From Sphingobacteriales bacterium (lineage in GTDB: Bacteria > Bacteroidota > Bacteroidia > CAILMK01 > JAAYUY01), in the NCBI GenBank assembly GCA_012517435.1, contig JAAYUY010000069.1, forward strand, positions 1-33,111: a DNA stretch of 33,111 nucleotides, given 5' to 3'. Positions 1-33,111 of the stretch are shown here, piece by piece. The notes beneath the pieces are model-generated. The model made no database searches, had not been told where the DNA came from, and saw nothing but the letters and a program-made list of their open reading frames with translations. Made by a program: the position numbers and the translations under genes. Within the stretch, counting starts at the first letter, position 1, and each line of letters starts with the position of its first letter.

Positions 1-1709
1 CTTACCTCCGTTCCTCCATGTCAATTATCAATCAACTTGAAACTGAATATTTTAATCAGGAAAGTAAACTGTTCATTAATGCCGAGCATCAGCAAACATT
101 AAATATGGCTATTTTAGTTTGCCTGAAGCTGTATCAGATGACCAATAAATCCGAATACCTTGCCGAAGCTTTCAAATACACTGAGAAAAGTAAATCTGCC
201 GTTCTCCTTTCCTCCTTAAAAGATATTCAGGCAAAGATTTTCGGAAGTATTCCAAAAGAGTTGACAGATAGAGAAAGAAAATACAATGAAGATATTTCTA
301 TTTATAAAGAACTGATTTCAAGGGAAGAAGAAAAGCTCAAACCGGATACTCAACTGATTCAGACCTGGCAAAATAAAATATTCAGTTTAAATCAGAAAAA
401 AGAAGAATTATTTTCAATTTACCGCAAAAAATACCCTGCTTATTATCAGTCACTTTATCAGGAAAACATTATTTCTCTTAAAAAGTTACAATCAAGGCTG
501 AAAAGAAAACAATTACTTGCCGAATATTATCTCAATGACACATTATTAATTACTTTTTTTATCGATAAAAAAAGCGCCTCCATAAATATTCAAAAAGCTG
601 ACAGTACTTTTTACAGCAATTTAACAGTTTTAAGGCAGCAGTTAAGCAACAATAAGTTTGATGATCATGCATTTGAGAATTATCTGAGTTTTGTGAATTC
701 GGCCGGTTATTTATATCAGAAATTACTTGGGCATTATAAGCATATTGGTCATTTCAGCCAGTTGCTTGTTGTTCCACACGACATTCTGGCTTTAATTCCC
801 TTCGAAGTGCTTCTGACAAGCAATAACTACAAAAAAAATACTCCCGATTACCGAAAACTCGACTATCTTATTCGTCAGCAAAATGTTGTTTATGCCTATT
901 CTTCAACTCTTGCATTCCTGAAACTTAGTAAGCATCATAAAAAATCAGCCCGTACCGTACTTGCATTTGCCCCATCATATAATGATTATCAACAGGCTGG
1001 AATCAGGGCACTACCTCCCGGCCTTCAATCACCTGATATGTTATCTCCATTGCCGGGTGTTGAAGAAGAAGTCAACAATATCAATAAATATTTCCGTTCA
1101 GAGATAATTAGCGGAAAAGAAGCAACGGAAAGTAATTTTAAAGTTAAAGCCAATGGATTCAGCATATTACATTTAGCCATGCATACCCTTGTGGATAATG
1201 AAAACCCACAGTATTCCAAATTGATATTTTCATACCGGCAGGATAGTATTGATGATGGATTTTTAAACACTTATGAGCTCTACAATCTTAACCTTAACTC
1301 TGATTTGGTTGTTTTATCTGCCTGCAATACCGGTTTCGGAAAGGTCAACAAGGGAGAAGGTGTGATGAGTCTCACACGTGGTTTTCTTTATGCAGGTTGT
1401 CTGAATATCGTTATGACATTATGGCCTCTGGAAGATCGCTCCGGGGTAACTATCATGGATAATTTCTATAAAAACCTGAAAAACAATAGGGATGCTGGTG
1501 TTGCATTATATAAATCAAAGATTGAATATCTTGACCACGCTGATAAATTAAAAGCTCATCCTTATTTTTGGGCCGCTTATGTTACGATTGTCAATCAATC
1601 TTCTTCCGGTTCAAATAATTATCTACATTGGATTTTATTGATCATTCTTGCAGCAGGTTCTGTATTTACTGCTTTTATGATCAGAAGAAGAATAAAATTC
1701 TCACTTTAA
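1..1709 (+). CDS. TPR-CHAT caspase-like protease, C-terminally membrane anchored (5' end outside window)
   Basis: The reading frame is open from base 3 across the first ATG at 18, and the residues after it (about 20-70) already look like the last helical repeats of a TPR array, so the true start lies upstream of the window. Residues are counted from the ATG at 18. A helical, Lys/Glu-rich linker covers about 70-170. The CHAT domain covers about 245-530: it has HLAMH (H385/H389, the second being the likely catalytic His) and SACNTG (nucleophile C436), followed by the GEGVMSLTRGFLYAG segment typical of active CHAT proteins. A single membrane helix (about 537-555) is followed by RRRIKF. By the positive-inside rule this puts the short tail in the cytoplasm and the CHAT part in the periplasm. 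The 3' end overlaps by 9 bp, tail to tail, a probable anti-sigma factor gene. Family membership is clear; substrate and activity are not. Confidence 0.9.
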   Translation, partial: YLRSSMSIINQLETEYFNQESKLFINAEHQQTLNMAILVCLKLYQMTNKSEYLAEAFKYTEKSKSAVLLSSLKDIQAKIFGSIPKELTDRERKYNEDISIYKELISREEEKLKPDTQLIQTWQNKIFSLNQKKEELFSIYRKKYPAYYQSLYQENIISLKKLQSRLKRKQLLAEYYLNDTLLITFFIDKKSASINIQKADSTFYSNLTVLRQQLSNNKFDDHAFENYLSFVNSAGYLYQKLLGHYKHIGHFSQLLVVPHDILALIPFEVLLTSNNYKKNTPDYRKLDYLIRQQNVVYAYSSTLAFLKLSKHHKKSARTVLAFAPSYNDYQQAGIRALPPGLQSPDMLSPLPGVEEEVNNINKYFRSEIISGKEATESNFKVKANGFSILHLAMHTLVDNENPQYSKLIFSYRQDSIDDGFLNTYELYNLNLNSDLVVLSACNTGFGKVNKGEGVMSLTRGFLYAGCLNIVMTLWPLEDRSGVTIMDNFYKNLKNNRDAGVALYKSKIEYLDHADKLKAHPYFWAAYVTIVNQSSSGSNNYLHWILLIILAAGSVFTAFMIRRRIKFSL

Positions 1710-2456
1710 TTTCCGGATAATTTCCTTTGCCTTTTCACTATAGGTACTGTCTTCGTTGACAATTTCAGTAAAAACAGCCAAAGCCTGATTGGTTTCAAAG
1801 GTTTTCAGATAACACAAACCCAGATACCATTTGGCCTGCTCCACATACAGGTTGTTCTGATGATCAATCACCAGTTGAAAAGATTTCTTTGCTTCACTGA
1901 TGCGGTTAGTCTCAAAACAACTGATGGCATAATAAAAATGAGCCTGAATGTTGGTGTAATCCAACTGAAAATAAGCCAAAAACTTATTGACAGCGGATTC
2001 ATAATCCTTGTTGGAATAAGACACCAATGCATCAGAAAGCAGTTTTTCAGTCTGACTTTGAGCAGAACGGCTGATTCCTTCGGCCTCGTATGGAGTATAG
2101 TATTTACTGATTAATGCTTCGTTACTGACAGGGCCATTGTTGATATATTTTGCCCCAAAAGTAACAATCAGTGTAATCGATGCCGCAACAGCGAGATACT
2201 GCCACTTAGCCGAAAACAATTCATGCCGAAACTTACGGTGAAGTTTAAGTTCACCATTAATATCCGTCATTTTTTTCCTGAGCTCAATGACATCTACCTC
2301 ACTCAAAGCCTTGTCGATATTGATATGCATCAATACTTCCCTGGCAAAGTCGGCATCTGTCTCAAGTCGTCTTTCAAATTCCTGATGTTCAGCTTTAGTC
2401 AGTTCTCCATTCAAGTATTTTTCGATCAGTTCGGTCAGTTTGTTTAACTGTTGCAT
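1701..2456 (-). CDS. Probable membrane anti-sigma factor with C-terminal TPR domain
   Basis: The 251-residue protein has three parts. The N-terminal part (1-80) is charged and helical with a KYLNGELTKAEHQEFE motif, the pattern seen at the cytoplasmic end of Bacteroidota anti-sigma factors that lack the zinc-binding Cys/His set. A single membrane helix lies at about 86-103. The C-terminal 115 residues form three or so tetratricopeptide repeats and would be periplasmic. The gene starts 21 bp after an ECF sigma factor on the same strand, the usual sigma/anti-sigma order. It ends tail to tail with the CHAT protease gene, overlapping it by 9 bp. The anti-sigma role is inferred from the N-terminal motif, topology and position; a plain TPR membrane protein is the alternative. 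Confidence 0.75.
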   Translation of the reverse strand: MQQLNKLTELIEKYLNGELTKAEHQEFERRLETDADFAREVLMHINIDKALSEVDVIELRKKMTDINGELKLHRKFRHELFSAKWQYLAVAASITLIVTFGAKYINNGPVSNEALISKYYTPYEAEGISRSAQSQTEKLLSDALVSYSNKDYESAVNKFLAYFQLDYTNIQAHFYYAISCFETNRISEAKKSFQLVIDHQNNLYVEQAKWYLGLCYLKTFETNQALAVFTEIVNEDSTYSEKAKEIIRKLK

Positions 2457-2477
2457 CTTCTCACTTTTATTTGTAGA

Positions 2478-3071
2478 TTATTTTTTCATAAATAAGTCAT
2501 TCTTTATGTTTTCTATCAGTTTTTCCTTGCATTCAAATTTTCTCTTTTTAGCATACTGTTCAGTTTTGTATCCCATAATCTCAGCAATTTCTTTCAACGG
2601 CACCTTTTCAAGAAAAAGTCTTAAAACCCGCTGACAATCTTTATTCAGCCTGCTAAAATGATACTGATAAAGTTTGTACTCATCATTTGATTCAATATTC
2701 GAACCAATAATACTGACAAACTCACTCATATCATTCTCAGGAAAATCTTCCCCTCTTATCCGTCTTTTTTCCAGTTGCTTCAGCCACAGGAGCTTACATA
2801 TTGAGAACATAAAAGTTCCAAACGAACAGGTCAGCACCAGTTGATCATCCTTTATTTTTTTGTAAAGAATGATGATGGCTTCCTGGAAAATATCCTGGGC
2901 ATCTTCTTCATTCCCGTTGTTTTTCCTGATAAAATTTCTAATTATTTCAAAGTACTTTTTATAAATGTACCTCAGTACATCGTTATCATGATTGCGGATA
3001 CCGGCTATCAGCTCATCATCCGACAAATCATTTGATACTTTTATTCTCTTACCATTTAAAAGGTTACCCAA
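2478..3071 (-). CDS. ECF-type RNA polymerase sigma factor
   Basis: The protein is 197 residues from a TTG start. Region 2 is recognisable (about 38-105, with NEEDAQDIFQEA), as is region 4 (about 140-190, with VPLKEIAEIMGYKTEQYAKK as the helix-turn-helix). The form with a Cys and two Lys after the region-4 helix (KRKFECKEKL) is common in Bacteroidota sigma factors paired with TPR membrane proteins. The start is uncertain: TTG at 3071 is the most upstream possibility, but TTG at 3026 gives an N-terminus beginning at the conserved SDDELIAGIRN segment and may be the true one. It is followed after 21 bp by its probable anti-sigma partner. A 14-bp direct repeat has one copy over the TTG at 3071 and the other 63 bp upstream. 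Confidence 0.88.
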   Translation of the reverse strand: MGNLLNGKRIKVSNDLSDDELIAGIRNHDNDVLRYIYKKYFEIIRNFIRKNNGNEEDAQDIFQEAIIILYKKIKDDQLVLTCSFGTFMFSICKLLWLKQLEKRRIRGEDFPENDMSEFVSIIGSNIESNDEYKLYQYHFSRLNKDCQRVLRLFLEKVPLKEIAEIMGYKTEQYAKKRKFECKEKLIENIKNDLFMKK

Positions 3072-3134
3072 TTTCAGTTCTGTTGTTGTTAAAAAATATT
3101 ATTACCGGCTGCAAAATTCAAAAAGGTTACCCAA
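3058..3134. repeat. 14-bp direct repeat pair bracketing the ECF sigma leader
   Basis: AAAAGGTTACCCAA occurs at 3058-3071 and again at 3121-3134. The copies start exactly 63 bp apart, about six turns of B-DNA. Each holds the near-symmetric core GGTTACC. One copy overlaps the possible TTG start of the sigma gene, the other lies between it and the 3' end of the transporter gene. The repeat is seen directly; a role as a binding site or sigma-dependent promoter element is inference. Confidence 0.7.
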
Positions 3135-3170
3135 ATATTTTCAAAAGTTTTCCCCAAAACTAACAATTAT

Positions 3171-4454
3171 TTAGCCGCTTTTTGTGAATTGAGTCTGAAT
3201 TATTCCAGCGACCAGCAGCAACATGGCAATAATAAATGCCACGGTAAATCCGAAATTCTTGTAAATGAATACCCCTGCAAAAGGAGCAATACAACCTCTT
3301 ATTCCTGTAAGTGTCAGGTGAACTGCCTGATAAGAAGCCGCTTCGTCCGGGCTACAGAAATAAGCTGACCCAATGCTCCAAAGCAAGCTCATTGTACTGG
3401 CAAATAATCCATAAGAAATACCGGCAATAATAAGCATCAGAACAATCCGGATATCAAAAAGCACCCAGCCTTTGTCGATATATTCGGATAGTGCGGTAAA
3501 CAGAATATAGAAAAACATAAAAATGAAGGTCATACTGGCAAACCTCTGAATTTTCATTTTTCCAATCAGATTCCCGAAATATGGCAGTGTCAATATGGCA
3601 ACTGTATTGTAAAAATTCTTGTAAAATGCTGTACTTGAATAATTAAGATGTAAAACCTGATCGTAAAAAATAGTAACAAGCACATTGGTAATCATAAAAG
3701 AAAAACCATAAAGCATAAAGGCGATCTGAAAGTTTAAAAAAGCTTTGTTAGATTTAAGAACTGACCAAGAGTTTGAAAAAGAATCCCTGATAACCTGCAG
3801 CAGGCTTTTACGCTCAAACTCAATTATTGACGTATCAACTCTTATTTTACTGAGAATATAAAAAGAAATGATACCAAGAATTCCCATAAAAGGATAAATA
3901 TATCTGAAAGCAGTAAGGTCGAAATCGAGTAAAAGCCCGAAAAGAAAGGTAATCACCAACATGACGATTTTATTCCCCATGGTTGACAATCCATACAGTT
4001 TCCCAAAATTCTCGTTGCTGTAATTGGCTTTTAAAAACAGGTTAATAAGTGGTAAAACCACCGGTTGAAATGAATAGAAAAGAAAAAATATAAGGAGAAA
4101 GATATAATGGTACCAGATGTTATTTGCAATAGTTCCGGGATCAGCAGGATAAAATATCAACAACAGCAATGGTAATCTGGTAACAAAAGCGGTATAAATA
4201 AGAAGTTTTCTTTTGTTTTTATAGCGCTTTAAAAATTCATGTGAGAATACAGAGAATATGAGTACAAATACCGTTGTAGTAAATAAAATACTTAATAAAA
4301 ACTCAGAGCCTTTCATGCTTCTGATGAAAATATATTCATTCAGTGCAAGTAATCCAAGAATTACACCTTCCAGAATCGAATGCAGAAAATGAAGCCGGAA
4401 AGTTTTCTTTTCAACAAATGTCAGATTACGCAGGATTTCAAACTGATATATCAT
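3171..4454 (-). CDS. MFS-type transporter, substrate unknown
   Basis: The 427-residue protein is almost entirely hydrophobic, with about 12 predicted membrane helices in two groups of six. The loop after the second helix (KRYKNKRKLL) has the basic character of the major facilitator superfamily motif A. A longer polar stretch at about 205-235 is the usual central cytoplasmic loop. No residues reveal the substrate. It lies upstream of the ECF sigma gene on the same strand with 99 bp between them, so read-through is possible, but the repeat pair in the gap suggests separate control. The ilvE gene is 91 bp upstream on the same strand, with no obvious terminator between them. Assignment to MFS is by overall pattern, not by a diagnostic signature. 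Confidence 0.75.
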   Translation of the reverse strand: MIYQFEILRNLTFVEKKTFRLHFLHSILEGVILGLLALNEYIFIRSMKGSEFLLSILFTTTVFVLIFSVFSHEFLKRYKNKRKLLIYTAFVTRLPLLLLIFYPADPGTIANNIWYHYIFLLIFFLFYSFQPVVLPLINLFLKANYSNENFGKLYGLSTMGNKIVMLVITFLFGLLLDFDLTAFRYIYPFMGILGIISFYILSKIRVDTSIIEFERKSLLQVIRDSFSNSWSVLKSNKAFLNFQIAFMLYGFSFMITNVLVTIFYDQVLHLNYSSTAFYKNFYNTVAILTLPYFGNLIGKMKIQRFASMTFIFMFFYILFTALSEYIDKGWVLFDIRIVLMLIIAGISYGLFASTMSLLWSIGSAYFCSPDEAASYQAVHLTLTGIRGCIAPFAGVFIYKNFGFTVAFIIAMLLLVAGIIQTQFTKSG

Positions 4455-4545
4455 GCATCAGGTAAAGAAACAATTGTAATTAAAGCTTCAGAAATAAAGA
4501 AGCAGAGGACAATTTGAAAAAGAGAAACCCAATTCTCAGGAACAT

Positions 4546-5577
4546 CTACATTTCCACAACCTCTGTCCATCCATATTTGTCTTCAATCTCACCGTATTGG
4601 ATGCCCAGCAGTGTCTTGTACAGCTTTGTTGACCAAGGACCAGCTTCGGTTCCATTTCCAAACAGATATTCTTTACCGGTTTTGTCGTCAACAATACGTT
4701 TGATTGGAGAAATGATAGCAGCAGTTCCACAAGCTCCTGCCTCATCAAATTCTGAAAGCTCTTCGACCGGAATCGGACGTCTTTCAACTTTCATCCCAAT
4801 ATCTTCGGCAATACGGCAAAGGCTTTTATTGGTAATGGATGGCAGAATGGTAGGAGAATCAGGTGTAATATAGGTATTACCTTTAATTCCAAAAAAATTG
4901 GCAGGACCTGCTTCATCGATATATTTTTTTTCTTTTGCATCAAGGAAAAGGACATTGGCAAATCCGCCATCATGTGCTTTTTTCATAGCCCGTAAACCTG
5001 CTGCATAGTTACCTCCAACTTTAATATGACCGGTTCCTAAAGGTGCTGCACGGTCAAATTCTTCTGTCAGAAGGAAACTTACAGGTTTAAATCCTTCTTT
5101 AAAATAAGGGCCAACAGGAGTTACAAATACCAAAAACAAATATTCTGAGGCAGGTTTTACACCTACTTCCGCACCCGAACCAAACAACAAAGGACGAATG
5201 TAAAGTGAAGCTCCGGTACCATAAGGTGGAACATATTTCCTGTTCATTTTAACAGCTGTCCAAACAGCTTTTTTAAATAGTTCTGCAGGAACTTCTGCCA
5301 TCATGATACCATGAGATGAACTTGCCATACGTTTACAGTTTTCTTCCCACCTGAAAACCCGTATCTTCCCATCAACACCACAAAAGGCTTTCAAACCCTC
5401 AAAACTTTCCTGACCATAATGCAATCCTGTGGCAGCAATATGTACAGAAATGTATTCAGAGCTGCTTATTTCCAGCTCTCCCCATTGTCCGTTTCTGTAG
5501 TATGAGCGGACATTGTAATCGGTTTTAAAATAACCAAAGGGTAATTCTCCCCATTTTATTTCACTCATATTATTCAT
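4546..5577 (-). CDS. ilvE: Branched-chain amino acid aminotransferase
   Basis: A 343-residue PLP-dependent fold-type IV aminotransferase that interconverts Leu, Ile and Val with their 2-oxo acids using glutamate/2-oxoglutarate (EC 2.6.1.42). It is the longer, BCAT-like class II form. The PLP lysine is K186 in GTGHIKVGGNYAAG. The phosphate and substrate segments GLHYGQESFEGLKAF (51-65) and YIRPLLFGSGAEVGV (126-140) are intact, as is the late EAGACGTAA segment. ATG at 5577 is used; an in-frame ATG at 5568 is an alternative. No other ilv or leu genes are adjacent, so it is probably a single-gene unit. A TAnnTTTG box and a perfect 14-bp palindrome lie directly upstream. Confidence 0.96.
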   Translation of the reverse strand: MNNMSEIKWGELPFGYFKTDYNVRSYYRNGQWGELEISSSEYISVHIAATGLHYGQESFEGLKAFCGVDGKIRVFRWEENCKRMASSSHGIMMAEVPAELFKKAVWTAVKMNRKYVPPYGTGASLYIRPLLFGSGAEVGVKPASEYLFLVFVTPVGPYFKEGFKPVSFLLTEEFDRAAPLGTGHIKVGGNYAAGLRAMKKAHDGGFANVLFLDAKEKKYIDEAGPANFFGIKGNTYITPDSPTILPSITNKSLCRIAEDIGMKVERRPIPVEELSEFDEAGACGTAAIISPIKRIVDDKTGKEYLFGNGTEAGPWSTKLYKTLLGIQYGEIEDKYGWTEVVEM

Positions 5578-5618
5578 TTTATTGGTTTATTTCTGCTAAA
5601 ACAAAATTCTGAACGGTT

Positions 5619-5626
5619 CAAATATA
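5619..5626 (-). promoter_or_regulatory. ilvE promoter, -7 box TATATTTG
   Basis: On the minus strand TATATTTG matches the Bacteroidota -7 consensus TAnnTTTG exactly. With 19 bp spacing, the -33 position reads TTTTA, one change from TTTG. The leader to the ATG at 5577 would be about 35 nt. Confidence 0.65.
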
Positions 5627-5643
5627 TGTATTCTTTACATTCA

Positions 5644-5657
5644 GCTAAAATTTTAGC
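5644..5657. promoter_or_regulatory. 14-bp perfect palindrome over the ilvE -33 region (candidate operator)
   Basis: GCTAAAATTTTAGC is a perfect palindrome covering the -33 region of the proposed ilvE promoter, where a bound dimer would block polymerase. The symmetry is seen; the operator function is inferred. Confidence 0.4.
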
Positions 5658-5724
5658 AACAATTTTGTGAACCACTTCAGCATTTTCCTGAAACAACTGA
5701 ATGTGCATCTGTCAGATTCATGAA

Positions 5725-5732
5725 TATCTTTG
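5725..5732 (+). promoter_or_regulatory. Promoter -7 box TATCTTTG for the gene at 5806
   Basis: TATCTTTG fits TAnnTTTG exactly and sits 73 bp before the ATG at 5806. No clear TTTG is seen at -33. The leader contains a small hairpin (TGCTTT/AAAGCA, 5761-5777). Confidence 0.45.
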
Positions 5733-5805
5733 TTCCTGAATTATTGTTTTAATCATTGACTGCTTTCATTTAAAGCATTTATTATTTAACTGACAATATT
5801 TAATT

Positions 5806-6297
5806 ATGGACAATATTGAAATAAAACTTAGAATAAGCCGGAATGATCTTCTGGGCTATTTCATTGCCTTTTCAACTGTTCTGACAGGAGGAGGAATGGC
5901 TGCTATAATGTTTTTACTGATGGATAAAGGAGAAAACATCATGCTAACAGGAATGCTCATCTGGTTGTTTTTTACACTAATTATTATTTTTGTTGTAGCA
6001 AGGATTTATCTAAGGCCCGTATGTGTCTTTCGGTTTTACGATGATTATTTTATTCAGTATTTTCCGGCTACAGGTAAAGAAGTCAAACATTTATATGAAG
6101 AAATAAAAGAATATGAGGAGAATACATTCGTTTACAGTCAGCTTGATTCTGTCTATTTTATGGTCAGATTTACCAATCAAAAGAAGAAACTGGTGGTAAC
6201 CCGCGACCCGTTATCTGAAGAAGCAGCAAAAAGATATGATGAATTCACGCACATGTTCAGGGAATGGGATAAAAAGAATTCAGCAAATACCAATTAA
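5806..6297 (+). CDS. Small membrane protein with PH-like cytoplasmic tail, function unknown
   Basis: A 163-residue protein with a short polar N-terminus, two membrane helices (about 17-39 and 47-68) and a soluble tail of about 90 residues. The tail's alternating beta pattern (FRFYDDYFIQYFP, SVYFMVRFTNQKKKLVVT) resembles bacterial PH-like or YcxB-like domains that follow paired helices. The final 25 residues are helical and charged. No catalytic motif is seen. It stands alone between ilvE (divergent) and the tandem adenylate kinase 68 bp downstream, with which it may be co-transcribed. The PH-like reading is tentative. Confidence 0.7.
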   Translation: MDNIEIKLRISRNDLLGYFIAFSTVLTGGGMAAIMFLLMDKGENIMLTGMLIWLFFTLIIIFVVARIYLRPVCVFRFYDDYFIQYFPATGKEVKHLYEEIKEYEENTFVYSQLDSVYFMVRFTNQKKKLVVTRDPLSEEAAKRYDEFTHMFREWDKKNSANTN

Positions 6298-6365
6298 TCA
6301 GGGATATTGTTCTAAATTTAGTGTTTTACAAAACAGCTTAATTTTCTTAAAAAAGAATAAATTGT

Positions 6366-7535
6366 ATGTTAAATGTTGCGTTATTCGGTCCACCGGGAGC
6401 TGGTAAAGGTACCCAGTCCGAGTTTTTAATTAAGGAATATAAACTTTACTATATTTCGACAGGGGAATTATTAAGAAAAGAAATTGCCAACCGGACAAAA
6501 CTTGGTCTTGAGGCAAAGAATGTCATTGAAGCAGGGGGACTGGTTTCTGATGAGATCATTGTTCAGATTATCGAAAATACCATTACAGGCAATCCTGACT
6601 CACGTGGTTTTTTATTTGACGGATTTCCAAGGACATATATACAAGCTTATATTCTCGAAGGGTTAATGATAAAACTGAATACTTCCCTGAGTTGCCTGAT
6701 CAGCCTTGAGGTTCCTGAAGAAGTTTCAGTACAGCGCTTGCTAAACAGAGCAAAAATTTCAGGGAGAAGCGATGACAATGAAATAGTGATCCGAAACCGT
6801 CTGAAAGAATACAGGGAAAAAACAATGCCTGTATTAAACTTTTACAAAGAAAAAGGAATTTGCCACGAAATAGACGGAACACAAAGCATAGAAGACGTAA
6901 GAGAAGAAATCCGAAAAATCATTAAGGAAGTGCTGAGCAAGAGGCTACTGAACATTGTCATTTTTGGCTATCCCGGTTCAGGAAGGGGTTCTCAGGGGAA
7001 AGCCCTTGCTGAAAAATACAACCTTGAATATGTAGCCACCGGCCCTATGCTTGATGCCGAAATAAAAAACAATTCAGCAATTGGCAGGAAAATTAAAGAA
7101 TTGTATGAAAGCGGGCAACTGGTTCCGGATGAAATTGTTGTTCAACTGATAGAAAAGAAAATAAGCAGCACAAAGGATGTAAAAGGTTTTATCTTTAAAG
7201 GATTCCCGAGAACTCTGGTACAATCCTATATTCTGGATGGATTGCTTAAAAAACATGGATCTTCGATCTCACTTGTGATTGATATTGAAGTACCTACGCT
7301 TGAACTCATCAGCCGGCTCGATGCCCGTAGCCGCACCGACAGATGCATGCCCTATGATACCAGCACGGAAAAAATTGTCAAACGCCTTCAGGAACACGAG
7401 AAAAAGACTATTCCTGTCATTGAAAAATACAAACAAATGCATGATGTAGTAAACATTAATGGAGAGGGAACATTTGAAGAAGTATTCTTACGCCTTTGCG
7501 AAGTAATTGAAGAAAAATTCAAAAACCTGAAATAA
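6366..7535 (+). CDS. Tandem adenylate kinase fusion with degenerate second domain
   Basis: The 389-residue protein is two adenylate kinase modules in one frame (about 1-192 and 195-389), each near the length of a lidless bacterial enzyme (ATP + AMP to 2 ADP). The first module looks complete: P-loop GPPGAGKGTQ with K14, STGELLR with AMP-binding R37, FDGFPRT with D85 and R89, and GRSDD in the LID region. In the second, the P-loop is GYPGSGRGSQ with Arg207 for Lys, the AMP-site Arg is Asp230 (ATGPMLD), FDGFPRT has become FKGFPRT (K278), and GR-DD has become SRTDR. The second half is therefore probably a pseudo-kinase with a structural or regulatory role. The frame is intact and codon use is like its neighbours, so this is not a decaying gene. 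Whether it is the cell's main Adk cannot be told here. Confidence 0.9.
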   Translation: MLNVALFGPPGAGKGTQSEFLIKEYKLYYISTGELLRKEIANRTKLGLEAKNVIEAGGLVSDEIIVQIIENTITGNPDSRGFLFDGFPRTYIQAYILEGLMIKLNTSLSCLISLEVPEEVSVQRLLNRAKISGRSDDNEIVIRNRLKEYREKTMPVLNFYKEKGICHEIDGTQSIEDVREEIRKIIKEVLSKRLLNIVIFGYPGSGRGSQGKALAEKYNLEYVATGPMLDAEIKNNSAIGRKIKELYESGQLVPDEIVVQLIEKKISSTKDVKGFIFKGFPRTLVQSYILDGLLKKHGSSISLVIDIEVPTLELISRLDARSRTDRCMPYDTSTEKIVKRLQEHEKKTIPVIEKYKQMHDVVNINGEGTFEEVFLRLCEVIEEKFKNLK

Positions 7536-7572
7536 TTTTATTGACCTGAATTCATCTTCTGGTATTAATTCA

Positions 7573-7580
7573 TAACTTTG
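7573..7580 (+). promoter_or_regulatory. Promoter -7 box TAACTTTG for the lipoprotein gene
   Basis: TAACTTTG matches TAnnTTTG exactly; the leader to the ATG at 7614 would be about 28 nt. No convincing -33 TTTG is visible at the usual spacing. Confidence 0.5.
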
Positions 7581-7613
7581 ATGAAATTTTTAAAACTGTA
7601 AAACTGTATCTAT

Positions 7614-8114
7614 ATGAAATCTGTTTATCTATTTGCATTGCTACTAATCGGAAGTATGATGCTTTTTTCGGGTTGTCCTGTCGGAACCGATTATCCCCCC
7701 GACAATCCCGGCTCAAAATCAATTGATAAAAAATTATTGGGAACATGGATTAACAACAAAGAAGATGCAGATATTCAGAAAGTTGTCATTTCGAAAGGGA
7801 GCAATAATTCTTATGATATTGAAGTGCTTGAAACCGGTGAATATTACATGATGAGCACAAAAAAATTTACCGGATGGGTAACCACTATCGGAAAAGAAAA
7901 GTTTTTATATGCAAAACCTGACGATGAAGACAAATACTATGTCTATCACTATACGCTCAAAGGCAAAAACAGCTTTGAATCATCAGACGTAGGTCTGTTG
8001 GTCGGAGGCATTGATGCAGTTACTTCCATTGAAGCTTTTCGTGCTGAAATTGAGGCCTCTATGAAAATGGATGATTGTTTTTCGGATTTTATCACGTGGA
8101 CAAAAGTCAAATAA
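7614..8114 (+). CDS. Predicted lipoprotein, function unknown
   Basis: A 166-residue protein with a signal peptide ending in the lipobox-like LFSGC, giving lipidated C21. A Pro/Gly-rich linker follows (PVGTDYPPDNPGS). The mature part (about 37-166) begins KLLGTWINNKED and continues as alternating beta strands, the layout of small lipocalin-like lipoproteins of Bacteroidota. The terminal segment includes DDCFSDFITWTKVK. No enzyme motif is seen. It has its own promoter-like box and ends 72 bp before a strong terminator, so it is probably a single-gene unit. Confidence 0.8.
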   Translation: MKSVYLFALLLIGSMMLFSGCPVGTDYPPDNPGSKSIDKKLLGTWINNKEDADIQKVVISKGSNNSYDIEVLETGEYYMMSTKKFTGWVTTIGKEKFLYAKPDDEDKYYVYHYTLKGKNSFESSDVGLLVGGIDAVTSIEAFRAEIEASMKMDDCFSDFITWTKVK

Positions 8115-8180
8115 TCATAGCGGATATTGTTTTTGCCTGATACATTTCACCCACGCAGCTATTGCATCAGTCAAATCATA

Positions 8181-8216
8181 AAAAAACCCGTCAGAAAGCC
8201 ATCTGACGGGTTTTTT
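8181..8216. terminator. Bidirectional Rho-independent terminator
   Basis: A perfect 9-bp GC-rich stem (CCCGTCAGA / TCTGACGGG, 8187-8195 and 8202-8210) with a 6-nt loop is flanked by six A on the left and six T on the right, so it can end transcription from both sides. It serves the convergent lipoprotein and acyl-CoA dehydrogenase genes. Confidence 0.95.
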
Positions 8217-8234
8217 GATTTAATTGCCAAATTA

Positions 8235-9377
8235 TTATTTCAGAATAGCTTTTGAAATCACGATACGCTGTACCTGATTGGTACCTTCATAAATCTGGCA
8301 CAGTTTGGCATCACGCATCATCTTTTCAACCATAAAGTCGCGTGAATAACCATCTCCACCCATGCACTGAACAGCATCGGTGGTTACCTTCATAGCTGTG
8401 TCGGAAGCATACATTTTCGACATGGCAGATAATTTTCCCACTTCTTTCAGTCCACTATCGTAACACCAGGCAGCGTACCATGTTATCAGTCGAGCTGTTT
8501 CAATGGCAGTAGCCATATCAGCCAACATAAAAGCAATGGCCTGATTGGCTGCAATGGGTTTTCCAAACTGAATCCTGTTTTGTGTCCAGTCTCTTGCTCT
8601 CTCAAAAGCAGCTCTTGCACAGCCAACACTCAGAGCGGCAACCCCTGTTCTTGTACGATCAAATGTCTTCATGGCGATTAAAAATCCATGTCCTTCCTCT
8701 CCTATTCTGTTCTCAACAGGTACTTCTACATCATGAAACAAAATTTCGTTCTGAACGGATGCTTTTTGTCCCATTTTCTGTAATCTCGGTTTAATTTCTA
8801 TTCCCGGTGACTCTGCAGGTACTACAAAAGCCGAAAGGCTTCTGGACCCTTTTTCAGGATCGGTTATGGCAAATACGGTATGAAAACTTGCTACTTCACA
8901 ATTGGTAATAAATCTTTTATGTCCATTTAAAATGTATTTATCTCCTTTTCTGATGGCTGTTGATTTTATGCTCTGTACATCTGAACCAGCATTTGGCTCT
9001 GTCAGGCAATAAGCAGCTACGGCTTTTTCTTCATTTATTCTTCCGAAAAACCTCTTTTGCTGATCCTCATTGGCAGCAAGCAATAATGGAGTCAATGCAA
9101 GGGTATTGGCATCAATACAAATTCCTATACCGATACATCCTGCACCAAGTTCCTCCGAAGCAAGTGCTCCGTCAAGTATACTGTATCCCTTTCCTCCGAA
9201 TTTTTCCGGAATAGGGCCATTCATCAGCCCTTCCTCATAGGCTGCTTTAACTATTTCCCATGGGAAAACAGCGAGTTCATCATATTTTAAGGCATTGGGA
9301 ATAATCCATCTTTGTGCAAAATCCCTGTACTTTTCTCTGATTTCAATTTGCCTTTGGGTAAGTGAAAAATCCAACAT
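8235..9377 (-). CDS. Acyl-CoA dehydrogenase (short/medium-chain type)
   Basis: A 380-residue FAD flavoprotein that oxidises acyl-CoA to trans-2-enoyl-CoA, passing electrons to ETF. It has the full family layout: N-terminal helical domain (1-115), middle beta domain with CLTEPNAGSDVQS (FAD/substrate loop, about 124-136), and C-terminal helical domain with RIQFGKPI, QCMGGDGYSRDFMVEKMMRD and the catalytic base E364 in YEGTNQVQR. The position of that Glu is that of butyryl/medium-chain enzymes, not isovaleryl or long-chain ones. No etf, thiolase or crotonase gene is adjacent, so the exact substrate is open. The start is fixed by a near-perfect Shine-Dalgarno (AAGGAGGT) four bases before the ATG, unusual for this phylum. 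Confidence 0.95.
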   Translation of the reverse strand: MLDFSLTQRQIEIREKYRDFAQRWIIPNALKYDELAVFPWEIVKAAYEEGLMNGPIPEKFGGKGYSILDGALASEELGAGCIGIGICIDANTLALTPLLLAANEDQQKRFFGRINEEKAVAAYCLTEPNAGSDVQSIKSTAIRKGDKYILNGHKRFITNCEVASFHTVFAITDPEKGSRSLSAFVVPAESPGIEIKPRLQKMGQKASVQNEILFHDVEVPVENRIGEEGHGFLIAMKTFDRTRTGVAALSVGCARAAFERARDWTQNRIQFGKPIAANQAIAFMLADMATAIETARLITWYAAWCYDSGLKEVGKLSAMSKMYASDTAMKVTTDAVQCMGGDGYSRDFMVEKMMRDAKLCQIYEGTNQVQRIVISKAILK

Positions 9378-9381
9378 TTTT

Positions 9382-9389
9382 ACCTCCTT
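9382..9389 (-). promoter_or_regulatory. Unusually strong Shine-Dalgarno (AAGGAGGT) before the acyl-CoA dehydrogenase
   Basis: On the minus strand AAGGAGGT is followed by AAAA and the ATG at 9377. Most other genes in this window lack any comparable match to the 16S rRNA tail. Confidence 0.8.
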
Positions 9390-9427
9390 AAATAATTTTA
9401 TTAAAATTTAAACTATTTTTTCGCTTA

Positions 9428-9435
9428 CGAAAGTA
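9428..9435 (-). promoter_or_regulatory. Possible acyl-CoA dehydrogenase promoter, -7 box TACTTTCG
   Basis: TACTTTCG differs at one position from TAnnTTTG and lies about 51 bp upstream of the start, with a TTTA about 18 bp further upstream at the -33 position. Confidence 0.35.
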
Positions 9436-9516
9436 ATTAAATTAAATAAACCGTAAACGTTTTTTCCAAAATGATTTTTTTTCAGAAAATTTGCACCTTA
9501 CATTTAATTGAAAATC

Positions 9517-10419
9517 ATGAAGAAAATTAAAGAATTAAGGCAATATAATTCCAGAACTGCCGATCCGCTGACTGAACCTTCCAACTGGTATTTACGGGCT
9601 ATTACAAGGTTTGATGAAAAGGAAAATATTGTTGAAGAAATTATTTATGAAAACGAAAACACACTGGAAAGTAAAACTGAATACCGCTATGACGATCAGC
9701 AAAGACTGATTGAAAAAGTTGTTTATCTTTCTGAAAATGAGGTTGGGGAAAAATTTTCTTACACCTATAATGAAAACAATCAGTTGGCCACAGAGACACA
9801 ACATTATGCTGATGGCTCTCAAACTGTAAGAATTTTCAACTATTCTGATTCAAGAATAACAATAACAATAAATGATGAAGAAGGGTCACTGGAAGGGCAG
9901 GAAATTAAACTTCTTCAAAATGGGAAAATAACAGAAGAAATTACTCTTGATGAAGATAAAAATGAGACCTCTCATTTATATTATACCTTTAATGATGCTG
10001 GGCTGGTTGAATCAAGAATTGAGAAAAATGCAGCAGGAGAAGTGGAGTCGCTGAGAAAATATTTATATAACGAAAGGAATGAAATGATTGAACTGACCGA
10101 ACTGACAGGAGACGGAGAGCTCATCAGCCGAAGAACTTTTGAATATGATGAATTCAACCGTCTTGTGCAGGAAAATATTGACGGATATTCTGTCAATTAT
10201 ACTTACAATGAAAACGGGAAACGCAGCAGGGAAGAAATTATTAATCCGATGCAGATCATTGAATCCTTCACCGACTATGAGTATGAAGGCGACAAAGTGA
10301 TCAGAACCGTTTCATGCAACAAAGGGAATCTGATGGGACACGACTCATCTGGAAAATCGATCAGGTCAGCTTATTTAATTTCGAAATTCGAATACGATTA
10401 TTATCCTGATTCTGAATAA
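9517..10419 (+). CDS. YD/RHS-like repeat protein without signal peptide, function unknown
   Basis: The start is ATG at 9517 (300 residues); an in-frame TTG three codons upstream is less likely. The protein is built of repeating beta-hairpin units of about 20 residues with the pattern YxYDxxxRLIE or YTYNENNQL (for example EYRYDDQQRL, YTYNENNQLA, YLYNERNEM, FEYDEFNRL, YTYNENGKR), like the YD repeats of RHS proteins and of small Bacteroidota repeat proteins. It is rich in Glu and Asn and has no signal peptide, toxin domain or RHS core motif, so a cytoplasmic or scaffold protein is more likely than a secreted toxin. It converges with the next gene with one base between stops. An AAAATTTG box just upstream (about 9487-9494) is a weak promoter candidate. 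Confidence 0.75.
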   Translation: MKKIKELRQYNSRTADPLTEPSNWYLRAITRFDEKENIVEEIIYENENTLESKTEYRYDDQQRLIEKVVYLSENEVGEKFSYTYNENNQLATETQHYADGSQTVRIFNYSDSRITITINDEEGSLEGQEIKLLQNGKITEEITLDEDKNETSHLYYTFNDAGLVESRIEKNAAGEVESLRKYLYNERNEMIELTELTGDGELISRRTFEYDEFNRLVQENIDGYSVNYTYNENGKRSREEIINPMQIIESFTDYEYEGDKVIRTVSCNKGNLMGHDSSGKSIRSAYLISKFEYDYYPDSE

Positions 10420-10420
10420 T

Positions 10421-11023
10421 TTACCTGTTTTTCCTCTCCTCTTTCTTTTTCTGCTTCAGATAATTCTTATCCGGTACAATTTCCATTTTCACATTCCATT
10501 TCTTCTCCAGATCAAAACGCTGTCCAACTATAGCCAGCGGTATTGCACCTATTATAGCTATTGGAATTCCTACAGACATGATAGTAACGCCCATTATGAC
10601 CAAAATAAATGCCCCGCAAGCATCTGAATTCACTATGGAATATCCGTGAATAACCAGATATGCTCCATAACCGGTAACCAATGTTCCGCTGATCAATAAT
10701 ACTTTGCCGGTGGTTTGAACAATTTTCAAACCCGTTGATTTTGCGCCTATTTTTGTGAGACTGTCAAAACTAATTGAAGTTCCGTTAATTACAATTCCTT
10801 CTTCGGTGATCTGTTCAATCCTGCCTTTGTTTTTTGATTTATCTCCTTTGACCCAGTAAGTAATTTTTTTATTCTGTTTAATAAACTTTTGTTTATCCTT
10901 TGACTTATGTATGAAAACCAATATGGTATCCTGAGGGATTTCTATCTGAGCATACGTAGGAAGAGGAATGATAAACAACGATGTTAAAAAAAGCAATAAC
11001 GTCAGCCCGGTTTTATTCTCCAT
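10421..11023 (-). CDS. Secreted/envelope protein with two C-terminal membrane segments, function unknown
   Basis: The ATG at 11023 gives 200 residues; two TTG codons directly upstream are not needed. A signal peptide (residues 1-25, ending PTYA before QIEIPQ) is followed by a small beta-rich region (about 28-85; YWVKGDKSKNKGRIEQI, GIVINGTSISFDSL) resembling an SH3-like or LSm-like barrel, then two Gly/Ile-rich hydrophobic segments (about 98-120 and 130-160) and a very basic tail (KQKKKEERKNR). This layout recurs in uncharacterised Bacteroidota proteins. No catalytic motif is seen. A perfect TAnnTTTG box lies 40 bp upstream. Confidence 0.75.
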   Translation of the reverse strand: MENKTGLTLLLFLTSLFIIPLPTYAQIEIPQDTILVFIHKSKDKQKFIKQNKKITYWVKGDKSKNKGRIEQITEEGIVINGTSISFDSLTKIGAKSTGLKIVQTTGKVLLISGTLVTGYGAYLVIHGYSIVNSDACGAFILVIMGVTIMSVGIPIAIIGAIPLAIVGQRFDLEKKWNVKMEIVPDKNYLKQKKKEERKNR

Positions 11024-11062
11024 CAACAATCAATTAAAAATGTTAAACAAAAAGTAAGACAA

Positions 11063-11070
11063 CAAATTTA
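11063..11070 (-). promoter_or_regulatory. Promoter -7 box TAAATTTG for the gene ending at 10421
   Basis: On the minus strand TAAATTTG fits TAnnTTTG exactly and would give a leader of about 33 nt to the ATG at 11023, which supports that start. Confidence 0.5.
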
Positions 11071-11183
11071 AAAAAATGTTGATAAATTATCTCCGATTTT
11101 CAAAATATTTCTTACCTTTATACCTTGAAAAAAAATTGATAAAATTTAGTTAATCAAGGAATTTTAAAGAAAAAGGAGCGACT

Positions 11184-11426
11184 ATGGATGTATTTACACC
11201 TTTATTTGTAGTTTTTGGATTAAATATTGACACTTTCTTATTGGTTGTTATCATTATTGTTGCCATTCTGGCAGGAGTCGGAATTTTCCTGATGGCTCAA
11301 AATGTACGGCCAATTACAGGTTTTCTCCTGCTGATTCTTGCCCTGGCATTGGTTATTGGTGTCAGTTATGATGCAAAAACTATTAAAAAAGAATTAAAGC
11401 GAACAATTGAGAGATTTGTAAAGTAG
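11184..11426 (+). CDS. Small two-helix membrane protein, function unknown
   Basis: An 80-residue protein with two predicted membrane helices (about 15-37 and 44-62), joined by AQNVRPITG and followed by a basic amphipathic tail (KTIKKELKRTIERFVK). An AAGGAG Shine-Dalgarno lies 7 bases before the ATG, which supports translation. A TACCTTTA box at 11113-11120 differs from the -7 consensus at one base. It stands alone between a divergent and a convergent gene. No family was recognised. Confidence 0.7.
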   Translation: MDVFTPLFVVFGLNIDTFLLVVIIIVAILAGVGIFLMAQNVRPITGFLLLILALALVIGVSYDAKTIKKELKRTIERFVK

Positions 11427-11427
11427 C

Positions 11428-11467
11428 TTAAGATATTGAATTACTGCAATTAAGTTCAGTATCTTAA
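11428..11467. terminator. Long hairpin between convergent genes, likely bidirectional terminator
   Basis: TTAAGATATTGAA (11428-11440) pairs with TTCAGTATCTTAA (11455-11467): a 13-bp stem with one G-U pair and a 14-nt loop. It fills the gap between the convergent genes ending at 11426 and 11456 and enters the last codons of the second. It lacks a clear T tract and is AT-rich, so termination strength is uncertain. Confidence 0.5.
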
Positions 11468-12151
11468 AATTTCATTAAAGTATTTTTGCTTTAATGTTTT
11501 GAGTTTTTCAATATCTGTTTTTTCCCAGAAAATTCTGATGAGTTCCCATAGTTCGCCATGATAATACATACTTCCCATTGCAGCATCAAAATCCTTGAAA
11601 TCCCAGTTATTTCTGATTGAGATGGTCATTTCCTTAAATTTATTCCATGACAGTGGTTCAGGGATGGCAATATAAGCCATGTTTTCTTCTTTGTCAACAA
11701 ACAGATTATCACCGGCCACATACATTTCAAAAAATTTCTTCACTGTAATAATCGCTGATTCATCTATTTTTCTGTATTTCCTGAATTCAATTCCTTCTGC
11801 CCTGAAACAGTTTTGAATTTCTTCAATCAGCTCAAAAGAAGGCAGGTTTTTAATTCTTATGCCATGCATAACACTTTTTGCTTCAATAATAGCTGAAGCA
11901 GCATCAAAAGGATGAGGAAAATATGACCTGATTTTTTTTGTCAAACGCGCAATAATTTCACGCGACATAGCGGATCGTGTCATTAAAAAAATGCTCTCAG
12001 GTTTTTTAAACTCAGGCACCTGATGATGATAGCCCGGAAAAGGTTCAATAATTTCAAGCACCAACGTATTGGGTGAAATCTTGTACTCGACATTTCCAAT
12101 TCTTTCTTCTTTAATAATGGTCCCTGTCGTTTCAAAGTAATTTTTTTCCAT
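11456..12151 (-). CDS. Hypothetical cytoplasmic protein
   Basis: Start chosen at ATG 12151 (231 residues, beginning MEKNYFETTG). The frame is open to 12235, but that extension is hydrophobic and out of character, and a perfect -7 box (12194-12201) lies inside it, placing the transcript start downstream. The protein is a soluble alpha/beta mix without signal peptide or membrane helix. It has an N-terminal segment with PFPGYHHQVPEFKKPES, a middle region (about 45-110) beginning TRSAMSREIIARLTKKI, and a C-terminal aromatic-rich helical part (RIFWEKTDIEKLKTLKQKYF). No family was recognised and no catalytic motif is evident. Confidence 0.7.
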   Translation of the reverse strand: MEKNYFETTGTIIKEERIGNVEYKISPNTLVLEIIEPFPGYHHQVPEFKKPESIFLMTRSAMSREIIARLTKKIRSYFPHPFDAASAIIEAKSVMHGIRIKNLPSFELIEEIQNCFRAEGIEFRKYRKIDESAIITVKKFFEMYVAGDNLFVDKEENMAYIAIPEPLSWNKFKEMTISIRNNWDFKDFDAAMGSMYYHGELWELIRIFWEKTDIEKLKTLKQKYFNEILRY

Positions 12152-12193
12152 TTTCCTTAATTTTTTAATTATTCTAAATAGCATTAAGAAACA

Positions 12194-12201
12194 CAAATAT
12201 A
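12194..12201 (-). promoter_or_regulatory. Promoter -7 box TATATTTG
   Basis: TATATTTG on the minus strand matches TAnnTTTG exactly; the leader to the ATG at 12151 would be about 36 nt. It rules against the longer start at 12235. Confidence 0.6.
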
Positions 12202-12248
12202 CGAATTCCCGGATGACTAAATTTAAAAAAATCACTAAAGAACAATTT

Positions 12249-12256
12249 TATTTTTG
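12249..12256 (+). promoter_or_regulatory. Possible TerC promoter, -7 box TATTTTTG
   Basis: TATTTTTG matches TAnnTTTG and lies 57 bp before the ATG at 12314. No good -33 TTTG is visible. No yybP-ykoY (manganese) riboswitch-like structure was recognised in this short leader. Confidence 0.4.
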
Positions 12257-12313
12257 AAAATTATTTTCCAACGGGCATTATTTTCGCATAACCAATGGGC
12301 TTAGAAAAATAAT

Positions 12314-13360
12314 ATGCCACATCAGGAATCAATAATTTTCTTCCTTTTCATTGCCGGGATTTTCTTGTTACTCATGTTTGACCTGGGTATCTTCAATAAA
12401 AAATCTCATGTCATTAAATTCAGGGAAGCCATTATCTGGACATCCGTATGGATTTCGTTGGGGATAGCTTTTTATCTCTTTATTTATTTTAAGGGAGATA
12501 TAATACATAGCATTTCTTCAAATGAAGACATTACCCATAAAATAAATGAATATCATCATTCTATAAAAATGACGGATGATTTCAGCACCAACCTGAAGGC
12601 TTACAGAAAAGCAATTTCACTTGAGTACCTAACCGGTTACCTGATTGAATATGCTCTTTCCGTTGACAATATTTTTGTGATGATTCTGATTTTTTTATCA
12701 TTCGGAGTTGATCCCAAATATTATAAAAAAGTATTGTTCTGGGGAATTTTGGGAGCAATTGTGATGAGGTTTATTTTTATCTTTCTCAGCTCTGCCCTTA
12801 TTCAGCAATTTAACTGGATTTTATACATATTTGGCGGATTACTCATTATCACCGGAATCCGGATGTTTATTCAACGTAATGCTGAGGAAAAAATTGAAAC
12901 CAGCCGGCATCCGGTTGTCAGATTCTCCAGCAGATATTTCAAAATTTTTCCAAGGTATGTAAACGGTCATTTTTTTATTTTTAAGAATAAAAAATTTCTG
13001 TTTACACCACTGTTTCTCGTTTTATTGGTGATTGAATTTACGGATGTCATTTTTGCAATTGATTCGGTGCCTGCTATCTTTTCAGTTACCAAAGATCCCT
13101 ATATTATCTTTTTCTCCAATATTTTCGCTATTTTGGGACTACGTTCGCTGTTTTTTCTGGTGAGCAATGTGATGAATTTGTTTGCCTATCTTAAAATCGG
13201 GCTATCTGTCCTACTGGTTTTTATCGGTTTAAAAATGATTTTTCATCACTGGCTCGACCTGATCGGGTTCAGTGTTTCTCACTCCTTATATTTTGTCCTT
13301 TTTATTCTTCTCACCAGTATTTTAATGTCTGTTCTTTTTCCACCTAAAAATAAAACCTGA
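12314..13360 (+). CDS. TerC/Alx family membrane protein, probable manganese exporter
   Basis: A 348-residue inner-membrane protein of the TerC family with about nine helices. Family hallmarks are the two intramembrane acidic segments EYALSVDNIF (D118) and EFTDVIFAIDSVPAIF (D244, D250), and GLRSLFFL near the end. Characterised members (E. coli Alx, B. subtilis MeeF/MeeY) export Mn2+, in some cases to load secreted metalloenzymes. Residues 61-102, between helices 2 and 3, are a hydrophilic insertion (about 40 residues, rich in His, Asp and Lys) in the place of a short loop. The stop codon TGA overlaps the ATG of the acylphosphatase gene by one base, so the two are translationally coupled. Confidence 0.92.
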   Translation: MPHQESIIFFLFIAGIFLLLMFDLGIFNKKSHVIKFREAIIWTSVWISLGIAFYLFIYFKGDIIHSISSNEDITHKINEYHHSIKMTDDFSTNLKAYRKAISLEYLTGYLIEYALSVDNIFVMILIFLSFGVDPKYYKKVLFWGILGAIVMRFIFIFLSSALIQQFNWILYIFGGLLIITGIRMFIQRNAEEKIETSRHPVVRFSSRYFKIFPRYVNGHFFIFKNKKFLFTPLFLVLLVIEFTDVIFAIDSVPAIFSVTKDPYIIFFSNIFAILGLRSLFFLVSNVMNLFAYLKIGLSVLLVFIGLKMIFHHWLDLIGFSVSHSLYFVLFILLTSILMSVLFPPKNKT

Positions 13361-13629
13361 TGAGACATGTAAACATAACCATTTCAGGAATTGTTCAGGG
13401 AGTTGGGTTCAGATTCTGGGCAAGAAATATGGCTGAAAATCTTGGCATAAAAGGATTTGTAAAAAATCTTCCTGACCAAAGGGTTTATATTGAAGCAGAG
13501 GGAGATGAACATTCAATTGATTTGTTCATTGAAAAGTGTAAGGCAGGTCCAACACATGCAAGAGTCAGCAAGATTGAAGTTGTTGATTCTGAACTAGTTA
13601 ATTTTACAAATTTTATCATCACAAGATAG
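13360..13629 (+). CDS. acyP: Acylphosphatase
   Basis: An 89-residue protein of normal family length, hydrolysing the carboxyl-phosphate bond of acyl phosphates such as acetyl phosphate or 1,3-bisphosphoglycerate. Active-site signature SGIVQGVGFRFWA gives phosphate-binding R18, and GFVKNLPD gives catalytic N36. Both key residues are present. The start overlaps the TerC stop by one base. The last 11 bases overlap, tail to tail, the 3' end of the large sensor gene on the other strand. Pairing with TerC has no known functional explanation. Confidence 0.95.
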   Translation: MRHVNITISGIVQGVGFRFWARNMAENLGIKGFVKNLPDQRVYIEAEGDEHSIDLFIEKCKAGPTHARVSKIEVVDSELVNFTNFIITR

Positions 13630-16534
13630 ATTTTAATTTCTTCCCTGCTTTGGCAATGGAATCCAAAATTTTTCTGGTGGTATCGTATTCTATTTCTGAC
13701 AAATATCTCGGATCAATAAAATTATCTGGTATGGCATTTTTTTCAATAGCATCAAGCTGATTTTTAATTCTGAGCAACATTAACCAGTTATAAGCAAAGT
13801 CAAGTTCTTCAAGGTACAGTTTGTCGAGACCAGAAATATTGGCAAGACTTTCAAGCCTTGCTGAAGTATTTATCTCATTTAGCTGAAATTTTAGGGATAA
13901 TATTCGCACAAGGTTGGTGATATGAGCTATGCTCGTTTTAATATTAAAGGCTGATGGATGCCTGTCTGTTTTCTCAGTGATAATTTTTCCAAAGACATTC
14001 ACCTGTGTTTTATAAGTCGAAATATCTGAAATTAGTAACTGCAACAATATCTTTGACTTGTACAATTCATTCGCAATATGATTTTTAATTTCTGAGATAA
14101 GCGAAGCATCTCCAAAAACATTCCGTACATCAAAAAAAGCAGTGTATTCAAACCTTTCATCATCTCCACCGGAAATAATCCATTTTGTGTATAAAGCTTT
14201 CCATTCCTGCAACGACAAACACCATTTCGGATTCATAGCCATCAGATCGCCCGGACACAGGTCAAACCCGGCTTTATCAAGTCCATAACAAATATACTGG
14301 CTGAATTGCAAAAAATATTTTTTCACCTCTTCAAGGCGACTAATTTCAACATTTTCAAATACCAAAGCATTGTCCTGATCTGTTTTAAGGGTTAATTCCC
14401 GCCTGCCCTGACTTCCTATTGCCAGAAAAGAATATTTGACAGGTGGTTTTCCCAATTCATTTTCTGCCCAGATACATAACTTTTCAACAACCGCATCCGA
14501 AACATTTGTTATTAAATCAGTGATTGTCTGATATTTAGATCCTCCATGAATATACATTTTGCAGAGTGTATGGAGTTTTGGTTTCAGGTCTGTCCATTCT
14601 TCAGGGGATTTTGAATTTTGGATGGTTAATATCAGTACAGAAGCTGAATTTTGCTGAAGTTGCAAAATATCATTAACCGATACTATTCCAGTAACACTCT
14701 GATTATCCCCTGTAACAGGTAAATGGTTTATTCTTTTTTCCTGCATTTTCAGCAATGCCTCATGGACAAGGGCAGATTCGGGCAAACATATCAGAGGAGT
14801 TGTAAGAACTTCTTCTGCATAAACATCTTTCCCGAGTCCTTGTGCGAGAACTCTGTCACGTAAATCATGATCCGTTATTATTCCAATGAAGTTATTATCT
14901 TTCTTAACCAGAATAGCATCGGTACGATTGATCTGCATGGTTTCGATTAATTGCCCGGTGGTGGCTGAAGCATCGCAAAAGACCACTTTTCTTGCAATAG
15001 TTTTCAATGGTTGGTGCAGGAGATAAGAGGAGGATTTGAGATTTAACATCAAATTCTCTTTTTCCAGAATCTTTCGTGCTTCTCCCGATTTATCAATAAT
15101 CATTCCCTCAATATAGCTGTCATTATTTTCATTATCATGTATTTTAACAGCAGATAATTCAGCAATCAGCTCAGAACCGTTGTTGCTTTTCATTCTGACC
15201 TGAAAATTTTTAATAAAGCCTGATAGGATAATATAATGTTCAAAGATTTCCCATTCATTCTGATTTAAAAAGAAGTCCTTTAGCAAGAAAGAAAAAATTT
15301 CATTCTGGAAATTAAATCCAAGTATTTCACCAAAAGCTCTGTTAACTTCGAGAAAGTCAGGATTTTCCAGACTGCTAATTCTGAACAGGCCAATATGAAC
15401 AATATCGAGTAAATCCTTATATTTTTCACGGCTGAGCCCTATTTGTTTCCGGGCAAATTCTTCAAACATGATGTCTTTGGCAGAAATAACCACTGCTAAG
15501 CGGTCTTCAATAATTATTCTGGAGCAATTGACAAACATGTTGATAAAAGAGCCATCTTTTCTTCTCAGATGGGCTTCAAAATTTTTAGGTTCTGCCACAC
15601 CAAGCATCAGATAGCGAAGATATTTATCTCCCAGATACCTGTCAATCTGTTGCTGAGAGATTATATCATGAATATGAAGATGGGGAATGTCTTCATCTTT
15701 ATAACCAAGCAAACGCTGCATGTTTTTATTCAGATTCAGCCTTAAATCTTCAAAAACCATGATCACTCCTTCAGGATTGGCCTCTGCCAGTGCTTTATAT
15801 TTTTCAAAAGTTACTTTCTTTTCTTTTTCAGCCAACTGTCTTGAGATTTCAATTTTTAAAGCATGCCGTATCAAAAAAAACATTAATAACAGAACAAATA
15901 TGAAAATTGCGAGTGATATTTCGATTGTATTCCGCGTCAGCTTTTTAGTTTCTGATCTGATATCATTTAAATAAATTCCTGTTCCAATAATCCAACCCCA
16001 TGGCTTAAAAATTTTGACGAAAGATATTTTTTCTTCAATTTTTAAAGAATCATCCTGCCATTGCCACATATAACGGATATATCCTTCTCCGCTTTCTGAC
16101 GTTATTTGTTTAGCTTCCTGAAATAGTCTTTTCCCTTTCTCATCTTTAAAGTTGCCGACATATTTTCCTACCAGGTCTTTTCTGTAAGGATGCATGATCA
16201 TGACAGGAGTTGTATCGATAATCCAATAATAATCTTTTTTATCTGTACCATACCTGACCTTTGCAAGCTTATCAATAGCATATTTCTGTGCCGAATCTTT
16301 TGGTAAAAAGCCAAATAACTCATCATAATAATAAGCATACAGAACGCCCCAGGAAGTTTCAGTAAGCTCTCTGACATGCTGTTTTTTTTCTTCCAGCAGG
16401 TTATTACGGGCTGAAGGGATAATGAATATAAACACGAAAATAAAATAGAGTATAATGGCTAATACGGCAGGAATAACTATCCCTGCCATAGAGCCTGAAT
16501 ATTTTTTCCAATTCCGTTTTAATTCGTTAATCAT
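13619..16534 (-). CDS. Membrane sensor: Cache-PAS-PAS-CBS-CBS-DUF294 nucleotidyltransferase-like protein
   Basis: A 971-residue multi-domain protein. Membrane helices at about 17-40 and 203-224 flank a periplasmic single-Cache domain (YYWIIDTTPVMIMHPY, KPWGWIIGTGIYLNDI). After a short linker come two PAS domains (about 246-358 and 368-480; first with YKALAEANPEGVIMVF, second with YKDLLDIVHIGLFRI), two CBS domains (about 513-570 and 576-635; GIITDHDLRDR, INHLPVTG, GIVSVNDIL), and the DUF294 unit: a GlnD/PolB-like nucleotidyltransferase core (GSQGRRELTLKTDQDNA, G707 to A723 with D719/D721 as metal ligands) and its helical C-terminal partner (about 820-965). Catalytic metal residues look intact, so it may transfer nucleotides to an unknown target. 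It follows the phosphoesterase gene by 18 bp in a three-gene operon with a porin. Confidence 0.93.
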   Translation of the reverse strand: MINELKRNWKKYSGSMAGIVIPAVLAIILYFIFVFIFIIPSARNNLLEEKKQHVRELTETSWGVLYAYYYDELFGFLPKDSAQKYAIDKLAKVRYGTDKKDYYWIIDTTPVMIMHPYRKDLVGKYVGNFKDEKGKRLFQEAKQITSESGEGYIRYMWQWQDDSLKIEEKISFVKIFKPWGWIIGTGIYLNDIRSETKKLTRNTIEISLAIFIFVLLLMFFLIRHALKIEISRQLAEKEKKVTFEKYKALAEANPEGVIMVFEDLRLNLNKNMQRLLGYKDEDIPHLHIHDIISQQQIDRYLGDKYLRYLMLGVAEPKNFEAHLRRKDGSFINMFVNCSRIIIEDRLAVVISAKDIMFEEFARKQIGLSREKYKDLLDIVHIGLFRISSLENPDFLEVNRAFGEILGFNFQNEIFSFLLKDFFLNQNEWEIFEHYIILSGFIKNFQVRMKSNNGSELIAELSAVKIHDNENNDSYIEGMIIDKSGEARKILEKENLMLNLKSSSYLLHQPLKTIARKVVFCDASATTGQLIETMQINRTDAILVKKDNNFIGIITDHDLRDRVLAQGLGKDVYAEEVLTTPLICLPESALVHEALLKMQEKRINHLPVTGDNQSVTGIVSVNDILQLQQNSASVLILTIQNSKSPEEWTDLKPKLHTLCKMYIHGGSKYQTITDLITNVSDAVVEKLCIWAENELGKPPVKYSFLAIGSQGRRELTLKTDQDNALVFENVEISRLEEVKKYFLQFSQYICYGLDKAGFDLCPGDLMAMNPKWCLSLQEWKALYTKWIISGGDDERFEYTAFFDVRNVFGDASLISEIKNHIANELYKSKILLQLLISDISTYKTQVNVFGKIITEKTDRHPSAFNIKTSIAHITNLVRILSLKFQLNEINTSARLESLANISGLDKLYLEELDFAYNWLMLLRIKNQLDAIEKNAIPDNFIDPRYLSEIEYDTTRKILDSIAKAGKKLKSIL

Positions 16535-16552
16535 TGGCTTGATCAGGAAAAA

Positions 16553-17305
16553 TCAGTTCACTTCAATTACCTTCAAAGATAATGATTCTGTATCAAATAT
16601 CACAAAACCATTAACTCTGTTATTTCCTCTGGCAATAGCAGGGCATGAAACAGAATATATCTGATTATCAAGAAAATATTCTCCAAAAGACATAAACTGG
16701 TAACTTTTTCGGAAACACAATTCAATCCCCTGAACATGACCATGCCCGAAAAAACTAATCCGGCAGTTTTTCTCTTTCATGAACGCAAAATGTTGTTTTA
16801 AATCAAGATAACCCGATGGGAAAAACGTAGTAGATCCTGAAGGATCAGGGAAACAGGAGTGTGAAAATAAAATATCTCCATGGGCGCTATTGAATACATG
16901 ATATTCAGGTAATAAACGAATAAATTCTTTTTCAGCTGAATCTAAAAGTGACAAAAGTTCATTGTCTTCATAAAGCCAGACTTTATTTTCAGCCAGTTTT
17001 TTCCTTTCACTGAAATCCAGCTCATACCAGTTTTCCGGAAAGTTAAAAATAGTCTGATGCGTGGGAATTTTTCTGACAGCATATAAATCATGATTCCCGG
17101 CAAGCAAAACTGTACAATTAGATTTAATCAGGTTGAGACATTCAGAGGCATTTCTTGATGAAAAATAGGAAAAAGCCGGAATATTGAATCCTGTAATATC
17201 TCCCAGGCATATTATTTCATCAACCGGATATTTTTCGATTTTCCTGAATGTTTTCTGAAGTGAAAGATAATCCTCATGAATATCTGAAATAATTGCTAAA
17301 ATCAT
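16553..17305 (-). CDS. Calcineurin-like metallophosphoesterase
   Basis: A 250-residue soluble phosphoesterase with the complete two-metal motif series: SDIH (D8, H10), GDI (D36), GNHD (N71, H72, D73), SHSCF and GHGH near residue 190. It could remove phosphate from nucleotides, phosphodiesters or proteins; the family does not fix the substrate. Length and motif spacing resemble small MJ0936/YfcE-type enzymes, with an added region around 80-130. It lies between the porin (14 bp) and the Cache-DUF294 sensor (18 bp) on one transcript, so a role opposite a nucleotidyl-transferring or nucleotide-sensing partner is possible but unproven. Confidence 0.9.
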   Translation of the reverse strand: MILAIISDIHEDYLSLQKTFRKIEKYPVDEIICLGDITGFNIPAFSYFSSRNASECLNLIKSNCTVLLAGNHDLYAVRKIPTHQTIFNFPENWYELDFSERKKLAENKVWLYEDNELLSLLDSAEKEFIRLLPEYHVFNSAHGDILFSHSCFPDPSGSTTFFPSGYLDLKQHFAFMKEKNCRISFFGHGHVQGIELCFRKSYQFMSFGEYFLDNQIYSVSCPAIARGNNRVNGFVIFDTESLSLKVIEVN

Positions 17306-17319
17306 TGATTTTTATGGAT

Positions 17320-18579
17320 TTAAAAGAAATAGAATGCTCCGAGGAGTACCCTTGCATTGGCAACCGGATCAGAATTAGTTACTTGTCCCCTGCTATTATT
17401 TTCACTGATTTTTCCGTAAGCGGCAACGGTATATTCCACTTCACCAGCCAGACGCAATTTACCTGAATTAAATACAATCCGTGGGGAAATCCTGTAGAAA
17501 TAATCAATATCTGCTCCGCGGGCAAAATAGGACGAGGAACTCTGCCAGTTATAAATATTCTGCAGGGAACCTAAATTTTTACAATAACCGCCAAATATGC
17601 CATATTGCCATTTTTTTCCGTTGGTCATCAATTCCGACCAGAATGATAAAGCATCCAAGGTTGTATATTCAAACAATCCTTTATTAATAATGTTGGTATC
17701 ATCGGTAAATTTATAGGCATATCCTCCGGTCATGGTCAGATCATAGAGATTCTGTCCGTAAGTTCCTTCCAGTTTGAAAGTTATATCCTTCAATTTCATT
17801 TTAAAATAAGCGTTGTATGCAAAAGCCAAGACTTTTTGGGTGGTTTGATAATTTTGGGTGCTGGCCAGTCTTGGCAATAACACCTGATAGTTTACAGAAG
17901 CACCGGTTAGCAACTCTGTATTTTTATCAGTATTTTTACTGATTCTCTGTATTTTAAAGTTCAGCTCAGGTATTGTAGAATTTCTCAGCACTGAATTACC
18001 GCCAAAACTTGAAAAATCTCTTTGCGTAAATACTGTTTCAATTAATTGAATTTTCCCGAATTCCTGCAAATACCTGATTTGTGGATTTCTGGAAAAAGCA
18101 TGAAAAGGAGCACCGGTATTAAAAGACAACACTTCCGGAAAACTTTCAGTTATAAACATGGGGTGCCAGTATTGTCCGATCAGCAACTCCTTTTTTCCCC
18201 AATTCATTTTAATCCATGCATGCCTGAGCCGGAAACCATTGATGTCGGCATCAGAATGACCAAAAAACTCACCTTCCATATAAGCTGATGTTTTTGCCTT
18301 TAACGCATCTGGCCCGCTAATAGAACCTGCAAGACGGGTTTGTATGGCGAGAATATTAAAATTCGGAACAGCATTCACATCATTACCTTCCTGGTCTAAT
18401 TTAACTGCTGCCGGATAAAGAAGGAAATGCCCTTCCCGAAGGTTAACTGTCTGTCGGCTGTCAAAAATAATATCAGTTTTAACAAATCCGGAAAATTTAA
18501 TTCCGAAATCACCATTTTGTGCTTTCACCATAATAAAGCATAGTAAAAACAGTGTGAGTAAATGTGCTTTTTTCATCAT
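17320..18579 (-). CDS. Outer-membrane porin-like beta-barrel
   Basis: A 419-residue protein with a signal peptide (1-20, ending MVKA before QNGDF). The mature part is made of alternating amphipathic strands and ends in an aromatic residue (GAFYFF), the C-terminal signature for outer-membrane barrel insertion. Segments such as LRHAWIKMNWGKKELLIGQY match porin or DcaP-like barrels found in Bacteroidota. Substrate specificity cannot be read. Two adjacent ATGs exist (18579 and 18576). It is first in an operon with the phosphoesterase and the Cache-DUF294 sensor, led by the best promoter in the window. Confidence 0.88.
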   Translation of the reverse strand: MMKKAHLLTLFLLCFIMVKAQNGDFGIKFSGFVKTDIIFDSRQTVNLREGHFLLYPAAVKLDQEGNDVNAVPNFNILAIQTRLAGSISGPDALKAKTSAYMEGEFFGHSDADINGFRLRHAWIKMNWGKKELLIGQYWHPMFITESFPEVLSFNTGAPFHAFSRNPQIRYLQEFGKIQLIETVFTQRDFSSFGGNSVLRNSTIPELNFKIQRISKNTDKNTELLTGASVNYQVLLPRLASTQNYQTTQKVLAFAYNAYFKMKLKDITFKLEGTYGQNLYDLTMTGGYAYKFTDDTNIINKGLFEYTTLDALSFWSELMTNGKKWQYGIFGGYCKNLGSLQNIYNWQSSSSYFARGADIDYFYRISPRIVFNSGKLRLAGEVEYTVAAYGKISENNSRGQVTNSDPVANARVLLGAFYFF

Positions 18580-18611
18580 TATTTTTAAATTTTATTCAGT
18601 TTATTTTCTAA

Positions 18612-18641
18612 CAAAAGTATTACTTTTGCGCATTAAAGCAA
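18612..18641 (-). promoter_or_regulatory. Porin-operon promoter, TTG-N19-TACTTTTG
   Basis: On the minus strand TTG (18641-18639) is followed by 19 bp and TACTTTTG (18619-18612), an ideal Bacteroidota vegetative promoter. The leader to the ATG at 18579 would be about 27 nt. Confidence 0.75.
18621..18628 (+). promoter_or_regulatory. Divergent promoter -7 box TACTTTTG for the gene at 18645
   Basis: TACTTTTG fits TAnnTTTG and gives a leader of about 11 nt to the ATG at 18645. With the minus-strand box it forms CAAAAGTA-T-TACTTTTG, a perfect inverted repeat, so the two promoters are interlocked. Confidence 0.6.
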
Positions 18642-18644
18642 GTT

Positions 18645-19124
18645 ATGAAAATTTTATTTTTTTTACTTTTTACTTCTTTGTTTATCTTCAACTCAGGATT
18701 AACTTTTTCAGCAATATTAACAAATGATGAAAATATCGGAAATGATTTTAATCATAAAATAACCCTGTTCAATCCCAGGCTTTCACCACCTGATTCTTTT
18801 GAACTCGGAAAGTTGGATGCAAAAAGCTTTTATCACGATCTAAGTCCATTTACTATTTGTTTCACAACAGGGTTTTTTGCCCCTCCAATCGGATTTGCAA
18901 CAGCTTTAGGAATGTCTTTTACAAAGCCTGAAATTTACAATCTTGGTATTCCTTACGATAAAAGAACAAATATTCTGAGTAAAAAATACATGGAAGGTTA
19001 TCTTAAAACTGCTCAAAAACAAAAAGCCATACGTTCATGGGCAGGATTTGTCACAGGAACTGTTTTTCTGGTAGGCGGTCTCAGGATGTTTGGTTATACT
19101 CCAAAATTTATTTTTAGCAGATGA
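18645..19124 (+). CDS. Secreted or envelope protein, function unknown
   Basis: A 159-residue protein with a signal peptide (1-23, ending TFSA) and two further hydrophobic, Gly-rich segments (about 70-92: TICFTTGFFAPPIGFATALGM; about 132-150), so it may be anchored in the membrane. Between them lies KRTNILSKKYMEGYLKTAQKQK, a basic helix typical of short Bacteroidota envelope proteins. No catalytic motif or known family was recognised. It overlaps the downstream AI-2E family permease by 4 bp (ATGA), indicating coupling, and is transcribed from the divergent promoter at 18621. Confidence 0.7.
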   Translation: MKILFFLLFTSLFIFNSGLTFSAILTNDENIGNDFNHKITLFNPRLSPPDSFELGKLDAKSFYHDLSPFTICFTTGFFAPPIGFATALGMSFTKPEIYNLGIPYDKRTNILSKKYMEGYLKTAQKQKAIRSWAGFVTGTVFLVGGLRMFGYTPKFIFSR

Positions 19125-20263
19125 ACATCATTGACACATCAAAACCCTTCACTTTTGACCGGACTGTCAGAATCATCATTACCGCATTAATTATCTATTC
19201 CATCATTTGGGTTTTAGGCTATCTGAGTGATGTACTCACCCCATTTGCCATTGCTGTTATTATAGCATATTTGTTAAATCCGTTTACAACATGGGTTCAG
19301 AAGTATGTCAAAATCAGGGTTTTGGCTGTCCTTATTACATTTATTGTCGTTATTTCATTCATTACAGCCCTGCTTTGGTTAATTATTCCCATCGTTTCCA
19401 AAGAAGTGAGAATGATGGTTGATTTAGTTTACAACTATCTTTATGATATTGATTTTCAGAAAAAAGTAAGTGAGCAAATTCCTGCTCCCATCTACAAGTT
19501 ATTTGAAGAATCGCTAAACACAGATAAGCTCAAGGAAATTTTATCTGACAAAAAGCTTTCTGACAATATTATACCTTTACTTCAGAAAATTTTACCCGGT
19601 ATCTGGGGAATTATCACGAGCACAGCAACCATCTTTGCCTCATTAGCCGGCTTTGTTATCGTTTTCCTTTATCTGGTTTTTGTGTTGAAAGATTATGAAA
19701 AATTCAGAACCGGATGGCAGGAACTTATTCCTGAAAGGTTCAGATCTCATATGATCGGTTTTGTCAGGGATTTTGAATCTATCATGAGCAAATATTTCAG
19801 AAATCAGGCACTGATTGCTTTTATTGTAGGAATTTTATTCAGCATTGGTTTTGTCATCATTAAGCTCCCGCTGGGAATTATTTTAGGCCTTTTTATCGGA
19901 CTGCTGAACATGGTTCCATACCTTCAAACCATTGGAATTATCCCATGTGCATTCTCCGTATTACTTTATACTCTGAGCGGTGATGGCAACATCTGGATTA
20001 TGACCGGAAAAGTTACCGCTGTATTTGTAATTACACAATCCATTCAGGACTATATTCTTACCCCAAAAATTATGGGAAAAGTTACTGGTTTTAATCCTGC
20101 CATCATCGTATTATCTCTGACTATCTGGGGAAAACTACTTGGTTTTCTTGGCCTTGTGATTGCCTTACCCCTAACCTATCTGATTCTGGCATACTACAAA
20201 CGTTTTATTTTAAATGAACAAATAGAACAAAGTCCTGTAGAAACTGAAAGCCCGGGAGTTTGA
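19121..20263 (+). CDS. AI-2E family (PerM/YdiK-like) permease
   Basis: A 380-residue inner-membrane protein with about eight helices in the family pattern: three N-terminal helices, a long polar loop (about 105-200) and a conserved C-terminal half with LNMVPYLQTIG, QSIQDYILTPKIMG and LGFLGLVIALPLTYL. The family was named after TqsA, an exporter of autoinducer-2, but members also act as Na+(Li+)/H+ antiporters; the actual substrate here is unknown. It starts inside the stop of the preceding secreted protein gene. Confidence 0.92.
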   Translation: MNIIDTSKPFTFDRTVRIIITALIIYSIIWVLGYLSDVLTPFAIAVIIAYLLNPFTTWVQKYVKIRVLAVLITFIVVISFITALLWLIIPIVSKEVRMMVDLVYNYLYDIDFQKKVSEQIPAPIYKLFEESLNTDKLKEILSDKKLSDNIIPLLQKILPGIWGIITSTATIFASLAGFVIVFLYLVFVLKDYEKFRTGWQELIPERFRSHMIGFVRDFESIMSKYFRNQALIAFIVGILFSIGFVIIKLPLGIILGLFIGLLNMVPYLQTIGIIPCAFSVLLYTLSGDGNIWIMTGKVTAVFVITQSIQDYILTPKIMGKVTGFNPAIIVLSLTIWGKLLGFLGLVIALPLTYLILAYYKRFILNEQIEQSPVETESPGV

Positions 20264-20284
20264 CAAATATTCTTTAGTAAATTG

Positions 20285-20292
20285 TATTTTTG
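20285..20292 (+). promoter_or_regulatory. Promoter -7 box TATTTTTG for the M23-MerR-dapA gene set
   Basis: TATTTTTG matches TAnnTTTG; a TTTG at 20259-20262 lies 22 bp upstream, slightly long for the -33 element. The leader would be about 14 nt. Confidence 0.6.
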
Positions 20293-20311
20293 CACTTTAT
20301 TTTAATCAGAA

Positions 20312-21283
20312 ATGCCAAAGACAAAATATCGTTTTAACCCGGAACTGCTTATTTTTGAAAAACACAGGTTATCTTTCTGGGGAATAGTTTTTCGTGTAGT
20401 TGGGATTTCTTTTACCATAATTGCACTTGCTTTTGTTTTCAATCTTCTGACCTCTTCCCTGTTGTCAACACCAAAAGAAAGAATACTATTACGTGAATTG
20501 GAAAACACCCGTCAACAATATAAAATTCTGAATGAACAACTTGATCTGCTTGAAAAAGTTGTCAATGACCTTGAATACAGAGATGAAAACATTTACAGGA
20601 CACTTTTTGAGGCCGAGCCCATTCCGTCAAGCGTCAGAAATGCCGGATACGGAGGAGTGGAAAAATATAAACGACTGGAAGGATATTCCAATTCAAAAAT
20701 GATGATTGAAACCACCAAGAAAGTGGACAGGCTTTCAAAAAAGTTGTATATTCTGAGCAAATCGTATGACGAAATTGCCAAACTGGCTGAAAATAAAGAA
20801 GATATGCTTGCTTCCATTCCAGCCATTCAGCCTGTAAAAGTTTCTAAAAAGATCAGCATCTCGTCAGGTTTTGGCTATCGTTTTCATCCCATTTACAAGG
20901 TTCGTAAATTTCACGAAGGACTTGACTTTATCGGGCCTGTCGGGACACCCATTTTCGCAACCGGCAACGGAACAGTTATTAAAACTGAAAGAACGCGTTC
21001 AGGATATGGTAATGTGGTAATTATCAACCATGGATACGGTTATCAAACCATTTACGCTCACCTCCATACCATTACTGTCAGACAAGGGCAGAAAGTTAAA
21101 CGGGGAGAGCAAATCGGTACCATGGGCAGTACCGGCCTTAGCACTGCTCCTCATTTGCATTACGAAGTAATTTTAGGTAAAACAAAGCTAAACCCTGTAT
21201 TTTTCTTTTATAATGACCTGACACCTGACGAATTTGAAGAAATTCTCAGGCAGGCAGAACAGGCAAATCAGACATTAGATTAA
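20312..21283 (+). CDS. M23 family (LytM) peptidoglycan peptidase, membrane anchored
   Basis: A 323-residue protein with a short basic cytoplasmic N-terminus, one membrane helix (about 24-46), a coiled-coil stretch (about 54-90 and 130-165), and a C-terminal LytM/peptidase M23 domain (about 182-300). Zinc ligands are present: H201 and D205 in FHEGLDF, H283 in HLHYE; the catalytic His H250 in YAHL and H281 are also there, so it should be an active endopeptidase cutting peptide cross-links in peptidoglycan. The layout is that of MepM/NlpD-like proteins and of the M23 proteins next to MerR regulators in Bacteroidota. It is first in a packed gene set (gaps of 4 bp or less) that ends in dapA. Confidence 0.93.
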   Translation: MPKTKYRFNPELLIFEKHRLSFWGIVFRVVGISFTIIALAFVFNLLTSSLLSTPKERILLRELENTRQQYKILNEQLDLLEKVVNDLEYRDENIYRTLFEAEPIPSSVRNAGYGGVEKYKRLEGYSNSKMMIETTKKVDRLSKKLYILSKSYDEIAKLAENKEDMLASIPAIQPVKVSKKISISSGFGYRFHPIYKVRKFHEGLDFIGPVGTPIFATGNGTVIKTERTRSGYGNVVIINHGYGYQTIYAHLHTITVRQGQKVKRGEQIGTMGSTGLSTAPHLHYEVILGKTKLNPVFFFYNDLTPDEFEEILRQAEQANQTLD

Positions 21284-21287
21284 AAAT

Positions 21288-21623
21288 ATGATTGAAGAAA
21301 AATTATATTACTCTATTGGTGAAGTAGCTGAATTACTTAATGTAAATCAATCACTTATACGTTTCTGGGAAAAAGAATTCAGTGATTTTCTCAAAACAAA
21401 GAAAAACAGAAATGGTAAAAGAATGTTTACTTCAAAAGAAATTCAGACACTTCGTGAAATATATTATCTGACAAAGAACAAAGGTTTTACCCTGCAAGGC
21501 GCCCGGAACTTTCTTCAGCAAAACAAGAAAAAGCTTGAAAAAGAAATAGTTATTGAAGATACCCTGCAAAAAATGAAAACCTTTTTACTTGATTTAAACA
21601 AGATTTTAGACAGTAATGACTAA
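21288..21623 (+). CDS. MerR family transcriptional regulator
   Basis: A 111-residue protein with an N-terminal MerR-type winged helix-turn-helix (about 7-75; YSIGEVAELLNVNQSLIRFW, then the wing with NRNGKRMF and the second helix pair) and a short C-terminal coiled coil. There are no Cys residues for metal binding and no effector domain, so it probably dimerises and responds through an unknown signal. It lies 4 bp after the M23 peptidase gene and overlaps the next gene by 8 bp. Confidence 0.92.
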   Translation: MIEEKLYYSIGEVAELLNVNQSLIRFWEKEFSDFLKTKKNRNGKRMFTSKEIQTLREIYYLTKNKGFTLQGARNFLQQNKKKLEKEIVIEDTLQKMKTFLLDLNKILDSND

Positions 21624-22158
21624 GAAAATTCCATTTTTATATAAATTAGGCAGGTTGTGGATGAAATTTAAATTTCCGCAATATAAAAATCCTGAGCCTA
21701 TCGATTTTGAAAGTGCAAAGACATTCGGAATTATTTACAGCCGCGATAATTTGTTAACAGAAACAACAATAGACAATCTTTTTGAGCTGTTAAAGAAAAA
21801 CAGAAAAATTGTTTTTTCCCTTGAATACATTTCCAAAAATACGGATGACAATTACAAACTCAAAGAAAAAAACCATTTTTCGCTTCGCAATTCTGACATC
21901 AATATGCTTGGATTACCCAAGAAGTTTATTCGTGAAAATTTCTGTTCCAATCAATTTGACATTTTACTGAATCTTTCAATGGAAGAAGAGATATTCATAC
22001 ACAACATTGCAGAAATATGCCAAAGTAAAATTAAAGCAGGTTTTTCAACCGATCATGATGCCAGATACGATATGTTAATTGACACCTCACAAACAAAGGA
22101 TTTCAAACAACTTGTTGATACGGTTATCGATTTTCTTGAAAAAATTAAAAAATACTGA
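21616..22158 (+). CDS. DUF6913-like protein, function unknown
   Basis: A 180-residue soluble alpha/beta protein with no signal peptide. It has a Lys-rich N-terminus followed by KTFGIIYSRDN, and the later NQFDILLNLSMEEE and SKIKAGF segments. I associate this with the DUF6913 family, uncharacterised Bacteroidota proteins often found beside dapA; this match is from memory and not checked. The gene overlaps the MerR gene by 8 bp and stops one base before the dapA start codon, so it is translated as part of the same unit. Confidence 0.75.
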   Translation: MTKKIPFLYKLGRLWMKFKFPQYKNPEPIDFESAKTFGIIYSRDNLLTETTIDNLFELLKKNRKIVFSLEYISKNTDDNYKLKEKNHFSLRNSDINMLGLPKKFIRENFCSNQFDILLNLSMEEEIFIHNIAEICQSKIKAGFSTDHDARYDMLIDTSQTKDFKQLVDTVIDFLEKIKKY

Positions 22159-22159
22159 T

Positions 22160-23026
22160 ATGAAATTTAAAGGACTTGGTGTTGCTGTAATTACACCTTT
22201 TACCAAATCTCTTGATGTTGATATTGTAGCATTTGAAAACATTATTCACCAACTGATTTCAAATGGAGCAGATTATCTGGTTTTACTCGGAACCACAGCC
22301 GAAACTCCTACGCTTAGTCCTGCTGAAAAACGACAACTGCTGTCCTCAGCTATTAAAATTAATGCCGGTAAAAAACCTGTAGTAGCCGGAATTGGGGGAA
22401 ATAACACCCTTAAAATCATTGAAGAAATAAAAAGCTTTGATTTTACTGGTATTGACGGGATTTTATCTGTAGTGCCATACTACAACAAACCCAATCAGAA
22501 AGGTATTTACAATCATTTTAAAACAATAGCCGAAGCATGCCCTGTTCCCATTATTTTGTACAACATTCCCGGACGAACCGGTGTTAATATGACCGCTGAA
22601 ACAACCCTTAAACTGGCTAATGATTTTAAAAACATTCAGGGGGTTAAGGAAGCATCAGGTAATCTCGATCAGATCATGGAAATTATAAAAAACAAACCTG
22701 AAAACTTTGCTGTCATTTCAGGAGATGATAATCTGACACTCCCCTTGATTGCGTTAGGAGCCGATGGGGTCATTTCAGTAATCGGAAATGCCTTTCCCGA
22801 CAAATTATCGAAAATGATTTCAATATTCCCGTCCCATCCGGATAAAGCCGCCCTGATTCATTATGAACTCATGGATTTCATCAAATATCTGTTTGTTGAA
22901 GGAAATCCGGCAGGCATCAAAGGGCTAATGTCGCTGATGGGATATTGCGAAAAAACGGTAAGGCCACCATTGTACGAATTAAGTGATGATGTTATTCATA
23001 AGTTTCTCGAATTATTACAATCATAA
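22160..23026 (+). CDS. dapA: 4-hydroxy-tetrahydrodipicolinate synthase
   Basis: A 288-residue TIM-barrel aldolase that condenses pyruvate with aspartate semialdehyde, the first committed step to diaminopimelate and lysine (EC 4.3.3.7). The start is ATG at 22160, one base after the previous stop; an upstream in-frame TTG would add 27 residues inside the previous gene and is rejected. Catalytic residues are present: Schiff-base K163 (GVKEASGN), Y134 and R139 (YNIPGRTG), T45/T46 in GTTAETPTLS and Y107/Y108 (VVPYYNKP). The motif reads GTTAETP where E. coli has GTTGESA, a known variation. Its place after an M23 peptidase links the set to cell-wall synthesis and turnover. Confidence 0.96.
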   Translation: MKFKGLGVAVITPFTKSLDVDIVAFENIIHQLISNGADYLVLLGTTAETPTLSPAEKRQLLSSAIKINAGKKPVVAGIGGNNTLKIIEEIKSFDFTGIDGILSVVPYYNKPNQKGIYNHFKTIAEACPVPIILYNIPGRTGVNMTAETTLKLANDFKNIQGVKEASGNLDQIMEIIKNKPENFAVISGDDNLTLPLIALGADGVISVIGNAFPDKLSKMISIFPSHPDKAALIHYELMDFIKYLFVEGNPAGIKGLMSLMGYCEKTVRPPLYELSDDVIHKFLELLQS

Positions 23027-23057
23027 TCACCTGTTAATCAGGCTAATAATCTGATAA

Positions 23058-24590
23058 CTAAAATGGCATGGGAGGTTCGTCCTCATCTTCCTGGTCCGGA
23101 AGATCATGGTTTGCTTTTGAAGGCAGAACAAAGGTGCCATTCTGAGGCAGGCCAAGATTATAATCAAGGTCTGAAAATTTTGCAAAAGAATCAATAAATC
23201 TAAGCCGGATAGCATCTCTGACCTGACCATGCCTGTTTTTGGCCAGATTAATTTCGGCAACTCCTTTCGTAGGCAGGTGGTCATCATCCTCATAAATCTT
23301 GTAATACTCCGGACGATAAATAAACAAAACCTGGTCGGCATCCTGCTCAATAGAGCCTGATTCACGCAAGTCGCTAAGCATGGGTTTTTTAGTCCCTGAT
23401 CTTTTTTCAACCTCACGGCTTAACTGCGAAAGCGCAATGACCGGTACATCAAGGTCTTTAGCCATTGCTTTCAGTGCTCTTGAAATAGAGCTGATTTCCT
23501 GTTCCCTGTTGACATTTTTACGATTATCGATATGAGAGTTCATCAACTGCAGATAGTCAATAATGACCATATCGATGCCGTACTGCGATTTCATTCTCCG
23601 GCATTTTGCCCTCAGTTCAAATACATTTATTCCCGGGGTGTCGTCAATAAATATTTTTGCATTTGCCAGCTTTGAAATTTTTGCATGAAGCTGCTCCCAC
23701 TCGTGCTCAGCCAAATCACCACTCCTCAGTTTTTCAGAACGTATTTCAGCTTCAGCCGAAATCAAACGGTTAACCAGCTGAGTGGCCGACATTTCAAGTG
23801 AAAAAATGGCAACGGATTTCTCAAAATCAACAGCGGCATTCCGGGCCATCGATAAGACAAATGAAGTTTTACCCATACCGGGACGCGAAGCAATAATGAT
23901 CAGGTCGCTTTTCTGCCAGCCAAGTGTGATCTTGTCCAACTCAATAAATCCGGACGGCACGCCTGAAGTCCCTGTTTTTTCCCTGTTTTTTGAAATATTC
24001 TCAATTTCTTCAATGCTTTTTGTAATCAAGGTACTCATGGGCAGATAGCTTCCCTTCAGATTACCCTGGGAAATATTAAATATTTCACGTTCAGTCTGGT
24101 CAAGCAAATCAAACACATCTGTCTGATCATCATAGGCCATAACCTGTACCTGCGTTGAAATCCTGATCAGTTCCCTTAAAAGGAATTTTTCGACAAGTAT
24201 TCTGGAATGGTATTCAATATTAGCAGAAGAGCCAACCCTATTGGTCAACTCACTGATATAAAAAGCTCCACCCACAGCCTCTAACTTCCCTTCAGACCTT
24301 AATTCATTAGTAACTGTAAGAATATCAATCGGTTTCGTATTATTGTAGAGGTTCAGGATGGCATTAAAAATTATTTTATGTTCCTCACGGTAAAAAACAT
24401 CAGCATGGAGAAAATCAACTACTTCCGTCAGGGCATCTTTTTCGAGCATAATTGCACCCAAAACAGCTTCTTCGATATCGACAGCCTGAGGCGGTATTCT
24501 GCCGTACTCCAGTTGCTGTGAAGCCACCTGTTGTATCTTTGCCCTGATACTTGTAAGCCTTTCTGAAAACGATTCTGTCTTCTTTTCCAT
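23058..24590 (-). CDS. dnaB: Replicative DNA helicase DnaB
   Basis: A 510-residue hexameric 5'-3' helicase of the replication fork. The N-terminal domain (about 33-135; IPPQAVDIEEAVLGAIM) is followed by a linker helix and the RecA-like motor with Walker A ASRPGMGKTSF (K241), IFSLEMSATQL, Walker B VIIDYLQLM (D345) and the SDLRESGSIEQDAD motif. The C-terminus ends in an acidic DEDEPPMPF-like tail seen in many Bacteroidota homologues. No intein is present. It converges with dapA with 31 bp between stops. Confidence 0.97.
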   Translation of the reverse strand: MEKKTESFSERLTSIRAKIQQVASQQLEYGRIPPQAVDIEEAVLGAIMLEKDALTEVVDFLHADVFYREEHKIIFNAILNLYNNTKPIDILTVTNELRSEGKLEAVGGAFYISELTNRVGSSANIEYHSRILVEKFLLRELIRISTQVQVMAYDDQTDVFDLLDQTEREIFNISQGNLKGSYLPMSTLITKSIEEIENISKNREKTGTSGVPSGFIELDKITLGWQKSDLIIIASRPGMGKTSFVLSMARNAAVDFEKSVAIFSLEMSATQLVNRLISAEAEIRSEKLRSGDLAEHEWEQLHAKISKLANAKIFIDDTPGINVFELRAKCRRMKSQYGIDMVIIDYLQLMNSHIDNRKNVNREQEISSISRALKAMAKDLDVPVIALSQLSREVEKRSGTKKPMLSDLRESGSIEQDADQVLFIYRPEYYKIYEDDDHLPTKGVAEINLAKNRHGQVRDAIRLRFIDSFAKFSDLDYNLGLPQNGTFVLPSKANHDLPDQEDEDEPPMPF

Positions 24591-24634
24591 AAAAACTGCT
24601 TTGTTTTCCTCTTTCCCGCTATTGAATTTTGACG

Positions 24635-24642
24635 CTAAGGTA
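24635..24642 (-). promoter_or_regulatory. Possible dnaB promoter, -7 box TACCTTAG
   Basis: TACCTTAG differs from TAnnTTTG at one position and lies about 45 bp upstream of the dnaB start. A small inverted repeat TTTTAC-C-GTAAAA (24653-24665) lies just upstream. Confidence 0.3.
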
Positions 24643-24691
24643 AACGGGTCAGTTTTACCGTAAAAATATCGTATTTAAACCAATTATCAAT

Positions 24692-24844
24692 TCACAGGCT
24701 GAAAGTTTTCTGTGAATATTTTGTTGATATTTTTTTTAATTCTGCCACTAACAATTCAAAACTGACTTTTTTATCCACATTCCACTTTAATTCAATCTCC
24801 TCCTGCCCTGATAATTTTTTAACAATTAATTTTGGCATGCCCAT
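24692..24844 (-). CDS. Possible small gene (50 residues), function unknown
   Basis: Between dnaB and the C69 peptidase gene, the minus strand carries a 51-codon frame from ATG 24844 (alternative ATG 24838) to TGA 24692-24694. The product is charged and would form a helix or two: MGMPKLIVKK at the start, then GQEEIELKWNVDKKVSFELL and AELKKISTK. The Lys/Glu/Leu composition and A-ending codons look like the neighbours rather than random AT-rich DNA. There is no clear promoter (CAAAATCA at 24850-24857 is one base off the -7 consensus) and no ribosome-binding site, so this is a candidate only. Confidence 0.4.
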   Translation of the reverse strand: MGMPKLIVKKLSGQEEIELKWNVDKKVSFELLVAELKKISTKYSQKTFSL

Positions 24845-25071
24845 TATCCAAAATCAGGCAAGTTTTCTTTTTCGGAAACTTTTTTTAAACATTTTTTTCT
24901 GAATAATTTTTACTTATATATTACTGATAATCTGTCATTTATATTAAATCAACTGAGTTTGAAACCATTATGATTTTTCATTTAAAGCCAAAGGTAAAAC
25001 CAGCTCAAACAAGCAAAATAAATTATTCTTATTTTTTATAATACACTGAGAACAAACTACATACAAACAAC
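24845..25071. other. AT-rich spacer with nothing recognisable
   Basis: Together with 24591-24691 and the small candidate gene this makes up the 528-bp gap between dnaB and the C69 peptidase gene. It is very AT-rich. No RNA gene, repeat or convincing coding frame was found on either strand. Confidence 0.6.
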
Positions 25072-25117
25072 TAACTGTAAACCAGAATATAGAATGTAAA
25101 ATATTATATTACAGTTA
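25072..25117. repeat. Inverted repeat directly after the C69 peptidase gene
   Basis: TAACTGTAA (25072-25080) and TTACAGTTA (25109-25117) are perfect inverted copies separated by 28 nt, beginning one base after the C69 stop codon. It could form a 9-bp hairpin that protects or ends the transcript, though no T tract follows. Confidence 0.45.
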
Positions 25118-25118
25118 C

Positions 25119-26783
25119 TTAATGACCCGAGGGAGCTTCGAGGAAAGAACCTTTGTCTTCTACAATTTTCTTCAGAAACCACTCAGGATAACCGGGCTGT
25201 GAAGGGCTTACCGGCATACCATAGCCATTGGTTTCAAATTGTCCGTCTTTTTCTTTCTTGATATTGCCATCATGGTATTTAACAATCAGATACTGAAAAA
25301 GCTGTTTCCAACGCTCCACAACAGCCTGCCCCGTGTTAACAGAATAATCAGTCAGAAACTGACGAGCAAGCTCAGGGTTTTTATCATAAAGGTTTTTTGC
25401 CGCCAGATCAATAGCCGGCATATAACTCACAAACTTGTCTTCAAGTTCCTTCTGAACTTTTCTGACATCTTCAATCATGTAGCTGTATCGCAGATAGGTA
25501 AAATTGGAAACCATGGTAAATACCCAAAAAGCGGCATCATTGCTGAATTGGAGCATGTTGCCGTTACCTTCGGCATAAGCAGGAGGCACCTTATTGATTC
25601 CGCAATACATTGGAGAAAAAACAGTTGTATTGGCATCATCGACACCAAACCAGAAAATACCGCCAATCGGATCGGGAAGCCAGTTGCGTGCCTGTGCAAC
25701 AAAAACGAAACCTGTCTGTTGAGTTGCCGTTGCTCTTTCATTGCAGTAAGTTTTTTCATCAACCTTCCATGTCAGCGGACGCCAGCGGTAAGGTAATCCC
25801 CAGGGGCCTGCACCTATATCTTTGGTCATATCGAATGCAGTGCCTTCCAGATGATCACGCATGAAAAACATCATATCCTGTACGGTAATTTTTCTTTTTG
25901 GCTTGATATACAGGGGCATACGTCCGACTACCTTGCCATTTTCAATTTTAATATGACCGCTGACATAATCCTGATATTTATCCATTCCATCGGCAATATG
26001 GTTGAAAAATGCCCAAACCCTGATGTCACAAAAACGAGCTCCGCCAAAATCCGGCTGAGCATAGGCATCTGAAAAACTGAATTCCTTGTCGGGTCCTGTG
26101 TACCAGCCTTTTTCTCTGGCAAAAGAAATTACCTCTTTATCGTACAGACAGTTTTCAGGATCATTCAACGGAAAAGTGGTTATTCTGGACTGATTGGCAT
26201 GTCCGCTCACATAACCATCTGGTATTCTGACAGCTACCCACAAAGCGCCTTTTTTACCCTTTCCTTTTCCTAACATTTCAAGTATCCAGCATTCATTTTT
26301 ATCGGCAATGGAGAATGATTCGCCTGAACTGTAATAACCATATTCATCCACCAGGCTTGTCATCACCTGAATGGCTTCACGGGCTGTCTTTGCTCTTTGT
26401 AAAGCAAGGTAGATTAATGAACCATAGTCAATAATTCCTTCAGGATTCACCAATTCTTCTCTACCCCCGAAAGTGGTTTCTCCAATTGAAACCTGATATT
26501 CATTCATGTTGCCAACAACGGAATAAGTATGTCTTACTTGTTTGATTTCTCCCAAAAACTTACCACTGTCCCATTCGTATATTCTCATCATGGCATTTTC
26601 GGGATAATCTCTTGCCGGTTTATAGTACAACTCGCCATAAAGAACGTGCGAATCGGCAGAATAGGTAATAAAAGTTGAACCATCAGCAGAAGCACCTCTT
26701 GTAACAATATAATTGGTGCATGCATCAGAAATCAAGCTGACAAATAAGGTAAAGAGTAAAAACAAGCTTATTTTACGTTTCAT
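25119..26783 (-). CDS. Secreted C69 family dipeptidase
   Basis: A 554-residue Ntn-hydrolase of the C69 (PepD) family. A signal peptide (1-21, ending SDA) is followed directly by C22 in CTNYIVTRGAS, the N-terminal nucleophile of the family. Here signal peptidase cleavage itself would expose it, so no self-cleaved pro-peptide is needed. Other family segments include FITYSADSH, VVGNMNEYQVSIGETTFGG, SFSIADKNECWILEM and GHANQSRITTFP. It probably cleaves dipeptides in the periplasm or outside the cell as part of peptide utilisation. Length is normal for the secreted Bacteroidota members. It stands alone with its own promoter box. Confidence 0.94.
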   Translation of the reverse strand: MKRKISLFLLFTLFVSLISDACTNYIVTRGASADGSTFITYSADSHVLYGELYYKPARDYPENAMMRIYEWDSGKFLGEIKQVRHTYSVVGNMNEYQVSIGETTFGGREELVNPEGIIDYGSLIYLALQRAKTAREAIQVMTSLVDEYGYYSSGESFSIADKNECWILEMLGKGKGKKGALWVAVRIPDGYVSGHANQSRITTFPLNDPENCLYDKEVISFAREKGWYTGPDKEFSFSDAYAQPDFGGARFCDIRVWAFFNHIADGMDKYQDYVSGHIKIENGKVVGRMPLYIKPKRKITVQDMMFFMRDHLEGTAFDMTKDIGAGPWGLPYRWRPLTWKVDEKTYCNERATATQQTGFVFVAQARNWLPDPIGGIFWFGVDDANTTVFSPMYCGINKVPPAYAEGNGNMLQFSNDAAFWVFTMVSNFTYLRYSYMIEDVRKVQKELEDKFVSYMPAIDLAAKNLYDKNPELARQFLTDYSVNTGQAVVERWKQLFQYLIVKYHDGNIKKEKDGQFETNGYGMPVSPSQPGYPEWFLKKIVEDKGSFLEAPSGH

Positions 26784-26813
26784 ATCAATGATTTTTAATA
26801 AGTTTTAGACGGG

Positions 26814-26821
26814 CAAAAATA
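26814..26821 (-). promoter_or_regulatory. C69 dipeptidase promoter, -7 box TATTTTTG
   Basis: On the minus strand TATTTTTG matches TAnnTTTG and gives a leader of about 24 nt to the ATG at 26783. No clear TTG at -33. Confidence 0.55.
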
Positions 26822-26916
26822 AATTAAGAAGGCCAATGAAAGCCAGTTCCTCACAAAAATTTATTAAAATCTGAATGCTGTGAATAAAAGCATTTGCCGG
26901 AAGCATAACAGCCGGA

Positions 26917-26924
26917 TAATTTTG
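26917..26924 (+). promoter_or_regulatory. Promoter -7 box TAATTTTG for the kinase-RapZ/murU pair
   Basis: TAATTTTG matches TAnnTTTG and lies 15 bp before the GTG at 26940, implying a very short leader and arguing against the GTG start at 26880. Confidence 0.5.
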
Positions 26925-26939
26925 CATCAAAAAAGACCA

Positions 26940-28361
26940 GTGGAAAAAGCTGATATACTTATACTTAATGAATTATTCTACAGGCACTTCGATCAAATCG
27001 CAAAGGAAACTTTAAAACTGCCTGCTTCAGGATCGGTAAGGGAATATTACCGGTTAAAGTCAGGCAATTCAACGGCTATAGGTGCATTCAACAAAGATAT
27101 CAGGGAAAACATGGCATTTTTTACCCTTACACGTCATTTCAGATGGCTCGGATTAAATGTCCCTGATATTTTTGAAGTAGAAACCGACCAAAAGCATTAT
27201 CTTCTGCAGGATTTAGGCGACACAACACTTTTCAGCTATTTACAGGAAGCCGGATCTGAAGATAAAATAAGCGAAAAATATTTTTCAGCAGTTGAAAACC
27301 TGCTTGACTTTCAGTTTATCGGCCATCGCGGACTTGATTACAATATCTGTTACCCACGCAAAGCCTTTGATAAGCAATCCATGATGTGGGACCTGAACTA
27401 TTTCAAGCATTATTTTATTCGCCTTGCAGGTGTAACTTTTGATGAACAGGCACTTGAAAATGACTTCCACACTTTTACCAACTTCCTTATGCAAGCCGGA
27501 ACCGACAATTTTATGTTTCGTGATTTTCAGTCAAGAAACATTATGGTTTTCGGAGAAAAACTTTATTTTATTGATTACCAGGGAGGAAGGCGTGGCCCAC
27601 TTCAATACGATCTGGCCTCTCTCCTGTTTGATGCAAAAGCTAACCTGTCGCCTGAGTTCAGGTTGAAGGTGATGGAACATTACATCGAAACGGGGAAAAA
27701 ACAATTTGGTATCAATCCGGAAATTTTCAATAAGTTTTTTTATCCTATTGTGTTGATCCGCATCATGCAGGCTTTCGGGGCTTATGGATACAGAGGCTTT
27801 TTTGAAAGAAAAACACATTTTCTCCAAAGTATTCCTTTTGCCCTGAAAAATCTTGAATGGATTTTTGACCATTACAGGCCTGAGCTACATCTGCCTGAAC
27901 TGTACAGAGTTTTTGAACAGATACTTGTCAGTAAAACCCTCAGCGAGCTTAGTTTTACACCAGCCAGTGGGTTGACAGTTTCCATCAACAGTTTCAGCTA
28001 TAAAAAGAGCTATCCGCTCGATAACAGCGGAAATGGCGGTGGTTTTGTCTTTGACTGCCGCTTTTTACCCAATCCCGGACGCTTTGCAGAATATGCAGAA
28101 TTGAATGGAAAAGACCCGAGAGTCATTGCCTTTCTTGAATCAAAGCAAGAGACCAACGAATTCCTGAAAAATGTGTTTGCCATTACTGATGCTGCTATTT
28201 CAAATTACCTTGAAAGGAAATTTTATCACCTCATGATTTCTTTTGGATGTACGGGTGGTCAACACCGCTCAGTCTATTTTGCCGAAAAGCTGGCCCAAAG
28301 ATATGCCGGTATGCAGGGCGTTAACGTCAGGGTCAAACATTTTGAACTTGACAAATCATGA
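26940..28361 (+). CDS. AmgK-like sugar kinase fused to a RapZ C-terminal domain
   Basis: Start chosen at GTG 26940 (473 residues): the frame continues to GTG 26880, but the extra 20 residues are strongly basic and a promoter box falls inside them. Residues about 1-335 are an aminoglycoside-phosphotransferase-fold kinase: substrate/ATP segments LPASGSVREYYRL and LLQDLGDTTLFSYL, catalytic loop FRDFQSRNIM (D195, N200) and metal site IDYQGG (D212). This is the AmgK type, which phosphorylates MurNAc/GlcNAc at the anomeric position. Residues about 343-473 match the RapZ C-terminal domain: FVFDCRFLPNPG and SFGCTGGQHRSVYFAE. In E. coli that domain binds glucosamine-6-phosphate and helps control GlmS. 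The 3' end overlaps a MurU-like gene by 4 bp. The kinase substrate is inferred from that partner. Confidence 0.88.
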   Translation: MEKADILILNELFYRHFDQIAKETLKLPASGSVREYYRLKSGNSTAIGAFNKDIRENMAFFTLTRHFRWLGLNVPDIFEVETDQKHYLLQDLGDTTLFSYLQEAGSEDKISEKYFSAVENLLDFQFIGHRGLDYNICYPRKAFDKQSMMWDLNYFKHYFIRLAGVTFDEQALENDFHTFTNFLMQAGTDNFMFRDFQSRNIMVFGEKLYFIDYQGGRRGPLQYDLASLLFDAKANLSPEFRLKVMEHYIETGKKQFGINPEIFNKFFYPIVLIRIMQAFGAYGYRGFFERKTHFLQSIPFALKNLEWIFDHYRPELHLPELYRVFEQILVSKTLSELSFTPASGLTVSINSFSYKKSYPLDNSGNGGGFVFDCRFLPNPGRFAEYAELNGKDPRVIAFLESKQETNEFLKNVFAITDAAISNYLERKFYHLMISFGCTGGQHRSVYFAEKLAQRYAGMQGVNVRVKHFELDKS

Positions 28362-29047
28362 AAAAAGCGATGATTCTGGCAGCAGGCAAAGGCACAAGGT
28401 TAAAACCTTTCACCGATACCATGCCCAAAGCACTATTTCCTCTTAATGGAACACCAATCTTAGAAATTGTAATTCAAAGACTTATAAAATACGGTTTTAA
28501 AGACATCATTATCAATGTTCATCATTTTGCCGAAAAAATTGAAGAATTCTTACAAATTAACAACAATTTTGACATCAACATCACTTTCTCCCATGAGGAA
28601 AATCTTCTTGAAACAGGAGGCGGCTTAAAAAAAGCTTCCTGGTTTTTTGAAAAAAGCGGCTATTTTCTGGTTCACAATGTTGACATCATCTCTGATCTGA
28701 ATTTAGAAGAGTTTTTTACTTATTCAGTTGAAAATCAAAGTATTGCAACATTAGCTGTTTCAGAACGGGATTCTTCGCGTTATTTTTTATTTGACTCAGA
28801 GATGAATTTAAAAGGTTGGCGAAACACAAAGACTGGCGAAACCATCATTTATGAAAATTCCGCACTTCGGCCTTATGCTTTCAGTGGCATTCAGGTCTTG
28901 TCCGATTCTATTTTTCAGTTTTTCCCCGAAAAAGATGTTTTCTCCCTCACGGAACTATATTTAACAGTCTGCGGTCGGCAGCAAGTCAGGGGATATCTGC
29001 ATAGTGCAGGAAACTGGATGGATGTCGGTAAAACGGTCAGCGGATAA
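28358..29047 (+). CDS. MurU-like sugar-1-phosphate nucleotidyltransferase
   Basis: A 229-residue NTP-transferase of the short MurU/RfbA-like type: signature LAAGKGTRLKPFTDTMPKAL at residues 7-26, ETGGGLK (about 86-92) and NVDIISD (metal Asp). There is no C-terminal acyltransferase domain as in GlmU. Next to an AmgK-like kinase, the likely reaction is UTP + MurNAc-1-phosphate (or GlcNAc-1-phosphate) to the UDP-sugar, the recycling route that bypasses de novo synthesis and confers fosfomycin tolerance in pseudomonads. The ATGA overlap with the kinase gene indicates coupled translation. The sugar specificity is inferred from context; mannose-1-phosphate guanylyltransferases are similar in sequence. 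Confidence 0.88.
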   Translation: MKKAMILAAGKGTRLKPFTDTMPKALFPLNGTPILEIVIQRLIKYGFKDIIINVHHFAEKIEEFLQINNNFDINITFSHEENLLETGGGLKKASWFFEKSGYFLVHNVDIISDLNLEEFFTYSVENQSIATLAVSERDSSRYFLFDSEMNLKGWRNTKTGETIIYENSALRPYAFSGIQVLSDSIFQFFPEKDVFSLTELYLTVCGRQQVRGYLHSAGNWMDVGKTVSG

Positions 29048-29124
29048 ATTTTAATATTCCTAATCATTCACATAATGGGGAAAAATAACACAAGAGTAGG
29101 ATATTTGCTTTTTTGAAAAAGTAA

Positions 29125-29132
29125 TACATTTG
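29125..29132 (+). promoter_or_regulatory. Transketolase operon promoter, -7 box TACATTTG
   Basis: TACATTTG matches TAnnTTTG, with TTTG 17 bp upstream (29104-29107) as a possible -33 element. Leader about 12 nt to the ATG at 29150. Confidence 0.6.
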
Positions 29133-29149
29133 ATTTTTACTTAAAAACA

Positions 29150-30010
29150 ATGGAGAGCGCAGAAATAAATAATTTGCAAAAAATTGCCACCCAGGTCAGA
29201 AGAGATATTATCAGAATGACCAACCATGCGAAATCAGGACATCCGGGCGGGGCACTCGGAGCAGCTGACTTACTTACCGTTCTGTTTTTTCATACCATGC
29301 ATATCGACCCTGATAAATACACTGACACCGGAATAGGCGAAGATGTTTTTTTTCTTTCAAACGGCCACCTTTCTGCCCTGTTTTACAGCATTCTGGCCAG
29401 AAGAGGTTATTTCGATGTGGATGAACTTTCAACTTTCAGAAAGCTGAACAGCCGCCTTCAGGGGCACCCTGCTTCTGTCGATAATATCCCTGGTATCCGA
29501 ATTTCAAGCGGTTCACTCGGACAAGGTTTAAGCGTTGCCATCGGACATGCTTTGGCAAAGAAACTCAACAACGACAATCATCTTGTTTATGTTTTATGCG
29601 GAGATGGTGAACTACAGGAAGGACAAAACTGGGAAGCTTTTATGTTCGCTGCTCATCATAAAGTTGACAATCTCATTGCCATTATTGATTTCAACAATAA
29701 ACAAATTGACGGAAACGTTAGTGATGTCATGTCATTAGGTTCACTCGAAGATAAAATGAAAGCCTTTGGCTGGTACACCCTTAACATGGATGGACATTCC
29801 TATAAAGATATTATTGCCTCACTTCAGGTAGCTGGTCAGGTATCCGGACAGTCAAAACCTGTCTGCATCATCATGCACTCCGTCATGGGAAAGGGTGTTG
29901 ATTTTATGGAAAACAACCATCATTGGCATGGAGTAGCTCCTGATGATGATCAAACTATTCGTGCACTCGCACAATTGCCTGAAACTTTAGGAGATTTTAA
30001 AATAATCTGA
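29150..30010 (+). CDS. tktA: Transketolase, N-terminal (thiamine-diphosphate binding) subunit
   Basis: A 286-residue subunit of a split transketolase, moving two-carbon units between sugar phosphates in the non-oxidative pentose phosphate pathway (EC 2.2.1.1, with the second subunit). It covers the pyrophosphate-binding domain: SGHPGG near residue 30, LQGHPAS, SGSLGQGLSVAIG, and the ThDP/Mg motif GDGELQEGQNWEA, with Asn further on and the histidine-bearing NNHHWHGVAP end. No Pyr domain follows, as expected for the split form. The partner subunit is two genes downstream rather than adjacent; a secreted VWA protein gene lies between. Confidence 0.95.
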   Translation: MESAEINNLQKIATQVRRDIIRMTNHAKSGHPGGALGAADLLTVLFFHTMHIDPDKYTDTGIGEDVFFLSNGHLSALFYSILARRGYFDVDELSTFRKLNSRLQGHPASVDNIPGIRISSGSLGQGLSVAIGHALAKKLNNDNHLVYVLCGDGELQEGQNWEAFMFAAHHKVDNLIAIIDFNNKQIDGNVSDVMSLGSLEDKMKAFGWYTLNMDGHSYKDIIASLQVAGQVSGQSKPVCIIMHSVMGKGVDFMENNHHWHGVAPDDDQTIRALAQLPETLGDFKII

Positions 30011-30011
30011 G

Positions 30012-31379
30012 ATGAAACTAATCTCTAAAACGCTGATAATTTTATTATTACTAATAACAACTCAGTCAAATGTTTTTTCACAAAATCCAAAAACACGCAT
30101 CCTTTTCCTGCTTGACGGATCAGGTAGCATGTGGGGATTATTTGAAAAAGAAGTAAAAATTGATGTTGCCAAACGACTTTTGACCAAACTTGTTGATAGT
30201 ATTTCCCAAAATAAGGAGGTTGAAATGGCGCTAAGGGCTTACGGGCATGTCAGTCCAAAGGTAAAACAGGATTGTAAGGATACACGTCTGGAAGTACCTT
30301 TCGGCCCCGACAATAAGGATCAGATTATTGCCAGGCTTAAAGAAATCCGGCCAAAAGGAACGACACCAATTGCGTATTCTCTTTCAGTGGCAGCAAACGA
30401 CTTCCCTCGTGCCAACAATGTCAGAAACATCATCATTTTGATTACTGATGGCATCGAAGAATGCGGAGGTGACCCTTGTCAGGTTTCCCTTTCACTTCAG
30501 AAGAGAGGCATCATGCTAAAACCTTTTATCATTGGGTTAGGCATCAATGAAGATTTGATCAGTCAGCTGGACTGTGCCGGAAATTTCTTTAATGCCACCG
30601 ATGAAAATTCTTTTGAAAAAATCCTTAATGTGGTCATTTCCAATGCTTTAAACAACACTACAGCCCAGGTAAACCTGCTCGACAGTTATGGAAAAGCAAC
30701 AGAAACCGATGTTGACATGACCTTTTACGAAAGCAAAAAAGGTATGATTATGTACAACTTCTATCATACCCTGAATGATGCCGGACTACCTGATACCCTT
30801 TTCATTGATCCTTTTATGAATTATAATCTTGTCGTTCATACACTTCCACCTGTTACAAAAGAAAATATATCTCTGAATCATGGCAAACATAATATCATTG
30901 CCGTGAATGCACCTCAGGGCTATTTAAATCTGGTGATAAAAGGAATTACTCAGTATAAGAACCTGATAGCAGTTGTTAAAAAAGCAGGCGGAACAGAAAC
31001 GGTTTATGCACAGGAATTTAATACGTTACAAAAATATCTGGTCGGGAGGTATGATCTGGAGATTCTTAGCCTGCCGCGGATTTACGTTAAAGATGTTGAA
31101 ATCAAGCAAAGTTCAACAACAACCATTGAAGTTGAGCAACCAGGTAAAATAGTTATTTATTCGTCAACTCCCATGATAGGATCCATTTTCAGGACTGTCA
31201 ACGGAAAACTGGAATGGGTTACCAACCTTGACGACAAGCTTCTGACTCAGGTGCTGATCATGCAACCCGGCACCTATATTTTATCCTACCGCAGAAAAAA
31301 TGCGCGTAGTACTTTCTACACCAATGACAAAGAGTTTGTGGTTTCATCAGGAACATCCCTCAGTATCAATTTAAAATAA
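30012..31379 (+). CDS. Secreted von Willebrand factor A domain protein
   Basis: A 455-residue protein with a signal peptide (1-23, ending VFS before QNPK). The VWA domain (about 28-215) has a complete MIDAS: DGSGSM (D35, S37, S39), a Thr in KGTTPIAYS and Asp in LITDGIEECG, so it can bind a metal and a ligand. The C-terminal 240 residues are beta-rich with Ig-like or carboxypeptidase-regulatory-like strands (for example YGKATETDVDMTFYES, PQGYLNLVIKGI, QPGTYILSYRRK). The mature part would be periplasmic or on the surface. It begins one base after the first transketolase gene and ends one base before the second, so all three share a transcript. Its link with a cytoplasmic pentose phosphate enzyme is not understood. 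Confidence 0.9.
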   Translation: MKLISKTLIILLLLITTQSNVFSQNPKTRILFLLDGSGSMWGLFEKEVKIDVAKRLLTKLVDSISQNKEVEMALRAYGHVSPKVKQDCKDTRLEVPFGPDNKDQIIARLKEIRPKGTTPIAYSLSVAANDFPRANNVRNIIILITDGIEECGGDPCQVSLSLQKRGIMLKPFIIGLGINEDLISQLDCAGNFFNATDENSFEKILNVVISNALNNTTAQVNLLDSYGKATETDVDMTFYESKKGMIMYNFYHTLNDAGLPDTLFIDPFMNYNLVVHTLPPVTKENISLNHGKHNIIAVNAPQGYLNLVIKGITQYKNLIAVVKKAGGTETVYAQEFNTLQKYLVGRYDLEILSLPRIYVKDVEIKQSSTTTIEVEQPGKIVIYSSTPMIGSIFRTVNGKLEWVTNLDDKLLTQVLIMQPGTYILSYRRKNARSTFYTNDKEFVVSSGTSLSINLK

Positions 31380-31380
31380 G

Positions 31381-32340
31381 ATGAAAGAATATCCAGTAAT
31401 CAACATCAAATCAACCCGTGCCGGTTTTGGAGATGCCCTTTTCGAAGTTGGCATGAAGAATAAAGATATTGTTGCACTTTCAGCCGATTTGTCCGATTCC
31501 GTTAAAATGACCAAATTCAGGCAAGCTTTCCCTGAACGCTTCTTTCAGGTCGGAATAGCCGAAGCAAATATGATAGGTATAGCTGCAGGACTGGCTACCG
31601 GAGGAAAAATACCTTTTACAGGTACATTTGCCAATTTTTCAACTGGCCGGGTTTACGATCAGATCAGACAATCAGTGGCTTACAGCAAGAAAAATGTTAA
31701 AATATGTGCCTCCCATTCGGGACTGACAGTGGGTGAAGACGGAGCCACGCACCAGATTCTGGAAGACATCGGACTAATGAAAATGCTGCCCAATATGACG
31801 GTTATTAACACCTGCGATTACAATCAGACCAGGCAGGCCGTTCATGCGATTTCTGATTTTGATGGCCCGGTTTATCTTCGTTTCGGCAGACCTGATGTCC
31901 CTAACTTTATTCCTGATGATATGCCCTTTGAAATAGGGAAAGGAATAATTTTAAATGAAGGCACAGATATTACGGTTTTTGCTACCGGACATCTGGTATG
32001 GAAAGCCCTTGTGGCTTGTAAAATACTTGAAGAAAAAGGAATCAGCGCAGAAATCATAAATATTCATACCATAAAACCACTTGACAAAGAACTGATTCTG
32101 AATTCTGTACATAAGACACTCTGCGCCATCAGCGTTGAAGAACATCAGAAGTCAGGTGGAATGGGCGAAAGCATTGCCTCCTTGCTGTCTGCCGAATTGC
32201 CAGTATTTTTTGAGGTTGTCGGTGTTAATGATGTCTTTGGTGAAAGCGGTAAACCGGAAGAGCTTTTAACAAAATTTGGACTTTCTGAAAATCATATTGT
32301 TGAAGCTGCTTTAAAAATTTTGAAGAAAAAAACACATTAA
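31381..32340 (+). CDS. tktB: Transketolase, C-terminal (pyrimidine/C-domain) subunit
   Basis: A 319-residue second half of the split transketolase. It contains the pyrimidine-binding domain (about 8-170), with the catalytic Glu in FQVGIAEANMIGIA and the TFANFSTGRVYDQIR and GLTVGEDGATHQ segments, and the C-terminal domain (about 185-315; GTDITVFATGHLVWKA, TIKPLD, EEHQKSGGMGESIA). Active-site residues look complete. It starts two bases after the VWA stop codon. DXS is larger and single-chain; pyruvate dehydrogenase beta is the other relative, but the partner's GDGELQEGQ motif and lengths fit transketolase. Confidence 0.95.
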   Translation: MKEYPVINIKSTRAGFGDALFEVGMKNKDIVALSADLSDSVKMTKFRQAFPERFFQVGIAEANMIGIAAGLATGGKIPFTGTFANFSTGRVYDQIRQSVAYSKKNVKICASHSGLTVGEDGATHQILEDIGLMKMLPNMTVINTCDYNQTRQAVHAISDFDGPVYLRFGRPDVPNFIPDDMPFEIGKGIILNEGTDITVFATGHLVWKALVACKILEEKGISAEIINIHTIKPLDKELILNSVHKTLCAISVEEHQKSGGMGESIASLLSAELPVFFEVVGVNDVFGESGKPEELLTKFGLSENHIVEAALKILKKKTH

Positions 32341-32384
32341 ACTTTCAGGTCTCTGTACGGTCATATTCAAAAAATGTTTTATAG

Positions 32385-32933
32385 ATGTTCCTTTCTGATG
32401 AGGAAATTGTATTGTTGTTCCGGGATAAAAACCGGAGATCCTATGCTTTTACCCAATTACTTGAAAAATACAAAGAGAAAGTTTACTGGCTGATCAGGCG
32501 TATGGTACAAAATCATGAAGATGCCAATGACCTGACACAGGAGGTTTTTATTAAAATATGGAGAAAAATTGATGATTTCAGGGGAGAATCCAAACTTTTC
32601 ACATGGATTTACAGAATTTCTGTGAATATGACCATCAGCTTTTTAAACAAAAGCAATACAAATCAATACTTACCTGATGCCGTTTTTGAAAACATTACTT
32701 CCTCTCAGGTGGATCATTCTCCTCAGGAAGATGGAGGTGAAATTCTGAAAAAACTTCATAATTGTGTGAAAAATCTACCTGAAAAACAACAACTTGTATT
32801 TCAGTTACGTTATTTTGAAGAGCTTAGTTATGAAGAAATCGCTGAAATCACCAATACTTCTGTCGGAGCATTGAAAGCCAATTATCATCACGCAGTTAAA
32901 AAAATTGAACATTATTTGTTCATTCCTGATTAA
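32385..32933 (+). CDS. ECF-type RNA polymerase sigma factor
   Basis: A 182-residue sigma-70 family factor of the RpoE/CarQ type: region 2 (about 22-92; NDLTQEVFIKIWRKIDDF, ESKLFTWIYRISVNMTISFL) and region 4 (about 125-175; LPEKQQLVFQLRYFEELSYE, then the helix-turn-helix and ALKANYHHAVKKI). There is no fused C-terminal domain. The next gene begins 30 bp downstream and has the N-terminal pattern of the cognate anti-sigma factor. It belongs to a different subfamily from the sigma factor at 2478. Confidence 0.94.
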   Translation: MFLSDEEIVLLFRDKNRRSYAFTQLLEKYKEKVYWLIRRMVQNHEDANDLTQEVFIKIWRKIDDFRGESKLFTWIYRISVNMTISFLNKSNTNQYLPDAVFENITSSQVDHSPQEDGGEILKKLHNCVKNLPEKQQLVFQLRYFEELSYEEIAEITNTSVGALKANYHHAVKKIEHYLFIPD

Positions 32934-32963
32934 ACGATTGAAAAAAATTTATGTCAAAAGAAT

Positions 32964-33111
32964 ATGAGCGACCCAAAAGACATACATAATGAGCTTAAAC
33001 AGATTTCTCCCCGGCTGGCAGAAATTGATAAAAAGGAAAATTATGATGTGCCTGAAGGTTATTTTGACCAATTATCAGAGGAGATACTGAGAAAAACAGT
33101 TAAAAGCAACC
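32964..33111 (+). CDS. Anti-sigma factor N-terminus (3' end outside window)
   Basis: The frame opens at ATG 32964 and runs off the window after 49 codons. The visible start reads MSDPKDIHNELKQISPRLAE, followed by YDVPEGYFDQLSEEILRK. The xVPEGYFDxL motif marks the N-terminus of a large family of Bacteroidota membrane proteins encoded directly after ECF sigma factors. The ATG at 32951 is out of frame and stops quickly, so 32964 is the best start. Confidence 0.78.
   Translation, partial: MSDPKDIHNELKQISPRLAEIDKKENYDVPEGYFDQLSEEILRKTVKSN

Follow-up and report, generated by a model that had tools for sequence, protein, structure and literature searches.

A fusion of an AmgK-like sugar kinase and the RapZ C-terminal domain, paired with a MurU-like gene, with a probable role in MurNAc salvage

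A Sphingobacteriales bacterium (contig JAAYUY010000069.1) encodes a protein in which an AmgK-type sugar kinase is joined to the C-terminal domain of RapZ (RapZ_C), and the gene that follows encodes a MurU-like enzyme. The fusion is real: 38 of the 395 genomes sampled from the phylum carry it, and it has at least 590 related stretches in GTDB, which rules out chance or an assembly artefact. Both the fusion and the salvage setting in which it lies are well founded, and the pathway that the two genes serve is probably MurNAc salvage. On a more tentative level, somewhat short of probable, we propose that they form a two-gene salvage unit in which RapZ_C acts as a CX5RS phosphatase for MurNAc-6-phosphate (MurNAc-6P), with substrates, activity and order of steps that we infer. 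The AmgK-MurU(-MupP) route is an anabolic form of MurNAc recycling in Pseudomonas and Caulobacter that by-passes the target of fosfomycin, and AmgK and MurU have also been assigned in Tannerella forsythia.

Architecture of the fusion gene and its partner

The window, that is, the whole stretch of 33,111 nucleotides that was analysed, contains the following features of the locus.

26940..28361 (+): fusion gene, AmgK-type sugar kinase plus RapZ C-terminal domain, giving 473 aa with GTG 26940 as the start
26940..27940 (+): kinase domain of APH/AmgK-like type, roughly residues 1-334 of the 473-aa protein (PF01636, NF045759, 3csv)
27516..27539 (+): kinase catalytic loop FRDFQSRN, in which Asp195 (catalytic) and Asn200 do not vary among 36 fusions
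27570..27587 (+): kinase metal-binding motif IDYQGG, with Asp212 invariant
27972..28349 (+): RapZ C-terminal domain PF22740 (2.8e-34 on the genome)
28032..28043 (+): NGGG insertion, typical of the fused/Bacteroidota RapZ_C subfamily and missing in E. coli RapZ
28077..28079 (+): glycine in place of the E. coli RapZ pocket residue H190
28245..28271 (+): GCTGGQHRS, the phosphate-pocket loop of RapZ and also a C-X5-R-S (CxxGxxRS) phosphatase-type signature; invariant columns
28358..29047 (+): MurU-like N-acetylmuramate-1-phosphate uridylyltransferase, in a 4-bp ATGA overlap with the fusion gene

The uninterrupted frame spans 26880-28361 (+) and has an upstream GTG at 26880; GTG 26940 is preferred as the start, since alignments with relatives begin near that position. 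Numbered on the long frame (26880-28361), the Pfam matches are PF01636 (APH) at residues 75-269 (1.2e-8) and PF22740 at residues 366-490 (1.7e-33), and the closest NCBIfam families are RapZ (2.5e-29) and AmgK (NF045759, 5.7e-18), both under their equivalog cut-offs. These matches bear out the original prediction that an AmgK-type kinase is joined to RapZ_C. The N-terminal P-loop domain of RapZ (PF03668) was missing from both the fusion protein and the window genome in profile searches. A confident AlphaFold2 model of the fusion has two domains, with a mean pLDDT of 92.4 and a pTM of 0.73; its C-terminal part matches RapZ in the PDB, and the top PDB fold match of its kinase half is 3csv, a putative APH from Silicibacter sp. 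TM1040 that is also the best sequence match but lacks a RapZ_C domain and is of unproven function. Given this pTM and a linker around residue 340 that is modelled with low confidence, the two domains may be flexible in the fusion.

The kinase half has the APH fold, the catalytic Asp/Asn pair and the metal-binding Asp expected of AmgK, and Asp195, Asn200 and Asp212 are identical across 36 fusions. Because it scores 65 bits against an equivalog cut-off of 550, in a strict model, we term it AmgK-like only. The top NCBIfam match of the adjoining open reading frame is MurU (NF045761; 146.5 bits, 1e-42, with the cut-off of 250 not reached), and its product resembles the solved MurU-type structure 4y7t (1.8e-21). 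The relationship to AmgK and MurU that had been recognized in the DNA is thus upheld by homology and by the invariant catalytic residues of the kinase. The predicted coupling to MurU is tight here, as the ATGA overlap indicates, and a MurU-like gene adjoins the fusion in 31 of the 38 fused genomes of the phylum sample (the window counted); it is, however, not universal, since only 51 of 80 wider loci (the best 80 of at least 590 GTDB stretches) have a MurU-like gene within 1 kb.

The likeness to the AmgK-MurU(-MupP) route consists in a related kinase and uridylyltransferase encoded side by side, together with an AnmK in the window genome, whereas the differences are the RapZ_C domain on the kinase, the lack of a clear HAD-type MupP and homology below the equivalog level.

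Other genes of the window include a split transketolase, with N- and C-terminal subunit genes at 29150-30010 and 31381-32340, between which lies a VWA-domain gene (30012-31379) on the same strand.

Distribution of fused and separate RapZ C-terminal domains

The architecture proved to be widespread in a survey of APH-RapZ fusions, which found it in several phyla. In the phylum sample, RapZ_C is present in 49 of 395 genomes, fused to the kinase in 38 (one of them, G031, with an in-frame stop in the fusion) and encoded in 11 as an open reading frame of its own of about 133-165 aa. The window genome (3.19 Mb, 97% complete) has a single RapZ_C, and none of the 395 genomes has a RapZ N-domain at or over the cut-off. 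In 85 more genomes, almost all from family f19, a kinase match comes without any RapZ_C; in every case examined (nine of f19, plus G009), this kinase adjoins a MurU-like gene.

Outside the sample, at least 590 motif-carrying GTDB stretches encode a relative of the fusion, and each of the best 80 matches most of its length. Among the matches listed are Bacteroidota, Ignavibacteria, Calditrichia, Acidobacteria, Elusimicrobia, Gemmatimonadota and Marinimicrobia. All four of the Acidobacteria and Elusimicrobia genomes checked also encode an ordinary RapZ; this coexistence indicates that the fusion forms a protein lineage of its own and has not taken the place of RapZ. The architecture appears not to be described in the literature searched, which took in few subscription journals, and the same holds, as had been supposed, for its function.

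Seven genomes encode the kinase, RapZ_C and MurU as three separate genes in the same order, and in three others (G306, G271 and G180) RapZ_C lies away from both partners. The tree nests the larger split clade within the fused ones, and fission is therefore derived in that clade. In family f4 (L070-L079), where the fusion was split, the branch of the kinase is very long, at 2.12 changes per column, as if its constraints had changed. In two f48 genomes, a stand-alone RapZ_C (L082:5083-5493 and L123:14944-15441) is followed by the same membrane protein of about 425 aa, apparently a transporter, for which no NCBIfam match was found.

The phosphate pocket and pathway gene content

The fusion and the RapZ/YvcJ proteins of E. 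coli and B. subtilis have a homologous C-terminal domain and the CTGGxHRS pocket in common, and a stand-alone RapZ_C compared with RapZ gives about 31% identity and a TM-score of about 0.8. The fusion differs from them in having no P-loop N-domain, a Gly for H190, the NGGG insertion and lost RNA contacts. In E. coli RapZ, a sulphate/malonate pocket is formed by H190, T248, G249, H252 and R253, with C247 nearby, and H190A, G249W, R253A and C247A/S each abolish function (PMC5737377, PMC7073468, PMC9841335). The equivalents of C247, T248, G249, H252, R253, D182 and R184 are invariant in the 47 RapZ_C domains sampled from the phylum, as is the GGG of the insertion. GCTGGQHRS had been described as intact, and this loop is indeed conserved, but of the five pocket residues four are kept in the window, and the H190 position is Gly in 47/47 phylum domains and in 68/68 further fusions, which were chosen by an intact motif (the other 12 of the 80 wider loci have variant or interrupted motifs). 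In ordinary RapZ, this position is His in Acidobacteria and Tyr or Phe in Elusimicrobia, so that H190 is less universal than E. coli implies. A fusion from a Saprospiraceae MAG (L142) reads GCTGGQHHS, the sole loss of the motif Arg among the 80 wider loci, which may be either a natural experiment on the need for this Arg or a sequencing error.

The window genome contains AnmK, which makes MurNAc-6P, but neither MurQ nor a clear MupP. AnmK occurs in 21 of the 38 fused genomes, in all 11 split ones and in none of the 85 that have the kinase only. With two matches just short of the cut-off counted in, MurQ occurs in 20 of the 38 fused genomes and in none of the 11 split ones, in 0 of 11 kinase-only genomes tested and in all 20 tested genomes with no kinase. 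AnmK without MurQ was found in 16 of 80 genomes tested, including that of the window, and all 16 have RapZ_C; in these genomes MurNAc-6P therefore needs another outlet. A MurNAc-6P phosphatase would be expected wherever MurNAc-6P is produced and MurQ is lacking, and the counts, with the kinase-only genomes included, agree with this for RapZ_C. On the tree, however, the association of AnmK with RapZ_C reflects at most two independent changes and is not significant. Over about 4-5 kb around each fusion locus retrieved, no AnmK was found; its distance from the stand-alone RapZ_C of two f48 genomes is about 10-16 kb, and the two genes do not adjoin. No MupP over the NCBIfam cut-off was found in the RapZ_C genomes searched, an absence that weighs little because the strict model also misses Caulobacter, which has a reported MupP homologue. 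A Gph-like HAD protein, of which the window genome has one, could be a candidate for the MupP step.

Candidate roles of the RapZ C-terminal domain

In the mechanism that we propose, the two genes would form a unit for the anabolic salvage of cell-wall sugars. The kinase half would phosphorylate MurNAc, and perhaps GlcNAc too, at C1, and the MurU-like enzyme would convert the resulting MurNAc-1-phosphate to UDP-MurNAc. In the RapZ_C half, the conserved phosphate pocket would take up a 6-phosphosugar, and its CX5RS cysteine loop may turn MurNAc-6P, the product of AnmK, into MurNAc that is fed to the attached kinase. In Pseudomonas this step is the job of the HAD enzyme MupP, whose fold and chemistry are unrelated, so that any likeness would be functional only. 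To our knowledge, HAD enzymes of the Pseudomonas type are the main ones known to carry out the phosphatase step of the AmgK-MurU route; were RapZ_C to act as a MurNAc-6P phosphatase, a gap in the salvage route would be filled for several phyla, and both the essential cysteine and the altered ligand of E. coli RapZ would be explained.

Several observations point in this direction. No RapZ_C domain sampled from the phylum departs from the Cys, Arg or Ser of CX5RS, and the AlphaFold2 model places the GCTGGQHRS loop between a strand (430-437) and a helix (443-455), an arrangement found for the CX5R(S/T) loop of cysteine phosphatases, whose overall fold RapZ_C does not share. The stand-alone open reading frames in 11 genomes also count in favour of an enzyme. 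Both C247A and C247S inactivate E. coli RapZ, for which a catalytic SH has been proposed, and the crystal density of glucosamine-6-phosphate (GlcN6P) in the pocket resembled a chemically transformed product (PMC9841335). YvcJ is reported to have NTPase and phosphatase activity, and the source of that statement (PMC7525490) cites alongside it a paper on Xanthomonas HpaP whose title speaks of 'ATPase and phosphatase activity'. The activities reported for YvcJ and HpaP could stem from the N-domain, which counts against the phosphatase reading. We know of no phosphatase activity for an isolated RapZ_C domain. Foldseek at E<=0.001 returned RapZ only and a permissive Pfam scan found no phosphatase family in RapZ_C; neither search supports a global phosphatase fold, the fold being RapZ/PFK-like, and the phosphatase case comes down to the local loop. 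The lack of an assigned general acid likewise counts against an enzyme. The 17 of 38 fused genomes without AnmK and the 20 of 38 with MurQ also speak against a phosphatase; 13 of the former encode a full-length candidate BadF-type sugar kinase, which might make a 6-phosphate, and four do not.

A possible alternative, which we regard as plausible without being probable, is that RapZ_C senses an amino-sugar phosphate, GlcN6P or another, and regulates the kinase joined to it allosterically; this would be a control, familiar from small RNAs, that works through protein alone. The isolated C-terminal domain of E. coli RapZ is reported to bind GlcN6P tightly as a sensor, with a KD of 10 nM, which also tells against the phosphatase reading, and its self-association requires Asp182 (PMC7073468). 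Consistent with a sensor, the C247, T248, G249, H252 and R253 pocket is conserved and Asp182 is invariant in the sampled domains, so that the fusion may dimerize through RapZ_C. Yet H190, which is essential in vivo in E. coli (PMC9841335), is Gly throughout, although the Tyr or Phe of Elusimicrobia RapZ softens this objection. Moreover, RapZ_C can be encoded separately and even unlinked from the kinase, which is more than a purely intramolecular feedback domain would need; the 85 genomes with a kinase but no RapZ_C and the flexible domains suggested by the model also fit a sensor poorly. We therefore consider that an enzymatic role of the CX5RS loop accords with the gene content of the pathway no less well than a feedback sensor does; our narrow preference for it comes from the window genome, in which AnmK is present while MurQ and a clear MupP are missing. 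RapZ_C might also have a mainly structural role, dimerizing the kinase or docking MurU for channelling while the pocket binds the kinase's own phosphosugar product. Dimers of RapZ_C in E. coli (PMC5737377) and the gene order retained by the seven split loci agree with this idea, but we judge it unlikely, as CX5RS appears more strictly conserved than a scaffold would require and three genomes have RapZ_C unlinked from both partners.

Least of all do we expect an RNA-binding regulator of messenger or small RNAs as in E. coli, which is very improbable. Equivalents of K170 and R184 are usually basic, and these are the only RNA contacts kept in the window; K251 is Gln and R238 is aromatic in 47/47 sampled domains, and the window RapZ_C is without K194, R196, R211 and the basic tail, a tail described as restricted to Enterobacteriaceae (PMC7073468). 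With these contacts lost, the RapZ N-domain absent and GlmZ searched for in the window genome and not found, control in the E. coli style is unlikely. RapZ_C thus looks more like a working enzyme or a metabolite pocket than an RNA switch. 

Extending the enzymatic reading beyond the fusion, one can speculate that RapZ_C is an unrecognized cysteine-dependent sugar-phosphate phosphatase and that such chemistry lies at the origin of E. coli RapZ or persists in it; this is plausible, though we would not call it probable.

Elsewhere in the window, 13619-16534 (-) encodes a 971-aa protein that combines Cache, PAS, CBS and DUF294 nucleotidyltransferase domains, an unusual sensor arrangement.
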